Positions 1 through 64,000 of a stretch of DNA of 64,000 nucleotides are shown here, one piece after another. The notes beneath the pieces were generated by a model, which did not search any database, was not told where the DNA came from, and saw only the letters and a program-made list of their open reading frames with translations. Source of the stretch: Halogranum gelatinilyticum (GTDB lineage Archaea; Halobacteriota; Halobacteria; Halobacteriales; Haloferacaceae); assembly GCF_900103715.1 (NCBI RefSeq), contig NZ_FNHL01000001.1, positions 787,295-851,294 on the forward strand. Direction: 5' to 3'. A program made the translations under genes and the position numbers. Position 1 is the first letter of the stretch. Every line of letters begins with the position of its first letter.

Positions 1-2
1 AC

Positions 3-407
3 GCTGCCCGCCTCCCGTTCCCCGACGACCACTTCGACGCCGTGTTCGCCATGCGATTCTTCCATCTGGCGGATACGCCGGCGAAGTTCCTCGCAGAGAT
101 GTGTCGCGTCTCGAAGGACCAGGTGTTCTTCGACACGTTCAACCGGTACAGTACGCGGAGCGTCTACACGTGGCTCCTGCCGATGGGGTCGCGGCTCTAC
201 TCGCGCAGCGAGGTGGAGGGGCTGCTCTCGGGTGCCGGACTCGAACTCATCGGCGACGCCCACGACTTCGTGCTCCCGTTCGGCTTCTACCGGGAGATTC
301 CGAACGAAGTCGCGGCACCGATCCGCGGGCTGGACACGAAGCTCCGCGGCAGCGGCGTCGGTGAAAAGCTCGCCTCGGTCTCGTACTGGAACGCCCGCGT
401 GAAGTAG
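3..407 (+). CDS. Class I SAM-dependent methyltransferase, C-terminal part
   Basis: The gene is cut by the left edge; only the last ~134 residues are present, in frame from base 3. The visible start (AARLPFPDDHFDAVFA) is the post-motif II strand typical of UbiE/Methyltransf_11 enzymes, followed by the helix-strand pattern of the C-terminal half of a Rossmann-fold methyltransferase (CRVSKDQVFFDTF, then GLLSGAGLELIG). The SAM-binding glycine loop must lie upstream. The substrate cannot be told. It converges on the TRAM gene 12 bases downstream. Family is clear; role is unknown. Confidence 0.75.
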   Translation, partial: AARLPFPDDHFDAVFAMRFFHLADTPAKFLAEMCRVSKDQVFFDTFNRYSTRSVYTWLLPMGSRLYSRSEVEGLLSGAGLELIGDAHDFVLPFGFYREIPNEVAAPIRGLDTKLRGSGVGEKLASVSYWNARVK

Positions 408-419
408 CGGCCGAGGCGA

Positions 420-815
420 TTAGAAGTCGTCTTCGATGATCTCGCCGACGGCGAAGTTGGACTTCACTTCGGTAATCTCGACTTTCACCCGCTCGCCGAT
501 CTCGGCACCGGGGACGATGATGACGTAGCCGCGCTCGACGCGAGCGATGCCGTCTCCCTGTTTCCCGATATCCTCGATCTCGACGTAGCGAAGTTCACCC
601 GCCTCGACCGGTGGCTGGGGTTCGGTCGACGACCGGCTCTCGCGCTCCGTCGTCTCGGTTGTCTCCTCGCGGGAGATGAGTGCGACGCGGTAGATTTCGT
701 CGGTCTCGACCGAGCCGGTCTCGATCTCGCGACGGGGGACTTCGATGAGATATTTGTCGTCCTCTTCGCGGACTTCGGCGTTGAACAGACACAGCAGCTT
801 ATCTGAGATTTCCAA
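420..815 (-). CDS. TRAM domain RNA-binding protein
   Basis: Predicted 131-residue protein. Residues 73-130 form a TRAM domain (RYVEIEDIGKQGDGIARV, then a GYVIIVPGAEIGE turn), a small beta-barrel that binds RNA in tRNA-modifying enzymes. Here it is almost free-standing: the first 70 residues are short, acidic and carry a low-complexity TTETTERES stretch. The frame opens with TTG (reverse complement of 813-815) and I see no better in-frame start upstream, so a TTG start is proposed. Stand-alone TRAM proteins are abundant in haloarchaea and are thought to act as cold-shock-like RNA chaperones; that role is inference here. Confidence 0.8.
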   Translation of the reverse strand: MEISDKLLCLFNAEVREEDDKYLIEVPRREIETGSVETDEIYRVALISREETTETTERESRSSTEPQPPVEAGELRYVEIEDIGKQGDGIARVERGYVIIVPGAEIGERVKVEITEVKSNFAVGEIIEDDF

Positions 816-967
816 GGTGTAGACCTCCAGTTCGTTCGATTCCTCGGAGCGAGTCGTTAAAGAGCTACCGCCGCCGGAAGCTGGCGGTCTCTGATTGTCC
901 GGTAATCGGCGTCGGCGGCGCGGTTCTCGTCAGTGCGCGCGAGCGTCGTCAGGGTGGCCGAGTTTCG

Positions 968-1687
968 TCAGCGCGGCAGACCGTCGACGTCCTTCGCTCC
1001 CTCGGAGTCGTGGACGACGACCTCCCCCGCGTCGACTGCGGTGGGTTCGTAATTGTCGCGGACGCCGATGGCCTCCTCCAGTTCGCGGACGGCGCGTTCT
1101 TTGAGGGCCGCGGCGAGGTCTTCGGCCTCTTCGCGAGAGATGTCGCGGCCGAGTCCCTCGCACTCGTGGGCGCGGACCATGCCCTCCTCGTCGACTGCCT
1201 CGCCCATCGGCTGACTGGTCCCGCCAAGCGCGACGCTGAACGGGTACGTCTCGCAGATGAGCGGCCGGTCGTCGTGGACTTGGCAAGCTCCCATCCCTTC
1301 CTCGTCTTCGGTGTAGAAGGTGCAGTCGCCGCACGCATCTGTTTGGAGTGCCCACTCGAACGTCTCGCCTTCGAGACCGTCGTCGCCCTCGACGAGACCG
1401 TAGGGCATGGGGCGGGCGATATCGCGCCATTCCAGTGAGGTCCCCGAACTGGAGCCAGAAGCGGCTCCGCCGCTTCGCAGATCGTAGTCCGTGGTGGCTT
1501 GGAGGGTTCGGGCTTCGTCCGGGAACACGGTCGCTGTGTGGGGTTCACGTTCTCCGTCGTCACCGTCGTAGCCCTTACAGCAGGCTCCACAGCGGGTACA
1601 CTCGAAGCCGATGGCCTCGATGGCGTCGGCTAGCTCTGAAACCCTGAGGTCCTTCGCACGGTCGAGTTCGGCTTCGAGGCTCTGCAT
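968..1687 (-). CDS. YkgJ-family cysteine cluster protein
   Basis: 239 residues with two cysteine groups: C30-x2-C33-x2-C36-C37 near the N-terminus and C119, C122, C135, C145 further on. This is the pattern of the YkgJ / Fe-S oxidoreductase-like family (UPF0153), in which eight conserved cysteines are believed to bind a metal or Fe-S cluster. The motif RPLICETYPF is characteristic. The tail is acidic. Its biochemical role is not established. The gene stands alone, upstream of an intergenic repeat on its far side. Confidence 0.85.
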   Translation of the reverse strand: MQSLEAELDRAKDLRVSELADAIEAIGFECTRCGACCKGYDGDDGEREPHTATVFPDEARTLQATTDYDLRSGGAASGSSSGTSLEWRDIARPMPYGLVEGDDGLEGETFEWALQTDACGDCTFYTEDEEGMGACQVHDDRPLICETYPFSVALGGTSQPMGEAVDEEGMVRAHECEGLGRDISREEAEDLAAALKERAVRELEEAIGVRDNYEPTAVDAGEVVVHDSEGAKDVDGLPR

Positions 1688-1770
1688 GGCTGTTGATGTG
1701 TGGTCACCGGACTAAACGGCGTCGGGATGGCTATTGGTCGGATATTCCGTATTGGTTGTTGGGCGCGGAG

Positions 1771-1860
1771 CAGTGAACACCTCGAAATCCCACTCTTTTG
1801 CGGTCTGGAACGGTGACGCCACGAAATCCCACTCCTTTGCTATCAGAAACGGAGACTCCT
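1771..1860 (+). repeat. 39-bp tandem leader units before repeat copy 1
   Basis: The motif CGAAATCCCAC begins at 1783 and 1822, and CGAAAGCCCAC at 1861, giving an exact 39-base period. The first two units differ from each other at scattered positions. They look like duplicated copies of the 5' end of the dispersed element that starts at 1861. The preceding CAGTGAACAC (1771-1780) also precedes copy 3 (31489-31498, minus strand), so it may be part of the element or its promoter. No gene is seen in 1688-2106; the long open frame here only reflects GC-rich sequence. Confidence 0.75.
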
Positions 1861-2086
1861 CGAAAGCCCACGCGCTCTCGACTCGGGAGGCTCGTTGCGC
1901 CCTTCACTCGCTTCGCTCGTTCCAGTGCTTACGTCGCCTTCCGTCGCCGAGAGCGCGTCCCCTTTCGGTCCCGCCCCGACAGCACAGCCACACCCTCCCC
2001 AACCGATTCACTCACTCGCTACGCTCGTTCCCTCATCCCTCGCACGAGTGTGACGCGCCGACGGAGCGGCGCGAAGCCACGCGCCA
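1861..2086 (+). repeat. Dispersed structured intergenic element, copy 1 (core 226 bp)
   Basis: Begins CGAAAGCCCACGCG and ends GAAGCCACGCGCCA. A lower stem pairs ACGCGCTCTCG (1870-1880) with CGAGAGCGCGT (1948-1958), 11 of 11 bases. The conserved core follows (CGTCCCCTTTC, GTCCCGCCC, CCCTCCCCAACCGA). A second hairpin pairs GCGCCG (2055-2060) with CGGCGC (2067-2072) around a 6-base loop. TCGCTTCGCTC-like short palindromes occur in between. Related copies are at 9997-10222 and, inverted, at 31208-31486. Both stems are kept by different base pairs in the copies. I do not recognise a named family. Confidence 0.85.
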
Positions 2087-2106
2087 CGGTGGTTTGTCGG
2101 CAACCG

Positions 2107-2886
2107 TTACTCGGCGACAGCGACCGTCTCGCTCTCTACGTCCCACACGACCCTGCCGTCCGCCACCAGCTTCTCGATGTGTGCGACGACCGTCGCCCGC
2201 GCGAGGTCCCGAACCCCCGAGAGGTCCTTGTCGTAGGCGGCATCGAGCACCGCGTCCGGGTCGGTCGCGCCAGACTTGATAGCGTCCAGCACGCGCTGTT
2301 CGCGGTCCAAGCGGTGTTGAATCAGTCGGTCCAGCGTCGCGGCGGGGTCGTCGACGAGCGGGCCGTGACCGGGCAGGAGCCGCGTCGCCGACTCCGCCTT
2401 CACCCGCCGTAGCGAGTCGAGATACCGGGCCATGTCGCCCTCGGGTGCCCCGACGACGACGCTGCCCGCCGCGGCCGCGAGATCGCCGCAGAGGACGTGG
2501 CCGTCGGCGACGAACGCGACGTGGTCCGGGGCGTGGCCGGGCGTGTCGAGCACGCGAACTGCCCCGTCGCCGGTTTCGAGCACGTCACCGAACGTCGCGT
2601 CCGGCTCACGGCCCGTCGCCGCTTCGAACCGCTCGACGTGGGCCTCGTGCGCCCAGACCGTCGCATCGGTCGACTCGGCGTAGTGGGTCACCGCGCCGAC
2701 GTGGTCCGGATGGGTGTGCGTGGCCGCGATGTGGGCGACGTCGCGGTCGGCGACGGCCGCGTCGAGGTCGTCGCTTCGGGCCGGGGGGTCGACGAGGAGG
2801 GCGTCGTCGCGGCCGACGAGATAGGCGTTGGTCTGGCCCGTCGGGGCGCGGGTCTCCACCGGGACCGAGACGCGGGAGATATCCAT
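2107..2886 (-). CDS. MBL-fold metallo-hydrolase (LACTB2-like)
   Basis: 259 residues from the ATG at 2886; an ATG 11 codons upstream is less likely because strand 1 (MDISRVSVPV) begins here. The metal motif is THTHPDH at 56-62, followed by a second histidine in DTPGHAPDH, an aspartate in LCGDLAA and the last histidine in LLPGHGPL, so the binuclear zinc site is complete. The C-terminal ~70 residues are helical and resemble the winged-helix tail of LACTB2-type hydrolases, some of which cleave RNA. The substrate cannot be told. It lies between repeat copy 1 and the radical SAM gene. Confidence 0.88.
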   Translation of the reverse strand: MDISRVSVPVETRAPTGQTNAYLVGRDDALLVDPPARSDDLDAAVADRDVAHIAATHTHPDHVGAVTHYAESTDATVWAHEAHVERFEAATGREPDATFGDVLETGDGAVRVLDTPGHAPDHVAFVADGHVLCGDLAAAAGSVVVGAPEGDMARYLDSLRRVKAESATRLLPGHGPLVDDPAATLDRLIQHRLDREQRVLDAIKSGATDPDAVLDAAYDKDLSGVRDLARATVVAHIEKLVADGRVVWDVESETVAVAE

Positions 2887-2940
2887 TGCTGTAGCTCTCG
2901 GGAACAGCGGCGTCGTCAAAAGCCTGTCTCCGTCGGTCCC

Positions 2941-4650
2941 TCAGGACCGCGTGAACTTCGCGAGGTCGACCTCGCCGCCGACCTTCGCGAGGTCCGCGGC
3001 CGACTCGTAGGGACGGTTGACGACGATGTTTCCGGCCGTCTGCTTGCCGACGCCGGGAATCGCCTGCAACTCCTTCATCGACGCCCCGTTGACGTCCAGC
3101 GGATACGGGACGCCCGTCACCGAGCGGTAGCCGTAGTCGACGATGGCGACGTCGATGGTTTGGCCGAGTTCACGTTCGCCGGGGATACCGACGAGCAGCG
3201 GATAGGTCCCGAGCTGCCGGCCGAAGGTCGTCCCGTCCTGGTGGTACTCCAGATGAACGTTCTTCAGCACGGTTCCGGGCGGCGCGACCCGCCGCAGCAT
3301 CGGTCGGTCGATCTCCTCGCGGACCTCTTTCTTGTACTTCTTGAAGAGCTTCTTGTGGTCCTTGGCGATCTGGGCACCCGTGTCCGACATATCGGTCCCG
3401 TCGAAGGCCATGACCTGCCGGATGTTGATCCGGCGGACCATCAGCCCCTCGTCGTAGACGCGGTGCAGGAACCGCTTGTTGTGCGCGAAGGTCTCCTCGC
3501 GTTCGCCCTTGAGACCGTGCAGCAGGTTGATGCCGGGCAGGAGTTTCGGCAGGCGGTCGGGTGCTTCGTCGCCGAACGTCGGCGCGTCCGCGGGGTCCTC
3601 GCCGGGCCGCCAGCCACCGGCTTCGTTGACGATTTTGACTGCCTCGAAACATTCCTCGGCCGAGACGTTGAGGTTGTTCTCCTCCTGCACGAGCGGGTCG
3701 GCCGATTCGAGACCGAACGCAGCCGTGTCGCCGGGCGTGTTGTGCTCGGCGATGATGCGGATGCCCTCCTTGGACTTCTCGGGCCACTTCGCGATGGTGA
3801 TGGGGTTCATGTTGTCGAGGTGGAGCGTCCCGAGGTCGGGAGCCACCTCTCGAATCCCGCCGTAGAGCCGCCGCAGCGCGTCGGGGTTCGGAGCTTCGCC
3901 GTCGCCGCCGAAGGCCAGAATGTCGGCCTGTCGGCCGAGGCGGAAATGTCGCGCGCCACGGTTGTAGAGGTTCTCGACCTCCCGGACGACCGAATCTGCC
4001 GTACGGAAAGCCGGATTGCCGTACAGCGGCTCCGTACAGAACGAGCAGCGGTAGGCACAGCCCCTGCTCGTCTCCATCTCACAGATGAGATACTCGGGAT
4101 GGTTCGGGTGCTGCTCGACCACGAACGCGCCCCGTGCGGCCCAGCGGTCCAACTCTTCGTTGTCGCGCATCCGGTTGCCGAAGCCCTCCATCCCGGAGTC
4201 GACGAGGTCGTAGGCCGCGGCCTCGATGTCGCCCTTCGCGACGAAGTCGTAGTCGAGGTCCTTGCGCTCCATGTCCTGTCCACCGGCGTTCTCGTCGCCG
4301 ACGCCGAAGCGGATGGGCCCGCCCATCAAGCTCGTGCCGTCGGCGACCCACGCGAGCTTCTTCACCTCGTCGGGTTCGGCGGGGGTGCCGCCGACGTACT
4401 TGCCGGGAACGGTCATGCCGCCGATGTAGATCATCAGGTCGGCGTCGGCGACGTCGCTCCACTTCTGGCGGTCGTCGCGGAGTTCGTCGATGGTGTGGTA
4501 CGTTATCTGCGTCTCGGGGACACCGGCGTCGACGAGCGCGCCCGCCGTGAACCGGGGATACGTCGAGATGTACGGCGGCACGCCGAAATGTGCCGGTTCG
4601 TCGACGTAGCCGTCGACGAGCGTCACCGACAGGTCGGCGGGGTCAGTCAT
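2941..4650 (-). CDS. Radical SAM protein with C-terminal helix-hairpin-helix
   Basis: 569 residues. An N-terminal B12-binding-like region (1-180) is followed by the radical SAM motif C198-x3-C202-x2-C205 (GCAYRCSFC), which binds a 4Fe-4S cluster and cleaves SAM. The C-terminal ~60 residues hold a helix-hairpin-helix (ELQAIPGVGKQTAGNIV), a nucleic-acid-binding element. This architecture is widespread in archaea as an uncharacterised radical SAM family; a role in modifying tRNA or DNA is plausible but inferred. The start ATG at 4650 is followed directly by the first predicted strand. The gene stands alone. Confidence 0.9.
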   Translation of the reverse strand: MTDPADLSVTLVDGYVDEPAHFGVPPYISTYPRFTAGALVDAGVPETQITYHTIDELRDDRQKWSDVADADLMIYIGGMTVPGKYVGGTPAEPDEVKKLAWVADGTSLMGGPIRFGVGDENAGGQDMERKDLDYDFVAKGDIEAAAYDLVDSGMEGFGNRMRDNEELDRWAARGAFVVEQHPNHPEYLICEMETSRGCAYRCSFCTEPLYGNPAFRTADSVVREVENLYNRGARHFRLGRQADILAFGGDGEAPNPDALRRLYGGIREVAPDLGTLHLDNMNPITIAKWPEKSKEGIRIIAEHNTPGDTAAFGLESADPLVQEENNLNVSAEECFEAVKIVNEAGGWRPGEDPADAPTFGDEAPDRLPKLLPGINLLHGLKGEREETFAHNKRFLHRVYDEGLMVRRINIRQVMAFDGTDMSDTGAQIAKDHKKLFKKYKKEVREEIDRPMLRRVAPPGTVLKNVHLEYHQDGTTFGRQLGTYPLLVGIPGERELGQTIDVAIVDYGYRSVTGVPYPLDVNGASMKELQAIPGVGKQTAGNIVVNRPYESAADLAKVGGEVDLAKFTRS

Positions 4651-4752
4651 GGCCGGTCGTTTGCGACCGACGGGTAAAACGGTGCGGTTCCGGGGCGACG
4701 GCTGTCGCCACTGACGGGCACTGACGGCCGCTGTGACAGCGGCCGTGGTCGC

Positions 4753-5649
4753 TCAGACGTAGATGTAGCCCTCGATGGCGGTCAGCTCGTCGTCCGTCGT
4801 CAGGTTGGCCGACCCCCGTGTGTTGCGGTAGGTGCTCACCGTCGCGACGACGGCGTCCAACGCGTCGCCGCCGTCGTCTTCGAGTGCCCGTTTCCGGACG
4901 TCGGCGGCGATGGTGATGCCGTGCTCTGCGAGACCGTCGAGGATCTCCTCGCGGCGTTCGCGGCCCGCCTCGGAGCCGTCTTTGTACTTCGTGTGGTGGA
5001 GACCGAGGTCGTCCAGCGTTCCGGCGGGGTAGACTTCGAGGAGCGAGGGTTTGTCGGCACTGGGTGACTGCATCGGATGGACGCGAACCCGGCCCGCGGT
5101 GACGAGCGGCCGGAGGACGTCGCGGATGCCGTAGAAGGTCTGTGACTGGAGGCGGATGTCGTACGGCGAGAGCGCCGCCATCGGCTCGTCGGTCGCTCGG
5201 AACAGTTTGGTCTTGTCACCGTCGCCGACGAGCTCCGCGCGCTCGGTACAGCGGGTGCGAAGCTCCTCCGGCGAGCTGTAGATGCTCGGAAAATTGACGA
5301 GAAACGTCTCCCAGTCGTCGACACCGACGAGCGGACCCGGAAGCCCGAACGGGAAGTCGAGACCGACCGCGGTCCCCGCCGGGAGACCGCCGAGAAAAGC
5401 GGTCAGTGCCGGGAGAATCCGGTTACGGGCCGCCGGGAGGTCGAACCACTCGGTCGCCGGTCGGCAGTCGCGAACATTGAGTCCGTCGCAGTCGACAGTG
5501 TCGGTCGGCTCGGCTCCGCCGTCGGCGTCCATGTCGTCTCGCTCGACAGCTTCGATAGTACCCTCCGCCAGCCAGATGTTCCGTCCGGCATCCTGCGCGC
5601 CGCTGAAGTCCACACCGTAAACACGAGAGGGAGGGGAGAACGTTCGCAT
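4753..5649 (-). CDS. DUF429 family protein (RNase H-like fold)
   Basis: 298 residues from ATG 5649 (MRTFSPPSRVYGVDFSGAQ); the frame continues upstream without a convincing start signal. The first strand YGVDFSGA and the later GLDFPFGLP carry the aspartates expected of DUF429, a family predicted from fold comparisons to be RNase H-like nucleases. The activity has not been shown to my knowledge. The closely spaced divergent gene starts at 5769, so the ~120 bases between hold promoters for both directions. Confidence 0.8.
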   Translation of the reverse strand: MRTFSPPSRVYGVDFSGAQDAGRNIWLAEGTIEAVERDDMDADGGAEPTDTVDCDGLNVRDCRPATEWFDLPAARNRILPALTAFLGGLPAGTAVGLDFPFGLPGPLVGVDDWETFLVNFPSIYSSPEELRTRCTERAELVGDGDKTKLFRATDEPMAALSPYDIRLQSQTFYGIRDVLRPLVTAGRVRVHPMQSPSADKPSLLEVYPAGTLDDLGLHHTKYKDGSEAGRERREEILDGLAEHGITIAADVRKRALEDDGGDALDAVVATVSTYRNTRGSANLTTDDELTAIEGYIYV

Positions 5650-5768
5650 GAGACTCACATCACTTCTCCGACATAAAAGCACTCCGAATGGTGCGGCGGT
5701 GGCCGGGACCACCGGCGGGAACGGCCGCCCCCGCGCCACTTATGGGGTTCGACCCGCTATTTCCTCGT

Positions 5769-5927
5769 ATGCCTGCCACCCTCGAAGTCAAGTGTACCAG
5801 CTCCGAGTGCGAGCTCGATATGTTCGAGATGCACTACACCTACGATATGCCCGACGACGTGGGTGTCGAGGACTTCGCTTGCCCGTACTGCCGCGAGACC
5901 GAGACGCTGGAGGTCATCGAGCTATGA
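5769..5927 (+). CDS. Small zinc-ribbon protein (52 aa)
   Basis: A 52-residue protein with four cysteines as C9-x4-C14 and C38-P-Y-C41, a likely zinc site. It is acidic and ends EVIEL. Its stop overlaps the start of the Hsp20-like gene (ATGA, 5924-5927), so the two are co-translated. Haloarchaea encode many such one-domain zinc-finger microproteins; this one is a conserved type I recognise only as haloarchaeal. Start chosen at the ATG at 5769 because the frame upstream is not protein-like. Function unknown. Confidence 0.75.
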   Translation: MPATLEVKCTSSECELDMFEMHYTYDMPDDVGVEDFACPYCRETETLEVIEL

Positions 5928-6397
5928 GCGGGTTACGAGAGTTCGGCGAGAGCGCGGTCAACGCGGTGCTCAACAAGGCTGGCCGGGGCATGAGCAAGGT
6001 CCAAGAGCGCAAGCCGCTCCCCTACGACCTGCTGGAGAGCGACGACGCATACCTCGTCGTCTTCGACGCCCCCGGCGCGACCCAGAGCGACATCCAGGTA
6101 CGGTTCCTCGAGGGCGAGGTGCAGGTCCGCATCGACCGCTTCCGCGACTTCTACGAGGGCTTCGAGACGCGCTTCCCCGGCCGCGGCCTGTCGCTCGACG
6201 GCTCGGCGCAACTCCCCGACGACGCCCTCGTCGTCCCCGGCGAGGCCTCGGCGACGCTGACGAAAAGCGGGACGCTGCAGGTCCGCATCCCCAAGAGCGA
6301 CGAGGCCCAAGACGTCACCGTCGAGGAGGAACCGGACGAGCCGGAGCGCATCCGACTCGACGACGACGAGGACAGCGTCGACGACAACGACGAGTAA
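5924..6397 (+). CDS. Hsp20/alpha-crystallin family protein
   Basis: 157 residues. Residues ~35-125 look like an alpha-crystallin beta-sandwich: AYLVVFDAPGA, then VQVRIDRFRDF, an RFPGRGLSLDG turn, and KSGTLQVRIPKS near the end in place of the usual GVL motif. The tail (130-157) is very acidic (DDDEDSVDDNDE), a halophile feature. Known relatives are small heat-shock chaperones or gas-vesicle-associated proteins; no gas vesicle genes are nearby, so a chaperone role is the better guess. It overlaps the zinc-ribbon gene upstream by 4 bases. Confidence 0.8.
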   Translation: MSGLREFGESAVNAVLNKAGRGMSKVQERKPLPYDLLESDDAYLVVFDAPGATQSDIQVRFLEGEVQVRIDRFRDFYEGFETRFPGRGLSLDGSAQLPDDALVVPGEASATLTKSGTLQVRIPKSDEAQDVTVEEEPDEPERIRLDDDEDSVDDNDE

Positions 6398-6482
6398 CGC
6401 GCCGCCTACCTCGACGATCTCGATAATCTCGACGACAGCGACGACAGCGACGATTCGTACGACGTTGCCGACGCCGTTCGGG

Positions 6483-7652
6483 CTATTCTTCCGACTCTTC
6501 TGACTCTCCTGACTCTTCTAACTCCTCAGACTCCCCCGACTTCCCCGTCTCCACGGTCATCCCCTGGAAGATCGGGAACGCCTCGTCGCCCTCGAACCGC
6601 GTCGGAGCGAACGGCTCGATACCGCTCCCACCGCGAATCTCCTCGGCGACAGCCGCGGCCGTCGCTGGCGCGCGCATGAACCCGTGACCCTGCCAGCCAG
6701 CGGCGACGTAGACGTCGTCGACGACTTCGCCGAGCAGCGGGTCGCCGTCGGGCGTCGCCGTGCACAGCCCCGCCCAGGACCGGTCGACGTCGAGGGCGTA
6801 GTCTGCGCGCGTGTCGAGTTCCCTGCCCAACCCCTCGACGAACCAGTCGTCCGCCTCCCTGTCCCAGTCGTCGGGGTCGGCCTCGACGGGTTCGGTGCCG
6901 TCGCCGCCGAGGAGACCCGTCGAATGCGGACGGAAGTACACGTCCACGGACGCGTCGAAACACATCGGCCCGTCGTAGGGCGTCGTCGAGGTGAGTGCCT
7001 GCACGCGGTAGGGTTTCAGCGCGACGGGGACGCCCGCGTCGGCGAAGAGCTGCTTCGTGTGCGCGCCGGCGGCGACGAGCACCGCGTCGAAGCGTTCGAC
7101 GGTCGCGCCGACGACCACGCCCGGCAGGTCGACGTCGAGACCGACCGCCCGGCCCGTGCGGAACTCCACCCCCGCGGCGCGGGCGCGGTCGGCCATCATC
7201 TCGACGTAGCTCGCGGGGTCGGCCCAGCCGGCGTCGTGGGCGACGGCCGCGGCGGCGACGTCGTCGACGACGAGCGAGTCGCCGAAGCGTCGCTCCAGCT
7301 CGTCGGCCGTCAGAACCTCGACGTCCCGGCCGTGGTGTCGCATCCGCTCGACGCTTCCCGCGATGGCTTCGGCGACCTGCTCGTCGCCCTCGCGGGCGAG
7401 AAAGACGTAGGGGCAGTCGACGAACTCGAAGCCGCCCGTCCCCGAGAGCCGGCGGAACGCCTCGACGGAGCGGGCGGCGAGTTCGGCGTCGATGTCCTCG
7501 GCGTAGGCGTCGTAGACGATTCCGGCGGCGCGACCCGAACTCCCACTGCCGGGGTCGCCCCGGTCGAAGACGGTGACTCCCGCGCCAGCGACGGCGAGCT
7601 CTGCGGCGGCCGTGACGCCGACCGCACCGGCCCCGATGACTGCGACGTGCAT
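6483..7652 (-). CDS. FAD-dependent oxidoreductase (DAO family)
   Basis: 389 residues. The N-terminus MHVAVIGAGAVGV has the GxGxxG Rossmann loop for FAD, followed by VTVFDRGDPGSGSSGRAAGI, and the C-terminal half has the DAO-type AAGWQGHGFMRAP segment near the flavin. These enzymes oxidise amino acids or other amines; the substrate is not identifiable. The last ~20 residues are a repetitive acidic tail (SGESEELEESGESEESEE) absent from typical family members. The downstream strip 6398-6482 is also low complexity (repeated GACGA). Monocistronic. Confidence 0.88.
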   Translation of the reverse strand: MHVAVIGAGAVGVTAAAELAVAGAGVTVFDRGDPGSGSSGRAAGIVYDAYAEDIDAELAARSVEAFRRLSGTGGFEFVDCPYVFLAREGDEQVAEAIAGSVERMRHHGRDVEVLTADELERRFGDSLVVDDVAAAAVAHDAGWADPASYVEMMADRARAAGVEFRTGRAVGLDVDLPGVVVGATVERFDAVLVAAGAHTKQLFADAGVPVALKPYRVQALTSTTPYDGPMCFDASVDVYFRPHSTGLLGGDGTEPVEADPDDWDREADDWFVEGLGRELDTRADYALDVDRSWAGLCTATPDGDPLLGEVVDDVYVAAGWQGHGFMRAPATAAAVAEEIRGGSGIEPFAPTRFEGDEAFPIFQGMTVETGKSGESEELEESGESEESEE

Positions 7653-7925
7653 GGGCGTCGAACGCGGCGGGGGGACTTAGCTTGCGGGCGCGCCGAGGCT
7701 GTCGAGCGGCTCTCACGCCGACACGGCAGTCGTTTCAGACAGAATACAGTTATTCGTGCTGGGGCAGTATAGAGACCGTGAAACGGCATCCAGCGGACGC
7801 CGCACGGGTTCCTCCCATCCGGGGAGATGGACCCCGCTGTCCTCCAAGAGCTGTCGGGGCGATATCGACCGCAGACAGGACTCACAGCTATCGAGGACCA
7901 TCGACGGACAGTCGGCCACTTGGAC

Positions 7926-8468
7926 ATGACTGAGGACCACCACCGGCCGACCCTGGGACCGTTCGACTGGACGGAACCGCGGAGTTTGGCCCTCCTGAGT
8001 GGGACCGTGACGGGGCTGGCTGGTGCGGTCGCGTACTTCCTCGTTCCCCTGGTGACCGCCGACTACGGTGCTCCCGGGTTTCGCGACACGGCGGACGTCA
8101 CGAGCTACGTGCTGGAGTACTTCTTCACGCAGTCGCTGCTCTACCACGCCGGCGTTCTGGTGCTCGTGCCGTTCGCGACGACAGCGGTCGCGTTGACCGT
8201 CGCGCGTCGGGCGGGACGTGGTGGTCGATGGACGGACGCGGCTGTCGTCATTGCGGTCGTCGTCGGCCCCGTCGTGGCGATCTGGCTCGGGGCGTTCGTC
8301 GCGCTGGTCGCCATCGCGTTCCAGGCACTGGCCATCGCTATCTTCGGTGTCCCGTTCGCGGTCGTCATCGCGACGGTTCTCTCGGCGATTGTCGTCATCG
8401 TCGTGACAGTCAGTGCGGTCGGCGGATACGCGCTGGTGGAATCTGTCGGTCCCCGGCCGCCGGAGTAG
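7926..8468 (+). CDS. Four-helix membrane protein, unknown function
   Basis: 180 residues from ATG 7926 (MTEDHHRPTLGPFDW); an in-frame ATG at 7827 would add 33 less membrane-like residues. Four hydrophobic segments are visible: around LALLSGTVTGLAGAVAYFLV, SLLYHAGVLVLVPFATTAVA, AVVIAVVVGPVVAIWLGAF with its continuation, and the last VVIATVLSAIVVIVVTVSAV. No catalytic motif is seen. I do not recognise the family. Nothing else is evident in 7653-7925. Confidence 0.6.
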   Translation: MTEDHHRPTLGPFDWTEPRSLALLSGTVTGLAGAVAYFLVPLVTADYGAPGFRDTADVTSYVLEYFFTQSLLYHAGVLVLVPFATTAVALTVARRAGRGGRWTDAAVVIAVVVGPVVAIWLGAFVALVAIAFQALAIAIFGVPFAVVIATVLSAIVVIVVTVSAVGGYALVESVGPRPPE

Positions 8469-8572
8469 TCGCCGACTGCGACGGCTGCTCGCCGCAGGCA
8501 ACCACGTTGCGTATACGGTCGCGTATTCGGAGTATCACAGAGAATATCCGCAGCAAACTGCTTCTCGGCTAG

Positions 8573-9361
8573 TCAGTCCGTGAACTCGTCGACGCCGCGG
8601 GCGGGGTAGCCGACGACGACGTCGGCACCGGCCGACTTGAGCGTCCGGACGCGCTCGCCGACCTCCTCGGGCGAGCCGACGAGCGCGAAGTCCCGGCTCG
8701 CCTTCAGGAGGATTTCGCGGGCGCGGCCCGTCGCGCTGGCGTCGGTCGCAGCGTCCTCGGGGAGCGCGCGGCGAACCGGTCCACGCCGGGAGACGTAGCC
8801 GCCGACGGCGTCGAGCACGTCGTCTTCCTCGTCGGAGAGGACCGTCGGCGCGTAGAGCGCGATGGTCTCTTCGAACCCGGCGGCGCGGAGCGCGCGGAAG
8901 TCGCGTTCGGTCGTTCTGGAGAGCAGTTCGTACTGCGGCCCGCCCGCCGCGAGCGCGACGCGCTCGACGCCTTCGGTGCCGACCCACGCCTCGGGGTCGA
9001 TCTCACGTGCCGCGCCCAGCCGCGGCGCGATGGCTCGCGACTGCTCGGCGTCCGTCAGATACGCGGGATGGCCCGCGACGAACACGGGGTCGACTGCGTC
9101 GGGGAGCGTCTCGTACAGGCTGTCGTCGCCGAGCGGGTCGAAGCCGTCGGCGCGGACCGGCGTCGTCAACAGGACGCGCTTCTCGGCGGCGAGTTCGCGG
9201 AGCAGGTCGGCGTCGGGCAGCTGCTCGCGACCCTCGTAGTCGATGGCGACGGTGTCGAACGGGAGGTCGAGTGCCCGCCGGACGTCGCACTCCATCGGCT
9301 TCAGGGCCGCCGCATCGAGGCCTGTTTTCGAGACGACACGCTCGTGCTCACCGGTCAACAT
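8573..9361 (-). CDS. Luciferase-like TIM-barrel family protein (haloarchaeal)
   Basis: 262 residues, possibly starting at the ATG at 9361 (MLTGEHERVV). The repeated strand-helix pattern suggests an alpha/beta barrel. The C-terminal segment FALVGSPEEVGERVRTLKSAG followed by ADVVVGYP matches the closing helix of luciferase-like flavin-dependent oxidoreductases (LVGTPEEVAERI type). The usual flavin-binding N-terminal motif is not obvious, and the protein is shorter than canonical family members (~330), so it may be a divergent or non-catalytic member. I recall it as a haloarchaeal DUF family. Function unknown. Confidence 0.6.
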   Translation of the reverse strand: MLTGEHERVVSKTGLDAAALKPMECDVRRALDLPFDTVAIDYEGREQLPDADLLRELAAEKRVLLTTPVRADGFDPLGDDSLYETLPDAVDPVFVAGHPAYLTDAEQSRAIAPRLGAAREIDPEAWVGTEGVERVALAAGGPQYELLSRTTERDFRALRAAGFEETIALYAPTVLSDEEDDVLDAVGGYVSRRGPVRRALPEDAATDASATGRAREILLKASRDFALVGSPEEVGERVRTLKSAGADVVVGYPARGVDEFTD

Positions 9362-9545
9362 TGGGAATCACCACTCATGGAGAGAAACTGGTCAACGGAA
9401 TCGCGGAACGCGATCCATCGTCTGTGCGACCATGTACCTCTCTTATTCCGGGTTTCGGCAATAAGCCTGTCGTTGCGGGCGGCCTTTTGCGAGGATTTCG
9501 TCGTGTGAGCGGAGGTTTTTGTCCGTCCGGTTGGTTGTCTGTGGC

Positions 9546-9761
9546 ATGGTCGTTTCAACCGACTCACCGTTGACGTACCTTCGCGAGCGGTTCGACGAAC
9601 TGTTCGAACACGAGTACGACGACGCCGTCGTCTACGCCGATTTCGAGCAGGAGACGGTCCTCCACGAGGGACCGGTGCGCGTGCTCGCGACTGGGTGGGT
9701 AGAACTGCCGAGCGGGCGGCTGCTGTCGCCCGAGGCGGTGCACCACATCGACACGGTGTAG
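9546..9761 (+). CDS. Hypothetical small acidic protein (71 aa)
   Basis: A 71-residue acidic protein starting MVVSTDSPLTYLRERFDELF. It has a helix followed by short strands (YDDAVVYADF, VRVLATGWVELPSGRLLSP). A T-rich box (about 9513-9518) lies ~30 bases before the ATG, fitting a leaderless transcript, and a T-tract (9786-9791) follows the stop. Codon use is haloarchaeal. I do not recognise the family. Confidence 0.6.
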   Translation: MVVSTDSPLTYLRERFDELFEHEYDDAVVYADFEQETVLHEGPVRVLATGWVELPSGRLLSPEAVHHIDTV

Positions 9762-9780
9762 ACGCGGCGGGGGCGACTGC

Positions 9781-9791
9781 GGGGGTTTTTT
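9781..9791 (+). terminator. Oligo-T terminator after the 71-aa gene
   Basis: G-rich run followed by six T (9786-9791) on the coding strand, 25 bases after the stop at 9761. Archaeal RNA polymerase terminates at T-tracts without needing a hairpin. Confidence 0.5.
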
Positions 9792-9894
9792 CGGGGCCGC
9801 GTGCAGTCGCCGCCGTGTCTCTGAGTCGGTTCAGACGCAGTCCGGCGGGACGAGCGTCCCGCTGTCGGGAGCGCGGTTCGTCGCCATCGGCCTT

Positions 9895-9942
9895 GCGTGG
9901 GGCGCGCTCTTTCTCTCCTTCTCGTCGGGAGCGCCCCCACGC
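9895..9942. repeat. Imperfect inverted repeat, intergenic
   Basis: GCGTGGGGCGCGCTC (9895-9909) faces GAGCGCCCCCACGC (9929-9942) across a ~19-base pyrimidine-rich loop, forming an almost complete stem. It sits between the T-tract at 9786 and repeat copy 2, in a gene-free stretch (9762-10270). It may be a second terminator or part of a structured transcript. A smaller hairpin, GGGACG/CGTCCC, lies at about 9848-9860. Confidence 0.5.
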
Positions 9943-9996
9943 TTCGAGCGAAGTGAGCCGTTGAAATACGAGCCGTTGAGGGATTAGTTGACGTCC

Positions 9997-10222
9997 CGAA
10001 GGCCCACGTGTTCTGAACTCCCACCGCTCGCTGCGCGCCTCAGTCGCTTCGCTCCTTGCGGTGCTTGCGTCGCGGGGGTTCGTTCAGAACACGTCCCCTT
10101 CCAGTCCCGCCCGGGCCGCACAGCCACACCCTCCCCAACCGACTCCTTCGCTCGTTTCACTCGCTCAGTCGTCCCTCGCGTGCGTGTCACGCGGCCATGG
10201 AAGGCCGCGAAGCCACGCGCCA
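9997..10222 (+). repeat. Dispersed structured intergenic element, copy 2 (226 bp)
   Basis: Begins CGAAGGCCCACGTG and ends GAAGCCACGCGCCA, the same length as the core of copy 1. The lower stem is ACGTGTTCTGAAC (10006-10018) with GTTCAGAACACGT (10082-10094), 13 of 13 bases and different in sequence from the copy 1 stem. The conserved block from 10092 includes GTCCCGCCC and CCCTCCCCAACCGA. The second hairpin is GCGGCC (10191-10196) with GGCCGC (10203-10208), again a different sequence but the same geometry as in copies 1 and 3. CACCGC/GCGGTG may form an inner stem. No coding gene is supported here. Confidence 0.85.
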
Positions 10223-10270
10223 CGGCACACGCTCACTGGTCGTCGTCGACAGTTCGAAAATTCTCTCGTC

Positions 10271-10876
10271 TCAGATCGGCAGGTCGGCGTCGGGGTCGAC
10301 CACCCGGTCGACCTGCTCGGGCATCTGCCACTCCGTCGTCAGTTCGAGCAGTTGCACGAGCATTCTCCCGGTCGCGCCCCAGACCGTGTAGCCGTCGACG
10401 TGGAAGAAGTGGAGGCGGATGTCGCCGTAGAAGGGGTGGTCGCGGCGTTCGGACTCGTAGTTGTCGAGGTCCGTGAGGTCCGCGACGGAGAGGACGGCGA
10501 TCTCGGCCACCTCGCGCTCGTCGGGCGTGAACTCCATGTCGGGGACGCGGCCGACGAAGGGCCGGACCGAGTATTCGGTGACCGTCTGGATGTCATCCAG
10601 TCGGCCGACCACGTCGGCTGCGGCGGGCGGGAGACCGATCTCCTCGTTTGCTTCGCGGAGGGCGGTCGCCTGGAGGTCGTCGTCGCTCGGCTCCTCGCCG
10701 CCGCCGGGGAAGCTCATCTGCCCGGCGTGTTCGCCGAGATGGTCCGCACGTTTGGTAAAGAGGATATGTGGTTCCCCGTCGCGGTCGATGACGGGCGCGA
10801 GGACGGCGGCGCGACGCTTCGCGTCGTCGACGACGCTGGGTTCGTGACGGGTCACCCCCGAGAGGTCCATGCCCAT
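10271..10876 (-). CDS. Nudix hydrolase, CoA diphosphatase-like
   Basis: 201 residues. The segment LFTKRADHLGEHAGQMSFPGG is the signature preceding the Nudix box in CoA pyrophosphatases (NUDT7/8, UPF0035), and the box itself reads GEEPSDD..REANEEIGL, with the first conserved glutamate replaced by aspartate. Family members split CoA into phosphopantetheine and ADP. The start ATG overlaps the TAA of the gene upstream (TAATG at 10874-10878), so it is the third gene of an operon with the glycosyltransferase and the 166-aa protein. Confidence 0.85.
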   Translation of the reverse strand: MGMDLSGVTRHEPSVVDDAKRRAAVLAPVIDRDGEPHILFTKRADHLGEHAGQMSFPGGGEEPSDDDLQATALREANEEIGLPPAAADVVGRLDDIQTVTEYSVRPFVGRVPDMEFTPDEREVAEIAVLSVADLTDLDNYESERRDHPFYGDIRLHFFHVDGYTVWGATGRMLVQLLELTTEWQMPEQVDRVVDPDADLPI

Positions 10877-11376
10877 TACTGTCGCCCGGCGGTCTTATCT
10901 TCGAGGGCTTCGTCCAGCCGCGCTCGCGCCGCCTCGACCTCGACCGGTGCCCACGCTTCGAGGTCGTAGCTCACGTCCAGCAGATGTTCGACGCGGTCGG
11001 CGTCGGCGTCGTTGACGGCCCGCGCGGCGTCGCCGAGCAGTCGCTCGTGGACCTGCTGTCCGAGCGCGTCGCGGTCGACCGCGCGCCGCTCGACGTCCAT
11101 GATGTGCGGTAGGTCCTCCGCGTTCGGCGGCAGCATCGGAAAGGCGACCGGGCCGACCGTCAGGAGAGTGTGGTCCGCCGAGTCCGGCTCGTACTCGACC
11201 AGATAATACTCCTCGACCGCGTCCTCGACGGCCGCGCTCAGTGCCGTCTCGTCCGTGTCTCTGCCCTGTTTGTACGCCAGTTCGTCCAGTGCCCGGTGGA
11301 GTTCGTCGCGGGTCAGCGCGCCGAAGAGGTCGACCACACCGGCTAACTCGTCGTAGGTCTCGTTCGCGTCCGTCAT
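10876..11376 (-). CDS. Haloarchaeal hypothetical protein in GT-Nudix operon (166 aa)
   Basis: 166 residues from ATG 11376 (MTDANETYDELAGVVD). Helical and acidic. The first half (LTRDELHRALDELAYKQG) looks like a small winged-helix or helical-bundle unit; the middle holds TVGPVAFPMLPPNAEDLPHI, and the last 50 residues form one long charged helix pair. No catalytic motif is evident. It is sandwiched by 4-base and 1-base overlaps between the glycosyltransferase and the Nudix gene, so translation is coupled. I recall it as a DUF71xx-type family but cannot confirm the number. Function unknown. Confidence 0.65.
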   Translation of the reverse strand: MTDANETYDELAGVVDLFGALTRDELHRALDELAYKQGRDTDETALSAAVEDAVEEYYLVEYEPDSADHTLLTVGPVAFPMLPPNAEDLPHIMDVERRAVDRDALGQQVHERLLGDAARAVNDADADRVEHLLDVSYDLEAWAPVEVEAARARLDEALEDKTAGRQ

Positions 11377-12464
11377 CTCGTGTCTTCGAGGTCCTCCGTA
11401 GCGGCACTGAAGACGTCCTCCGGGGTAAGTGATACGGCGTCCCACGCGGGCAGCCGCGTGTCGAGTCCGGGCGCGCGCAGAGCGTCGGCGTAGACGCCGA
11501 CCTGCTCGGTCTCGCCCGCGTGGTCGTAGTCCAGCCCGTTGAACGCGGCGTCGACGGCGTACTGCCGGACGAATCCTTCGGCCGTGTCGCGGTAGGCGTC
11601 TCCCAGCGCGTCGTAGTCGATGTCGACGCCGTGGGACTCGACGGCCCGAAAGAGCGTCGCGCCGACGGAGGCACTCATCTCCGAGAGGCCGGTCGGGCCG
11701 CCGACGGAGCGGTGGTCGTGTTCGTAGGCCCCGAGGTCGACCTGCGCACTGCCGTCGAAGCCGACGGCGTCGAAGGCGTCACAGAGCGTGCTGACCTCCA
11801 GCCCCCAGGTTCGGGCGAGCCGGAGCTGGCGAATCACGTCGCTCGTGGCGGCGAACTCGCCGGCCAGCGCGTAGCGGAACGCGTCGAGGTAGTCGAGCAG
11901 GTCGGCGTCGTGCTCGTCTGCGAGCGTCCGGACGAGCGGCGCGTAGAAGAGCCGGAAGAGCCGGCCGTAGAGCTTGTTGTCCTCGACGCGGGCGTAGTAG
12001 CCCTTCGAGAAGCCGTGGCCGTGTGCGAGCGGGAAGAGCAGGCGAGGGACGTAGCTGCGCGAGTAGGTCTTCGTGTCGGCGTCGTGGACGACGACGTACT
12101 GCTCCGACAGGGCGCGGCCGAGTGCGAGCCAGACATCCCGGCCCTTGCCGCGCTCGCCGTCGAGGTCGTGGTCGGCGAGTAGGTCGGCGACGCGGGGGCC
12201 GTCACACCACAGCACTTCCAGCGGGAGGTCGAACGACGACAGCCAGTCGGCGAAGGGACCGGCCTTGTCGGCCGAGGCGCGGAGCGGCACGACGACGCGT
12301 GCGGGGTCGACGGCTTCCAGCTCCGTGAGGACGCGCTCGGCGGCGAGTCCGTTGTACTCGCGTTCGGTCATGGGGACGACTACGGCCGCCTCGTCGGTCG
12401 GGGCATCCGGAGTCGGGTTCCGCAGGTCGTGGAGCGTCGTGACTCGCTCCTGGACGTACTCCAT
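11373..12464 (-). CDS. Family 2-like glycosyltransferase, GpgS-like
   Basis: 363 residues. The catalytic metal motif DADTKTY follows a VVVHDAD strand, and the N-terminus AAVVVPMTEREYNG fits the nucleotide-sugar site of GT-A enzymes. The C-terminal half (EVSTLCDAFDAVGFDGSAQVDLGAYEHDHR) resembles glucosyl-3-phosphoglycerate synthases (GT81), which act in glucosylglycerate or mannosylglycerate osmolyte synthesis; that assignment is tentative. The first gene of a three-gene operon; its stop overlaps the next start (ATGA, 11373-11376). Confidence 0.75.
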   Translation of the reverse strand: MEYVQERVTTLHDLRNPTPDAPTDEAAVVVPMTEREYNGLAAERVLTELEAVDPARVVVPLRASADKAGPFADWLSSFDLPLEVLWCDGPRVADLLADHDLDGERGKGRDVWLALGRALSEQYVVVHDADTKTYSRSYVPRLLFPLAHGHGFSKGYYARVEDNKLYGRLFRLFYAPLVRTLADEHDADLLDYLDAFRYALAGEFAATSDVIRQLRLARTWGLEVSTLCDAFDAVGFDGSAQVDLGAYEHDHRSVGGPTGLSEMSASVGATLFRAVESHGVDIDYDALGDAYRDTAEGFVRQYAVDAAFNGLDYDHAGETEQVGVYADALRAPGLDTRLPAWDAVSLTPEDVFSAATEDLEDTR

Positions 12465-12530
12465 TACCTGCGGGTGAGGACCCGACGGGCAAAAGCCGGC
12501 CGGTTGGGGTGTGCGTCGCCGGAAGTTCGG

Positions 12531-13697
12531 TCAGGAGGGGAGCTTACCCGCCCGCTGGAAGCCGACGAGACCGACGACGAGGACGGCGAGCGCGGCGGCG
12601 AAGCACGTGAAGATGAGGTCGTAGGCGAAGCCGGCCTCCCGGAGCGTCCCGACGGCGACGGAGCCGGTCGCTTGGACGACCATCATGCCGCCGCTGTAGA
12701 CCGCGTAGGCACTGGCACGGCTGTCGTCGGGGAACGTGTCGAGCAGGTAGGTGTCGAGTGCGGGAAACAGGCTGTGGATGACGTAGCCCAACACGGCCGT
12801 GACGGCGACGACCGGGAGGACAGCCTCGACGCGGGTCAGGATGAACAGACAGCCGACGAAGACCGCGACGATGCCGAGGAGATAGGGCACGTGCGGAAAG
12901 CGGTCGGCCAGCCGGCCGCTGAAGAAGAACGCGGGGACGCCCGCCGCGAAGACGACGGTGAGCAGGTTCTTCGCGGTCGCCGGGGGGAGATCCTTCTGGA
13001 GCATATACAGCTCGTAGAAGTTGAACAGCCCCTGCCAGACGAAGCCGGTGAAGCCGAGCACGACGATACCGAGCAGGATGACGCGCCACTGTTTGCGGGC
13101 CGCCCCGACGAGGTCGCGGTCGTTGCCGCCCGCGTCGGGCAGGTCGGTGCTTCGAGCCGCGAGATAGAGTGCGACGGTGACGAGGGCAGCGGCGACGCAG
13201 ATGGCCCAGAAGGCCAGCCGCCAGCCGTACTGTGAGAGGACGACCAGCGTCACGAGCGGGGCGGCGATGACGGCGGCCAGCTGGCTCGCCATCCCGTGAA
13301 TGCCGATGGCGCGGCCGACGCGCTCGGGGAAGAGTTCGCTCACGAGCGGGTTGGCGGCGACGAAGTACGCACCCGAGGACAGCCCCATCAGGAGCGCGCC
13401 GACGCCGAGCATCGGCACGGAGGTCGCACTCGCGGTGAAGGCGGCGGCGACGGTCAGGATGGTACCCGTCCCGAGGACGACCCGGTGACGGGCGACGCGG
13501 GTGAGCAGCCAGCCGGTCGGAATCCGGAGGCTGGCACTCCCGACCCAGACGAGCGTCGCGATGAGCCCGGCGGTCGCCTCGCCCATCGTCGGAAAGACGG
13601 AGAGGAGTTCGTTCAAGAGCGGCGCGAAGACGACACGGGCGAGGTTCACCAGGAAGACGAGCGAGCAGAGCGTTCCGAACAACCGGCCACGTGACAC
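12531..13697 (-). CDS. MFS transporter
   Basis: 388 residues with about 12 hydrophobic helices and the short length typical of archaeal MFS carriers. The cytoplasmic loop after helix 2 (WLLTRVARHRVVLGTG) corresponds to MFS motif A. Helix 5 carries GIHGMASQLAAVIAAPLV. Substrate cannot be inferred. It is divergent from the zinc-finger gene at 13817 and independent of the operon upstream. Confidence 0.85.
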   Translation of the reverse strand: MSRGRLFGTLCSLVFLVNLARVVFAPLLNELLSVFPTMGEATAGLIATLVWVGSASLRIPTGWLLTRVARHRVVLGTGTILTVAAAFTASATSVPMLGVGALLMGLSSGAYFVAANPLVSELFPERVGRAIGIHGMASQLAAVIAAPLVTLVVLSQYGWRLAFWAICVAAALVTVALYLAARSTDLPDAGGNDRDLVGAARKQWRVILLGIVVLGFTGFVWQGLFNFYELYMLQKDLPPATAKNLLTVVFAAGVPAFFFSGRLADRFPHVPYLLGIVAVFVGCLFILTRVEAVLPVVAVTAVLGYVIHSLFPALDTYLLDTFPDDSRASAYAVYSGGMMVVQATGSVAVGTLREAGFAYDLIFTCFAAALAVLVVGLVGFQRAGKLPS

Positions 13698-13786
13698 GGT
13701 GGGGGATTTCTCGCACTCCTTGTCAAACGTTCCGAAAGCTCAGCCCGCGGGAGGCCCTCGGCTCGGGATTTCACCCACCGGAGAGC

Positions 13787-13791
13787 TTTTT
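13787..13791 (+). promoter_or_regulatory. TATA-like box of the HVO_0758-type gene
   Basis: TTTTT in AGCTTTTTGCC lies 26-30 bases before the ATG at 13817, the spacing for a leaderless haloarchaeal transcript. Confidence 0.45.
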
Positions 13792-13816
13792 GCCTCGCCT
13801 CCGAAAGCCCGGCACG

Positions 13817-13987
13817 ATGAAATCGACACGCAAGGGGCTCCGTGCTGGCGAACTGAAGAAGGACACTTACGACCGCCTCACCTGCGCCGAGTGCGGTGAG
13901 ACGCTGAAGAAGCGCAACGACCCCGACGAGATCTTCTCCGTGCGGATCTGCCCGGACTGCGGCACCGAGTGGAAGGAGCTGCGATAA
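13817..13987 (+). CDS. HVO_0758-type zinc finger microprotein (56 aa)
   Basis: 56 residues with two zinc knuckles, C23-x2-C26 (CAEC) and C45-x2-C48 (CPDC), and a basic N-terminus (MKSTRKGLRAGELKKDTYD). It closely matches what I know as the HVO_0758 family, a haloarchaeal zinc-finger microprotein whose Haloferax member has been studied structurally and linked to biofilm and swarming behaviour. The start is the ATG following a TATA-like box; the longer frame upstream is not protein-like. Confidence 0.85.
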   Translation: MKSTRKGLRAGELKKDTYDRLTCAECGETLKKRNDPDEIFSVRICPDCGTEWKELR

Positions 13988-14033
13988 GCGACGCGACGTC
14001 GCGATCCGATACGAACCGCCCGAACTGCCCGAA

Positions 14034-15152
14034 CTACTCGAACACGGCGTCGAACGCCTTCGCTCCGAGCGGGTCGAACGTCCCGGCCGCGACGTTCTCC
14101 GCGACGTGTTCTTTCTGACCCATGCCGACGAGCGCGGCGGTCACGCCGGGCGCGCTCCGCGCGAAGTTGATGGCGCGCTGGACCGTCGAGTCGCCCGCGA
14201 GCTTCGCCGCCACGTCCTCCGGCAACCGCGCTGCGAGGTCGCCCTGGGCGATGCTGGCACTCGTGAACACCGACAGGCCCTGCTCGTGGGCGTACTCCAA
14301 GGCACTCGTCGGCCCGTCGCCGTCGTCCGCGCCGTCGTCGTTCCCGTCGTCGCTCGTCTGCGACTTCACGGTGAACGCGTCGGCCATGACGACGTTGAAC
14401 GGCAGTTGAATCGCCTTCAATCCTACTTCGTCGTTGCCGACGCGCTCGGCCGCCCGCTTCGCCCGCGCGACGACCTCGGGCAAGGAGAGATACTGCTCGT
14501 GGTTCGCGGGCACGCGGAAGGCGTTCCACGTCGCCACACCGTAGGCACCGATGTCGCCCGCGGTTCGACGCTCTTCCAGCAGTTCGAAGGCCGCCTCCAG
14601 CTGGTCGTAGACGGTCTCCCGCGAGCGGACGGCGAGCTGTGTCTCCGGGTTGTGGACGTAGTACAGGTCGATAGTGTCGAGGTCGAGGTTGTCGAGCGAG
14701 CGGTCGAGCTGGTCGTCGAGGAAGCCCGGCGCGATGCAGTGGCTGCCGTGGGCGAGATCGTCGGGGTCGACGAGGCCCGTGTCGACGAACCGCTCTTGGA
14801 CGTACCGGCCGGGGTTCTCGGGGCGCGAGCCGTCGAAGGGGAGAAAGCCGCCCTTGGTCGCGACGACGACCTCGTCGCGCGCGGCCGACGACTCGCGGAG
14901 CGCGCGGCCGACGACGCGCTCGCTCCGCTGGCAGCGGTAGTTGATGGCCGTGTCGACGAGGTTGACACCGTTGTCGAGCGCGGACACGAGCGCGTCGTGA
15001 TACTTGTCGTCGACTTCGGTCGTCGGGTCACCGAGATAGGTGCCGACGCCGATGCTCGACACCACGCCGGGACCGAACCGCCGGAAGTAGGTGCGGCCGA
15101 AGCTGTCGCCGAAGCGGTCGCGGTAGCCCCAAGTGCCGTCGTGGGTCGCCAT
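14034..15152 (-). CDS. Aldo/keto reductase
   Basis: 372 residues from ATG 15152. The catalytic tetrad is complete: Asp in NLVDTAINY, Tyr in the same segment (INYRCQRSE), Lys in VVVATKGGF, His in LYYVHNPE. C-terminal SAPGVTAALVGMGQKEHV is the NADP-binding end of the (beta/alpha)8 barrel. A Gly/Asp-rich insertion (DDGNDDGADDGDG) sits in a loop around residue 280. Substrate unknown. A CTTTGTA box ~26 bases before the ATG suggests leaderless transcription. Confidence 0.88.
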   Translation of the reverse strand: MATHDGTWGYRDRFGDSFGRTYFRRFGPGVVSSIGVGTYLGDPTTEVDDKYHDALVSALDNGVNLVDTAINYRCQRSERVVGRALRESSAARDEVVVATKGGFLPFDGSRPENPGRYVQERFVDTGLVDPDDLAHGSHCIAPGFLDDQLDRSLDNLDLDTIDLYYVHNPETQLAVRSRETVYDQLEAAFELLEERRTAGDIGAYGVATWNAFRVPANHEQYLSLPEVVARAKRAAERVGNDEVGLKAIQLPFNVVMADAFTVKSQTSDDGNDDGADDGDGPTSALEYAHEQGLSVFTSASIAQGDLAARLPEDVAAKLAGDSTVQRAINFARSAPGVTAALVGMGQKEHVAENVAAGTFDPLGAKAFDAVFE

Positions 15153-15196
15153 ACCCGCGCTACGGCTGGCGGCTACAAAGGGTGTCCGCTCTCTCC

Positions 15197-16375
15197 TCAG
15201 ATGTCGCCCGACATCGACCGGAACAGCCGGTCGACGAGTTCCGGCCGCGGGACGGACTCGACCTCCTCCTCGCCGCCGTTCGGGAGCGCGACGCGCTCTT
15301 GAATCTGCCCGCCACCCATCCGGGCGTGGCCGCCCGCCGAGGCGTTCGGGAGGTCTTCGACGACGGCCTCCAGCGTCCGCCCCATGTGGACCCGGTCGTC
15401 CCGCGAGCGGCCCGAGAGATAGACCGTCCCGTCGCGCTCGCCGCAGACGACGACGGCGGTGACGCCCTCCAGCTGGACGAGTTCGTCTGCGGCCTGCGGG
15501 ATGGCGTCGACGTTCGACAGCGAGCCGACGTCGCTGACGGCGAAGGAGCCTTCTATCTGTCGGCCCGCGATGGCGCGGGCTTTGACTTCGAGCACTTCGG
15601 CACTCACCTGCGGGTTGGCGATGCGGTCCAAGAGGTCTTCGTCGACGCCGGGCGAGAGATACGACGCCGCCCGGAAGTCCGCGGCCGCACTGCCCGCGGT
15701 GAGATGTTTCGTGTCGGCGAGAATGCCGTATAAGAGACCCGTGGCGACGGTGGACGGCAGGGTGTATTCGGCGTTGATCTCGCTTGCGTGTTGGTCCGGC
15801 GGGACCGGTTTCGCGCCGACGTCTTGGAAGTATTCGGCGACGATACTGGAACACGAGCCGTAGTCGGTGCGGACGTCGGTGAACTCCTCACCTGCGCCCT
15901 CGCCGGGATGGTGGTCGACGACGGCGAAGGGCAAGACGGAGTCCGCGCCCGCGAAGCCTCTCGGGGCGTTGTGGTCGACGAGGACGACGTGTTCGGCGGC
16001 GAGTTCGGAGACGTGGTCGACGGCGTCGAGATCGAGATCGAGGACGGTTCGGAAGGCGCGGTTCTCCTGGTGGCGTATCTGCCCGGAGAACTGGAGTGTG
16101 CTGTCGGTGCCGACCTGGTCGGCGAGACATTCGACCCCGATGGCGGCGGCCATCGCGTCGGGGTCGGGATTCGGATGCATCAGGATCGCGAGCGTGTCTC
16201 GCCCCGCGAGGACCTCCTGAAACCGGGCACCCATCGGCCGACGGATTCGACGGAGGGCGTAGAGACCGAGTGCGAGCGTGAGGACGCCGACGACCGTCGC
16301 CGCGACGACACCGGGATAGCCGAACACGGCCGTCTCGAAGCCCTCGAACACGCCAACACCGGCCAACGGATGCAT
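15197..16375 (-). CDS. Membrane-anchored DHH/DHHA1 phosphoesterase
   Basis: 392 residues from ATG 16375. One N-terminal membrane helix (VVAATVVGVLTLALGLYAL) is followed by a DHH domain with ILMHPNPDPDAMAA, VVLVDHNAP and the signature VVDHHPGEG, then a DHHA1 domain ending in the GGHARMGGGQI motif. NrnA-type members degrade short oligoribonucleotides, pAp or cyclic dinucleotide products; the membrane anchor recalls GdpP, but no PAS or GGDEF domain is present. A role in nanoRNA or linear di-nucleotide turnover at the membrane is inference. The helix supports this start over upstream in-frame codons. Confidence 0.85.
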   Translation of the reverse strand: MHPLAGVGVFEGFETAVFGYPGVVAATVVGVLTLALGLYALRRIRRPMGARFQEVLAGRDTLAILMHPNPDPDAMAAAIGVECLADQVGTDSTLQFSGQIRHQENRAFRTVLDLDLDAVDHVSELAAEHVVLVDHNAPRGFAGADSVLPFAVVDHHPGEGAGEEFTDVRTDYGSCSSIVAEYFQDVGAKPVPPDQHASEINAEYTLPSTVATGLLYGILADTKHLTAGSAAADFRAASYLSPGVDEDLLDRIANPQVSAEVLEVKARAIAGRQIEGSFAVSDVGSLSNVDAIPQAADELVQLEGVTAVVVCGERDGTVYLSGRSRDDRVHMGRTLEAVVEDLPNASAGGHARMGGGQIQERVALPNGGEEEVESVPRPELVDRLFRSMSGDI

Positions 16376-16500
16376 ACTATGTTCCCCTGTCAGGGTGGAC
16401 TGGCAAGAAGGTTCCCCCACGTTCACCCAGACCATACTTGTCAGCGAGCGGTACTGAATCTGCCCGGTGACACGCCGACGCTGGCGTCCGAAAGCGTCCC

Positions 16501-17400
16501 CTAGGCTGTTTTTCCAGCGCGGTACGCATCGATGGCCGCGCGGTAGCCCTCGCGGAACGTCGGATACCGGAACTCGTAGCCGAGGTCCCGTAGCTTCTCG
16601 TTCGAACAGCGCTTGCTCGTCAGAATCCGGCGACGTGCGGCCTCCGAGAGGTCGCCCGCGGCCAGTCGCTCCTCGTTGGTCCGCTTTTCGGGTTCCGGGA
16701 CTCCACACTCGTCGGCAAGCCAGTCGGCGAAGGCCCACTTGTCGACCGGCTCGTCGTCGACGACCATGACGACCTCGCCGCGTGCGAGGTCTTCGGTCAG
16801 GAGGTAGGCGACGGCTCCGGCCGCGTCCTCGCGGTGGACCATGTTCAGATAGCCCTCCGTGACCGGGCCGTCGATGTACCGCGAGAGGCGGTAGCGGTCC
16901 GGGCCGTACAGCCCGGCGAAGCGGGCGACGGTGCCCTCGATGCCGTGGTCGGCGGCGACCTCGCGGGCGACGCGTTCGGCCTCGACGAGGACGCGCGTCT
17001 TGTCGGTCGTCGGCTCCAGCGGCGTCGACTCGTCGACGAAGTCGCCGCCGTGGTCGCCGTAGACGCCCGTACTCGACGTGTAGACGAGTCGTTCGGGTGG
17101 GTTCTCGCGGGATGCGAACCCCTCGATGGCAGTAGTGAGCCCGTCGACGAAGACGCGCTGGGCGGCGTCGGCACCACGGCCGCCCGAACTAGCCGCGAAG
17201 ACCAGCCAGTCGACGTCCGGGACCGCGTCGAGCGAGTCAGGCTCGGTGACGTCGGCGCGGACCGCCTCGAACCCCGCGTCCTCGATGGCAGCCAGCCCCT
17301 CGTCGGAGCGGCGGACGCCGACGACGTCGTGGCCCGCGTCGGTCAGCTGGCGGCCGAGTTCGAGACCGACGTAGCCACAGCCCAGAATCCCGACGCGCAT
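16501..17400 (-). CDS. NAD(P)-dependent epimerase/dehydratase-like protein (YeeZ-like)
   Basis: 299 residues with an N-terminal dinucleotide-binding loop GILGCGYVGLELGRQL and the extended-SDR features LVYTSSTGVYG and RFAGLYGPDR. The usual catalytic YxxxK is not in its standard place, as in the YeeZ/SDR-like group. It shares a TAATG overlap (17398-17402) with the 143-residue gene upstream, so the two are translated together. Confidence 0.8.
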   Translation of the reverse strand: MRVGILGCGYVGLELGRQLTDAGHDVVGVRRSDEGLAAIEDAGFEAVRADVTEPDSLDAVPDVDWLVFAASSGGRGADAAQRVFVDGLTTAIEGFASRENPPERLVYTSSTGVYGDHGGDFVDESTPLEPTTDKTRVLVEAERVAREVAADHGIEGTVARFAGLYGPDRYRLSRYIDGPVTEGYLNMVHREDAAGAVAYLLTEDLARGEVVMVVDDEPVDKWAFADWLADECGVPEPEKRTNEERLAAGDLSEAARRRILTSKRCSNEKLRDLGYEFRYPTFREGYRAAIDAYRAGKTA

Positions 17401-17831
17401 TATCGGTCCTTCCGTCGGGCGATGAGTCCGTGGATGGCCGCGAACTCGGCGAGGCTGAACCGCGAGCGGCCCTCGATGGCCTGTTGGACCTCCTGACCCG
17501 TCAAATCGACCTCGATGTTGGCGGCGATGGTGTCGACGTCGAGGACGGCGGTCGTCATGCCCATCAGGATGTGGTCGCGCAGTTCGAGGACGATACCGCG
17601 CTGGTCGGGGTAGCTCTCGGAGAGCGCGAGGACGGCGGCGGCCTCCTCGACCGAGAGGTCGGCCACGTCGCCGTCGACGATGGCTTCGACGGTCGCTTCG
17701 TCGAGGTCGGTTCCGGCGACGACGGCGTCGACACCGAGCGCGTCGACGACGGTGCGGAGTTCGTCGGCGTAGGTCGAAAGCAGCTCGTCCGGCGAGAGCG
17801 TCTCGGGCTCGTCGGCTGCGTCGTACAACAT
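17400..17831 (-). CDS. DUF5791-like haloarchaeal protein (143 aa)
   Basis: 143 residues, all-helical and acidic: two similar helical segments (DELLSTYADELRTVVDALGV; EEAAAVLALSESYPDQRGI) followed by EGRSRFSLAEFAAIHGLI. I recall this as the DUF5791 family of haloarchaea. No catalytic residues stand out. Its stop overlaps the start of the epimerase-like gene (TAATG). The downstream end of the eight-gene filament-like operon lies 117 bases upstream of its start, same strand. Confidence 0.7.
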   Translation of the reverse strand: MLYDAADEPETLSPDELLSTYADELRTVVDALGVDAVVAGTDLDEATVEAIVDGDVADLSVEEAAAVLALSESYPDQRGIVLELRDHILMGMTTAVLDVDTIAANIEVDLTGQEVQQAIEGRSRFSLAEFAAIHGLIARRKDR

Positions 17832-17948
17832 TGCCCGAGTCTCACGCCCCCGTGGGGAAAACGGTTACCACACGGTACGCGACTCGAACTCACAAGTCGG
17901 GGCCTCGCGGCCGACGGCCGACGGTCGACGGGAGACCGACGTGCCACA

Positions 17949-20900
17949 CTACTCGGCGTGACACGCGCGGTCGGCCCTTCCGTCGCCGGCTCGGACACAG
18001 CCCGGCCCGTCTTCCCATCCCGACGACCGTTCGTCGGCGTTGCCGTCGACGTCGCCGACCCAGCGGCCGCCCGGCGCGGCGGTGAACGCGGCGGCGTGCG
18101 CTTCGAAGGAGATCCGCTCGCTGCGACCCAGCCGCTCCGCGCTCCCGTCGTCGTCGACATCGAGCGTGACGGCCGAGCCGTCGCGGACGTACTGCAGCGT
18201 CGACCCGCTGCCGTCGCCCGTGCCGGTGTGTGCGCGGACGGTGAACCGCAGATACGAGCCTTCGACGGTGACCCACCAGAGGTTGACCGTCGCGTACCAG
18301 TAGCCCGGTGCGGGCGCGACGGGCAGTCCAGCGGGAACGCCGTCGACCGACTGGGACAGATACCGCTTCGCCCCGCGCTTTCCAGCCCCGGCGGCCGCGT
18401 CCTCGACGGCCTTCGTCGCGTACTTCTCGGCCGTCTTCCCGGCGTAGTCGCGGACGACGCTCCCCGTCTCGTTCGTCCGGTCGAGGGGGACGGCCGCCCG
18501 CCGACTGTTCACCTCTCGGCCGAGGGTGACGCGCAGCCGCGTCCGCAGCCGGTCGGTCTCGTGAGCGGTCAGGTCGTCGCGAGCGCGGACCTCGGCGGCC
18601 AGTGCCGCGGCGAACGAGCCGTTGGCGACGGCGAGCGCGCGGTGGCCCGTCCCGTCCCAGCGAGCCATCGCGTCGCCGACTGCGTTCCGGTACGCTCGCT
18701 CGGAGAGGCTCGTCTCGGCGACGACGACGCCGCGCGTCTCGCGGGCGACGGCGACGACCGACCCCTGCACCGACGCCTGAAGCCGGTCGCGACGGTCGCG
18801 CAGCGTCGCGTTGGCCGTCCGGTCGAGCGTCCGGTTCGCCGCGACGAGCGTGCTGCCCGCGCTCCGGAGGTCGACGGTCGGCTCCGAGCGGACCGTCGAC
18901 CCCAACACGTCCATCCCGTCGCCGTACGGGACGGCGAAGACGTTGATGTTGCGGGCGGCCAGCGGCCGGTAGCTGGCGTTCTCGGGGACGGCAGCGACGT
19001 GCTCGTTCGAGACGGTCGACAGCGTCAGATAGCCGGGCGAGCCGTCGGGGACGAGCGTGACGGTCTCGTTCGGCCCGCGATCGCCCACTGCGCGGTAGCC
19101 CACCGGCTCCACCTCGTCGCCCGCGTCGAGCGTCCGTGACGCGCCGTCGGCTGAGCCGAGCGCGGTGTCGCCGAGCGCGTCGTCGACGACGCCGCTCGTC
19201 TCGCGCTGGGCGTCCGCTCGCGCATCGAGTTCGGCGAGGACGCGGTCGAGGTAGGCGACGCGGGCGGCGACGCGTGCCCTGTCGGCGACGCCGTCGTAGC
19301 TGGCGGGCGCGTCGACGAGCGAGGCGCGCCGTTCGCGGAGCTTCGCGGCGAGCAGCGCGGGCGGGTTCGCCTCGCCGAGTGCGACGTCGCGCGTCGACAC
19401 GGTGACGGTGGTGCGACGGACGCGCTCGCGGAGGTCGGCGAGGTCGGCGTAGACCCACCGACGCAGGTCGTCGGGGCGGTCGCCGTGAAGTACCACCGTC
19501 TCGTCGTCGAGGCGGCCGTCGGCGACGCGGCGGGCGAGCGAATCGCGGTCGGCGTCGAGCAACCGGTCGGTCGCGCGGGCCGGGACTCCCGCGAGGTTCG
19601 GGCCGTCGAGCGCGCCACCGCGTTCGAAGGACGGCCGTACCGGCCGTTCGGGTGCTGTCCCGTCGGGGTCGTACTCCCCCGTGACAGTGACCCGAACGCG
19701 GTACTCGTCGCGCCACGCGCCCCGCGTCCGACGCGTCTCGTTGCCACGTCGCCAGGTTCGGACGACGCTGTGGTGCTCCGTGACGCGCCGACCGAAGGCT
19801 GCGAACCGCTCGCTGCCGACACGGCTGGCGGTCCCGGCGGGACCGTCGACGCGGTAGTGCGAGTCGTGGTCCTCGTCGACGAGCGTCCAGTTCGACCCCG
19901 GCGAGTCGGCCGCCGGTTCGTCGCCCGCGCGGAGCAGGTCGACGTCGGTTCGCAGACGTGTCTCGGTGCGGTACGAACCTCGAAGCGTCCCGGCGAACGA
20001 TCTGCCACTCCTTCCCGCCAGCAGGTCCGCGAAGGCGACGTCGGCGGTGCGGTTGACGCCGACCGTCATCGTCCGGTTCTCTCCCCGATTCGCCCCGGCG
20101 AGTTTCGGCGGCGCGCCGGTTCCCACCGGGTCGATTGGCGCAGGCGGGTAGGTCCGCTCCGTGACGCTCCCGAGCTTGCTCGACGTGACGGCGTGAGCGT
20201 CTTGGAGCGCGACGTGGCTTCTGGCCCACTGCAAGCCCCACCGAGCCTGCGGGTCGTCGCGGCCAAAGACGGCTCGCTGGGTCGCGAGCGCGCCGCCGTT
20301 GGCCGTCACCTCGACGTGGCGGTTGCCGAGAACGTTCGAGATTGGTGCGTTCGCCAGTTGCCCCGCGCTCCGCGCCCAGACGACCGGGGCGAGTCGGGCG
20401 GTCAGCTGGCGGCCGAGTCCCGGCCCGTCCTCCGGCTCGCGGTTCAGCCGCCGTTCGTACTCGGTCGTCCGCTGGTGGGCGAGGAGGACGGGCGTTCGGA
20501 CGGTCAGAACCACTGTCTCGGTCTCGCTGGCAACGACGGTTTCCCCGTCCGTCTCCGTGTCCCTGTTCGCCTCTGGCTCCCCGTCGTCCCCCGCATCGAT
20601 CGGCGGACGCCACGCCGTCGTCGTCAGATTCCGGACGGTCACGCGGAGTGCGGTGCCGTTCGCGGCCTGCTCGATACCGACCCGGCGTTTCGCCGCGGCG
20701 AGGTCGGCGGCGTCGTCGACCGGCGGCAGTGACGTCGCGGCGACGACGCCGGATGTCCGGACGCGCGTCGCACCGAGCTGTTCGTAGGCGGCGAGATAGA
20801 CGCGAATCCGGAGCGCGTCGCGGAACGGCGTCGACTCGTTGAGTGCGCGACCGGCGGGCGTGTCGGCCCGTTCCGTCACGGGATTCCGAGCAGCGTCGCG

Positions 20901-21098
20901 GGCGGCGTCTTTCACCGCCGACCGGAGCGCGCTCGATGTCGACGCCGAGGCGCGGTCCATCGCCGTCGCGACGCTGTCGTCGTGGCGGAGCGGCCCGCCA
21001 GTCGAGAGCGTCGTCGCGTAGGTCGCGCTGCTGACGAGGAGGAGGACGCCGAGGAGCGCGAAGGGAATCCGCGCCCGGCGGTCGTCGGCGAGTCTCAC
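17949..21098 (-). CDS. Large N-anchored surface protein of the filament-like operon (1049 aa)
   Basis: 1049 residues from GTG 21098, which overlaps the upstream stop (GTGA); another GTG lies at 21107. The N-terminus RLADDRRARIPFALLGVLLLV is a charged stretch followed by one membrane helix, as in type IV pilin-like precursors. The rest is extracellular-looking: acidic, Thr/Arg-rich, with many N-x-S/T sites (NRTA, NETR, NVTA-like) and no other clear membrane helix. No known enzymatic domain is seen. It is the last gene of the operon. Probably a cell-surface or tip/minor-pilin component; the function is unknown. Confidence 0.7.
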   Translation of the reverse strand: MRLADDRRARIPFALLGVLLLVSSATYATTLSTGGPLRHDDSVATAMDRASASTSSALRSAVKDAARDAARNPVTERADTPAGRALNESTPFRDALRIRVYLAAYEQLGATRVRTSGVVAATSLPPVDDAADLAAAKRRVGIEQAANGTALRVTVRNLTTTAWRPPIDAGDDGEPEANRDTETDGETVVASETETVVLTVRTPVLLAHQRTTEYERRLNREPEDGPGLGRQLTARLAPVVWARSAGQLANAPISNVLGNRHVEVTANGGALATQRAVFGRDDPQARWGLQWARSHVALQDAHAVTSSKLGSVTERTYPPAPIDPVGTGAPPKLAGANRGENRTMTVGVNRTADVAFADLLAGRSGRSFAGTLRGSYRTETRLRTDVDLLRAGDEPAADSPGSNWTLVDEDHDSHYRVDGPAGTASRVGSERFAAFGRRVTEHHSVVRTWRRGNETRRTRGAWRDEYRVRVTVTGEYDPDGTAPERPVRPSFERGGALDGPNLAGVPARATDRLLDADRDSLARRVADGRLDDETVVLHGDRPDDLRRWVYADLADLRERVRRTTVTVSTRDVALGEANPPALLAAKLRERRASLVDAPASYDGVADRARVAARVAYLDRVLAELDARADAQRETSGVVDDALGDTALGSADGASRTLDAGDEVEPVGYRAVGDRGPNETVTLVPDGSPGYLTLSTVSNEHVAAVPENASYRPLAARNINVFAVPYGDGMDVLGSTVRSEPTVDLRSAGSTLVAANRTLDRTANATLRDRRDRLQASVQGSVVAVARETRGVVVAETSLSERAYRNAVGDAMARWDGTGHRALAVANGSFAAALAAEVRARDDLTAHETDRLRTRLRVTLGREVNSRRAAVPLDRTNETGSVVRDYAGKTAEKYATKAVEDAAAGAGKRGAKRYLSQSVDGVPAGLPVAPAPGYWYATVNLWWVTVEGSYLRFTVRAHTGTGDGSGSTLQYVRDGSAVTLDVDDDGSAERLGRSERISFEAHAAAFTAAPGGRWVGDVDGNADERSSGWEDGPGCVRAGDGRADRACHAE

Positions 21099-22015
21099 GC
21101 CGACCACGTCCTGACGACGACGGTCACCTCGTCCACCCGCACGTCCGCGGCCGCCGCCTCGGGGGTGTCGTAGGCCTGCCGCAGGTCGTACTCGACCGCG
21201 CGGGCGACGGCGTCGGTCAGTCGCTCGTTGGCTGCCTCGGGATGAATCTCGCCGTCCCGGCCGACGACGTCGACGCCGAACAGCCGCCCCATCCGCCGGT
21301 AGCGGTACTCGGCGAACCGCGAGACGGGGTAGTCGCCGCGAAGCGCGAGCTGGAGGTCGTCGGCGGGGAACAGCCCCGCGACGACGCGTTCAGCGACAAC
21401 GGTGGCGACGGCGGTGAACCGTTCGTCTTCCTCTGCTCCTTCCGCGGCGTCGACCGCGTCGCTCCGTGCCGACGGCAGCCCGCTCGGGACCGTTACTCGG
21501 GTCGCGTGAACCGCGGCGTCCGGCGGCGGCGACGAGCCGACCGTCACACAGCCGCGGAACTGTGAGCCTCGGTGCGGCTGCCACCGAGTCACGACCTGGA
21601 CGGCCGTCTCCGTTCGTCCTGCCTTCCCCGTTCGACTCCCGCGCTCTACCTCGGCGGCGACCCGCTGACTGACCGCCGCCCGCAACCCGTCGCGGGTGTG
21701 CGTGAGCCGGTCGCCGCCGACCGCGACGCCGCCGACCGCGGCCTCGGCGAGGAGTGTCGCGGGCGTCCCGCGGGCGGTCCGGTCGAACTCGGGACCCTCG
21801 GCCGTCGGGAACGCGACGACCGCTTCGTCGGCCCGGCGCGCGCCGGGCGACAGGCTGTAGTTCACCGTCGCGGTCGTCGTCGTGAGCAGCGTCGCGACGG
21901 CGTCGGCCTCGGTCTCTCCGGTCGGCTGGGTCGCCTCGGGGACCGTCACGAGCGTCACGGCCGACGCACTGACGAGCAGGAGACACAGCCCGACGTCGAG
22001 TGCCGCGCTCGTCAT
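21095..22015 (-). CDS. N-anchored protein of the filament-like operon (306 aa)
   Basis: 306 residues from ATG 22015, which overlaps the upstream stop (ATGA, 22012-22015). Starts MTSAALDVGLCLLLVSASAV, a single N-terminal membrane helix with almost no cytoplasmic part, then an extracytoplasmic domain with two lone cysteines besides the one in the helix (FRGCVTVG is one of them). The C-terminal VDEVTVVVRTWSA is a beta strand typical of pseudopilin-like tails. No family-level function is known to me. It overlaps the 1049-aa gene by 4 bases. Confidence 0.7.
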   Translation of the reverse strand: MTSAALDVGLCLLLVSASAVTLVTVPEATQPTGETEADAVATLLTTTTATVNYSLSPGARRADEAVVAFPTAEGPEFDRTARGTPATLLAEAAVGGVAVGGDRLTHTRDGLRAAVSQRVAAEVERGSRTGKAGRTETAVQVVTRWQPHRGSQFRGCVTVGSSPPPDAAVHATRVTVPSGLPSARSDAVDAAEGAEEDERFTAVATVVAERVVAGLFPADDLQLALRGDYPVSRFAEYRYRRMGRLFGVDVVGRDGEIHPEAANERLTDAVARAVEYDLRQAYDTPEAAAADVRVDEVTVVVRTWSA

Positions 22016-22422
22016 CGCCAGACCACCACCTGCAGCCGGCCGGGCCGTATCTGTCCCGAGCCGACTCGGACGCCGACGCGTCGGCTTGCCGTCTGTGTCG
22101 CCTCGTCCTCCGGCGGCGTCGGTCCCGCGGTCCACCGCTGGCCGTCCGCGCGGACGCTGACGTGCAGTCCGTAGCCGTCGGGACCGGCGTCCAGTGCGCG
22201 CTCCTCACGGACGGGGTCGAGGATGCCCGTCGTCGATATCGCGTGCTCGACGCGGTCGAGCGTCGGCCCGGCCACGTCGCGCTCGCTCCCGAGCGACGTT
22301 GTCACGTCCGAGAGCACGCCAGCGTAGAGGCTCACACCTACGCAGACGGCAAACAGCGCGACGAGCGCGACGACCGGCTCGGTCTGGCCGCGAGTCTCCT
22401 CAGGCGTCGACCAGCGTGACAT
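22012..22422 (-). CDS. Pilin-like protein with class III-type signal (136 aa)
   Basis: 136 residues. The N-terminus MSRWSTPEETRGQTEPVVAL continues as a hydrophobic stretch (VALFAVCVGVSLYAGVL). A charged leader, an RG pair, then Q-x-E before the helix is like archaellin and pilin precursors cleaved by the prepilin peptidase PibD after the glycine. The mature part (~120 residues) is a small beta-rich domain. The 23-base overlap with the gene upstream means tight coupling. A structural or minor pilin is the best guess. Confidence 0.7.
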   Translation of the reverse strand: MSRWSTPEETRGQTEPVVALVALFAVCVGVSLYAGVLSDVTTSLGSERDVAGPTLDRVEHAISTTGILDPVREERALDAGPDGYGLHVSVRADGQRWTAGPTPPEDEATQTASRRVGVRVGSGQIRPGRLQVVVWR

Positions 22423-22870
22423 CCGTCTCCCCCCACGAGACGCGCCGGACGACGAGCGTCCGGTCGACCGTTTCCCACGTCGGTTCGCGCGTCCGCGCCT
22501 CCACGACCGCCTGGTGGAACGCTCGCTCGGACTCGAAGACGGTCGACGGCGGCTGACCGTAGAGCACCCGTTGGAGTGCCGAGCCGTCGGCCACGGGCGT
22601 CACCGGGCCGAACGCGTAGGCCGCGTGGACCGTCCCGGCGTCGTTCCGCAGGCTCACTCGGTGCGGGCCGAGTTTGACCGCACTCGCGTCGAGCGGATGT
22701 TCGGCCGTCGCGACGTGGTCGCCCGCGGCGAGTCGGTCGACCGTGTTGGCGACGGCGTTCGCGTCCGGCGGCGGCGTCGTCGGCAGCGACGAGACGACCC
22801 CGAGCAGCGCGACCCCCGCGAGTGCGAGTCCGATCCAGCTGTACCAGGCGTCGAGTGGCACGTCAAACAT
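22400..22870 (-). CDS. N-anchored pseudopilin-like protein (156 aa)
   Basis: 156 residues. Starts MFDVPLDAWYSWIGLALAGV, a short leader and one membrane helix ending near residue 30 (VVSSLPTTPPP), followed by a ~120-residue domain with conserved-looking VKLGPHRVSLRNDAG. There is no RG-Q style cleavage site, so it may keep its leader. A gap of 34 bases separates it from the TadC-like gene upstream, the largest gap between these two blocks of the operon. Function unknown. Confidence 0.65.
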   Translation of the reverse strand: MFDVPLDAWYSWIGLALAGVALLGVVSSLPTTPPPDANAVANTVDRLAAGDHVATAEHPLDASAVKLGPHRVSLRNDAGTVHAAYAFGPVTPVADGSALQRVLYGQPPSTVFESERAFHQAVVEARTREPTWETVDRTLVVRRVSWGETDVTLVDA

Positions 22871-22904
22871 GGGCTGGGGTGGCCGCGTCTCCGTATTTAA
22901 ACTC

Positions 22905-24752
22905 TCAGACCAGTAATCCCGCGGCGACGACGGCGGTGAGGTAGGTCGTCGTCGCCGCCAGGAGTGCCAGCCCGACGCGGTAGCCGACGAGCGCGAGGTC
23001 GACGCCGTGCTCTAGTCCCACTGCGAGCGCGGTTAGGACGGCCGCGAGGACGAGCACGTAGACGCCGACGGCCGTCCCGAGCGCGCCGGTCGCGAGCGGG
23101 TCTGCCGCGGCCGCGAGCGAATCCGCGGAGGCAGACGTCGCGGCCGACGTCGCCGACCCACCGAGCCGTCCGCCCTCGCCGCCTGCGTCGACGCTTCCCA
23201 TCCGGTCGGCGAGCGTCACGGTCGCACCGCCGACGAGCGGCGCGAAGACCGCGGCGGTGTTCGCGAGCGTGCTCGTGACGGCAGCCAGTTCCTGGCGCGC
23301 CTCGCGGTCGACTTCCCGGAGCGATTCGAGCTGGTCGGCCATCGCGACGATGGCACTCCCGGCGGGCTTTCCCTGGGTCGCTGCGAGCGCGAGAAACGCG
23401 GCCATCCCACGGGCGCGGTCGCTCGGTACGTTCGAGAGCGCGCCGTGGCGGCCGAGGAAGGCGTCGCGGACGCCGACGCGGAGGGTCCGCTGGACGCGGA
23501 CGGCGTCGTCGAGGAGGTCGCCGGTCGCGCCGCCGACCTCGTCGCCCGCGTGGACGAGTGCGGTCTCGACCGCCGTCCCCTCCGCGACGCGTCGGCCGAC
23601 GAGGTAGAGCGCGTCCGGGAGACTCGACTCGACGGCGCGGACGTGGTCGCGGACGGCCTTCACCGGATAGAAGCGGACCGCGAGTGCCACGCCGACACCG
23701 CCGCCGACGCTGGCGACGGCTCCCGCCCAGCCGACGAGCGTCGAGCCGACGAGCCAGCCCGCCGCTGCGGCGACCGCGCCAGCGACCAGCGCGCGCCACG
23801 GCCGGGTGGGGACGTCGGGATGGCTGCGGGAGACGCGCGGCGGCGGGAACGCGACCGGCCGACGGAGCAGGAGCCATCCAGCGGCCGCGACGAGTGCCAG
23901 CGGCAGGAGCACGTCGTAGAGCACGACGACGACGGGGAGCGAGACGGGGACGCCGGCGACGCGTGCCGCCGGGAGGACGCCGACGAGTGCCAGCGGCAGG
24001 AGGACGCCGAAGGCGTAGACGGCGGTGGCTGGCCCACGGATTTCGGCGGCGAACGTCGCCATCCGCTCGCGGGTTCCGTCGAGGACCGCCGAGAGTGCCC
24101 GGTCCAGCGAGCGGGCGCGTTCGTCGTCCGGGGCCGACGCACTCGCCGTCAGGAGCGCGACGGACCGGTCGAGCGCGGGAAACCACTCGGACCACTCGCG
24201 GGCGAAGCCGTCGAACCCGCTCTGTGGCGTCCCGGTCGCCCGGCGGACGTGCTCGGCGAGGCTGTCGGCGAGCGGTCCCTCGCCGGTCCGTGCCGCGAAC
24301 CGCGCCGCCCGCTCGGCCGTCGGGTCGATACGTAATCGGAGGACCGCACGGCCGACGAGTCCGGCCGTCGCCCCCAGCGCGCGCGTCCGTCTCGCACTCG
24401 CCGCGAGGACCGGCGCGCGGTGGACGCCGTGGGCCGCGAGACCGGCGGACGCGAGCGCGACGGACCCCACGAGACCGAGGGAGGTTGGGGAGCCGAGAGA
24501 ACCGAGAGCACCAAGAGAGCCGACGGCAACGCCCGCGACGACGACCCCGAGCACACCGCAGACGACGGCGGCTCCGTAGCCCGCGCGGACGACGGTCTCC
24601 GCTCGGACGTCGGTGTCGAGATAGCCGAGCGAGCGGACGAGTTCCGTGCTCGGGTCGACCGGCCACGGATAGAGGCGAGCGAGCGTCTGCAGCAGCGTCC
24701 CCGTCGCCAGCGCGACGAGTCCGCGCTCCGACCCGGCTGCGTGCGCACTCAT
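22905..24752 (-). CDS. Type II/IV secretion system F (TadC-like) membrane protein
   Basis: 615 residues from ATG 24752, overlapping the ATPase stop (ATGA). It has two copies of the GspF/TadC helical unit: residues ~110-290 and ~350-540. The second includes FYPVKAVRDHVRAVESSLPD then ALYLVGRRVAEGTAVETAL, and a LAATQGKPAGSAIVAMADQLESL stretch, the usual T2SSF signature. About eight to nine membrane segments are seen. In known machines this protein is the inner-membrane platform that couples the ATPase to pilin insertion. Loop regions are Gly/Ser/Ala-rich. Confidence 0.85.
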   Translation of the reverse strand: MSAHAAGSERGLVALATGTLLQTLARLYPWPVDPSTELVRSLGYLDTDVRAETVVRAGYGAAVVCGVLGVVVAGVAVGSLGALGSLGSPTSLGLVGSVALASAGLAAHGVHRAPVLAASARRTRALGATAGLVGRAVLRLRIDPTAERAARFAARTGEGPLADSLAEHVRRATGTPQSGFDGFAREWSEWFPALDRSVALLTASASAPDDERARSLDRALSAVLDGTRERMATFAAEIRGPATAVYAFGVLLPLALVGVLPAARVAGVPVSLPVVVVLYDVLLPLALVAAAGWLLLRRPVAFPPPRVSRSHPDVPTRPWRALVAGAVAAAAGWLVGSTLVGWAGAVASVGGGVGVALAVRFYPVKAVRDHVRAVESSLPDALYLVGRRVAEGTAVETALVHAGDEVGGATGDLLDDAVRVQRTLRVGVRDAFLGRHGALSNVPSDRARGMAAFLALAATQGKPAGSAIVAMADQLESLREVDREARQELAAVTSTLANTAAVFAPLVGGATVTLADRMGSVDAGGEGGRLGGSATSAATSASADSLAAAADPLATGALGTAVGVYVLVLAAVLTALAVGLEHGVDLALVGYRVGLALLAATTTYLTAVVAAGLLV

Positions 24753-26794
24753 CGTTTGCGACCCCTTCCCCGACCCCGGTACGCCGCCACGACGTCGTCC
24801 GGGCGCGTCCGGCCGGTCGTCGCCAACGCCGCCAGCCCTTTCTCGCGCTCGTCGAGCAGTCTCCGCAGGTCCGCGTAGGACTCGTCGGCACGGGTGAGGT
24901 CGGCGACGAGCGTGCTGTTGCCGCGGGCGACCGTCCCGGTCGGCTCCAGGCCGTAACCCGTGCGCTCGAACAGCGACGCGAACCGGACGCCGTCGTCGGT
25001 CGTCCGCACCTCCTCGATGCTGGCGACGTGTCGGGAGTCGCCCGCAGCGCAGGTCACGAGCAGGTCGGTCGCGCCGAAGGAGGACTCCGGCACGTCGAGA
25101 TCCGAGACGACCCGCTCGCGGACCGCCTGCCCTCCGTCGCCGTGGATGGTCCCGAGGACCGCACTCCCGCTCGCGCCGACGCGCATCGCCTCGTAGAGCG
25201 TCGCGGCCTCCTCCCCGCGGACCTCGCCGACGACGAGGGCACCTTCGCCGAGTCGGAGCGCGGTCCGGAGTGCCTCCGTCGGCGTCAGCGCGGCCCCGTC
25301 GTCGCTGCCCGCGTAGAGCGGCTGAACGTCGCGGCCCTGCGTCTGCAACGCGTCGACCGGCAACTCGGGGGTGTCCTCGATGGTGACCGTCCGGGTCCGC
25401 GCGGGCAGTTCCCAGAGGAGCGCGCCGAGCAGCGTCGTCTTGCCCGCGCCGCGCGCGCCAGCGACGAGACCGGCGGCGGCGCGTTCGACGGCGACAGAGA
25501 GCACCGCCGCCGCGTCGGCCGGGAGCGTGTCGTTGGCGACGAGTGCCGGAAGCGTCCACGCCTCGGCGTCGTGTCGGCGGAAGGCGAACCCGAGTCCGTC
25601 GCTGGCGGGCGCGCTCACGCCAGCGACACGGACGCTGCCAGCCTCGCCGTCGACTGCGGCGTTCTCGCCCACGTCGACCACGGCGTCGATGGTCGGCGTC
25701 GCCCGGGAGAAGGGCTTGCCGCTCGTCCGTCGGAAGCGCGAGGCGAGCGTCGCCACCCCGCCGGGCGTCAGCCGGACGTTCGTCGGGACCGTCTCGCCGT
25801 CGACGGTGACGCGGACCGGGTTCTCGGTCACGGGGGCGGTGACGAAGACGTCGGAGACGCGCGGGTCGGCGAAGGGGTCTTCGAGCACGCCGTGGCCGCG
25901 GGTGTAGGTCGCGAGTTCGCCCGCCAGCGTCTCGACCGGCTCGTCGTCGTCGGCGACGGCTCGGACCGCCCGCCCCGGTGCGCGAGTCCCGCCTTCGACG
26001 CCGCCGTGTGCCAGCCGTTCTTCGGCGGCCGCGAGCGTCCGCGTCGACCGGTCGTCGAGCGTGTGTGCGACGGGTTCGAGATGATACTCGCGGCCGTCCC
26101 CCGCGCGGTCGTAGAGTCTGACGGTCGCTCCCGTGTCGAGCGACCAGCGGTCGACGAGCGTGGCGTCCGGCGGCGTCGCGAGTCGGACGTGCGCGCGGGC
26201 GACGGTCGGACCGACGAACGGGGCGAGCGCGTGGCCGTATCTCCCGACATCCGCCTTGTCGGCGGTGTCGTCATGATCGGTGTCGGTGTCACGGTCGCTG
26301 TCGTCGTCTCCGACGCCACCGTCGTTGCCGTCGCCGTCGCCGCCGCCGACAGCGGCAGCGACCTCTGCCAGCCCCGTCTCGGCGGCGATAGTCGCCGTCG
26401 CGTCGGCCCGGCCGCGGGCGTCGTGGGCTGCCCCGAGCGGGTCACGCCGGGCGCGCTCGGCGAGCCGTTCGTCGTGGAAGGCGGCGCGTTCGACGAACCG
26501 ACCGGCGGCGAGCAGGAGTGCTGCGGCTCGGTCCGCGTAGGTCCGCTCGCGGCCGCCGGAGACGCTCCGGACCACGTCGGCGTCGCGGTCTGCGAGTGCG
26601 TCGACGACGGTCGCTCGGCACTCCGGCGACGCTGCGAGGTCGCCACGGCCGGGACAGCCGTCGGCGTCGACGACGAGTTCCACCCGGTCGCCGACGGCGG
26701 TCCCCGTCGGCTCCTCGAAAGAGCAGAGACACTGACAGTCGGCCGTCGACGCGCCGTGGAAGCGGTCGGTGAGGTCGGACAGACGCGAGAGCAT
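24749..26794 (-). CDS. Type II/IV secretion system ATPase (GspE/TadA-like)
   Basis: 681 residues. Motifs: Walker A GARGAGKTT (446-454), Asp box TIEDTPEL (471-478), Walker B ALVVGEVRGEE (519-529), His box TIHGDG (549-554). This is a complete secretion hexamer ATPase that drives assembly of pili, archaella or Tad machines. N-terminal residues 1-60 hold five cysteines (20, 22, 24, 47, 59), unusual for a haloarchaeal protein and suggesting a metal site. Residues 150-182 are a Gly/Asp linker. A gap of 54 bases separates it from the small gene upstream. Confidence 0.9.
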   Translation of the reverse strand: MLSRLSDLTDRFHGASTADCQCLCSFEEPTGTAVGDRVELVVDADGCPGRGDLAASPECRATVVDALADRDADVVRSVSGGRERTYADRAAALLLAAGRFVERAAFHDERLAERARRDPLGAAHDARGRADATATIAAETGLAEVAAAVGGGDGDGNDGGVGDDDSDRDTDTDHDDTADKADVGRYGHALAPFVGPTVARAHVRLATPPDATLVDRWSLDTGATVRLYDRAGDGREYHLEPVAHTLDDRSTRTLAAAEERLAHGGVEGGTRAPGRAVRAVADDDEPVETLAGELATYTRGHGVLEDPFADPRVSDVFVTAPVTENPVRVTVDGETVPTNVRLTPGGVATLASRFRRTSGKPFSRATPTIDAVVDVGENAAVDGEAGSVRVAGVSAPASDGLGFAFRRHDAEAWTLPALVANDTLPADAAAVLSVAVERAAAGLVAGARGAGKTTLLGALLWELPARTRTVTIEDTPELPVDALQTQGRDVQPLYAGSDDGAALTPTEALRTALRLGEGALVVGEVRGEEAATLYEAMRVGASGSAVLGTIHGDGGQAVRERVVSDLDVPESSFGATDLLVTCAAGDSRHVASIEEVRTTDDGVRFASLFERTGYGLEPTGTVARGNSTLVADLTRADESYADLRRLLDEREKGLAALATTGRTRPDDVVAAYRGRGRGRKR

Positions 26795-26848
26795 GGGCCG
26801 CGGTGGCCGCGGCTTCGTACTTGAAGCTGTGGTCGGACGTCCGGTGTC

Positions 26849-27304
26849 TCACTCTCGCGCGACGACGACGGCGACGCTCCCGTCACGACGGGTGAGCGTC
26901 AGCGTCAGTCGGTGCCGTCCGGTCTCGCGCAACACCAGCGGCCCGTCGGCGACGACGAGCGGGACATCGAGGCGGACGCGTCGCTGGCGGCCGTTGTCGA
27001 GTTCGTAGCCCACCATCGGCCGTCGACAGCCCTCACCGTCACGGCAGCCGACCCGTATCGCGTCGACGCCAGCGGCCGTCCACGACCGTGCGGGGACGGA
27101 AACCGAGAGAACCCGGCGGGCACCGGGGACCCCCGAGACCGTGGCGTCGTCGTCGTCGACCAGCGAGGTGGCAGCGGCCGAGAGCCGTGCCATCTCCCCG
27201 TCGAGGTGGGCCGCTGTCCGGTCGGCGCGGGCACTGTCGACCGCCGGGAGCGACGTGGCGAGGAGGGCGGTCGCGACGGCGACGGCGACGACGACGCGGA
27301 TCAC
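26849..27304 (-). CDS. Small secreted/anchored protein of the filament-like operon (151 aa)
   Basis: 151 residues beginning MIRVVVAVAVATALLATSLP, an N-terminal membrane or signal segment with almost no cytoplasmic leader, then a helix (ADRTAAHLDGEMARLSAAAT) and a beta-rich C-terminal domain with a CRDGEGC pair that may form a disulfide. This layout recalls Tad-type minor pilins. It overlaps the coiled-coil gene upstream by four bases (27301-27304). I recall it as a haloarchaeal DUF family; function unknown. Confidence 0.65.
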   Translation of the reverse strand: MIRVVVAVAVATALLATSLPAVDSARADRTAAHLDGEMARLSAAATSLVDDDDATVSGVPGARRVLSVSVPARSWTAAGVDAIRVGCRDGEGCRRPMVGYELDNGRQRRVRLDVPLVVADGPLVLRETGRHRLTLTLTRRDGSVAVVVARE

Positions 27305-27711
27305 AGGACGCGCCGAAGCCGCGAGGCGAGGTCGTCGTCTTCGGTCCGTTCGGTGCTGTCGTCGTCGACTCCAGCGTCCGCGTGCCGTGTCTCGGCTGCA
27401 GGCAGGTCGAGGTCGTCGACGGTCGGCCCGTCGCTCACCTGTTCGGCGACGGCTTCGGCCGTGGCGAGCGCGGCGTCGGCTCGCCGTTCGACGTCGCGGT
27501 TGACGGCGCGGACGCCGCCGACGTAGCCGCGGACGGCCTGGACGGCGGCTTCCAGTTCCGTGAGCCGCTCGTCGACCGTCTCGGCCCGTGTTTCCAGTTC
27601 GGTAAGTCGTCGTTCGACGTCGGCGGCGTCCGAGAGGTCGTCGACCGCCGTCTCGCCGTCGGTCAGCGCGCGTTCGACCGCGTCGAGTCGCTCTGTGAGG
27701 TCGTCAGCCAT
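27301..27711 (-). CDS. Coiled-coil protein, first gene of the filament-like operon (136 aa)
   Basis: 136 residues without a membrane helix. Residues 1-70 are a heptad-rich coiled coil (LTERLDAVERALTDGE; ERRLTELETRAETVDERL; TELEAAVQAVRGYVGG), the rest acidic and disordered-looking, ending ASRLRRVL. As the first gene of the eight-gene operon it could be a cytoplasmic adaptor for the ATPase, but this is inference from position only. It is divergent from cetZ2, with a 77-base shared promoter region; an AAAAACC tract (~27735-27743) lies about 27 bases upstream of its ATG. Confidence 0.65.
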   Translation of the reverse strand: MADDLTERLDAVERALTDGETAVDDLSDAADVERRLTELETRAETVDERLTELEAAVQAVRGYVGGVRAVNRDVERRADAALATAEAVAEQVSDGPTVDDLDLPAAETRHADAGVDDDSTERTEDDDLASRLRRVL

Positions 27712-27788
27712 GGCCGGTGGTGGCCCCGTTTTCGCAGAAAAACCTTCGCGGGGGAACGTTCAAGGGGGGACCGGCCAACGTGTCACTT

Positions 27789-28868
27789 ATGAAGACCGTC
27801 CTGATTGGTGTCGGCCAAGCCGGCGGCAAGCTGGCGACCTCCCTCGTCGAATTCGACGACCGTATGGGATTCGACGCGATCACCGGCGCGCTGGCGATCA
27901 ACAGCGCGAAGGCAGACCTCCAACCCCTCCCCCTCGAAACCGTCCTCGTCGGCCAAGACAAGGTCAACGGCCACGGCGTTGGCGGCGACAACGAACTCGG
28001 CGCGGAAGTGATGCAGTCGGACGCCCGCGAAGTCATGGGCGCGCTCGACGGCAACATTACCGCCGCGGCCGAGGCCATCGTCGTCGTCGCCGGACTCGGC
28101 GGCGGCACCGGCTCCGGCGGCGCGCCCGTCGTCGTGAAAGAACTCCAACGCGTCTACGACGTGCCCGTCTACGCGCTCGGCGTCCTCCCCGGCCGCGGCG
28201 AGGGCGCGATGTTCCAGGTCAACGCCGGACGGTCGCTCAAGACCCTGGCCCGCGAAGCCGATTCGGTGCTCCTGGTCGACAACGACGCGTGGCGTTCCTC
28301 CGGCGAGAGCATGGAAGAGGGCTACGACGCCATCAACGAGGCCATCGCCCGCCGCGTCGGCCTGCTTCTCGCCTCCGGCGAGGCCGTCGAAGGCGTCGGC
28401 GAGAGCGTCGTCGACTCCAGCGAGATCATCAACACGCTCCGTTCTGGTGGAATCGCCTCGCTGGGATACGCCAGTGCCGAAGCCGGGGAAGACGCCGCCG
28501 ACAACATCAACACCGTGATGAGTACGGCCCGCCGCGCGCTCTTGACCGGGGCGAGTCTCCCCGACGCGACGACGGCCGATTCGGCACTCGTCGTCGTCGC
28601 CGCCGAGTCGGACCGTATCCCGCGGAAGGGCGTCGAACGCGCGCGCCGCTGGATCGAGGACGAGACCGGCAGTATGCAGGTCCGTGGCGGCGACTTCCCG
28701 CTCGGGAGCGAACGGATCGCGACGCTCGTTCTCCTCGGTGGTGTCGAGCGGTCGACGCGGGTCGAACAGTTCATCGAGCGCGCGAAAGAGGCGCGTGAAG
28801 AAGCGAAACAAGAGCGACAGGACCCGAACACCGCCTTCGCCAACGACGAGTTGGACTCGCTGTTCTGA
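27789..28868 (+). CDS. cetZ2: CetZ tubulin/FtsZ-superfamily GTPase, CetZ2-like
   Basis: 359 residues from ATG 27789. N-terminal MKTVLIGVGQAGGKL is the first nucleotide-binding loop; GGGTGSGG (104-111) is the tubulin/FtsZ signature that binds GTP phosphates; NDAWRSSGESM and VDSSEIINTL follow as in CetZ proteins. CetZ proteins are archaeal tubulin relatives that control cell shape and motility; the sequence MKTVLIGVGQAGGKL and the ending fit what I remember of CetZ2 better than CetZ1. C-terminal ~30 residues are charged and end NDELDSLF. Divergent from the filament-like operon. Confidence 0.85.
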   Translation: MKTVLIGVGQAGGKLATSLVEFDDRMGFDAITGALAINSAKADLQPLPLETVLVGQDKVNGHGVGGDNELGAEVMQSDAREVMGALDGNITAAAEAIVVVAGLGGGTGSGGAPVVVKELQRVYDVPVYALGVLPGRGEGAMFQVNAGRSLKTLAREADSVLLVDNDAWRSSGESMEEGYDAINEAIARRVGLLLASGEAVEGVGESVVDSSEIINTLRSGGIASLGYASAEAGEDAADNINTVMSTARRALLTGASLPDATTADSALVVVAAESDRIPRKGVERARRWIEDETGSMQVRGGDFPLGSERIATLVLLGGVERSTRVEQFIERAKEAREEAKQERQDPNTAFANDELDSLF

Positions 28869-28980
28869 GTGCTCCTCGGCTCTCTGTTTTCGACGGCAGA
28901 GCCACGGCTCCGTGAGTGACGACAGGGTGAACAGACGAGGAAAGACGGAAAAAGACGGAGCGTGAGACGAGAGAGCGGCC

Positions 28981-30330
28981 TTACCGCGACAGCAGACAGC
29001 CGCCGTCGAACTCCGAGCGCTGGTAGTCGACGTCCATCAGGTCGAGGATGGTCGGCGCGATGTCGAAGAGGTCCGCGTCCTCGATGGATGCCTCGGGGTC
29101 GTCGATGTAGAGCGAGGCGTTGTCGAAGCTGTGCATCCCGTTACGCGGGCCGGTGCCGAACACGTCGTCGTAGCCCTTGAAGCCGGCTTTGAGGTCGAAG
29201 CCGTGGTTCGGGATGACGACGAGGTCCGGGGCGATGTCGTCGTGGTCGCCGCGGAAGGCCTCCTCCTTCTCGACGACACGGGCGGCCACCTTGGTGCCGT
29301 CGGGACCTTCGAGGTTTTTGAGGGCCTCCTTCAGCTCGGCACGCTTGGTCTCGTACTCGCTTTTCGGCACGGAGCCGCGGGGTTCGCGGCCTTCGAGGTT
29401 GAGGTAGAAGCGGCCGGGAATGAGCGAGTAGGCCTCGGTCTCGTCGGCGATGTCGCCGAGTTCGGCGTGGTCGTCGCTCTCGTAGGAGAGCCAGCCCTCC
29501 TGCTGGAGCCAGGTGTTGAAGTGGACCTCGTAGTCCAGCGAGGTGAAGCCGTGGTCGGAGGCGACGACGAGCGTGACGTCGTCGGGGAGCATCTTGCGGA
29601 TCTTCCCGATGTACTCGTCGACCTTCTTGTAGAAGTCGATGAAGGCCTGCTTGTTCGCGCCGTCGCGCTCGTAGTCCTTGAACAGGAAGTGGTTGACCCG
29701 GTCGGTCGTCATGAAGACGCCGAAGAAGAGGTCCCAGTCGTCGGCGGTGAGATACTTCTCGAACGCCTCGAAGCGTTTGTCGAGCGTCTTGTGTGCGTCG
29801 TCGACGAAGTCGGACTTGTCGTCCTTGTGGCCGAGTTTGGCGTTGACGTCGATCTTGTAGTCCATCGACTGGAGGTCGTCGCGGAACTCGTCGGGGTAGG
29901 CGGCCTTGTCGACGCCGGGCGAGAGGAAGCCCGAGACCATCCGCTGGACGTTGCGCTGCGGCGGGAACGTGACGGGCACGTTCATCACCGTCGCGTCGAG
30001 ACCGGCCTCGCTCACGCGGTCCCAGAGACGCTTGGCCTGGACGTCCCGACCCATCGGGACGTAGGTGTCGTAGCTCCCGACCTCACGGTCTTGGAAGCCG
30101 TAGACGCCGGTCTCTCCGGGGTTGACGCCGGTCGTGAGGGCGGGCCAACAGGCGCTGGACTCCGGCGGAACGATGCTGTCGATGGCCCCGGCGCTGCCGT
30201 CCTCGGCGAGTGCCGCGAAGTTGGGGAACTCGTCGCGGTGCTCGTCGAGGAGGCTGAACGGCACCCCGTCGATGCCGATGAAAGCGACGCGCGGGTTGTC
30301 GTTGCCGCGCAGTCGGTCGAACAATCCCAT
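28981..30330 (-). CDS. Alkaline phosphatase superfamily protein (phosphodiesterase type)
   Basis: 449 residues from ATG 30330 (MGLFDRLRGNDNPRVAFIGI). Metal-binding motif VAFIGIDGVPFSLL is followed by the nucleophile region PPESSACWPALTTGVNPGETGV, and the distal metal ligands in LVVASDHGFTS and NGMHSFDNASLYI. This matches type I phosphodiesterase/nucleotide pyrophosphatase-like proteins. No signal peptide, so it is probably cytoplasmic. In haloarchaea such genes often sit with surface-polysaccharide or sulfation genes; none are next to it here. Substrate unknown. Confidence 0.85.
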   Translation of the reverse strand: MGLFDRLRGNDNPRVAFIGIDGVPFSLLDEHRDEFPNFAALAEDGSAGAIDSIVPPESSACWPALTTGVNPGETGVYGFQDREVGSYDTYVPMGRDVQAKRLWDRVSEAGLDATVMNVPVTFPPQRNVQRMVSGFLSPGVDKAAYPDEFRDDLQSMDYKIDVNAKLGHKDDKSDFVDDAHKTLDKRFEAFEKYLTADDWDLFFGVFMTTDRVNHFLFKDYERDGANKQAFIDFYKKVDEYIGKIRKMLPDDVTLVVASDHGFTSLDYEVHFNTWLQQEGWLSYESDDHAELGDIADETEAYSLIPGRFYLNLEGREPRGSVPKSEYETKRAELKEALKNLEGPDGTKVAARVVEKEEAFRGDHDDIAPDLVVIPNHGFDLKAGFKGYDDVFGTGPRNGMHSFDNASLYIDDPEASIEDADLFDIAPTILDLMDVDYQRSEFDGGCLLSR

Positions 30331-30510
30331 ACACTCGGGTACCCGGGAGAGGCATAAAGAAGCTTCCATAGATGCGTCTTCTGACGCTGTCTGTGACGGT
30401 CTCTCCCGACGGAACTGTTGGACGGCGACCGACTCGACTACGGCACGGACAGCGAGCCACGCGCGGCCGGAATCCGAAACGACATATCCGGTCCCGCCTA
30501 AGCCCCGACC

Positions 30511-31107
30511 ATGGCTACAGCCAGCGTCAGGGGTCCGATGAAGGAACATCCGGCGGCCGCGACGGCGGTTCTCTCGGTCGTCGGATACGGCATCGTCATC
30601 GGCACCTTCGCCGGGCTCGTTCCTGAATCTCTGTTCCCGGATCTCTCGCTCCAGCAGGTGAACCTCCTCTCACACGCCATCGCCGCCATCAACACGACGG
30701 CGACGATTCTCTTGGTTCTCGGCTGGCGGTGGATTCGCCAAAACGAGGTGAAGAAACACGCCGCCGCGATGACCGGCTCGTTCGGTCTCATCCTCGTCTT
30801 CCTCGTGCTCTATCTCACGAAGATCGGCGGCGGCGGGACCAAGGAGATCGTAGGCGCGCCGCAGCTCGTCTACTACGCCTACCTCGCGATGCTCGCCATC
30901 CACATCATTCTCTCCATCGTCGCCGTCCCGGTGGTGCTCTACGCGCTCATCCTCGGCATCACCCACACGCCGACGGAACTCCGCCAGGAGACGCCTCACA
31001 AGAAGATCGGCCGCATCGCGGCGGGCTCGTGGATTCTGTCGCTCTCGCTCGGCGTCGTCACCTACGTCATGCTGAACTGGGTGTACGCGTACGAGTTTAC
31101 CGCCTGA
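30511..31107 (+). CDS. DUF420 membrane protein
   Basis: 198 residues with five or six membrane helices: AVLSVVGYGIVIGTFAGLVP, NLLSHAIAAINTTATILLVL, MTGSFGLILVFLVLYLTKI, YYAYLAMLAIHIILSIVAVP and IAAGSWILSLSLGVVTYVML. Histidines lie at the membrane face (LLSHAIA; LAIHIILS), as in DUF420/YozB proteins associated with haem-copper oxidase assembly. No oxidase genes are adjacent, so the link to respiration is from family knowledge only. Divergent from the phosphatase gene with ~180 bases between. Confidence 0.85.
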   Translation: MATASVRGPMKEHPAAATAVLSVVGYGIVIGTFAGLVPESLFPDLSLQQVNLLSHAIAAINTTATILLVLGWRWIRQNEVKKHAAAMTGSFGLILVFLVLYLTKIGGGGTKEIVGAPQLVYYAYLAMLAIHIILSIVAVPVVLYALILGITHTPTELRQETPHKKIGRIAAGSWILSLSLGVVTYVMLNWVYAYEFTA

Positions 31108-31207
31108 TTCGGCGACTGAGGTCTCTCCCACGCTCCGTTCGCCTCAATAAACTATTGTAAATCGACAGCGGTTTTCAAGTGTTCTCGACAGTGCTGAGCC
31201 GACAGTC

Positions 31208-31486
31208 TGGCGCGTGGCTTCGCGCCGTCTCGTCGGCGCGTGACACGCACGCGAGGGATGAGCACCGCAAGGAGCGAAGCGACTGAGGAGCGCAGTCGGT
31301 TGGGGAGGGAGTGGCTGTGGCGGGCGGGACTGAAAGGGGACGCGCTGTCGGCGTCTGTGTGAGCGGAGCGAACGCAGGCCAGCGAGAGTCTGCGACTCTC
31401 GCGTGAACCCCGGTGCCTCAAGCACCGCAGGCCGGAGGCCGAGGAGCACAGAGGGAGCGCGGGAGCCGACAGTGCGTGGGCTTTCG
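31208..31486 (-). repeat. Dispersed structured intergenic element, copy 3 (279 bp, inverted)
   Basis: On the minus strand it begins CGAAAGCCCACGCA (31486) and ends GAAGCCACGCGCCA (31208). The lower stem is ACGCACTGTCGGC (31477-31465) with GCCGACAGCGCGT (31352-31340), 12 of 13 paired. The second hairpin is GCGCCG/CGGCGC (31239-31234 and 31227-31222). Between the lower arms there are ~53 extra bases, including a perfect hairpin GCGAGAGTC-GCA-GACTCTCGC. Upstream CAGTGAACAC (31498-31489) is shared with copy 1. The gap 31108-31561 has no supported gene. Confidence 0.85.
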
Positions 31487-31561
31487 ATGTGTTCACTGTC
31501 CTAACGACTACTACACCGCGAACTTTGAAACCAAAAATACAGTCAGTCGTGCCGAAGACCG

Positions 31562-32320
31562 CTAGCCGATGTACCGAAGATCGTCGCCGGTCGGCACGGC
31601 CTCCTGCTGCTGTTGCATCTCCTGAATCTTGCCGACGACTTCCTCCATCTCCTCGGCGCGCTCCTCCAAGGACTCGTAGTTGAGTTCGAAGCCGACGACT
31701 TCCTCCAGTATCTCAAGCACCGCACGGGCACTCTTCGGGTCGACGAGGTAGCCGCTCGTCTCGCCCATGAGGCAGGTCGCGTCGAAGCCGCGGCGCGCGC
31801 CGAGACCGAGTACGAGACCACTGACGCCGACGACGCCGCCCGCGGGTTCGTCCTCGCGGAACTCGACGCCCGCTTCTTCGAGGTCGTCGACGAGCGCGCT
31901 ATCGGTCACGGCACCGAGGACGGTGTACTCCTCGATGAGTTCGCCCGTCGGGACGCCGCCGAGCGCGTAGGCGCGCGTCGCGCCGAACTCTTCGGCGATG
32001 TCGAGGAAGGCGTCCGTGAGATGGTAGTGGCCGTCGTTCGACTGCGCCTGGTGGTCGCCCGTGAGGACGAGGAGGTCTTCCTCACCCACGTCGACCGCGT
32101 GGAACTCCGCGCAGGTCAGCGAGGCGACGCCCTCGTCGTCGATGTTGACCTGCGGCGGGAACTCGTCGGTGTAGACGCGGCGGACGAGTTCGCTGTCGAA
32201 CTCTTCGAGGAGATACTCCGCGGCGAGTTTGCCGACGTGGCCGACGCCGGGCAGCCCCTCGACGAAGACGGGGTCGTCGAGGTCCGGGTCGGCGACGACG
32301 TCGATTTCGATGGATTCCAT
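31562..32320 (-). CDS. PAC2-family proteasome assembly chaperone-like protein
   Basis: 252 residues from ATG 32320. The N-terminus DDPVFVEGLPGVGHVGKLAAEYL is the PAC2 family glycine motif (GxPGxGxVG), with LLVLTGDHQAQ and YALGGVPTG further on, and a C-terminal coiled coil (LEERAEEMEEVVGKIQEMQQ). PAC2 homologues assist 20S proteasome assembly, although archaeal members can act with ATPases or in nucleotide-related roles. It is the last gene of the L44e-S27e-eIF2alpha-Nop10 operon. Confidence 0.88.
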   Translation of the reverse strand: MESIEIDVVADPDLDDPVFVEGLPGVGHVGKLAAEYLLEEFDSELVRRVYTDEFPPQVNIDDEGVASLTCAEFHAVDVGEEDLLVLTGDHQAQSNDGHYHLTDAFLDIAEEFGATRAYALGGVPTGELIEEYTVLGAVTDSALVDDLEEAGVEFREDEPAGGVVGVSGLVLGLGARRGFDATCLMGETSGYLVDPKSARAVLEILEEVVGFELNYESLEERAEEMEEVVGKIQEMQQQQEAVPTGDDLRYIG

Positions 32321-32409
32321 ATCCGGCCAGTCGGGACGTGGCGGCTTAATAGGTTTGAAGACGAGACCCGTCGCTCGGCGTGTCGAAGAACGCGGGAAGA
32401 AAACGCGGC

Positions 32410-32589
32410 CTACTCGCGACGACGCTTGGCCCGCCGCCGGTACTCGCCGTAGGGGTCCTCGGGGTTGAACGGCGCGGGCGCGCTGTTCTCGGCGTCGGCA
32501 CCGCACTCCGGACACGTCGCCGAGAGCGTGTACACCGGGCGGGGGTGGGCGTCGCGCCACGCCGAACAGACCCGGATGTCCGAGTGCAT
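32410..32589 (-). CDS. nop10: Nop10, H/ACA RNP protein (59 aa)
   Basis: 59 residues read directly: starts MHSDIRVCSAWRDAHPRPVY and ends in the Nop10 hallmark PFNPEDPYGEYRRRAKRRR. Nop10 binds Cbf5 and guides pseudouridylation of rRNA. The zinc ribbon is partial: C8, C26 and C29 are present, but the usual second cysteine (CxxC at the start) is not, a difference from thermophile Nop10. Three bases separate it from the end of eIF2-alpha, the classic archaeal gene order, and the PAC2 gene follows. Confidence 0.92.
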   Translation of the reverse strand: MHSDIRVCSAWRDAHPRPVYTLSATCPECGADAENSAPAPFNPEDPYGEYRRRAKRRRE

Positions 32590-32592
32590 CGG

Positions 32593-33393
32593 TTATTCGT
32601 CGTCTTCCGTGCGTTCGCGGTGGTATTCGGCAGTCCCACCGACGGCCTCGATGGCCTCGCGGGCGCGCTCGGCACTCGCTTCGAGCTGCGCCTCGGCCGT
32701 CTTGTAGTCGGGTGCCTTCACCTTGATGCGGTATTCGGGCGACCCGACGTAGGCGACGGTGAGTTCAATTCCGTCGGGAATCTCACCGTTTCCTTCGGCG
32801 GCCTTCAGTGCGTCCTTGATGTCGTCGACGCCGTCGGGCGTCGGACAGCGGAGGTCGACGTAGCCGGTGACGTTGACGTAGGGCACCGAGACGTTCTCGC
32901 GGGCCGTCTGGACGACGGCCTGCTTCTCGTCCTCCTCGATGTCGACGTCTTCGAGTGCCTCCATCCCGTGGATGGCGGCCTGCTCGAATCCATCGTAGAG
33001 CGACTCGTACTCGGCGAGCAGGGCGTTGGCGACGGCTCCGTACTGCTCGTCGGAGACGTCTTCGCCGAACGCGATGGCCATCCACTTGTCGGCCTTCTGC
33101 TCGTTCTTCCAGTCCTGAATCTTCTCTTTGCGCTGGTGCTCGTTGACGTCCTTGATCGAGAGGTCGATCTGCTGGGAACTCTCGTCGATGTCGAGCACCT
33201 TTGCGACGACCGTCTGTCCCTCGCGGACGTGGTCGCGGACGTTCTTGATCCAGCCGCTCGCGACCTCGCTGATGTGCGCGAGGCCACGCTTGTTCTCGTA
33301 CTCCTCGAGGTCGACGAAGACCCCGAAGTCGGCAATCTCGTCTACCTTGCCGACGACGAGGTCACCTTTGTCGGGCCAGCCACTGTACTTCAT
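32593..33393 (-). CDS. Translation initiation factor aIF2 subunit alpha
   Basis: 266 residues. Residues 8-85 are the S1/OB domain ([20 protein letters not shown] and [19 protein letters not shown]), followed by the helical middle domain and a C-terminal alpha/beta domain ([20 protein letters not shown]). It is the alpha subunit of the heterotrimeric factor that brings initiator Met-tRNA to the ribosome. Position two genes after L44e and S27e is the conserved archaeal arrangement. The initiator tRNA gene lies 8 kb away. Confidence 0.95.
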
Positions 33394-33411
33394 ACTGGGT
33401 CCTCCAGGGGG

Positions 33412-33585
33412 TTACCGTGCCTCGACGGTCTCGACAACCTCACCCTCGAAGGCAGCGTTGCTGCCGGCGGGGCGAGCGAGGACGGTTCCGCAGACGGCGC
33501 AGTTGACGACCGTCGCGGCCTTGCCGAAGACGACCTGTTCGTTCTCACAGTCCTGACACTTGAGCTTGTAGAAGTTCCCTGCCAT
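33412..33585 (-). CDS. rps27e: 30S ribosomal protein S27e (57 aa)
   Basis: 57 residues read directly, starting MAGNFYKLKCQDCENEQVVF. Four zinc-binding cysteines at 10, 13, 29 and 32 (C-x2-C ... C-x2-C) as in all S27e. Located 2 bases after the L44e stop and just upstream of aIF2-alpha on the same strand, the standard archaeal order. Confidence 0.93.
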   Translation of the reverse strand: MAGNFYKLKCQDCENEQVVFGKAATVVNCAVCGTVLARPAGSNAAFEGEVVETVEAR

Positions 33586-33587
33586 CG

Positions 33588-33869
33588 TTACTCCTGGAAC
33601 TCCAGTCGGCCTGCGCGCCAGCCTTCGCGCATGTGGGCCTTGCCACAGTCGCTACAGCGGTATTTCAGGTGGGTTTTCTTCGTCGGCTTGTCGCCACCGG
33701 GCACCTTCGAGAACTTCCCGGCGTTCCCGATGACTTTCTTGCCGCGCTTCTGCTGACGCGCGTTCCACTTCATCCCCGTCGGACGGCCCTTTCGGACCTT
33801 CTCGACTTCGTGTTCGTGGTGTGCCTTACAATGCGGGCAGTACGTGTTGAATCGGCGAGGCATCTGCAT
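33588..33869 (-). CDS. rpl44e: 50S ribosomal protein L44e
   Basis: 93 residues starting [20 protein letters not shown], with zinc cysteines C11, C14, C72 and C75. The stretch [20 protein letters not shown] is invariant in archaeal L44e. First gene of the translation operon. A TTTTAACG box about 35-42 bases upstream (33903-33910, read on the minus strand) is the likely promoter, giving a short leader. Confidence 0.95.
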
Positions 33870-33904
33870 AGATATCTACCTTACGCGAGATTTGGCGTGG
33901 GGCG

Positions 33905-34030
33905 TTAAAACCAGTTTGGTTTCTCCGAGGCCTCGTGGGGGAGTTTCTCACCCTCACGGACGGCACCGCCGACTCCCTCGTCGACGTCGAGCGAGCCGTC
34001 CCCGACGGCGACGGCACAGCCAACCCTCAT
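33905..34030 (-). CDS. Possible 41-aa acidic microprotein
   Basis: A 41-residue frame, MRVGCAVAVGDGSLDVDEGV at its start and EASEKPNWF at its end, lies in the gap between L44e and the HAH_0734-type gene. It is acidic with mostly G/C third positions, as real haloarchaeal genes are, and begins with ATG. Against it: it is short, overlaps the likely L44e promoter, and I do not recognise a family. A longer version would run antisense through the neighbouring gene and is not credible. Confidence 0.3.
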   Translation of the reverse strand: MRVGCAVAVGDGSLDVDEGVGGAVREGEKLPHEASEKPNWF

Positions 34031-34035
34031 CGAAG

Positions 34036-34044
34036 CCGTTAAGC
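34036..34044 (+). promoter_or_regulatory. TATA-like box of the HAH_0734-type gene
   Basis: CCGTTAAGC is centred about 28 bases before the ATG at 34068, typical for a leaderless haloarchaeal promoter. Confidence 0.45.
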
Positions 34045-34067
34045 GGCGACTGTGCCAACGGGCGACT

Positions 34068-34334
34068 ATGCAGCACCTCATCGTGCACGGGGACCCCGGC
34101 ATCCGCAAGGACGCCATCATCAACTACGACGACACCGAGCAGGTCTGCTTCTCTATCCAGCGACAGGGCGACTACCACGGACCCGACGAGGTCCAGCTGT
34201 GGTGCGTCATCGGGACGGAAGACGAACGCGAGGCCTTCGACAAGCGGGAGTTCGTCCCGCACTGGCTCGACGTCGACGACATCGAGGCCGACGCCCTCGA
34301 CGTCATCGAGGCCTCTAGCGACATGGCCGTCTAA
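34068..34334 (+). CDS. HAH_0734-type small haloarchaeal protein (88 aa)
   Basis: 88 residues starting MQHLIVHGDPGIRKDAIINY, with a single cysteine pair (VCFSIQ; LWCVIG) and an acidic, tryptophan-containing C-terminus (HWLDVDDIEADALDVIEA). I recognise it as the haloarchaeal HAH_0734 family, named after the Haloarcula member. Structure and function are unknown to me. It is transcribed away from the L44e operon and ends before a tandem repeat. Confidence 0.8.
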   Translation: MQHLIVHGDPGIRKDAIINYDDTEQVCFSIQRQGDYHGPDEVQLWCVIGTEDEREAFDKREFVPHWLDVDDIEADALDVIEASSDMAV

Positions 34335-34489
34335 CCGGACCTGCGACACCCCCTTTCTCACAGACCGTCGACTGGAGAGCCGTGCACAGCGTCGCAAGTC
34401 GTGTCCGCGTCGAGCAGTCGGCGTCGACCAGCCGACGTCGAACTCGCCGTTCCGGCGAGTGGCCCAGGTCCTACCGGCAGTGGTCGTCG

Positions 34490-34596
34490 GAGCCGACCCG
34501 ACCCAGCCTGACCGGAGCCGACCCGGCCTGACTGGAGTCGACCCGACTCGACCTGACCGAAGCCGACTCCACCTGCCGAAGCCGACTCCACCTGAC
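34490..34596 (+). repeat. Degenerate tandem repeat (GCCGACYC / CCTGACC units)
   Basis: Five or so imperfect units of ~19-25 bases built on GCCGACCC...CCTGACCGGA: for example GCCGACTCCACCTGCCGAA followed by GCCGACTCCACCTGAC at the right end. The array ends exactly before the stop of the 110-residue gene. No frame through it is supported, and the units are not spaced by unique sequence, so it is not a CRISPR. The rest of 34335-34489 shows nothing recognisable. Confidence 0.65.
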
Positions 34597-34929
34597 CTAC
34601 CCGCGCAGTCGCTCGGCGATCAGTCGGTCGACGTTGTAGAGGAGGACCGCGACGGAGAGCAGCGTCGTCGCGAGGAAGACGACGAGCTGTGGCGGGCCAG
34701 ACGTGAAACTTCCGAGTGCTGCCCCGCCGAAGCCGACGAGCGTCAACTCGACCCACGTGACGAGAATCCGTGACAGCGGGAGCCGCCCGAGGAGACTCTC
34801 CGAACTACCGTCACCCTCGCCAACTCCTGCTCGTTCGGCCGTCTCGTCGGCTATCGGTTCTGTCGCCTCCATCCTTTCCGTTTCTTCCGTCGCTTCCGTT
34901 TCCTCCATCGGTTGTTCTGTCTCTTGCAT
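34597..34929 (-). CDS. Small two-helix membrane protein downstream of cydB (110 aa)
   Basis: 110 residues. The first 45 are acidic and repetitive (EETEATEETERMEATEP), then two predicted membrane helices (ILVTWVELTLVGFGGAALGS and LVVFLATTLLSVAVLLYNVD) and a basic end. It starts 5 bases after the cydB stop in the same direction, so it is in the cytochrome bd operon. It does not look like the one-helix CydX/CydH subunits of bacteria, but a role as an accessory or assembly subunit is plausible by position. Family not recognised. Confidence 0.65.
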   Translation of the reverse strand: MQETEQPMEETEATEETERMEATEPIADETAERAGVGEGDGSSESLLGRLPLSRILVTWVELTLVGFGGAALGSFTSGPPQLVVFLATTLLSVAVLLYNVDRLIAERLRG

Positions 34930-34934
34930 GGTAG

Positions 34935-35936
34935 TCAGTAGGAGTCCGTCGACTGGACCGGACCGCTGAACGTGTTGTACAACACCGCGAAGTACGTCGC
35001 GATGAGCGGCAGCAACAGCGCGGCCGCGACCGACATGAGGTTAAGCGGGAGCGTCGACACGATGCTCTCGCCGAGCGAGAGGTCAGTCGCCGGGTCGGTA
35101 AGCGGGAACAGCAGGAGCGCGACCACCGTGACGAGTCCGTAGGTCAGCACCGCGCTCACGGCGAGTGCGAGGAGGTCTCGGTCCGCGCGGAGTGCCCAGA
35201 CGTAGCCCCCGGCGAGGACGACGGTCGCGACGACGAGCGCGAGGACGGGTGCGGTCAACAGCCCCGTCTGTAGTCTCGCGGCGGCGAGCGCGAGTGCCAC
35301 GAGCGAGACGACGACGGCGACGAGGTAGCCGACCACGGCGAGTTCGCCGTACCGACGGAGGTCCGCTCTGAGCGTCCCGCGCGTCTTCACTCGAAGGAAG
35401 GCGGTCCCCGAGACCACGGTCAGCGCGACGACGGCGGCTCCGACGGTGAACGCTGGGAGCGTGAGCGTCCGCGGGCTGCCGGTCAGCCAGTTGGCGACGA
35501 ACATCCCGAGCAGGAACGGGGCGGCGATGCTGCCGACCACGAACGACCGGCCCCACCACCGCTGCCACCGCTCGTCGTGGCGTTGTTCGTACATCTCCGG
35601 AGCCAACCCGCGGAGGATGAGCGCGCCGAGGATACCGAACATCAGCAGGTAGTGGCGACTGAACAGGTTCGCGTAGACGGCCGGGAAGGCGGCGAACAGC
35701 GCGCCGCCGAAGACGACCAGCCAGACCTCGTTGCCGTCCCAGAACGGCCCGATGGCGGCCAGAATCGTCTCGCGCTCCTCGTCGTCGTCGCGGGTCGCGA
35801 ACAGCGCTCCGGCCCCGAAGTCGAAGCCGTCGAGGAACAGGAACGTCCCGAGGATCGCGAACACGAGCGCGAACCAGAGTTCCGGCAGCGGCAGCCCGAA
35901 CAGCGGCTCACTCGCTAACGTGGCCACGTCAGTCAT
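34935..35936 (-). CDS. cydB: Cytochrome bd oxidase subunit II
   Basis: 333 residues with about eight to nine membrane helices. The segment FWDGNEVWLVVFGGALFAAFP is the CydB signature, preceded by FLDGFDFGAGALF with its conserved acidic residue. CydB pairs with CydA to form the quinol oxidase that reduces oxygen without pumping protons. It overlaps the end of cydA by 8 bases (35929-35936), so the subunits are made together. Confidence 0.93.
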   Translation of the reverse strand: MTDVATLASEPLFGLPLPELWFALVFAILGTFLFLDGFDFGAGALFATRDDDEERETILAAIGPFWDGNEVWLVVFGGALFAAFPAVYANLFSRHYLLMFGILGALILRGLAPEMYEQRHDERWQRWWGRSFVVGSIAAPFLLGMFVANWLTGSPRTLTLPAFTVGAAVVALTVVSGTAFLRVKTRGTLRADLRRYGELAVVGYLVAVVVSLVALALAAARLQTGLLTAPVLALVVATVVLAGGYVWALRADRDLLALAVSAVLTYGLVTVVALLLFPLTDPATDLSLGESIVSTLPLNLMSVAAALLLPLIATYFAVLYNTFSGPVQSTDSY

Positions 35937-37356
35937 CGACGGACACCCCGCCTTCCTGCTCGGGGGTCGGCACCCGAGTGGTCCGCAGTTCGTCGGCAGC
36001 CGGCGGCCCGCCGCGGATGATGCGGGTGACGACGTAGGTGTAGAGCGCGAGCAGTCCGAAATAGACGACTGCGAAGCCGACGAGCGTCAGCGTCGCTTCC
36101 GCGCCGGTCAGCCCCGGTGAGACGCCCTCACTCGTGAGGAGGACGCCCTGGACGACCCACGGCTGGCGGCCGACCTCGGTCACGATCCAGCCGAGTTCGA
36201 CCGCGAGGATGCCGAGCACCGACGAGGCCATGAGTGCTTTGTGGAGCAGGTCGTCGTCGAACAGTTCGCCGCGCCACCAGCGGTACGCACCCCAGAACGC
36301 GAGAAGGATGAACCAAAAGCCCATCCCGACCATCGCGCGGAACGCCCAGAAGACGATGGCGACGGGGGGTGCCTCCGTCTCGAACGTGTCCAACCCGCGT
36401 ATCGTCGCCTGCGCGTCACCCCCGCTGGCGAGCCACGAGGCACCGCCGGGGATGCCGATACCGAACAGCTGCTTGGCGCGTGGGTCGGTGATGTCCGCGA
36501 GACTCGTCGGGAACGCGATGAGATATTCGGGGACGTACGAGTCGGTCTCCCAGACCGCCTCCATCGCGGCGAACTTCTGCGGCTGCGTCTCGTAGACGTG
36601 GCGGGCGTAGAGGTCGCCGTGGACGACCTGCAACGGCGCGGTGATGAGGAGCGCGACGAGCGCGATCTTCAACGTCGTCTCCCAGAAGGAGATCTCTTCG
36701 ACGGGATAGCCCCAGACGTGGTGGCGGAAGACGTGGTACGCCGCTACCCCCGCCATGAACAGCGCGACGGACTCGACGGCCGCGTTCTGCATATGGACGA
36801 ACATATACGGGAACCGCGGGTTCGCATACGCCGCGATCGGGTCCGTGAGGAGAACGATGGTTTGGCCGCCCTTCTGGGCGAGTTCGAACCCCTGCGGGGT
36901 CTGCATCCACGAGTTGGCGATCAGAATCCAGACGGCCGACAGCCACGTCCCGGCGGCGACGGCGACGCTCGACACGAAGTACAGCCGGTCGGAGACGCGC
37001 TCGCGGCCGAACACGAAGATGCCGAGGAACGTCGCCTCCAACATGAACGCCATCATCCCCTCGGTCGCCAGCGGACCGCCGAACAGCTCGCCAGCGAACG
37101 CCGAGAACGCGGCGAAGTTGGTCCCGAACTCGAATTCGAGGACGATGCCCGTGACGGTGCCGACGACGAAACTCACCGCGAATATCTTCGTCCAGAACCG
37201 CCTGAGCTGTTCGTACACCGGGGCACCGCCCCGAATCTCCTTCCACGTGAAGTAGACGAGAAAGGGCGCAAGCCCCATGCTCATCACGGGGAAGATGATG
37301 TGCACGATGGTCGTGAGCGCGAACTGCAACCGACTTGCGATGACTGGGTCAACCAT
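35929..37356 (-). CDS. cydA: Cytochrome bd oxidase subunit I
   Basis: 475 residues from ATG 37356 (MVDPVIASRLQFALTTIVHI). His19 in TTIVHIIFP matches the haem b595 ligand, and a second histidine in RFPYMFVHMQNAAVESVAL lies in the b558 region. GRQPWVVQGVLLTSEGVSP is the conserved GRQPW motif. The quinol loop is present at usual length for archaeal CydA. The upstream 180 bases contain GTGTTTTTATCACC on the minus strand (~37447-37460), a candidate TATA box with a ~70-base leader. Confidence 0.93.
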   Translation of the reverse strand: MVDPVIASRLQFALTTIVHIIFPVMSMGLAPFLVYFTWKEIRGGAPVYEQLRRFWTKIFAVSFVVGTVTGIVLEFEFGTNFAAFSAFAGELFGGPLATEGMMAFMLEATFLGIFVFGRERVSDRLYFVSSVAVAAGTWLSAVWILIANSWMQTPQGFELAQKGGQTIVLLTDPIAAYANPRFPYMFVHMQNAAVESVALFMAGVAAYHVFRHHVWGYPVEEISFWETTLKIALVALLITAPLQVVHGDLYARHVYETQPQKFAAMEAVWETDSYVPEYLIAFPTSLADITDPRAKQLFGIGIPGGASWLASGGDAQATIRGLDTFETEAPPVAIVFWAFRAMVGMGFWFILLAFWGAYRWWRGELFDDDLLHKALMASSVLGILAVELGWIVTEVGRQPWVVQGVLLTSEGVSPGLTGAEATLTLVGFAVVYFGLLALYTYVVTRIIRGGPPAADELRTTRVPTPEQEGGVSVDD

Positions 37357-37534
37357 GGATGTAGTGGGGGCGAACGAACGAGCACGGCGTCTCGACCGAC
37401 GCTCGTCCGGATAGACGGCCGTCTCACCGTGAGGGTCCCCACCGATTGGTGATAAAAACACGACGTGGCGGCCACCGACTGAGAACCGTCGACAGGGTTA
37501 TCACGAACCGCAAAAGGTGCCGCGCTCGCCGCGG

Positions 37535-39946
37535 TCACGCACCGCCGACGCGGTAGACCGTCACTTCCTCCGTCTCGTAGGCGACCGTCAGGCCGTCCAT
37601 CTCCGTGACGGCCAAGGAGTCACCGTAGCGAGCGCGTTCGGCCGGACCGACCCAGACGTAGTCCACCCCGTGGTCGTCGACGAGCGTCTGGAAGTCAGCT
37701 TCCGAGCCGGTGTAGGCGGCGTCGACGACGCGGACGCGGCCGTAGTAGGCTTCGGGACCGCGGTAGCCGACTTCGTGCGCCCAGCCCGCCACCGTGGGCA
37801 CGCCGGTCAGACTGGCCGCCGGACTCGAATCCCAGCGGTACATCCCGGGCGGATACGGATACGACCCGCTCGTCGCGCCGGGGTAGTTGCTCGCGGCGGG
37901 TGCGGAGATGATGACCGTCTCCGCGTCGGCCTGTCGGTCGAGCCACCGGATCGCCTCGGCCTCCTCGGGATGCTGCTGGTCGGCGAACGCCGTCGCGTCC
38001 AGCGTCGACCCCGACTGCGTGCCGAAATGTTGGCCGAGCGCGAGCCCGCCGTAAATCGACGTCGAAGCGACGAGGAAGAGCACGACGGCGACGCCGACGG
38101 TCGAGCGAACCGCCCGCGGGCGGAGCGTCGGTGTCGACAGCGGCGAGCCGCGGACCAGCCCCGGCAACACCGCCCCCATCGCCGTCGCCCAGAGCACCCA
38201 GACCTGCATGTAGGTCTTGAACACGGTGTTCATCCGGCCCGGCCCGGCCTGCTCCTTGACGTAGAGCAGTTCGACGAGGAGGACCAGCCCGGCACCGGCG
38301 ACGACGAGCACCGTCTCGTAGCCGACGTCTCGGTCCATCCGGAGGGCGAGCCAGCCGAAGATCAGGAGGGGGACGACGAGTGCGAACACGGCGAGGTTCT
38401 GGCCGACGGCGACGGCCGTCACGACCGCCAGAGCGACGAGCAACAGCAGTCGGTCGTCGACGTCGACGCGTCGGTAAAGATAGACCGCAAACGCGAGAAG
38501 GAACGCCCCGTGGACGAGCGCGAGCCCGCCGAGCGTGCTCCGCATCGCGGGTTCGAGCAGTGCGACTTCGCGACTCGCCCCCGCCGCGAGCAGGAAGGGA
38601 AGGCTGAGGAGCACGCCGAGTCCGCCCGCGAGTCCCGTCACGGCGAGCGCGCCGCCCGTCCGCGCGAGTTCTGTGCCGACCCAGGAGCCGTCGAGTCGGG
38701 TCGAGACCCGTGTCGCGAGCCGGGGCGAGACGAGCGAGAGGGGGTCAGACGGGGCGAACGTCACGGCGAGAAAGAGCAGCCCGAAGACGGAGGGGAAGCT
38801 CCAGGTGTCGGTGTAGACCTGGAGGCTGCCGACGACCGGAACGGCAAGAAAGACGAGCGCGAGTCGGCGGCGACGCTCCCCCTCGGGCGTCCGGAAGTAG
38901 CTGTAGCCGAGCGCGGCCGCGAGGAGGAGAAAGACCGTCCCCATCATGTGGGCGTGGAGGTCGCCGTTGAGCCACGAAAAGAGGGGAAACTCGTTGATGG
39001 TCCCCGGGATGACGCGGCTGGCCGACCAGTAGCTGAACGAGTCGGTCCCGGCGAGAATCTCTCCGGCGTCCAACTGCGGTGACTGGTCGGCGACGAACTG
39101 CGCCAGCTGCGTGCGGTAGGGTTCGGGTGCCCAGACCAACACGAGTCGCGCGGGCGTCGAGAGGTTGCTCGCGAAGCCGACGAAGAAGGCTCCGAAGCCG
39201 CCGGCGACGAGACGGGCGCGGCGGCTCCCACCCGAGCGACCCGTGCTGTCGCCATCGTTACTCTCTCTACCGTCGCTGCCGCCGCCGTCGCCAGCCGCGA
39301 CTCCGCTCCGAACCGCATAGATCGACCCGGCGAGGTCGAAGACGGCGGTCACGAGCATCGCGTAGAAGCCCGCGAGCGAGAGGTTGTAGCCGAACGCCGG
39401 GGCGACCCCCGAGAGCTTCATCACGAGCGCGGTGAGGAGATGGCCGCCGTAGTAGTAGCGCACCGGCTCGCCCGCGAACCACATATCTTCCGGCGGCAGC
39501 ACGGGCGACCGCATCAAGGATTTGAGTAGGCCGAAGTCGAGGAACTTCTCGCCGCCGCCGGCGTGGACCGCGGGGTCGACGAGCCGAACCGCGATCAGAA
39601 AGCCGAAGGCGACGAGGAAGACCGCGGCCGTGTCGACGACGACGGCCCGCTCGATACCGAGGTCGTCGGCGAGTTCGAGCCGTCGCTCGCGGAGGGCGTC
39701 GCGGTCGAGACCGGCCAGTGCCGACAGCGCGAGGAGGACGAGCAGACCGGCGGCGGGCGCGACGATGCCGAAGGAGACGTGGCCGACCCAGTAGCCGACA
39801 GTCGTGAGGACGACGAGCGCGACCGGCAGCGCGAAGCCCGCACCGCGGGTCGGCAGCGGCCGAAACAGCCGGGCGGCGAGAGGGAGACCGGCCGCCGCCA
39901 AGAGCGTGTAGGTCAGAAGCCAGAAGACGAGGGGGACGAGTTCCAT
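37535..39946 (-). CDS. DUF2298 polytopic membrane protein (glycosyltransferase-like)
   Basis: 803 residues with many membrane helices in two blocks, around residues 1-110 and 185-580, and a soluble C-terminal domain (IRWLDRQADAETVIISAPAA; GWAHEVGYRGPEAYYGRVR). This matches DUF2298 (Chlor_Arch_YYY), thought to be related to membrane glycosyltransferases of the PMT/GT39 type. The first extracytoplasmic loop (MWFAGEPVRYYYGGHLLTAL) is a typical family feature. It is divergent from the glycosyltransferase gene at 40088. A role in surface glycan or glycolipid assembly is inferred. Confidence 0.85.
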   Translation of the reverse strand: MELVPLVFWLLTYTLLAAAGLPLAARLFRPLPTRGAGFALPVALVVLTTVGYWVGHVSFGIVAPAAGLLVLLALSALAGLDRDALRERRLELADDLGIERAVVVDTAAVFLVAFGFLIAVRLVDPAVHAGGGEKFLDFGLLKSLMRSPVLPPEDMWFAGEPVRYYYGGHLLTALVMKLSGVAPAFGYNLSLAGFYAMLVTAVFDLAGSIYAVRSGVAAGDGGGSDGRESNDGDSTGRSGGSRRARLVAGGFGAFFVGFASNLSTPARLVLVWAPEPYRTQLAQFVADQSPQLDAGEILAGTDSFSYWSASRVIPGTINEFPLFSWLNGDLHAHMMGTVFLLLAAALGYSYFRTPEGERRRRLALVFLAVPVVGSLQVYTDTWSFPSVFGLLFLAVTFAPSDPLSLVSPRLATRVSTRLDGSWVGTELARTGGALAVTGLAGGLGVLLSLPFLLAAGASREVALLEPAMRSTLGGLALVHGAFLLAFAVYLYRRVDVDDRLLLLVALAVVTAVAVGQNLAVFALVVPLLIFGWLALRMDRDVGYETVLVVAGAGLVLLVELLYVKEQAGPGRMNTVFKTYMQVWVLWATAMGAVLPGLVRGSPLSTPTLRPRAVRSTVGVAVVLFLVASTSIYGGLALGQHFGTQSGSTLDATAFADQQHPEEAEAIRWLDRQADAETVIISAPAASNYPGATSGSYPYPPGMYRWDSSPAASLTGVPTVAGWAHEVGYRGPEAYYGRVRVVDAAYTGSEADFQTLVDDHGVDYVWVGPAERARYGDSLAVTEMDGLTVAYETEEVTVYRVGGA

Positions 39947-40050
39947 CTACCGGATGTGACGCACGGACGGAGGTATACGCTTTTTGGGTCACCGTGACGC
40001 GGCGGCGACGCTCTGGCCGTCGTCGACGGACTCGGCGTCGAACCCGAAGT

Positions 40051-40073
40051 CGCACGCTTTTTTACTGCGTGCG
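40051..40073 (+). promoter_or_regulatory. TATA box enclosed by a 7-bp inverted repeat
   Basis: CGCACGC (40051-40057) and GCGTGCG (40067-40073) flank TTTTTTACT, whose T-tract lies ~27 bases before the ATG at 40088. The box is the probable promoter of the glycosyltransferase gene, and the palindrome is placed where a dimeric regulator would block TBP. It could also form a hairpin, but it lies upstream of the expected transcript start. Confidence 0.5.
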
Positions 40074-40087
40074 CGGAAGCGGGCCAC

Positions 40088-40873
40088 ATGACCCGGACTG
40101 TCGGGGTCGTCATCCCCGCCTACCGCCCGAACGTCGCCCTCCTGAGCGACTACGTTCGGGCACTGCAGGCACGGCTCGATCCCGACCTCGTCCGTATCGA
40201 GCTCGACGCGGCCGGACCCGAGACGGTCGAGGCCGTCTCACAACTCCCAGTTGAGGTCAACGTCGCCGCCGCCCGCCGCGGGAAGGGGACCGCCATCACC
40301 GCCGGATTCGAGGCACTCGACACCGACGTCCTCGTCTTCGTCGACGCCGACGGCAGCACGCCCGCCGAGAGCGTCGCCGACGTGCTCGCCCCGGTCCTCG
40401 ACGGCGACGCGGATCTCTCGGTCGGCTCGCGCCGCCACCCCGACGCGACCATCGCGTCGCATCAGACCTTCGCCCGTCGCCGACTCGGTGACGGCTTCGC
40501 GTGGCTCGCCCGGCAGCTACTCGACGCCAAGCTCTACGACTATCAGTGCGGCGCGAAGGCGATGACACGCGAGACGTGGCAGTCCGTCCGGGGACACCTC
40601 TACGAGCCGGGGTTCGCGTGGGACATCGAACTCGTCGCCGTCGCCGCCGCACTCGGCGCGCGGCTCGCCGAAGTCCCCGTCGTCTGGGAGGACCAGCCCG
40701 GCTCGACGGTCTCGCCCGTCCGGACGTCGCTCCGACTCGCCCGCGGGCTTCTCACCTCGCGACACCGTGCGAAGCTGCTGGCCGACGACAGCCTTCATCA
40801 CCTGCTGGAGGCCAAGCGCGACGGACCCCCCTCGTTGCTCGACCGGCTCGCAGCGGAGGCGCGCGATGAGTAA
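40088..40873 (+). CDS. Family 2 glycosyltransferase (dolichol-phosphate sugar synthase-like)
   Basis: 261 residues. GT-A fold features: VGVVIPAYRPNVALL at the start, DVLVFVDADGSTP with the DxD metal site, and the family 2 pattern DYQCGAKAMTRETW then LYEPGFAWDIELVAVAAALG with the acceptor-side acidic residues. In archaea this type makes dolichol-phosphate glucose or mannose for surface glycosylation (AglD/AglJ-like). It overlaps the GtrA-like gene by 8 bases, a standard pair for membrane-linked sugar transfer. Confidence 0.88.
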   Translation: MTRTVGVVIPAYRPNVALLSDYVRALQARLDPDLVRIELDAAGPETVEAVSQLPVEVNVAAARRGKGTAITAGFEALDTDVLVFVDADGSTPAESVADVLAPVLDGDADLSVGSRRHPDATIASHQTFARRRLGDGFAWLARQLLDAKLYDYQCGAKAMTRETWQSVRGHLYEPGFAWDIELVAVAAALGARLAEVPVVWEDQPGSTVSPVRTSLRLARGLLTSRHRAKLLADDSLHHLLEAKRDGPPSLLDRLAAEARDE

Positions 40874-41318
40874 CGGGGGGACGGTCGACGAACTCGCCTC
40901 GACCGTCCGCTTCGGCAAGTTCGTCTCCGTCGGAGCCGTCGGCGCGGTCTTCGACCTCACCGTGAGCGCGGTTCTGACCGTCTTCTTCGGCGTTCTCGCG
41001 GAGTACGCTAAACTCGTCGGCGCGGAGGTCGCCATCGTCGTGATGTTCTTCATCAACGACAACTGGACGTTCGCGGGAGAGGGTGCGACGAGTCGCGGCC
41101 ACACGCTCCGACGGCTGCTGAAGTCGAATCTCGTCCGTTCCGGTGGGTTGGCCGTCCAGTTCTTCATCGTGCGCGGGCTTCGCCTGCTCGATCTCTCTTT
41201 CGTCGTCGCTGGCTTCGACCTCTGGACGGTGCTCCCGTTCCCCATCGCTATCGGCGCGTCGATGTTCTTCAACTACGTCGCCGAGAGCCTCTTCACGTGG
41301 CGTGTCGGCGACCAGTAA
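40866..41318 (+). CDS. GtrA-family membrane protein
   Basis: 150 residues from ATG 40866, overlapping the glycosyltransferase by 8 bases. Four membrane helices: FGKFVSVGAVGAVFDLTVSA, LVGAEVAIVVMFFINDNWTF, GLAVQFFIVRGLRLLDLSFV and PFPIAIGASMFFNYVAESLF. FxINDNWTF and FFNYVAESLFTWR are the GtrA signature. GtrA proteins are believed to help move lipid-linked sugars across the membrane. Confidence 0.88.
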   Translation: MSNGGTVDELASTVRFGKFVSVGAVGAVFDLTVSAVLTVFFGVLAEYAKLVGAEVAIVVMFFINDNWTFAGEGATSRGHTLRRLLKSNLVRSGGLAVQFFIVRGLRLLDLSFVVAGFDLWTVLPFPIAIGASMFFNYVAESLFTWRVGDQ

Positions 41319-41387
41319 TCGCGCCGAAAACTCACATACGGCGGTCGAATCACAATCCTTAACAGGCAGACGCGACTTGCTTCAGGT

Positions 41388-41462
41388 AGCGGGATGGGAT
41401 AGCCAGGAGATTCCGCCGGGCTCATAACCCGGAGATCGGTAGTTCAAATCTACTTCCCGCTA
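41388..41462 (+). tRNA. Initiator tRNA-Met (anticodon CAT)
   Basis: 75 bases. The acceptor stem pairs AGCGGGA (41388-41394) with TCCCGCT (41455-41461). The D arm contains AGCCAGGAGA. The anticodon stem is CCGGG/CCCGG around CTCATAA, with CAT at 41423-41425, and the T arm is GGTAG-TTCAAAT-CTACT. The A1-U72 pair and three consecutive G-C pairs next to the anticodon loop mark it as the initiator form. No intron and no encoded CCA. A T-rich stretch (41463-41466) follows and may terminate transcription. Confidence 0.95.
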
Positions 41463-41467
41463 TTTTC

Positions 41468-41522
41468 CAGAAACCAACCTTCGAGCGGCGCGTCTCGTCG
41501 CGCCGCGAACGAGCGGTTTCTG
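41468..41522. repeat. Long inverted repeat downstream of tRNA-Met
   Basis: Outer arms CAGAAACC (41468-41475) and GGTTTCTG (41515-41522), inner arms GCGGCGCG (41485-41492) and CGCGCCGC (41499-41506) around a 6-base loop TCTCGT. The near-perfect symmetry over 55 bases is much more than a terminator needs. It sits between the tRNA and the repeated tRNA 3' end at 41583. Confidence 0.7.
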
Positions 41523-41582
41523 TGAAAATGAGACGAGGAGATTTGAACGAGAGAACGAGCGACCGGAGGGAGCGACGTTCGC

Positions 41583-41606
41583 GTAGCTCAAATCTACTTC
41601 CCGCCA
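41583..41606 (+). repeat. Second copy of the tRNA-Met 3' end (att-like)
   Basis: GTAGCTCAAATCTACTTCCC and the following GCCA repeat the last 23 bases of the tRNA (41439-41461) with two changes, 144 bases downstream. Duplicated tRNA 3' ends are the usual attachment site borders of integrative elements in archaea. No integrase or cargo remains between them, so this would be a scar or an unoccupied second site. The region 41463-41733 has no supported gene. Confidence 0.65.
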
Positions 41607-41733
41607 CTTCTCTGCGACAGCTATCGACCCAGCCACCCGCCGAGCGTTCGCTGTGTCACGAGACGGTTTCAACCGAACTGTCGCTGGTCGACCACCCGAA
41701 GCGTAAGCTCGCAACGTTCGAGCAGTTCGCCGA

Positions 41734-42153
41734 TCAGAACTCCATGTTCGACTTCGAGGAGAGGTCCGCGGGGTCCGACTTGGGCGCGCCCGCCCCGACG
41801 AACGCGTAGTCGTCGTCGGTCAGGTAGACCGCGCCGTCGTCGACGGCGATGTCGAGACCGTTGAGATACGCGCCTTCACACGGGCCGAAGGTGCAGAGTC
41901 CCGACTCGCAGTCGAAGTACGCGCCGTGGTTGGCGCAGACGACCTCGCCGTCGCGCATGGGCGCGCCCGACCCTTTGTCGAGTTTGATGTGCGTGTAGTG
42001 CTGACAGTAGTTGAGCCACGCGGCGACGTCGCCGTCGGTGTGGACGAGAATCGCCTCGCGGTCCTCCTGGGTCTCGGTCTCGTTGACGGTGAAGAGGAAC
42101 GTGCTCTCGTCGGGAATCTCGTCGACCGACGCGATTCGACGGTCTGAATCCAT
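41734..42153 (-). CDS. Rieske 2Fe-2S protein
   Basis: 139 residues from ATG 42153. Rieske motifs: C-Q-H in LNYCQHYTH and C-x2-H in VVCANHGAYFD, giving two Cys and two His ligands for a 2Fe-2S cluster. No membrane anchor, so it is a soluble ferredoxin-like Rieske protein, as in the NirD/BphF type. It may serve as an electron carrier for an unlinked oxygenase or reductase. Start chosen because the stretch upstream (MTRPGVRHSG...) is not conserved-looking. Confidence 0.88.
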   Translation of the reverse strand: MDSDRRIASVDEIPDESTFLFTVNETETQEDREAILVHTDGDVAAWLNYCQHYTHIKLDKGSGAPMRDGEVVCANHGAYFDCESGLCTFGPCEGAYLNGLDIAVDDGAVYLTDDDYAFVGAGAPKSDPADLSSKSNMEF

Positions 42154-42303
42154 TGTCGACCCGTACTGTCTCGGCTGATTTAGGTCTGTAGTTTGCGGCC
42201 CGCTGTGCCTGACGCCCGGACGTGTCACGTCGACAGCACGTTCACACGGACTGTCGGGATGAGGCTGAACAACCGCTATGGACGTTCCCAGCGAACGTAC
42301 GGT

Positions 42304-42783
42304 ATGTTCCGCGTATTAGTTCCTATCGACAGCGACACCGACCGGTCGCTCCGGCAGACCGCGTTCGTCGCGTCGCTCCCGCACGCCACCGAGGACGTCG
42401 AGGCGACGCTCGTCCACGTCTTCACCGACGAGGAGACGGCCGCGAAGACCAGTGTCGACCAAGTCACCGCGGGCCGACGGTGTCACGAGTTCTTCACCGA
42501 GCGTGACATCGCCGTCCGCACCGAGTCGCGCTTCGGTGACCCGGCGACCGAAATCCTCCACGCCGCCGACGATATCGACGCCGACCTCGTCGTACTGGGG
42601 GGTCGCAAACTGTCGCCGCTGGGGTCGCTGCTGTTCGGGAGCGTCAGCCAGGCGGTGACGCTGGATTCGAATCGGCCGGTCGCGATCGCCGGCGGGGCGA
42701 CGGGACCGATGGCGGAGATTCCAGTGAGCGAGGAGACCGACGTCGGTGACGGTGCCGCCGAGTCGGGGGAGACGTCCGCCTGA
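42304..42783 (+). CDS. Universal stress protein (UspA family)
   Basis: 159 residues starting MFRVLVPIDSDTDRSLRQTA. The C-terminal motif DLVVLGGRKLSPLGSLLFGSVSQAV corresponds to the ATP-binding loop GxxGxxxxxxxGS of USPs, with the first glycine kept but RKLSP in place of the usual RGxxG. The tail (140-159) is acidic and disordered. USPs are small stress-response proteins; ATP binding is uncertain here. Divergent from the Rieske gene. Confidence 0.85.
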   Translation: MFRVLVPIDSDTDRSLRQTAFVASLPHATEDVEATLVHVFTDEETAAKTSVDQVTAGRRCHEFFTERDIAVRTESRFGDPATEILHAADDIDADLVVLGGRKLSPLGSLLFGSVSQAVTLDSNRPVAIAGGATGPMAEIPVSEETDVGDGAAESGETSA

Positions 42784-42821
42784 CCGGACGACGCCGAGCC
42801 AGCCGTAGCAGGACGACCGAG

Positions 42822-43682
42822 TCAGTCGTAGAGCGACTCGACGCGTTCGTCGTAGAGCTTCGAGAGCAGTGTCGTCACCGGCCCGCCCTCGGTGTCGAGA
42901 CCGTCGACCGTCTCGACCGGCCGGACTTCCCACGTCGTGTTGGTGAGAAAGACCTCGTCGGCGGTGCGGACGTCGTCGAGTGTGTACGCCCCCTCGTCGA
43001 CCGGGATGCCCTCCGAGCGGGCGAGATCGATAACGACGTCGCGGGTGATGCCGGGCAGGACCGGCCCGTCGAGACTCGGCGTCTTGAGCGACTGGCCGTC
43101 GACGAAAAAGAGGTTGCTCGTCGCGCCCTCCGCAAGATGGCCGTCGGCGTCGAGCATGAGTGCCTCGTCGGCACCCGTCGCCCGGAGTTCGAGCCGGGCG
43201 AGGATGCCGTTGAGATAGTTGTGGGTTTTCGCCTTCGATGGAATCGCCCGGTCGGCGACACGCTGGGTCCGGACGGCCTGGAGCGTCGCCGGACCGTCCC
43301 AGACGGGGGTGCTGTTGCGGCCGCCACGGGGGAGTCCCTTCACGATGACGACGACCGTCGGGTCGACCTCCTCGCTCGGCGTGAGCTTGCCGGGCTGGAC
43401 GCCCCGCGTCACCGACAGCCGGACGTAGGCCTCTCGCAGGTCGTTCGCAGCGAGCGTCTCGTCGATACGGCTCCGGAGGTCCGCATCCGACAGGCCGTGG
43501 TCTAACTGGAGCACCTCACAGGTCTCCCGAAGGCGGTCAGCGTGAGCCTCCCACTCGAACACTTCGCCGCCATAGGCGCGGAGCGTCTCGAAGGCCGCGT
43601 CGCCGTAGAGAAAGCCGCGGTCGCGGACGTTCACCGTCGCCTCGTCGGCGTCGACCAACTCGCCGTCGACGTGGTACTTCAT
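42822..43682 (-). CDS. Class IV aminotransferase (BCAT or aminodeoxychorismate lyase)
   Basis: 286 residues from ATG 43682 (MKYHVDGELVDADEATVNVRD). RDRGFLYGDAAFETLRAYGG and the PLP lysine region SKAKTHNYLNGILARLELRA are the fold-type IV signature; LAEGATSNLFFVDG binds the cofactor phosphate. It could be branched-chain aminotransferase or PabC, the lyase that makes p-aminobenzoate. The GDAAFETLR form and the presence of pabB/pabA 18 kb away without a linked lyase favour PabC slightly; not settled. Confidence 0.8.
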   Translation of the reverse strand: MKYHVDGELVDADEATVNVRDRGFLYGDAAFETLRAYGGEVFEWEAHADRLRETCEVLQLDHGLSDADLRSRIDETLAANDLREAYVRLSVTRGVQPGKLTPSEEVDPTVVVIVKGLPRGGRNSTPVWDGPATLQAVRTQRVADRAIPSKAKTHNYLNGILARLELRATGADEALMLDADGHLAEGATSNLFFVDGQSLKTPSLDGPVLPGITRDVVIDLARSEGIPVDEGAYTLDDVRTADEVFLTNTTWEVRPVETVDGLDTEGGPVTTLLSKLYDERVESLYD

Positions 43683-43752
43683 CGTTCTCCGTCGGCCCGG
43701 CGGGACCAAAGAACTGCCCGTTTGCTCCCGCTCCGTCCGCCGAGCGAACCCG

Positions 43753-43758
43753 TTTTAG
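43753..43758 (+). promoter_or_regulatory. TATA-like box of rnhA
   Basis: TTTTAG in CCCGTTTTAGCC is ~26 bases before the ATG at 43782, matching a leaderless transcript. Confidence 0.4.
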
Positions 43759-43781
43759 CCCTCCCGTCGTTCGCTTCACCC

Positions 43782-44378
43782 ATGCCAACCATCCAGTGCG
43801 ACCCCGACGAGGCGCGCGAGACGCTTCGGGAGGCGGGGGTCGAGGTGCAGCCGGGCAACACCGACCACGAGGCGTGGCGGGCCGAGCGCGGCGGCGCCGT
43901 CGCCGTCGCCTACGCCGACAAGGTCATCGTGCAGGGGTCGTCGCCGACGGACCTCACGCTCCTGTTGCAGGACGGCGGGGCGACCCGTGGACACGTCTAC
44001 TTCGACGGGGCGAGCCGGGGGAACCCCGGTCCCGCCTCCGTCGGCTGGGCCATCGTCACCAGCGACGGCATCGTCGCCGAAGGCTCCGAGCGCATCGGCC
44101 GGACGACCAACAACCGTGCCGAGTACGAGGCACTCGTCCGGGCGTTGGAGGCGGCACAGGAGTACGGGCTGAAGGAGGTCGACGTCCGTGGCGACTCTCA
44201 GCTCATCGTCAAGCAGGTCCGTGGAGAGTGGAACACGAACGACCCCGGCCTGCGGGAGAAGCGCGTGGCGGTGCGTGAACTGCTGGAGGGGTTCGACCGC
44301 TGGTCGCTCGCGCACGTTCCGCGAGAGATAAACGACCGCGCCGACAAACTGGCGAACGAGGCACTCGACAATGGCTGA
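43782..44378 (+). CDS. rnhA: Ribonuclease HI, archaeal type with N-terminal extension
   Basis: 198 residues. An N-terminal ~65-residue extension (MPTIQCDPDEARETLREAGV...) of unknown fold precedes the RNase H domain. Catalytic acidic residues: Asp in VYFDGASRGNPG, Glu in NNRAEYEALVRAL, Asp in DVRGDSQLIVKQV, Asp in INDRADKLANEAL. It cuts the RNA strand of RNA-DNA hybrids. It overlaps the next gene by 8 bases. Confidence 0.92.
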   Translation: MPTIQCDPDEARETLREAGVEVQPGNTDHEAWRAERGGAVAVAYADKVIVQGSSPTDLTLLLQDGGATRGHVYFDGASRGNPGPASVGWAIVTSDGIVAEGSERIGRTTNNRAEYEALVRALEAAQEYGLKEVDVRGDSQLIVKQVRGEWNTNDPGLREKRVAVRELLEGFDRWSLAHVPREINDRADKLANEALDNG

Positions 44379-44967
44379 TACGGCTGATACGGCTGACGCG
44401 GCTGAGACGGCAGAACTCCCCGAGGACGCCGTCAACGAGGCGGAGCGACTGACACGGCTGGCTCGCGAGGCAATCGACGGTCAGGAGGAAGCGGCCTACG
44501 AGCGACACCGCGCCGAGCTACTCGGCGAGCACGGCTTCACCGCCAGAATCCGCGAGGAGGACGACGTGCTCGTGCTCCACCCCGACGAGTGGGTCGAAGA
44601 CGGCGTCATCCGGGTCGAGCGCATCGACGACACCGACCGCGCCGTCGAAATCCCGCTGTCGGGGGCGGGCGACGAAACCGACTGGGGGGTAGTCGAGGAG
44701 CACAACGCCGCCCTGGTCGAAGCGGTTGCCGAGGAACACGGCGCGCTCCACGCCGCCAACTGCCGAGCGTTCGCGGACTTCATGGGCAACCACTACGTCC
44801 GGCGGGTCGAGGACGCGACCGGGGAGATGGTCGAGACGTTCCTGACCGACTACTATCCGCGAAACGCGTGGCCGAGCGAGAGACAACAGGACGTGATCGA
44901 GCAGTCGCTCGAGACGTTGTTCGAAGCGGCCGACGCGGACGTGCCCGGAAGCCCGCGCCGAACGTAA
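44371..44967 (+). CDS. rnhA operon protein (DUF7108-like)
   Basis: 198 residues starting MADTADTADAAETAELPEDA. The first ~20 residues are a short A/D/T repeat. The rest is acidic, with a beta segment (RIREEDDVLVLHPDEWVEDG) and two C-terminal helices (NCRAFADFMGNHYVRRVEDA; SERQQDVIEQSLETLF). It overlaps rnhA by 8 bases and is known in haloarchaea as the rnhA operon protein; I recall the family as DUF7108. Function unknown; partnership with RNase HI is inferred from the conserved pairing. Confidence 0.75.
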   Translation: MADTADTADAAETAELPEDAVNEAERLTRLAREAIDGQEEAAYERHRAELLGEHGFTARIREEDDVLVLHPDEWVEDGVIRVERIDDTDRAVEIPLSGAGDETDWGVVEEHNAALVEAVAEEHGALHAANCRAFADFMGNHYVRRVEDATGEMVETFLTDYYPRNAWPSERQQDVIEQSLETLFEAADADVPGSPRRT

Positions 44968-44977
44968 GGAGGTCGAT

Positions 44978-45337
44978 TTAGAGTCGGTCGTCGATGAGTT
45001 CCGAGACTTCGCCACCGCGGGTCTCGTCGGTGACGAACTTCGAGAGCATCCAGTCGAGACGGTCGAGAACGGCGTCGTGGCCCTTCTCCGTCAGCTCGTA
45101 CTGGTTCGTCCGTTTGTCGAGTTCGCTCTTCTCGACGAGGTCCATCTCGACGAGGTCGTCGAGGTTGGGGTAGAGACGCCCGTGGTTGACTTCCGTGCCG
45201 TAGTAGGACTCGAGATTGCGCTTGATTGCGAGCCCGTACATCGGCTCTTCGGAGAGGATGACGAGGATATTCTGTTGGAACGCGGTAAGGTCGCGTACGA
45301 TGCCAGCTTCGTCGTCTACTGTTTGTGCCTCTGACAT
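44978..45337 (-). CDS. PadR-family transcriptional regulator
   Basis: 119 residues. The winged helix is clear: FQQNILVILSEEPMYGLAIK then NLESYYGTEVNHGRLYPNLDDL, a PadR signature (YG-x-x-I, GRLYP-L), then DKRTNQYELTEKGHDAVLDR as the wing and its following helix, ending in a short dimerisation helix. PadR proteins are dimeric repressors that often bind their own promoter. An inverted repeat ATAGC/GCTAT (45336-45362) covers the start and its TATA box. Confidence 0.9.
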   Translation of the reverse strand: MSEAQTVDDEAGIVRDLTAFQQNILVILSEEPMYGLAIKRNLESYYGTEVNHGRLYPNLDDLVEMDLVEKSELDKRTNQYELTEKGHDAVLDRLDWMLSKFVTDETRGGEVSELIDDRL

Positions 45338-45370
45338 AGCTATTGAGATGTCACCATGCTATTTAACGCT
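45336..45370 (-). promoter_or_regulatory. padR promoter with inverted repeat
   Basis: ATAGC (45336-45340) and GCTAT (45358-45362) form a 5-base inverted repeat, and on the minus strand GTTAAATA (45361-45368) is a good TATA box 24-31 bases upstream of the ATG at 45337. A repressor at the palindrome would block both TBP binding and the transcript start, so autoregulation is likely but not shown. Confidence 0.5.
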
Positions 45371-45648
45371 TCTCAACTTTTCGCTCGTTTCCGGTATACG
45401 GCCCGATTTCGGCACTCTCCCGGTGTATTAAACGAACCGAGATGGTCGCCGTCACGGGGTGTCCGCGAACCGCACTGTCGACGCAGTCGGGTCGGCCAGC
45501 GACGTGCCGGCCTTCTCGAGATGCACGCAGTGGATGCTGTTGAGAGTCGCAGGAGAATATCGAGGGTACCACAGAAAGAACCTTTTGGATTCGACGATTC
45601 GGGGCTATCCCGAAAACACTTTGCGTCGTTTCGGAGAAAGGAGAACGC
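45371..45648 (+). other. Leader region between padR and ppa
   Basis: The 311-base gap 45338-45648 holds the padR promoter at its left end. Its right end carries AAAGGAG (45637-45643), a good Shine-Dalgarno sequence 5 bases before the ppa start, unusual in a window where most genes look leaderless. A T-rich stretch near 45580 (CCTTTTGG) could be the ppa promoter, giving a ~40-base leader. No protein-coding frame is convincing in between. Confidence 0.5.
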
Positions 45649-46182
45649 ATGACGAACCTCTGGGAAGACCTGGAAACCGGCCCGAACGCGCCGGAGACCA
45701 TCTACGCTGTCGTCGAGTGCCTCAAAGGTGAGCGCAACAAGTACGAGTACGACAAGGACATCCCCGGTGTCGTCCTCGACCGAGTGCTCCACAGCAACGT
45801 CCACTACCCGTCGGACTACGGCTTCATCCCGCAGTCGTACTACGACGACGAGGACCCCTTCGACGTGCTCGTCCTCGTCGAGGACCAGACCTTCCCCGGC
45901 TGTGTCATCGAGGCCCGCCCCGTCGCCCTGATGAAGATGGACGACGACGGCGAACAGGACGACAAGGTCATCGCTGTCCCGACCGAGGACCCGCGGTTCG
46001 ACCACATCGAGGACCTCGACGATATCCCCCAACAGCAGCTCGACGAGATCGACGAGTTCTTCGCGACCTACAAGAACCTCGAAGAGGGCAAGGAAGTCGA
46101 GACGCTGGGCTGGGAGGACAAGCAGGCGGCGATGGACGCCATCGAGCACGCCCAGGACCTCTACGAAGAGCACTTCGGCTGA
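45649..46182 (+). CDS. ppa: Inorganic pyrophosphatase (family I)
   Basis: 177 residues. Active-site residues are visible in GERNKYEYDKD, HYPSDYGFIPQ and the PPase signature DEDPFDVLVL, with further acidic metal ligands in DDKVIAVPTEDPRF. It splits pyrophosphate to phosphate, pulling biosynthetic reactions forward. C-terminal LGWEDKQAAMDAIEHA is typical of this family. Preceded by a clear ribosome-binding site (45637-45643). Confidence 0.95.
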   Translation: MTNLWEDLETGPNAPETIYAVVECLKGERNKYEYDKDIPGVVLDRVLHSNVHYPSDYGFIPQSYYDDEDPFDVLVLVEDQTFPGCVIEARPVALMKMDDDGEQDDKVIAVPTEDPRFDHIEDLDDIPQQQLDEIDEFFATYKNLEEGKEVETLGWEDKQAAMDAIEHAQDLYEEHFG

Positions 46183-46343
46183 GCGGCCACAGACACTCCG
46201 TTTTCTCTCGACGCAGCCGTCGACAGCGGTGAGTCCGTCCGGCGCACGGACGCACTCGCGCGTGTGAACCACGTGGCCACGACCATGTGAACCGCCATAC
46301 CGGAGCCAAACCCCTTTTACCGGCTGGCCACTACCCTGCGGTA

Positions 46344-47258
46344 ATGGCCGAATGCGACCAGTGTGGCCGGTACGAGAACCTTCCGTACCAGTGCCGACGC
46401 TGTGGGCAGACGTTCTGTGCGGAGCATCGCCTCCCGGAGAACCACTCCTGTCCGGGGTTGAACGAGTGGAACGACCCGAGCGGCGTCTTCGACAGCGGCT
46501 TCGACGACAGCGTGAACAAGGAGGGCCGCGCGAAGGGTGCCGTCAAGCGGGTGACGGGCACGGGCGGCTTCTTCGGCTACTTCCGGGGCAACATGACCTA
46601 CCTCTTCCTCGGGCTGATGTGGATCACGTTCCTCCTGCAGTATCTCGTCTTCCCGCAACTGCTCGGCGTCGGCAGGAACACCGAACTCTGGGCCTCGCTG
46701 TTCGTCCTGCGGCCGGGCAACATCACCTACGTCTGGACGTGGTTCACCTCCGTCTTCGCGCACGGCAGCTTCCAGCACATCGCGTTCAACAGCATCGCGC
46801 TGTACTTCTTCGGTCCGGCCGTCGAACAGCGACTCCGCTCACGGAAGTTCGCCGCGCTGTTCCTCGGTGCGGGTATCCTCGCCGGACTCGCACAGATCGG
46901 TACCGGGCTCGTCCTCGGCGGAACTGCGGGAGTCCTCGGAGCCAGCGGTGCCATCATGGGTGTCATGGGCGTGCTGACCGTCCTGAACCCGAATCTGAAG
47001 GTGTATCTCTACTTCATCATCCCGATGCCGCTGTGGGTGCTCACCTTCGGCTTCGCCCTCCTGAGCCTCGTCGCCGGCTTCGGCAGCCTGAACGGCGGCG
47101 GCTTCCTCGGCGGCAACGTCGCGCACATCGCCCATCTCGCCGGACTCGTCATCGGGCTGGCGTACGGGAGCCAGATCAAGGGCAACCAGCGGGCACCGCA
47201 GTCGCTCCGCTTCGGTGGCGGTGGCGGTCCTGGTGGTCCCGGTCGCGGCCGGTTCTGA
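46344..47258 (+). CDS. Rhomboid protease with N-terminal AN1 zinc finger
   Basis: 304 residues from ATG 46344. Residues 4-36 are an AN1-type zinc finger (C-x2-C, CRRC, C-x2-H, HSC: CDQCGRYENL and CRRCGQTFCAEHRLP). A rhomboid domain with six helices follows; the catalytic serine is in GASGAIMG and the histidine in NVAHIAHLAGLVIG. A conserved WTWFTSVFAHGSFQHIAFN segment is the L1/HxxxN region. The end is Gly/Arg-rich. Combines substrate or ubiquitin-like recognition with intramembrane proteolysis. TTTTAC (46315-46320) is its likely TATA box. Its stop overlaps the next start (TGATG). Confidence 0.92.
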   Translation: MAECDQCGRYENLPYQCRRCGQTFCAEHRLPENHSCPGLNEWNDPSGVFDSGFDDSVNKEGRAKGAVKRVTGTGGFFGYFRGNMTYLFLGLMWITFLLQYLVFPQLLGVGRNTELWASLFVLRPGNITYVWTWFTSVFAHGSFQHIAFNSIALYFFGPAVEQRLRSRKFAALFLGAGILAGLAQIGTGLVLGGTAGVLGASGAIMGVMGVLTVLNPNLKVYLYFIIPMPLWVLTFGFALLSLVAGFGSLNGGGFLGGNVAHIAHLAGLVIGLAYGSQIKGNQRAPQSLRFGGGGGPGGPGRGRF

Positions 47259-48046
47259 TGCGGCCGACCCGTCCCGAGTTCGTCCCCGACCCGTCGCTGT
47301 CGCGTGCGGAGATGGAATCGCTCCAGCGCGAGGTCGCCGCCGCCGCCGACTTCTCCGACGACCTCTCCTTCGAGCCTGCGAGCGTCTCGCTCGCCACCGA
47401 GTCACTCGTCCCCGCCGACGACCGCCCGCTCGTCGCGGGCGTCGACCAGGCGTTCCTCGACGACCACGCGGTGAGCGCGGTCGTCGTCCTCCGCGGCGGC
47501 GAAGTGGTCGAACGCGCCCACGCCGTCTCGGAGCTGTCGATTCCGTACATTCCCGGCCTGCTCTCGTTCCGCGAGGGTGGCCCGATTCTGGATGCTGTCG
47601 CCGAGTTGGACTGCGAACCGGATCTCTTCGTCTTCGATGGCAGTGGCCGCATCCACTTCCGACAGGCTGGGCTGGCGACCCACATGGGCGTCGTCCTCGA
47701 CACGCCCGCCATCGGCGTCGCCAAGAGCCTGCTCTGTGGTGAACCACGAGAGTCGGTCGACGAGCGGCCCGAAGGCTGGCAGACGCCGGTCGTCGCGGCC
47801 GACGGAGTAGAGCCGCGTGCGGGAGTCGACGGCGACGGATTCGCCGAGACGGTCGTCGGCTACGCCTACCAGTCGCGGCAGTATCCGAACTCGATGAAGA
47901 TCAATCCCCTCTACGTCAGCCCCGGCCACCGCGTCTCGGCGGAGACGACGGTCGAGCTCGTGGCGCGGCTCGGCGGCGAGTACAAACTGCCCGAGCCGAC
48001 GCGACTCGCCGACAGCTACGCCGACGAGGTCAAGAGGGACTATTAA
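47258..48046 (+). CDS. nfi: Endonuclease V
   Basis: 262 residues from ATG 47258, overlapping the rhomboid stop by one base. VAGVDQAFLDDHAVSAVVVL holds the first catalytic aspartate; LSIPYIPGLLSFREGGPILD is the EndoV wedge motif; LFVFDGSGRIHFRQAGLATH with MGVVLDTPAIGVAKSLL completes the active site. It nicks DNA or RNA 3' to deaminated adenine (inosine), relevant to repair under UV and desiccation. Confidence 0.93.
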   Translation: MRPTRPEFVPDPSLSRAEMESLQREVAAAADFSDDLSFEPASVSLATESLVPADDRPLVAGVDQAFLDDHAVSAVVVLRGGEVVERAHAVSELSIPYIPGLLSFREGGPILDAVAELDCEPDLFVFDGSGRIHFRQAGLATHMGVVLDTPAIGVAKSLLCGEPRESVDERPEGWQTPVVAADGVEPRAGVDGDGFAETVVGYAYQSRQYPNSMKINPLYVSPGHRVSAETTVELVARLGGEYKLPEPTRLADSYADEVKRDY

Positions 48047-48070
48047 CTCCCCTCGCTCCGTCTCGCCGGT

Positions 48071-48919
48071 GTGAAACCCGACACCGTCCTGATTACGGGC
48101 TGTTCGTCCGGTATCGGCCGCGCGACGGCGCGGGCCTTCCTCGCCGAAGACTGGAAGGTCTACGCGACCGCTCGCAACCCCGCAGACATCGAGCAACTGG
48201 GAGAGGAGGGCTGCCAGATCGCCACCCTCGACGTCACCGACCAGGGCGACGTCGACCGCGTCGTCGACCGCATCATCGACGAGGAGGGCCACATCCAGTG
48301 TCTCGTCAACAACGCTGGCTTCGGCCAGATGGGTCCCATCGAAGACGTGCCCACCGAACAGGTCCACCGCCAGTTCGACGTCAACGTCTACGGTCCCCAC
48401 CGGCTCATCCGCGCCGTCCTCCCCCATATGCGCCGTCAGGAGGACGGCACCATCGTCAACGTCTCCAGCGTCATCGGCCGCGTCTCCCCGCCCGGCATGG
48501 GCGTCTACGCCGGCTCGAAGTTCGCCATTGAGGCGATGACCGACTCGCTCCGCAACGAGGTCGACGAGTACGGCATCAACGCGGTACTCATCGAACCCGG
48601 CCCGGTCGACACGAAGTTCTCCGCCCGCGCACAGAAGGAAGTCGACGGCGAGGACGGCAGCGAAGTCGAAGGCGTCGAACGCTCCGGTGCCTACGAGTCC
48701 TTCTACAAGGTCTTCTCGGACACGCAGGCGATGGGCGGCGGCGGGCCCGGCTCCGTCGCTCCCGAGCGCGTCGCCGAGGACATCGTCAACGCCGCGAGCG
48801 CGACGAAACCTGCCGCTCGCTACCCGGTCGGCACGCTCGCAAAAGTCGGTGTGCTCGCCCGGTTCATCCCGGACGGCCCGCGCGACAAGCTGTTCGGCCT
48901 GATGGACAAGCTGAGCTAA
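48071..48919 (+). CDS. Short-chain dehydrogenase/reductase
   Basis: 282 residues from GTG 48071. TGCSSGIG is the nucleotide-binding loop, NNAG follows, and the catalytic set is S in VNVSSVIG, Y-x3-K in YAGSK. A classical SDR with a 30-residue C-terminal extension (VGTLAKVGVLARFIPDGPRD then KLFGLMDKLS), like the group annotated as 3-oxoacyl-ACP or retinol-type reductases. Substrate unknown. 24 bases separate it from the endonuclease V gene, so it may be co-transcribed. Confidence 0.88.
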   Translation: MKPDTVLITGCSSGIGRATARAFLAEDWKVYATARNPADIEQLGEEGCQIATLDVTDQGDVDRVVDRIIDEEGHIQCLVNNAGFGQMGPIEDVPTEQVHRQFDVNVYGPHRLIRAVLPHMRRQEDGTIVNVSSVIGRVSPPGMGVYAGSKFAIEAMTDSLRNEVDEYGINAVLIEPGPVDTKFSARAQKEVDGEDGSEVEGVERSGAYESFYKVFSDTQAMGGGGPGSVAPERVAEDIVNAASATKPAARYPVGTLAKVGVLARFIPDGPRDKLFGLMDKLS

Positions 48920-50080
48920 TCAGTCCAGACAGGCGGCGACCACGCGGAGTGCCGCTTCTCCCTGCACCTCGTCGGCGAGCAGCGGCACGCGTTTGACGTC
49001 CCGTCCCCGGAACAGCTCCATCGACTGTTTCAGCGCGTCCTGTTGGACCTGCCACCGCCGCTGGCAGAACTCACACTCGTCGAGGTTCGGCGCGACGACC
49101 CACTCGGGGTCGACGTCGGCGACGTCACCCACGTCCTCCATCACGCGGTTGACCACGAGCGTCTGGACCGGGATGTCGAACTCCCCGAGTCGCGAGACGA
49201 GCCGCTCGGACTCGACGACGCTCATCTCTTCGGGAATCATGACGACCCGGAAGTCGGTCTGCTGGGGGTCCTGGAGGACGGCGCGGAGCCGCTCGATACG
49301 CTCCTGTAGTTCGTCGAGGTCGCCCATGCCACCCGCCTGGTCGTCGCCGCCGCCGAACATTCCCTTCACGCCCTCCATCATCCCGCCGAACTGCTGGCGG
49401 AGCTTCATCATCTTGCCGACCATCGAGTCCATGACCTCCGGTAGCTGCAGGAGTCGGAGGGTGTGGCCCGTCGGTGCGGTGTCGACGACGACGCGGTCGA
49501 ACCGCGGGTCGTCGAGATATTCGAGCAGTTGGCGCATCGCGGCGGCCTCGTCCGCGCCGGGCATCGTCCCGCCGAGCAGCGGATCCATCGCGCCGTCCTC
49601 GCCCATCATCTCGCCGAGTTGGCCCATGCCGCCGAGCGGATTGTCGCCGCCAGCCGGTCCCGCGTTCCCGTCGGCATCCGGGCCGCCCGGCCCACCCTGG
49701 CCGAACATCCCCTCCTCCATCGCCTCGTCGGGGTCGATTTCGGCGGCGTAGAGCGGCATATCATCGCGGATCTGCGTCGGCCGCGGCGGAATCGGTGCTT
49801 CGAGCGTGTCCGACAGCGAGTGGGCGGGGTCGGTGGAGACGACGAGCGTCGAGACGCCACCGGCCGCACTGGCCAGCGCCGTCGCCGCGGCCATCGTCGT
49901 CTTGCCGACGCCGCCCTTCCCGCCGTAGAGGACGTACTCGGGCGCGTCGACGCCTTCGGGGAGATGCTCTCGCTCCGTCGCCTGTCTCTCGATGTCGGAC
50001 GGGGTCTCGTCTGCGTGGTCTCTCGACTCGGCTTCCTCGCCCTCGACCGAATCGACGGCTTCGACGTCGATGCGTGACAT
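48920..50080 (-). CDS. Get3/ArsA-family ATPase with Gly/Met-rich insertions
   Basis: 386 residues. Deviant Walker A GGKGGVGKTT near residue 53, switch I DPAHSLSDTL, switch II VVVDTAPTGHTLRLLQLP, and CxxC (CEFC) near residue 340 that in Get3 holds a dimer-bridging zinc. Family role: targeting of tail-anchored membrane proteins or arsenite efflux; no ars genes are adjacent, so Get3-like targeting fits better. Two Gly/Met-rich insertions (~120-175; ~240-275, KGMFGGGDDQAGG) correspond to the hydrophobic client-groove region. Convergent with the SDR gene. Confidence 0.9.
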   Translation of the reverse strand: MSRIDVEAVDSVEGEEAESRDHADETPSDIERQATEREHLPEGVDAPEYVLYGGKGGVGKTTMAAATALASAAGGVSTLVVSTDPAHSLSDTLEAPIPPRPTQIRDDMPLYAAEIDPDEAMEEGMFGQGGPGGPDADGNAGPAGGDNPLGGMGQLGEMMGEDGAMDPLLGGTMPGADEAAAMRQLLEYLDDPRFDRVVVDTAPTGHTLRLLQLPEVMDSMVGKMMKLRQQFGGMMEGVKGMFGGGDDQAGGMGDLDELQERIERLRAVLQDPQQTDFRVVMIPEEMSVVESERLVSRLGEFDIPVQTLVVNRVMEDVGDVADVDPEWVVAPNLDECEFCQRRWQVQQDALKQSMELFRGRDVKRVPLLADEVQGEAALRVVAACLD

Positions 50081-50147
50081 GGGTGGACGTGCACGCCGAC
50101 GACTTGTGTACTTCTCGGTCCGCGAACTGTGAGGAGAGCTAGATGAA

Positions 50148-51245
50148 TCAGAAGTAGTCCGCCAGCCGCGCCGCCGCCTCCTCGGCCCGCGGGGTCACGA
50201 GCGCGAAGCGGATCCACTCGTCGCGGGCCGTCCCGAACGCCTCGCCGGGCATCCCGGCGACGCCCGCCTCGTCGATGAGCGTGTAGACGTTGTCGAGCGT
50301 GCCGGGGAAGTCATCGAAGCGTGCCAGCACGTAGAACGCGCCGTCCGGGCGGGAGTATTCAGCTCCCGCGGCGTCGAGCGCGTCGGTGAAGGCGTCGATC
50401 CGCTCGCGGAGCATCGCCCGCGTCTCCTCGTAGTAGTCGGCGTCCGTGTTCCGCAGGGCGTGGAGGACGGCCTGTTGGGCCGGGCGGCTGCCGGTGACGT
50501 TGACGAGCATATGGCGGGTCTTCGCGGCCTTCACGTGTGAGTCGGGGAAGACCGCGTAGCCGACGCGGTAGCCCGTGATGGCCATCGACTTCGAGTAGGA
50601 GGTGACGACGACGCGGTGCTCGGAGTCGATGGTGAGCGCGCTCTCGAAGCGACCCGAGAAGTCGAAGTGGTCGTAGACCTCGTCGGCGACGAGGAGCGCG
50701 TCGTGTTCCTCGGCGATGGCGACGAGTTCCTCCATCGTCTCGCGGCCGTAGACCGCGCCGGTCGGGTTGTTCGGCGTGTTGACGACGATGCAGGCGGTGT
50801 CGTCGCTGGCGACGTCGCGGACCTTCGCGGGGTCGAGCGAGCCGTCGCGTTCGGTCGGGACGAACCGCGCCTCGCCGTCGAGCATCGTCGTCTTGCCGGG
50901 GTAGTACGGATAGACGGGGTCGGTCAGGATGATCTCGTCGCCGGCGTCGCGCTCCATCGCACGGGCCATCGCGAGATAGTTGGCCTCACCCGCGCCGTTG
51001 GTGACGACGACCTGGTCGACCGAGACGTTCCGACGCTCGGCGATCTCCTCGCGAAGCTCGCGGAGACCCTCGCTCGGCGGATACTGGAAGTCCTCGATGT
51101 CGGCGTCGGCGTACTCGTGCAGGCCGTCGCGGAGGGCCTGCGGCGGCTCCCAGTCGGGGTTGCCGCTGACCATGTCGACGACGTCGCGGTCGGCGTTGGC
51201 CGCGTACTGCATCACCTTGAAGAACAGCGGCTCGTCGTACTCCAT
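50148..51245 (-). CDS. PLP-dependent aminotransferase class I
   Basis: 365 residues from ATG 51245 ([20 protein letters not shown]). PLP lysine in [28 protein letters not shown] and [10 protein letters not shown] are the usual cofactor contacts; the C-terminal Arg in [10 protein letters not shown] binds the substrate carboxylate. Fold type I, subgroup I-gamma like AspC/AlaA; the amino-group donor and acceptor cannot be told. Divergent from cinA. Confidence 0.9.
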
Positions 51246-51346
51246 GTGCGTGTGCTCCCGGCGAGCGCACCTGTGTCTTTCGTCATCGTGAGGCAGTCGC
51301 TCGTCGACACTCCCCACGGCCGACCCGACCGACGGCTCGCCCACCT

Positions 51347-51353
51347 TCTTTAT
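51347..51353 (+). promoter_or_regulatory. TATA-like box of the cinA gene
   Basis: TCTTTAT at 51347-51353 is about 25 bases before the ATG at 51375, a leaderless promoter position. Confidence 0.4.
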
Positions 51354-51374
51354 CGGCCGCTCCGAACCCCGCGT

Positions 51375-51896
51375 ATGAGCACACTCGACGACGCCCGCGC
51401 CGTCTCGGAAGAACTGGGCGACGCGCTTCGCGAGACTGATGCCACCGTCGCGACCGCCGAGTCCTGCACCGGCGGTCTCATCGGCTCGCTTCTGACCGAC
51501 GTCGCCGGCTCCTCTGACTACTTCGACCGCTCGCTCGTCACCTACTCCTACGACGCCAAGCGCGCTCAACTCGCTGTCTCCCGAGAATCGCTGGACGAGC
51601 ACGGTGCGGTCAGCGAGCCGGTCGCCCGCGAGATGGCCACGGGAGTCAGAGACGTCGCCGACACGACGTGGGGCGTGGCGACGACGGGCATCGCCGGGCC
51701 GACGGGTGGGACGCCGGAGAAGCCGGTCGGGACCGTCTTCGTCGGCGTCGCCTACGCCGGCGAGTGGGGGTCGAGCGAGTCCTACTCGGCCGTCCGACGC
51801 TACGAGTTCGACGGGTCGCGGACCGAGGTGAAGGCCAAAATCGCGCGGCAGGCGCTCGAAGACCTGCTGGCGGCCGTCGAAGCACAGCGGGAGTAG
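51375..51896 (+). CDS. CinA C-terminal domain protein (NMN deamidase-like)
   Basis: 173 residues. [24 protein letters not shown] is the CinA/PncC signature with the catalytic serine region, then [16 protein letters not shown] and [19 protein letters not shown]. This is the stand-alone deamidase domain, which turns nicotinamide mononucleotide to nicotinic acid mononucleotide in NAD recycling in bacteria. Function in haloarchaea is inferred. Confidence 0.9.
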
Positions 51897-52030
51897 CCCG
51901 CTACGATAGCGACGTCCGCATCTCGACGACGTCATGCAACCGATAAAAACACGACAGGTCAGACAGCCGTCGGACCGAGACTCTCCGCGGAGCAAACGTT
52001 TGTAACGCAGGCGGGAGCAGGTGGGGGTGA

Positions 52031-52525
52031 ATGAACAAGAAAGGGCACGTGCTGAACGCCATCCTCTTGAGCATCGGTCTCGGCTACGTCCTCGAACCGT
52101 CGGGCGACGTCGCGACGTTCGAGAAGATCGCACAGATTTCGGTGCCGATCGTCCTCGGGGCACTCTTCCCCGACGTCGACACCGCGTTCGGCAAGCACCG
52201 CAAGACGCTGCACAACCTCGCCGTCTTGGGTATCGTCGCCGCCTACCCGCTCGTCTTCAACAACCTCCACTTCGTCTGGATCGGCGTCGTCACCCACTAC
52301 ATCCTCGACCTGATGGGCAGCAAACGGGGTATCGCGCTGTTCTATCCGTGGGACAAGGAGTTCGCGCTACCCATCGGCGTCGCCACGTCCTCGAAGTACG
52401 CCGACCTCGTGACGGTCATCATCACCGCGTTCGAGGTCGCCGCCTTCGCCGCGGTCCACTTCTACGTCGTCTCGCTCGACATCAACGTCGCGGCGTTGGC
52501 GGCAGCGTTCGGCTTCGGGGTCTGA
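52031..52525 (+). CDS. DUF457-like membrane metal-dependent hydrolase
   Basis: 164 residues with four membrane helices. Histidine and aspartate motifs expected of this family are present: KKGHVLNAIL, GALFPDVDTAFGKHRKTLHNL and GVVTHYILDLMGS (H-x3-D). Members (YdjM/DUF457) are described as inner-membrane metal-dependent hydrolases, with phospholipase-like relatives, but activity is not proven. Nothing recognisable in 51897-52030. Confidence 0.85.
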   Translation: MNKKGHVLNAILLSIGLGYVLEPSGDVATFEKIAQISVPIVLGALFPDVDTAFGKHRKTLHNLAVLGIVAAYPLVFNNLHFVWIGVVTHYILDLMGSKRGIALFYPWDKEFALPIGVATSSKYADLVTVIITAFEVAAFAAVHFYVVSLDINVAALAAAFGFGV

Positions 52526-52534
52526 GCCCCGAAC

Positions 52535-53299
52535 TCAGTAGACGCTGACGTCGTCGAACCGACCTTCGTACGCGACCTGTCGGGGGTGGGTGGGTTCCAT
52601 CCCCGAGAGGAGCAGCCGGTCCAGTTTCCCCCACGAGTTCTCGACGCCGAGATGTGCGAACTCGACGGCACTCCGGAACCGGTGGCGGAGGCCGGGCTGG
52701 TGGAGGACTCTCCGCGGCGCGCCCGCTCGGAGCGCGGCCACGAGGTCGGCCTCGCTGTCGACGGCGCGGTCGAACTCGGTCCACGCCTCGCCGACCGTCC
52801 GCCAGAGATGCGCGTACGACGACCCGAAGCCCGGCAGGCCGACGTCGGCGACGATCTCCCGGTTGCGACGGTTCTGACTCGGCTGGCATTTGGCGTTGTA
52901 GAGTTCGACGGCGTCGATGGACTCGCGGCGGCTCTCGATCTCCTCGCGGCTCAGACTGACGTTCATCAGCTCCGGGTGGGGGACGAGGACAGCCGCGCCC
53001 TGTCGGTCGAACTCGGCCAGCGCGCCGTCGAGGGTGATGAAGTCGGGGACGGGGTCGTCGAGGCCGACGGCGAGCAGATGTCGGCGGTCGCGCCACGAAC
53101 CGGTGAAGACCTCGCGGGCGGGGACGACGAGCAGTTCGTCGTCGGAGAAATGCTCGGCGCGCGCGCGGATCTCGGGCAGGCGGACGAAGTGCGGTGCGTA
53201 GACGAGGATGTCGATGCCGCGGGCTTTCGCTCGGTCGACGACACGCTCGTCGAGCGTCTTTACGTGCATATCGACCCGGGTCGCGTCGGCCTCTCTCAC
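52535..53299 (-). CDS. PHP-domain-like protein with degenerate metal site
   Basis: 254 residues from ATG 53299. TRVDMHVKTLDERVVDRAKA matches PHP motif 1 (normally D-x-HxH), but the second histidine is lysine. AREVFTGSW, VLVPHPELMN and GLPGFGSSYAHLWR align with motifs 2-4, where the usual SDAH is SSYAH. PHP proteins are metal-dependent phosphoesterases; several ligands are altered here, so catalysis may be lost or changed. The start codon is set by motif 1 at the extreme N-terminus. No operon partner. Confidence 0.75.
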   Translation of the reverse strand: MREADATRVDMHVKTLDERVVDRAKARGIDILVYAPHFVRLPEIRARAEHFSDDELLVVPAREVFTGSWRDRRHLLAVGLDDPVPDFITLDGALAEFDRQGAAVLVPHPELMNVSLSREEIESRRESIDAVELYNAKCQPSQNRRNREIVADVGLPGFGSSYAHLWRTVGEAWTEFDRAVDSEADLVAALRAGAPRRVLHQPGLRHRFRSAVEFAHLGVENSWGKLDRLLLSGMEPTHPRQVAYEGRFDDVSVY

Positions 53300-53398
53300 A
53301 CGGGAGTGTCCGTGGAGCCGTCAATTAGTGGTTGCTATCCCAGCAGGGGGGACACGAGAGGGAAAACGGTTTTGTCCTCACGGTGTAATCCACGCCAC

Positions 53399-53701
53399 AT
53401 GTCCCTCTGGAGGTGCGCAATCGGCGACTGTGAGGCCCGGTTCGAGGACGTCGAATCGGCCATCGTCCACCAGACGAACGAGCACGAACGTCACGAGTGT
53501 CAGGTCTGTGGCACCGTCGTCCCGGAGGGCTACTTCGCCATCCGCCACGCGTTCGACGAACACACCCGCGCGGAGTACGTCCGTTCGTACGACGCCGACT
53601 CCTCGGCGGTCCGCGTCCGCGAGTCGGTCAAAGACGCCATCGAGAAAGAGGTCGACCTCCGCGCCGTCGTCGACCAGTTGGATATCGAACAGCCGGTCTG
53701 A
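53399..53701 (+). CDS. C2H2-type zinc-finger protein (100 aa)
   Basis: 100 residues. Two C2H2-like fingers: C-x4-C ... H-x4-H (WRCAIGDCEARF ... VHQTNEHERH) and C-x2-C ... H-x4-H (ECQVCGTVV ... IRHAFDEHTRAEY). C-terminal ~40 residues form an acidic helix (RVRESVKDAIEKEVDLRAVV). Small zinc-finger proteins of this kind are common and mostly uncharacterised in haloarchaea; nucleic-acid or protein binding is possible. Start is the ATG following a short A/T-rich stretch (GAAAACGGTTTTGTCC, ~53362-53377). Confidence 0.75.
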   Translation: MSLWRCAIGDCEARFEDVESAIVHQTNEHERHECQVCGTVVPEGYFAIRHAFDEHTRAEYVRSYDADSSAVRVRESVKDAIEKEVDLRAVVDQLDIEQPV

Positions 53702-53789
53702 GCCGTCGCCTTCTGCTGTCTCGTCTACGTCGTCTTCGGCGGAGCCGCCGCTCTGTCGTCGCGAAGACGGGGAGACGGGGAAAGAGAGA

Positions 53790-54227
53790 TTACCGCTCGT
53801 CGCTGTCGAGGACGCGGATCTGGTCGCCACGGACCGTGACCGGAATCGGGACGGTCGCCTCGTAGAGTTCGACCGTCACCTGGTCTTTGCCTTCGTCGAT
53901 GCGCTGGACGCGGGCCTTCTCGCCCTTGAACGGTCCGGCGATGAGCTCGACGATGTCACCCTCGGCGATGCCCTCCACGTCGGGCGTCGGCGAGAGGAAG
54001 TGTTCGACCTCGGCCATGCTCGACTGGCCGGGGACGATACTGCGGGCGTGCGGGATCTCCTCCATGAGCCGTTCGAGGACGGCCGTGTCGTCGGATTCGA
54101 CCATCACGTAGCTCGTGAGCTGGTCGGGCGCGAGCACGGCGTGAATCTCCGGCTCTTCCTTACTCGCGAGCATATCGGCGACGGTGCGCTCCTGGCTCGC
54201 GGTGGTCTTGACGGCGAAGATGGGCAT
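53790..54227 (-). CDS. spt5: Transcription elongation factor Spt5
   Basis: 145 residues. Residues 1-85 are the NGN domain (MPIFAVKTTASQERTVADML; VLAPDQLTSYVMVES) and 88-140 a KOW domain (GIAEGDIVELIAGPFKGEKA then RVQRIDEGKDQVTVEL). It clamps RNA polymerase with Spt4 and couples transcription to translation. Gene order ftsZ1-secE-spt5 on one strand is conserved in euryarchaea; only 4 bases separate it from secE. Confidence 0.95.
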   Translation of the reverse strand: MPIFAVKTTASQERTVADMLASKEEPEIHAVLAPDQLTSYVMVESDDTAVLERLMEEIPHARSIVPGQSSMAEVEHFLSPTPDVEGIAEGDIVELIAGPFKGEKARVQRIDEGKDQVTVELYEATVPIPVTVRGDQIRVLDSDER

Positions 54228-54231
54228 CCGC

Positions 54232-54405
54232 TCAGACGCCTCCCGGGATGAAGCTCATCACCGCGAAGATCATGAAGCCGAGCAGACCGACAAGGAAGAT
54301 GCCCGCTCCGGCGATCTTGGCGATCTGGGAGAACTCGTTCCACGAGGGTGTGCTGGCGAGCTTCAGCACCCGCACGTAGCTGGTGAGGTCGTATTTGACG
54401 TCCAT
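54232..54405 (-). CDS. secE: SecE / Sec61-gamma translocase subunit (57 aa)
   Basis: 57 residues read directly: MDVKYDLTSYVRVLKLASTP, then the amphipathic SWNEFSQIAKIAGAG and one membrane helix (IFLVGLLGFMIFAVMSFI) ending GGV. This is the single-helix gamma subunit that clamps SecY. It precedes spt5 by 4 bases. A T-rich box (GAAAAGG on the minus strand, ~54430-54436) lies ~28 bases upstream of the ATG. Confidence 0.93.
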   Translation of the reverse strand: MDVKYDLTSYVRVLKLASTPSWNEFSQIAKIAGAGIFLVGLLGFMIFAVMSFIPGGV

Positions 54406-54591
54406 TGTTAGCGGCTGATAGTACGTCCCGCCTTTTCACTCTATTGAATGTTGGCAGTCGGGTGAGTCGTGGGTCGTCGGATGTTTGGACGTGCGTTCGG
54501 TGGTCGAATTTCGGGTGTTGTGAGCGACGGTGTGAGCGGGTCGAACGCCTGTGCTGTCTCTCTCGTGATGGCCGTGAGAACACGGACGTCT

Positions 54592-54608
54592 CGAAAGCCC
54601 ACGCGCCA
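54592..54608 (+). repeat. 17-bp joined-end scar of the dispersed element
   Basis: CGAAAGCCCACGCGCCA joins the 5' end of the dispersed element (CGAAAGCCCACGCG) directly to its 3' end (CCACGCGCCA). The two ends share CCACGCG, so recombination between them would leave precisely this sequence. Upstream GAACAC is also kept (54579-54584 region), as before copies 1 and 3. It lies in the 265-base gap between secE and ftsZ1, which holds no other recognisable feature besides the two promoters. Confidence 0.6.
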
Positions 54609-54670
54609 CAACGGATACCGAACCTGTCGCTACCAGCACTCGAAAAACAGTCGAAAAGCGGTTTATCGGA

Positions 54671-55825
54671 TTACTCGACGAAGTCGATGTCCTCGCCGCG
54701 GCCGCCGGATTCGGCCTGCAGTTCCTCGCTGCGGCCGTAGATCTGCGGCGACTCGACGCCGGTGACGACGATCATCGTCCGCATCTGGCCTTCGAGTTCC
54801 TCGTCGATGGAGGTCCCCCAGATGATGCGGGCGTCCGGGTCGATGCGGTCGTAGATCTCCTCGACGACACCCTCGGCCTCCTCGATGCTCATGTCGGAGC
54901 CACCCGTCACGTTGACGAGCGCGGAGTTGGCGCTGGAGATGTCGACGTCGAGCAGCGGCGAGCGGAGTGCCGACTTGACCGAGTCCTGCGCCTTCGACTC
55001 GGAGTCGGACTCGCCGAGTCCGATCATGGCGACGCCGCCCTTCTCCATGACGGTGCGGACGTCGGCGAAGTCGAGGTTGACCAGCCCGGGCTTCGTGATG
55101 AGTTCGGTGATGCCCTTGACCGAGCGCATGAGTACCTCGTCAGAGACCTTGAACGCCTGGCGGACCGGCAGTTTGCCGACCGCATCGAGCAGGCGGTCGT
55201 TCGGGACGACGATGACCGTGTCGGCGACGTCGCGAAGCCGTTCGAGACCGGCCTCGGCGTTGGTCCGTCGGACCTCACCCTCGGCGGTGAACGGCGTCGT
55301 GACGATGGCGATGGTGAGCGCGCCCGACTCGCGGGCGGCCTTTGCGACGACCGGCGCGGAGCCGGTACCCGTCCCCCCGCCGAGTCCGGCGGTGACGAAG
55401 ACCATGTCCGACCCCTCGATGGACTCGTGGATCTCCTCTTGGCTCTCGATGGCGGCCTCCTCGCCGACCTGCGGCAGCGACCCGGCCCCCCGGCCCTGGG
55501 TCTTCTCCTGGCCCATCAGGATCTTCGTGTCCGCCTGGATGTTGACGAGATGTTGGACGTCCGTGTTGGCGGCGACGAGCTTCGCGCCGTGGATGCCCTC
55601 TTGGGCCATCCGGTCGACCGTGTTGCCACCGGCCCCACCACAGCCGACGACGGTGATGTTCGTCTGGAGGTCCTGCAGGATGTCCTGCAGTTCGTCGTCT
55701 GTCATCTTCCCCGTCCGTTTCGGGGCGTCGTTCGCCTCGGGATGTCCGGCTCCGTCCCCGTTTTGAACCGGCCCATCCTCCGTCTCTTCGGCCTCAGTGA
55801 TTGCATCCTCGACGAGAGAGTCCAT
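54671..55825 (-). CDS. ftsZ1: Cell division protein FtsZ1
   Basis: 384 residues. [20 protein letters not shown] is the first nucleotide loop; [18 protein letters not shown] is the tubulin signature (GGGTGTGS); NADxxD-like catalytic loop residues lie in [15 protein letters not shown]. An acidic N-terminal extension of ~50 residues ([19 protein letters not shown]) and acidic tail are haloarchaeal. FtsZ1 builds the division ring with FtsZ2. An ATAATTAGG box (minus strand, ~55852-55860) lies ~30 bases upstream. Confidence 0.95.
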
Positions 55826-55992
55826 ATTATGCGCAGGGTTTGTTGAGGCTCCCTAATTATCTTTCTCCCTAGCGTCAGACGGATGTATGACGATTGTTCC
55901 GAACGAGAAGCTGCGCAGATAACTCGTCAGATAGCTGGCGAGATATCTCTGTCTGGCGGTTTGTGTCGTAACAAGCGGGTCGAAACAGGGTC

Positions 55993-57372
55993 TCAGACGG
56001 GAAATCGGTGGGTCTTGTCGGTCCGTACCTCTTCGGGCGGAATCTCTCGCCCACCGACCTCGACCGGCTGGCCCGCGGCCAGCTTGCCGAACGCCGGTCC
56101 TTCCGAGACGCCGAGCGTCGCGGCCTTCTCGGGGTCGAACGCCGACTCGTGGGCGACGACGGCGTCCGCCTCGCGCTCGACGCGCTCGTACTTCCCGCGC
56201 AGCACGTCGGCCACCGCGTCGACCAACGCGTCGTAGGCCGCCTCGTCGCGGACGGCGGCCCGCCCCGCCGCGCGCGACCCGGTGTGGACCGTCTCGAAGG
56301 CGACGGTGTTCGCCTCGACGGCCGCCCGCGTCGCCTCCGCGTCGGTCCCCTGGGCGTCTTGCAGCAGGTCGGTCGGGAGGTCGACGACGACGAACTCGTC
56401 GAACGTATCAAACTCCTCGGACGCTCCCTCCGCGCGGCTCCCGTCGCCGAACCGCAGCCCCTCGTCGACCGTCGACAGCGCGGCCTCCAACTCGGCGACG
56501 AGGTCGAGCGGCCGGTCGTCGACCGTCCGGACCCACGTCTCGGAGACGACGCGGTAGCCCAACTCGTCGACGACGGTCTCCAACTCGGGCTTGTCGCCGT
56601 CGACGACGGCGTGGCTGGCCGCGCTCTGCTCGAAGACCTGCGCGGCGACGTCGCGGTTCGCCTCGACGTCGCCGAGTTCGTCCAGCTGCCAGTCGGCGGC
56701 GATGTGGCCGACGGCCCAGGCGGTCTCGCGGACGAGCCGCGTCGGCCGGGGGACGTAGTGGCCGCCGCCGAAGCCGACGAGATGGCGGTCGCCGCCCGCG
56801 AGGTCGGCGTCGACACCGTCGACCGAGAGGACAGACGCTGCGACCGCGCGGGCACCCTCGGGGTCCTCCCACTGACTCTCGTCGCTGCCGAGTTCGACGA
56901 ACAGCGAGGGGACGCCCAGCTCGCTCGGGCCGTGGTGGGTACATTCGATGCCGACGTCGTAGCGGTCGGGCGCGTGTTCCTCGAAGGCCGCCACGAGTTC
57001 CTTCTGGACGTTCGGACAGGCCCGCGCGAGCGAGGCGTCCTCGCCGCCGTACTTCGCCCCGCCGAAGTTGCCGGTGAAGTGCGCCGTCAGGAGCGGGCCG
57101 GTGTCTCCCGAGTGTCGCGAGACGAAGAACACGAGATCGGGGTCGTCGAAGGCCTCGTCGACGCCGTCGAGTTCGACGTGGATGCGGTCGAAGGTCCGCA
57201 GTTCGAAGGCCGGGTCGCCGGTGCCGTCGTCGCCGGTGCGGTAGACGGTCCCGCCGCCGTCGCCATCGGCACGGGAGTCGTCGGTGTGTTCGGTCCAGTC
57301 GGCGAGCTCCAGGAGACAGTCACCGATGTGTTCCGATGCGTGGTCGGCGCGGCTGACGACGATGGCGATCAC
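55993..57372 (-). CDS. dtdA: D-aminoacyl-tRNA deacylase (archaeal DTD2 type)
   Basis: 459 residues. VVSRADHASEHIGDCLLEL, FVSRHSGDTGPLLTAHFTGN and ECTHHGPSELGVPSLFVELG are the DtdA signature with its metal-binding histidines; GGGHYVPRPTRLVRET follows. It removes D-amino acids from tRNA. The C-terminal half (from ~290) is a haloarchaeal extension beyond the ~270-residue core, acidic and with a repeated helical unit. Next to ftsZ1 as in other haloarchaea. Confidence 0.92.
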   Translation of the reverse strand: MIAIVVSRADHASEHIGDCLLELADWTEHTDDSRADGDGGGTVYRTGDDGTGDPAFELRTFDRIHVELDGVDEAFDDPDLVFFVSRHSGDTGPLLTAHFTGNFGGAKYGGEDASLARACPNVQKELVAAFEEHAPDRYDVGIECTHHGPSELGVPSLFVELGSDESQWEDPEGARAVAASVLSVDGVDADLAGGDRHLVGFGGGHYVPRPTRLVRETAWAVGHIAADWQLDELGDVEANRDVAAQVFEQSAASHAVVDGDKPELETVVDELGYRVVSETWVRTVDDRPLDLVAELEAALSTVDEGLRFGDGSRAEGASEEFDTFDEFVVVDLPTDLLQDAQGTDAEATRAAVEANTVAFETVHTGSRAAGRAAVRDEAAYDALVDAVADVLRGKYERVEREADAVVAHESAFDPEKAATLGVSEGPAFGKLAAGQPVEVGGREIPPEEVRTDKTHRFPV

Positions 57373-57416
57373 AGTGGTGTGTCGACGGTCGACGCGCTAA
57401 AACGAGTCGGTATCGA

Positions 57417-58745
57417 CTAGTCGCCCCGGTCGAGTTCTGCCGCTGTCGTCCCGCGGATGTTGGCGACGGTGATACGGCTGACTTCCTTGATGTCGTCGAT
57501 GCGGGTCGCGAACATCGCGAGGCCGATGACGAGGTAGACTGCGGTGTAGGCCATGAGCACCCAGAACGTGTCGAACTCGGGGGCGGTCCGGATGAAGTAG
57601 AACTCCACGAGCACCTGAGAGGTGAACAGGACGAGGATGGCGAGTGCCTCGCGGACGGTGATGCGGAAGTTGATGAGCACGGCGAGCGCGAAGAAGCTCT
57701 GGGCCGCCGTGAGCCAGATCTCCCCCGCTTGCTTCCGGTCGAACGGGAGGACGCCGTACTGGCCGAGTGCGAGGCTGTAGACGACGACGAGCGTCCCGAT
57801 GAGCAGCGTCCACTGGTTGAGCTTCGAGGAGATGAGCGCGTTGAACGCCGCGGTCGACCGCGCCTTGTTGACGAGGTAGGCGACGACGATGAGTTCCGGG
57901 CTCTCGCTGGCCAGCGGCGCGACCCACTGAATCATGAAGAACGGCGGGATGCCGATGCCCTTCCCGAGTTCTTCGAGACCGTGGGCGAACGGCTCGACGG
58001 CCGTGAAGATGAGAAAGCCCGAGAAGGCGAAGAGCGTGAGCACCGTCAGGACGCGGAGGAGCTTCGGTAGCTGCTGGAGGCGGGAGGGGACGCCGACGTG
58101 CGCGCTCGTCTCGCCGACGTCGCCGCGGATGATGATGGCGATGTAGGTGACGTAGATGCCGACGAGGACGACCATGTCGAGGCCGTCGATGCCGCCGCCG
58201 AGCGGGACGAAGAAGGCGAAGACCGTCGCTGCCGTGAGAAAGAGGATCTCCGTGGCGATGCTGCGGTCGAGTTTGACGGCGTTCGTGAGGAAGCTCTTCC
58301 CCTCGACGACGGCGGTGTCCTCGGTCTTGCCAGCGCGCCAGATGGAGAACAGCGCGATACCGGACCAGCCGAGACCGATGAGGATGCGGTTCGCGCCGGT
58401 CATGTTGGCGACCGCGAGGTTCGCGGCCTCCTGCCCGGCGAGCGTCCCCGCCTGTGACCCCGCCTGCCAGGCGTAGAGCGCGTCGACGGCGTACTCCGGG
58501 GCGACGGCGAGGACGGCGAGGACGGCGAGGGCGAACGCCCGGGGGACGTCCTTTTCGGCGGTCTCGGCCCCCCACGCGAGGAGGAAGGAGGCTCCGAGGA
58601 CCGCCAGCCCGCTGACGCCGACGGTCGTCAGCGTGGCCGTGGCGGGCAGCTGGTGGGTGCCGGTGGCCCAAAACAGGAGCCACGGCACGGTGAGGAGGAC
58701 GGCTCCGACGAGTGCCGAGAGCGGGTGGCGAAGCACAGAACTCAT
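57417..58745 (-). CDS. Sodium/calcium exchanger family protein
   Basis: 442 residues with ~11 membrane helices in two related halves. [16 protein letters not shown] and [20 protein letters not shown] are the two alpha repeats that carry the ion-binding glutamates of the CaCA family. The order of helices fits archaeal Na+/Ca2+ antiporters. The central loop is short ([16 protein letters not shown]). Exports calcium or another cation in exchange for sodium or protons. Confidence 0.88.
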
Positions 58746-58866
58746 GGCTGGCCGGACACGAGCGAGCCGGGTATCTGTTCCGCTTCTGCTACCGACCGTC
58801 TGACACGAGTGACCGGTGACTGTCAGACTGTGAGTCGACCGGCAAAATCACGGGCAGGGCGGGCGG

Positions 58867-58872
58867 TTTATG
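58867..58872 (+). promoter_or_regulatory. TATA-like box of aroE
   Basis: TTTATG in GGCGGTTTATGCC is ~28 bases before the ATG at 58897, fitting leaderless transcription. Confidence 0.45.
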
Positions 58873-58896
58873 CCACCGCCTCGCCTGCACCGACGT

Positions 58897-59721
58897 ATGC
58901 AGGTCTTCGGTCTCGTCGGCAACCCCGTCGGCCACTCGCTGTCGCCACCGATGCACGAGGCGGCCTACGAGGCGCTCGACGTGGACGCTCGCTACGTCAC
59001 CTTCGAACCCGACACGGACGCCATCGGCGACGCCATCAGTGGCGCGCAGGCACTCGGCATCACCGGGCTGAACGTCACCATCCCGTTCAAACAGGACGTG
59101 CTCGACCTCGTCGAACCCGACCCGCTGGCCGCCCGTATCGGCGCGGTCAACACGGTCGACTTCACCGGCGAGCGGGTGCGCGGCTACAACACGGACGCCG
59201 GGGGCGCGCGTCGGGCACTGGAACGCCACGACGTCGCGCTCGACGGGGCGGACGCCGTCGTCGTCGGCGCGGGCGGTGCGGGCCGCGCCATCGCCTTCGC
59301 GCTCGCGGACGCGGGGTCGGCCGTCCACGTCGCCAACCGTACGGTCGAGACGGCCGAGTCGCTGGCGGCGTCCGTCGCTGCGAGCGAGGACGTCGACGCC
59401 GACGCAGTCACCGCAGGCGGGCTGGACTCGTTGGACTCGACGGTGCCCGAGGCGTCGGTTCTCGTCAACGCGACGAGCGTCGGGATGGAGTCCGCGGAGA
59501 CGCCCGTCCCCGCCGACCTCCTCCACGCCGACCTCGCGGTCATGGATGCGGTGTACTCCCCGCTCGAAACGAGACTGCTCCGCGATGCCGACGCGGCCGG
59601 TGCGACCACCGTCGACGGCGCGTGGATGCTGTTGTATCAGGGAGTGGAGGCGTTCGAACGGTGGACCGGACGGGACGCTCCCGTCGCAGAAATGAACGAC
59701 GCGCTTCGGTCGCGGCTCTGA
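58897..59721 (+). CDS. aroE: Shikimate dehydrogenase
   Basis: 274 residues from ATG 58897. [20 protein letters not shown] binds shikimate; [16 protein letters not shown] carries the catalytic lysine; [13 protein letters not shown] and [16 protein letters not shown] are the catalytic aspartate region and NADP loop. It reduces 3-dehydroshikimate in aromatic amino-acid synthesis, the pathway that also feeds chorismate to the pabB/pabA pair downstream. Confidence 0.95.
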
Positions 59722-59733
59722 GCGGCCGTGGCC

Positions 59734-59741
59734 TTTTAAAT
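59734..59741 (+). promoter_or_regulatory. Strong TATA box of the acidic HhH gene
   Basis: TTTTAAAT (59734-59741) is centred ~28 bases before the ATG at 59766, one of the best promoter matches in the window. Confidence 0.55.
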
Positions 59742-59765
59742 ACCGGGCACACTTACTGTCACCTA

Positions 59766-60650
59766 ATGTCACTACTCGACACGATAAAATCCCTACTCGG
59801 ATTGAACGGATCGTCGTCCGAGCAGCGTCGGGACACGAGCGTCACCGTCGAACGCGACACGCGGACGGAGCGAGAGGAAGTTGACGCCGAGAGCGAAGCA
59901 GCGGTCAAAGGAACAGCGGACGACGCGAACGAAGCGGACGACGCGGACGAGGAAGCTGCCGCAGCCGAGACGGACGCCGCAGCCTCCACCGAGTCGGTCG
60001 TCGACGAGGCGTCCGAGGCCGAGGAGGCCGCAGAACCCGCCGAAGCCGCCGTGGGTGCCGACGCCGGTGCCGCCGAGGAGTCCGAGGCCACCGAGGTCGA
60101 CGACGGCGAGGCGGTCACCATCGAGGACGCCGAGTCCGTCGACGAGGCCGACGAGGTCGAGGGCGCGGCGGCCGAGGAACCGGCGGTCGACGACGAGGAA
60201 GCCGAAGACGCGGAGAGCGACGAAGCGTCCGAAGCCGACGAGACAGACGAGGAGAGCGAAACGGTCGACGAGCCGATTGCGACCGAGACCGACGCCACGG
60301 CCTCGACCGAGTCGATGGTCGACGAGGACACCGAGCCGGTCGAGTCCGCCGAACCCGCCGAAGCGGCCGGACCGGAGGCAGAGGACATCGCGACCGACGT
60401 CGAGGACGTCTCGGTCGACGAGGAGAACGAGGGCGATGCTGACGAAGCCGACGAGAGCGAGGACGCGGACGACTCTCCCTCGGTCGATACGGTGAAGGGT
60501 ATCGGTCCGGCCTACGCCGACCGCCTCGAAGCCGCGGGCATCCACACCGTTGCGGATCTCGCGAACGCCGACGCCGCCGAACTCGGCGAGGAGATCTCCG
60601 TCTCCGAGAAGCGCGTCGGCCGCTGGATCGACCGCGCACGCGACGAGTAA
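59766..60650 (+). CDS. Acidic repeat protein with C-terminal helix-hairpin-helix
   Basis: 294 residues in three parts. Residues 1-14 ([15 protein letters not shown]) form a hydrophobic or amphipathic helix. Residues 40-237 are almost only Ala, Asp, Glu, Ser and Thr, with a ~29-residue duplicated block (68-96 and 173-201, both with [16 protein letters not shown] and AEPAEAA). Residues 239-292 are a helix-hairpin-helix ([20 protein letters not shown]), a DNA-binding or protein-docking element like that of RuvA or topoisomerase tails. Function unknown; a tethered HhH on a long acidic spacer is the picture. Confidence 0.75.
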
Positions 60651-60783
60651 CCCCCGGGTTCGCCGTCTCACACCCCCGGTTTTCGTCGTCTCACACACCA
60701 CCGATTTTTCTTGCAGACTCACGCTGTCAGCCCCCGGACAGCATCGCGAAACCGTTACCTGTCCGTATCGCAACTCCACGGAT

Positions 60784-62334
60784 ATGACTACACCCACCGT
60801 CGTCACCGACCGGGCGGCGTTCCGGGCCGTCGCCGCCGAGGCATCGGCTGGCGCACGCGTCCCGGTCGAGGTACGCATCTCGGTGGCGGACCCGTTCGAC
60901 GCTTACCGTCGCGCCCGCGACGGACCCGGCGGGGTGTTTCTGGAGACCACCGGCGGCCGGAGCGGTTGGGGCTACTTCGCCGTCGACCCCGTCGAACGGC
61001 TGCAGGTCGGCTCCGACGCGGTGCTCGCCGACCCCGACGCGCCGGGCCACGGCGACTTCGCTCGCCCCTCGCCGTCGCTTGCGGCACTCGACGGTCTGCT
61101 CGCGGGCGAGACGCTCGTCCGCGGCGACTGCGACGTTCCCTACCCCTGTGGCGCGTTCGGCTGGCTCTCGTACGATATCGCCCGCGAACTCGAATCACTC
61201 CCTGCACACACCGTCGACGACCGGGGGCTGCCACATCTCCAGGTCGGCGTCTACGACTGCGTGGCTGCGTGGGAGGAGCCAAGGGGAGAGAAGACGACAC
61301 TGCGTATCACCTGTTGTCCGCGCGTCGACCCGGACGACGACCTCGACGCCGTCTACGACGCCGCCGTCGCCCGCGCGAGCGACCTCGCCGAGTCGGCGAC
61401 GACGGGTGACCCCGACGCAGGCGCGCCGCCGGTCGACGCCGACGAGGCGGAGTTCGTCAGCGATTGTGGCCGGGCGGTCTACGCCGACCGCGTCCGGCGG
61501 GTCAAGGAGTATATTCACGACGGCGACACCTTCCAGGCCAACATCGCCCAGCGGCTCGTCGCGCCCGCCGCGGTCCACCCGGTCGACGCCTACGCCGCGC
61601 TCCGACGGGTCAACCCGGCACCCTACTCTGGCCTCGTCGAGTTCTCCGGGCCGGGCTGGACGGGCGGCATCGACCTCGTGAGCGCGAGTCCGGAACTCCT
61701 GCTCGAACGCGACGGCGACCGGCTCCTGACCGAACCCATCGCCGGGACGCGCCCCCGCGGGAAGACGCCGGAAGAGGACGAGGAGTTGGAGGCCGACCTC
61801 CTCGGCAACGAGAAGGAGCGCGCCGAGCACGCGATGCTCGTCGACCTCGAACGCAACGACCTCGGGAAAGTGTCCGAGTACGGCTCCGTCGAAGTCACGG
61901 ACTACCGGCGCGTCGACCGCTACTCCGAGGTGATGCATCTCGTCTCGCTCGTCGAGGGAACCCTGCGCGACGACGCCACCCTCGCCGACGCCGTCGCCGC
62001 GACGTTCCCCGGCGGCACCATCACCGGCGCGCCCAAACCCCGGACGATGGAGATCATCGACGAACTCGAAGCCACCCGCCGCGGCCCCTATACCGGCAGC
62101 ATGGCCGTCTTCGGCTTCGACGGCCGCGCGACGCTGAACATCGTCATCCGGACGCTCGTCCGCTGGCGCGACCAGTACCATCTCCGGGTCGGCGCGGGCA
62201 TCGTCCACGACTCGGACCCCGATGCGGAGTACGACGAGACGCTAGCGAAGGGCCGCGCGCTCGTCAACGCCATCGACGAGGCACTGGGCGACCGCGGCGA
62301 CCTCCGCGTCGAGCACGAGGAGGCCAGCCCGTGA
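60784..62334 (+). CDS. pabB: Aminodeoxychorismate/anthranilate synthase component I
   Basis: 516 residues from ATG 60784. Chorismate-binding core features: [35 protein letters not shown] with [26 protein letters not shown], and [20 protein letters not shown]. It has PIAGT rather than PIKGT, which does not by itself separate PabB from TrpE. Paired with the glutaminase subunit by a GTGA overlap and lacking neighbouring trp genes, so p-aminobenzoate (folate or methanopterin) synthesis is favoured. Confidence 0.85.
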
Positions 62335-62909
62335 TTCTCGTCGTCGACAACTACGACTCCTTCGCCTACAACCTCGTGCAGTACGTCGGCGAGGTGGCCG
62401 ACGAGGTGGTCGTCCGCCGAAACGACGCCATCACCGTCGACGCTATTCGACAGTTGGACCCCGACGGCATCGTCGTCTCGCCCGGCCCCGGCACCCCCGA
62501 GGACGCGGGCGTCTCGATGGCCGTCTTCGCCGAGTTGGACTATCCGACGCTCGGCGTCTGTCTCGGCCACCAGGCACTGTGTGCGGCACTCGGCGCGCCC
62601 GTCGGCCACGCGCCCGAGGTCGTCCACGGCAAGCCCTCGACCGTCGTCCACGACGGTCAGGGCCTCTTCGCGGGGCTTCCCGAGCGGTTCGAGGTCGGCC
62701 GCTACCACTCGCTGGCGGTCGAACGGGAGGACCTCCCCGACGAGCTGGTGGAGACGGCTTGGACCGACGACGACCGCCGGGTCGTGATGGGCGTCCGCCA
62801 CCGCCACAAACCCCACGTCGGCGTCCAGTTCCACCCCGAGAGCATCCTCACGGACGCCGGAAAGCGGATGGTCCGGAACTTCGTCGACGGACTCGCGGTG
62901 TCGCCGTAG
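62331..62909 (+). CDS. pabA: Glutamine amidotransferase subunit of PabAB/TrpEG type
   Basis: 192 residues from GTG 62331, overlapping pabB (GTGA). Catalytic triad: Cys in [12 protein letters not shown], His and Glu in [29 protein letters not shown] and [13 protein letters not shown] are the TrpG/PabA signatures. It supplies ammonia to component I. PabC, the lyase for the next step, is not adjacent; the class IV aminotransferase at 42822 is a candidate. Confidence 0.88.
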
Positions 62910-63088
62910 TCGGCACCGACGCTCCCCACACGAACCCTTTTGACGGATGACGGAGCCAGCCCGGTCCATGCACTGACCATCGCCACGGGGCTGTCCGCGA
63001 CTGTGCGACACGCCGCCCCGTGCGTCGACACGCCGTCGCCTGTTTGCTCTCCGAAGGTTCATGCAGCCGTAGCTGGTACTCTGTCTGA

Positions 63089-64000
63089 ATGCGGCTGGAC
63101 GACTACATCGAGATGGAGGTCGACGAGGCGGCGAACCGCCGCAAGATGGTCGAGGAGAAATCCTACACCATCCTCGACGAGCTGGAAGCCTTCGAGGGAC
63201 GCTTCGACGACGCCGTCCAGGGCGACACCGTCGTCGGCAGCGTCTCGCCCGCCATCTTCGTCGGCCGCGCCAACTATCCGAACGTGTCGACGGGTATCCT
63301 CTCGCCCGTCGGCCACGAGGACGACGCCGCCCGCTTCGAGACGAGTGCCGCGTGGTACGACGAGGGCGTCAGCATCGACGACGTCTTCCAGCGACGGACG
63401 AGCCTCCTCAACTCCAACCGGTCGGCCAGCGTCGAGGTCGGCCGCGACGCGAACGTCCACGACGCGTGGGACGGCTTCGTCGGCACCCAACGGGAGGTCG
63501 CCATCGCCGACCGGCCGGTGAGCGTCGAGATCGGTCTGGACAGCCGCCCGGACCTCGACTTCGACGTCTCGGCACAGGACGTCGCGACCCCGACCGGTCC
63601 CCGAGCGCGCGCCCGGTCGGCCGACCTCGGCGAGAACCCTCACGTTCCTGTGGCTGTGAAGAAGACGCTCGAAGACGACGACTGGCAAGCTCAGGGGGCG
63701 ATGAACTATCTCTACCGCCGCGGCTTCGACGTCTACGACATCAACACCATCCTCTCCGCTGGCGCGCTCGGTCAGGGCGAGAACCGGCGGCTTGTCCCGA
63801 CCCGGTGGTCCATCACCGCCGTCGACGACACCGTCGGCCAGTTCGTCCGCGGGACCATCCGCGACGCGCCGAGCGTCGACACCGTGCAGGTCTGGCGCAA
63901 CGAGTATCTCGGCAACGCCTTCTGGGTGATTCTCGCGCCCGGAACGTGGGAGTTCGAGCTGGTCGAGATGAAGGCACCCGGCAGTATCTGGAACCCGGAT
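63089..64000 (+). CDS. nreA: DNA repair protein NreA, N-terminal part
   Basis: 304 codons to the window edge, open at the right. MRLDDYIEMEVDEAANRRKM, FVGRANYPNVSTGILSPVGH and DDWQAQGAMNYLYRRGFDVY are typical of archaeal NreA, a repair factor that binds PCNA through a C-terminal motif lying beyond the window. Haloferax nre mutants are sensitive to alkylating agents, as far as I recall. The start ATG follows ~180 bases with only a weak TATA-like CCTTTTGA (62937-62944). Confidence 0.88.
   Translation, partial: MRLDDYIEMEVDEAANRRKMVEEKSYTILDELEAFEGRFDDAVQGDTVVGSVSPAIFVGRANYPNVSTGILSPVGHEDDAARFETSAAWYDEGVSIDDVFQRRTSLLNSNRSASVEVGRDANVHDAWDGFVGTQREVAIADRPVSVEIGLDSRPDLDFDVSAQDVATPTGPRARARSADLGENPHVPVAVKKTLEDDDWQAQGAMNYLYRRGFDVYDINTILSAGALGQGENRRLVPTRWSITAVDDTVGQFVRGTIRDAPSVDTVQVWRNEYLGNAFWVILAPGTWEFELVEMKAPGSIWNPD

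Follow-up and report, generated by a model that had tools for sequence, protein, structure and literature searches.

A conserved eight-gene PilB2/C2 operon beside cetZ2 in Halogranum gelatinilyticum as a probable type IV filament assembly machine

Our study of a 64 000-nucleotide stretch of the Halogranum gelatinilyticum genome (contig NZ_FNHL01000001.1; hereafter the window) suggests that eight tightly packed genes on the minus strand, at 17949–27711, probably encode a complete machine for type IV filament assembly, namely the PilB2/C2 (subclade 4F) system linked to cetZ2. The best reading of the locus is an assembly motor for an envelope filament that resembles a type IV pilus or pseudopilus, with two unusually large, non-classical subunits. 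This is indicated by family matches, eight-gene synteny and class III-type motifs in the orthologues, and by leader junctions in methanogens, the co-occurrence of DUF7286 with the ATPase, the grouping of the ATPase and a prepilin peptidase near a methanogen locus. The reading is weakened by the lack of a PilA-type major pilin in the operon, by large proteins that match no solved pilin or pseudopilin significantly, and by the lack of a usable prepilin leader in three of the proteins.

All eight reading frames are present and intact, with start codons set by orthologue alignment, and seven of the eight proteins exceed the curated Pfam family cut-offs, PilC being the exception. The cetZ2-type gene, the operon genes in their order and the flanking genes are as follows.

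27717..28868, plus strand: cetZ2-type tubulin-like gene, divergent from the operon (PF21011 CetZ_C, E 2.7e-64)
27301..27711, minus strand: DUF7310, 136 aa, first operon gene, cytoplasmic coiled coil (PF23991, E 2.1e-31)
26849..27304, minus strand: DUF7311, 151 aa, leaderless pilin-like protein (PF23993, E 4e-49)
24749..26794, minus strand: PilB2, 681 aa, VirB11/CpaF-type secretion ATPase (PF00437, E 2e-18)
22905..24752, minus strand: PilC2, 615 aa, TadC/GspF-like membrane platform protein (T2SSF, E 0.13)
22400..22870, minus strand: DUF7283, 156 aa (PF23954, E 1.9e-58)
22012..22422, minus strand: DUF7285, 136 aa, candidate filament subunit (PF23956, E 3.8e-40)
21095..22015, minus strand: DUF7284, 306 aa with corrected start (PF23955, E 1.4e-89)
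17949..21098, minus strand: DUF7286, 1049 aa, anchored extracytoplasmic protein (PF23957, full length)
17400..17831, minus strand: flanking gene, probably arCOG04674 (predicted transcription factor), kept at 39/40 loci
16501..17400, minus strand: flanking sugar epimerase/dehydratase-like gene (arCOG03095), kept at 35/40 loci

Neighbouring genes overlap by 4 bases at the DUF7310/DUF7311, PilB/PilC, DUF7285/DUF7284 and DUF7284/DUF7286 junctions and by 23 bases at DUF7283/DUF7285, and gaps of 54 bases (DUF7311 to PilB) and 34 bases (PilC to DUF7283) split the genes into three groups. The first-pass annotation had recognized a packed eight-gene operon; the operon is real and the overlaps of 4 and 23 bases hold, but the division into two blocks does not. 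A mechanically listed start for DUF7284 (GTG at 22135) was replaced by the ATG at 22015 on the basis of orthologue alignment, which is most likely correct. The anchored 1049-residue protein that had been seen to end the operon is DUF7286, starting with GTG at 21098. As had also been noted, neither an SPVI-type pilA nor a prepilin peptidase gene is encoded within the operon, and a second, retraction-type ATPase is likewise absent; one gene of the prepilin-peptidase family (Peptidase_A24, E 1.4e-12) lies elsewhere in the same genome. Pfam and NCBIfam scans of the operon proteins matched none of them to a PilA-family major pilin.

The neighbourhood proved to be widely conserved. Of 80 named haloarchaeal loci, 69 hold all eight genes, and in 52 of the 69 cetZ2 is present as well; a cluster kept whole in different haloarchaeal families rules out a chance arrangement. 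A cetZ/FtsZ-like gene was found inside the sampled locus in 30/40 and 53/80 cases. Methanogens encode the pilin set at one locus and the ATPase/platform pair at another. Even so, among 148 genomes DUF7286 and a PilB2-type ATPase were both present in 33, either alone in one each and neither in 113; the two are inherited together, even when unlinked. DUF7286 is absent from 68 of 292 Halobacteria genomes, and one haloarchaeon (G012) has lost the operon while retaining cetZ2 and a DUF7286 stump.

The system itself is not new. Brown & Duggin 2023 (PMC9856176) had already described a "pilB2/C2 type IV regulon adjacent to cetZ2", in which, as here, cetZ2 adjoins a pilB/pilC operon that also encodes a number of predicted pilins and a single surface protein, within a shared neighbourhood of epimerase, arCOG04674, exopolyphosphatase-like and phosphodiesterase genes. 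Gene content does not differ materially between that regulon and the window, the arCOG numbers of our two flanking genes being inferred from the published description, and the window operon matches as another member. The same neighbourhood assigns the divergent gene to the CetZ2 type; its likely ATG (MKTVLIGVGQ...) is at 27789, within the listed frame. The two flanking genes on the other side are outside the machine. Subclade 4F of the archaeal type IV pilus ATPases (Makarova, Koonin & Albers 2016; PMC4858521) shares with the window a Cys-rich ATPase N-terminus, a coiled-coil protein, a large surface protein, an FtsZ-like neighbour and occurrence in both haloarchaea and methanogens, and DUF7310 resembles, by description, its intracellular coiled-coil component (arCOG07564). 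However, the PilA-family major pilin assigned to 4F, mostly stand-alone and encoded elsewhere, is not in the window operon. PMC6491452 assigns the PilB2 of Haloferax volcanii to subclade 4C, at odds with the 4F features of the window operon. The PilB1-C1 system of H. volcanii (HVO_0620/0619) and pil-2 of Halobacterium, 4C in the literature, are likewise haloarchaeal pilB-pilC operons with small pilin-like genes of their own, but are set apart by their descriptions, with a different pilin set according to PMC4858521.

PilB2 carries its Walker A motif (GARGAGKT) at residue 446, and its N-terminal cysteines C20, C22, C47 and C59 (CxC...C...C) are conserved across the sampled haloarchaeal orthologues; methanogen orthologues have 10–14 cysteines within the first 300 residues, compared to 0–7 in other ATPases. 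In our tree PilB2 and the methanogen Cys-rich ATPases formed one group with support of 100/100 that excluded 23 other superfamily ATPases, in a sample that contained no sequence labelled 4F by Makarova et al. 2016. Its solved relatives are PDB 2oap and CpaF (8rkd/9e24). A homologous core at approximately residues 288–579 is shared with CpaF/TadA and VirB11 ATPases (8rkd, 9e24, 2oap and 2gza), from which PilB2 differs by an extra 280-residue N-terminal region. PilB2 did not reach the cut-offs of the archaellum FlaI equivalog (67.9 bits against 550), the TadA model TIGR03819 (117 against 373) or the GspE equivalog of type II secretion (27.8 against 630), and it fell far short of the curated VirB11 cut-off. 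The T2SSF match of PilC2 is weak in the window protein and reaches 5e-5 at best among 13 orthologues, and PilC2 adjoins a PilB2-type ATPase in both haloarchaea and methanogens, the pair being detected at 40/40 sampled haloarchaeal loci. The first-pass annotation had proposed a separate type IV filament or secretion device, of which the machine type and, by the ATPase tree, its distinctness from the other systems of the genome stand, whereas its novelty does not.

Five of the six proteins left unassigned by that annotation do have a single N-terminal hydrophobic helix; the exception is DUF7310, in which no hydrophobic window, and hence no transmembrane segment, was found. That these helices have little or no leader holds for DUF7311, whose helix begins at residue 1, but not for DUF7285, whose class III prepilin-like start (RG|QTEPVVALV / RG|QTEPVVALVALF) had been missed. 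This motif is present in 39/40 and 78/79 orthologues, and DUF7285 is the best candidate for the filament subunit. Leader-bearing relatives had also been overlooked: DUF7311 matches a methanogen protein with a class III-like leader (hhalign, 96.4 %), a leader that is missing in haloarchaea, and at six methanogen loci the pilin-like counterparts mostly have K/R-G/A leader junctions. In one methanogen the genes near the ATPase locus include one for a prepilin peptidase and one for a DUF7311-like protein. N-terminal alignment showed a hydrophobic helix but no class III motif in DUF7283. Its comparison with the methanogen protein at the equivalent position gave 15.7 % and a pairwise E of 0.0017, where crossed control pairs gave about 0.3, which suggests that the two may be homologous. 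DUF7283, DUF7311 and the DUF7284 of the window may not be filament subunits, since they lack a usable prepilin leader. Paralogy among the small operon proteins was considered and rejected, as profile–profile comparisons of DUF7285 with DUF7283, DUF7311 and DUF7284 gave no significant match.

DUF7286 has a class III prepilin-like N-terminus of the type R[AG]|RVPFALVGVLLL (RA|RIPFALLGVLLL in the window protein), present in 40/40 and 79/79 orthologues, and its residues are strongly conserved. DUF7284 orthologues often start R[AG]|VSTVLD, a class III-type start found in half of them or fewer and lost in the window protein. Structure prediction, proposed earlier as a check, gave confident AlphaFold2 models of the single chains (pLDDT 82.7 for DUF7286 and 92 for DUF7284), but Foldseek and fold searches with these found no significant solved relative, pilin or pseudopilin included, and their profiles matched nothing significant among solved-structure sequences. 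Resemblances of parts of DUF7286 to SecB- or hotdog-like folds and of DUF7284 to ribosomal S3-like folds were weak, unrelated-looking (Z < 8) and uninformative. In the DUF7284 model a short helix in the membrane is followed by a disordered linker and a globular alpha/beta domain, unlike the long continuous N-terminal helix of classical pilins.

We propose that ATP hydrolysis by a PilB2 hexamer would drive movement of PilC2, and that PilC2 would draw DUF7285, processed by the prepilin peptidase encoded elsewhere in the genome, out of the membrane to build a short filament or pseudopilus. In this scheme the minor subunits may be DUF7311 and DUF7283, and the two large proteins, DUF7284 and DUF7286, may make up a tip or envelope-spanning part. 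DUF7310 could connect the ATPase with the cytoplasm, and perhaps with the CetZ2 cytoskeleton. The predicted product is a surface or envelope filament for attachment or envelope organization.

Instead of building a long filament, PilB2/C2 might work like a type II secretion system and cycle a short stub of DUF7285, DUF7283 and DUF7311 that pushes substrates out, DUF7284 and DUF7286 being the fixed envelope part. We consider this unlikely, although several small and two large single-pass proteins in an operon without a PilA-type major pilin would fit it, as would leader loss in some subunits, which suits fixed components, and the absence of any reported filament for the locus in the literature searched. 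Against it, the locus has no evident gene for a substrate and no evident outer channel. Haloarchaea have an S-layer and no outer membrane, so the usual requirement for a secretin-gated pseudopilus is absent. Moreover, among related archaeal systems, those studied so far produce pili (PMC6491452, PMC4292770). It is rather improbable that PilB2/C2 assembles PilA-type pilins encoded elsewhere, with the operon proteins merely initiating, anchoring or capping the filament; the pilB3-C3 operon of H. volcanii does work with PilA pilins in trans (PMC6491452), and the stand-alone 4F pilin (PMC4858521) would accord with this, but DUF7285, with its own class III-like start, is a constant member of the operon, and our analysis linked no specific trans pilin to it. 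Quite improbable, in our view, is a cytoskeleton-coupled envelope device positioned by CetZ2 rather than a pilus, in which most of the 'pilins' would have become permanent, leaderless or non-classical envelope proteins and the approximately 1000-residue protein of unmatched fold the working end. A low-use, mostly cryptic pilus operon in the course of loss, as the genomes missing DUF7286, the G012 stump and the eroded leaders might imply, is very hard to reconcile with eight intact frames in the window, the complete cluster at most named loci and the strong conservation of DUF7286. Recent acquisition of the operon as a mobile element, an idea from PMC9856176, was a poor fit, because methanogen homologues exist and loss explains the G012 stump better.

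In summary, the type IV filament assembly machine favoured here had already been predicted as a type IV pilus, and its machine type is clear; in the literature searched (DUF families and H. volcanii HVO_0739–0751) no experimental study of the system was found, and a paper on HVO_0739 proved to concern a target of a cell-division regulator. The first-pass annotation had asked whether homologues form a characterized Pil cluster; they have been described, though not experimentally characterized, in that literature. New here are the synteny counts, the class III starts, the leader-bearing methanogen homologues, the co-occurrence of DUF7286 with the ATPase and the case of operon loss. These narrow the targets to DUF7285 as filament candidate, the coinheritance of DUF7286 and the ATPase, and the confident DUF7286 and DUF7284 models without significant solved relatives; H. 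volcanii carries the marker families of the system, so standard deletions are feasible there. The system matters because DUF7286 is carried by approximately three quarters of the sampled Halobacteria genomes, often beside a tubulin-like gene.

The operon in the window is an already described system. The first-pass annotation had proposed eight genes here; these proved to be real, and all eight were found on the minus strand. The layout below runs from high to low coordinates, so that the operon is listed 5′ to 3′.

27717–28868, plus strand: a cetZ2-type gene (CetZ-family, tubulin-like) directly upstream of the operon and divergent from it
17949–27711, minus strand: the operon, in the order DUF7310 coiled coil, DUF7311, PilB-type ATPase (PilB2), PilC/TadC-like platform protein (PilC2), DUF7283, DUF7285, DUF7284, DUF7286
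17400–17831, minus strand: arCOG04674-like gene

With starts corrected via orthologue alignment, five junctions overlap, by 4, 4, 23, 4 and 4 bases, and two leave gaps, of 54 and 34 bases. A phosphodiesterase-like gene follows the CetZ-family gene on the upstream side, and the opposite flank carries the arCOG04674-like gene, an epimerase and a DHH-type protein. The operon had been presented as a separate device of unknown function, but it is in the literature as the pilB2/C2 regulon, which cetZ2 adjoins in Haloferacales and Halobacteriales (Brown & Duggin, PMC9856176) and whose flanking genes are of the same kinds as those seen here. Subclade 4F is marked by an ATPase whose N-terminus is rich in cysteine, along with a coiled-coil protein, a protein resembling surface-layer proteins, and a neighbouring FtsZ-like gene (Makarova et al., PMC4858521); these marks were also seen in the window, the likeness being judged from those described features. 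H. volcanii PilB2 has been assigned to subclade 4C instead (PMC6491452). None of the papers that our literature search found describes a mutant or filament for the cetZ2-linked locus.

DUF7286, the 1049-aa anchored protein, was present in 224 of 292 Halobacteria genomes. The neighbourhood is conserved, a point the first-pass annotation had marked for checking: the other seven genes each occurred in 39 or 40 of 40 DUF7286 neighbourhoods, and all eight in 69 of 80 named loci among the matches listed (52 of these 69 also with cetZ2), both sets having been picked via DUF7286 and hence giving conservation conditional on that gene rather than a random sample. Several of the remaining named loci end at contig ends. 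Genome G012 represents a deletion that left cetZ2 in place, since cetZ2 and the arCOG04674-like gene there flank a C-terminal stump of DUF7286 (locus L090, ~11542–12318), with the rest of the operon absent, and no PilB2-family ATPase was found in the genome. Two haloarchaeal loci, L188 (Haloglomus irregulare) and L160, carry the DUF7283-7285-7284-7286 part without PilB/PilC nearby.

Two further families of the phylum, including the Methanosarcina acetivorans control, have DUF7286 homologues as well; the label 'methanogens' rests on this control and the literature. In six methanogen loci, DUF7286 has next to it or close by homologues of both DUF7285 and DUF7284 together with a further pair of small proteins, in matching order, and most of these proteins have charged leaders ending K/R-G/A. 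By profile–profile comparison, the first small protein matches DUF7311 (96.4 %, E 1.3e-9), and DUF7283 weakly matches the methanogen protein at its position. The DUF7311 alignment opens ~19 columns into the methanogen protein, and the haloarchaeal DUF7311 therefore lacks a leader.

The methanogen ATPase and platform pair sits elsewhere in the genome, away from the DUF7286 loci, and the DUF7286 and PilB2-family ATPase genes were unlinked in the loci examined outside Halobacteria. In seven genomes, one ATPase each matched the window's PilB2 at about 238–254 bits, with all others at ≤67 bits. These seven and nine haloarchaeal ATPases formed one group (100/100 support) apart from 23 others, in a tree with flagged long branches whose root and outer placement are unreliable. 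Across 148 genomes of the phylum, DUF7286 and this ATPase were both present in 33 and both absent in 113, with one genome holding only a DUF7286 stump and one only the ATPase; outside Halobacteria the counts were 15 with both, 0 with DUF7286 only, 1 with the ATPase only and 108 with neither. Fisher tests on this co-occurrence were extreme, although their p-values are not to be read literally because related genomes are not independent. At L205 (genome G412), which has the ATPase without DUF7286, the ATPase frame is 683 aa, shorter than that of most relatives. A prepilin peptidase (Peptidase_A24) lies near one methanogen PilB/PilC pair (L199, 11950–14094), as do a HerA-like ATPase and another DUF7311-like protein. 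A small protein directly downstream of methanogen PilC (L203, 3555–4145; L199, 5788–6291) has a prepilin-like start, RG|VEGLPV or AG|VEGLPV, and matches Ig-like domains weakly; judged by sequence, it is a candidate major pilin of the PilB2/C2 system.

Prepilin-like starts, as judged with our own rather loose patterns, also appear within the operon. DUF7285 begins RG|QTEPVVALV in the window, and such a motif was found in 39/40 and 78/79 orthologues; R[AG]|RVPF-type starts were found in 40/40 and 79/79 DUF7286 orthologues, and R[AG]|VSTVLD-type starts in 19/40 and 19/79 DUF7284 orthologues. The window's lineage has lost the latter, its DUF7284 beginning MTSAALDV. The AlphaFold2 model of DUF7284 (pLDDT 92.0) has a short membrane helix, a disordered linker and an alpha/beta domain, and in this predicted shape the protein does not resemble a classical pilin. 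The DUF7286 model had a mean pLDDT of 82.7 and a pTM of 0.72; its N-terminal helix was modelled poorly. Foldseek matched neither model at E ≤ 0.001, nor did a second aligner at Z ≥ 8; by the tools' own warning, this is no proof of a new fold.

The main rival reading is a pseudopilus-type secretion role for the operon. The evidence most favours a machine that assembles a type IV filament or pseudopilus, in keeping with the filament or secretion device first proposed. CetZ2 is tied to this machine solely by gene neighbourhood. In the assembly machine, PilB2 and PilC2 would raise DUF7285-type subunits, and the large DUF7284 and DUF7286 parts would belong to the machine itself.
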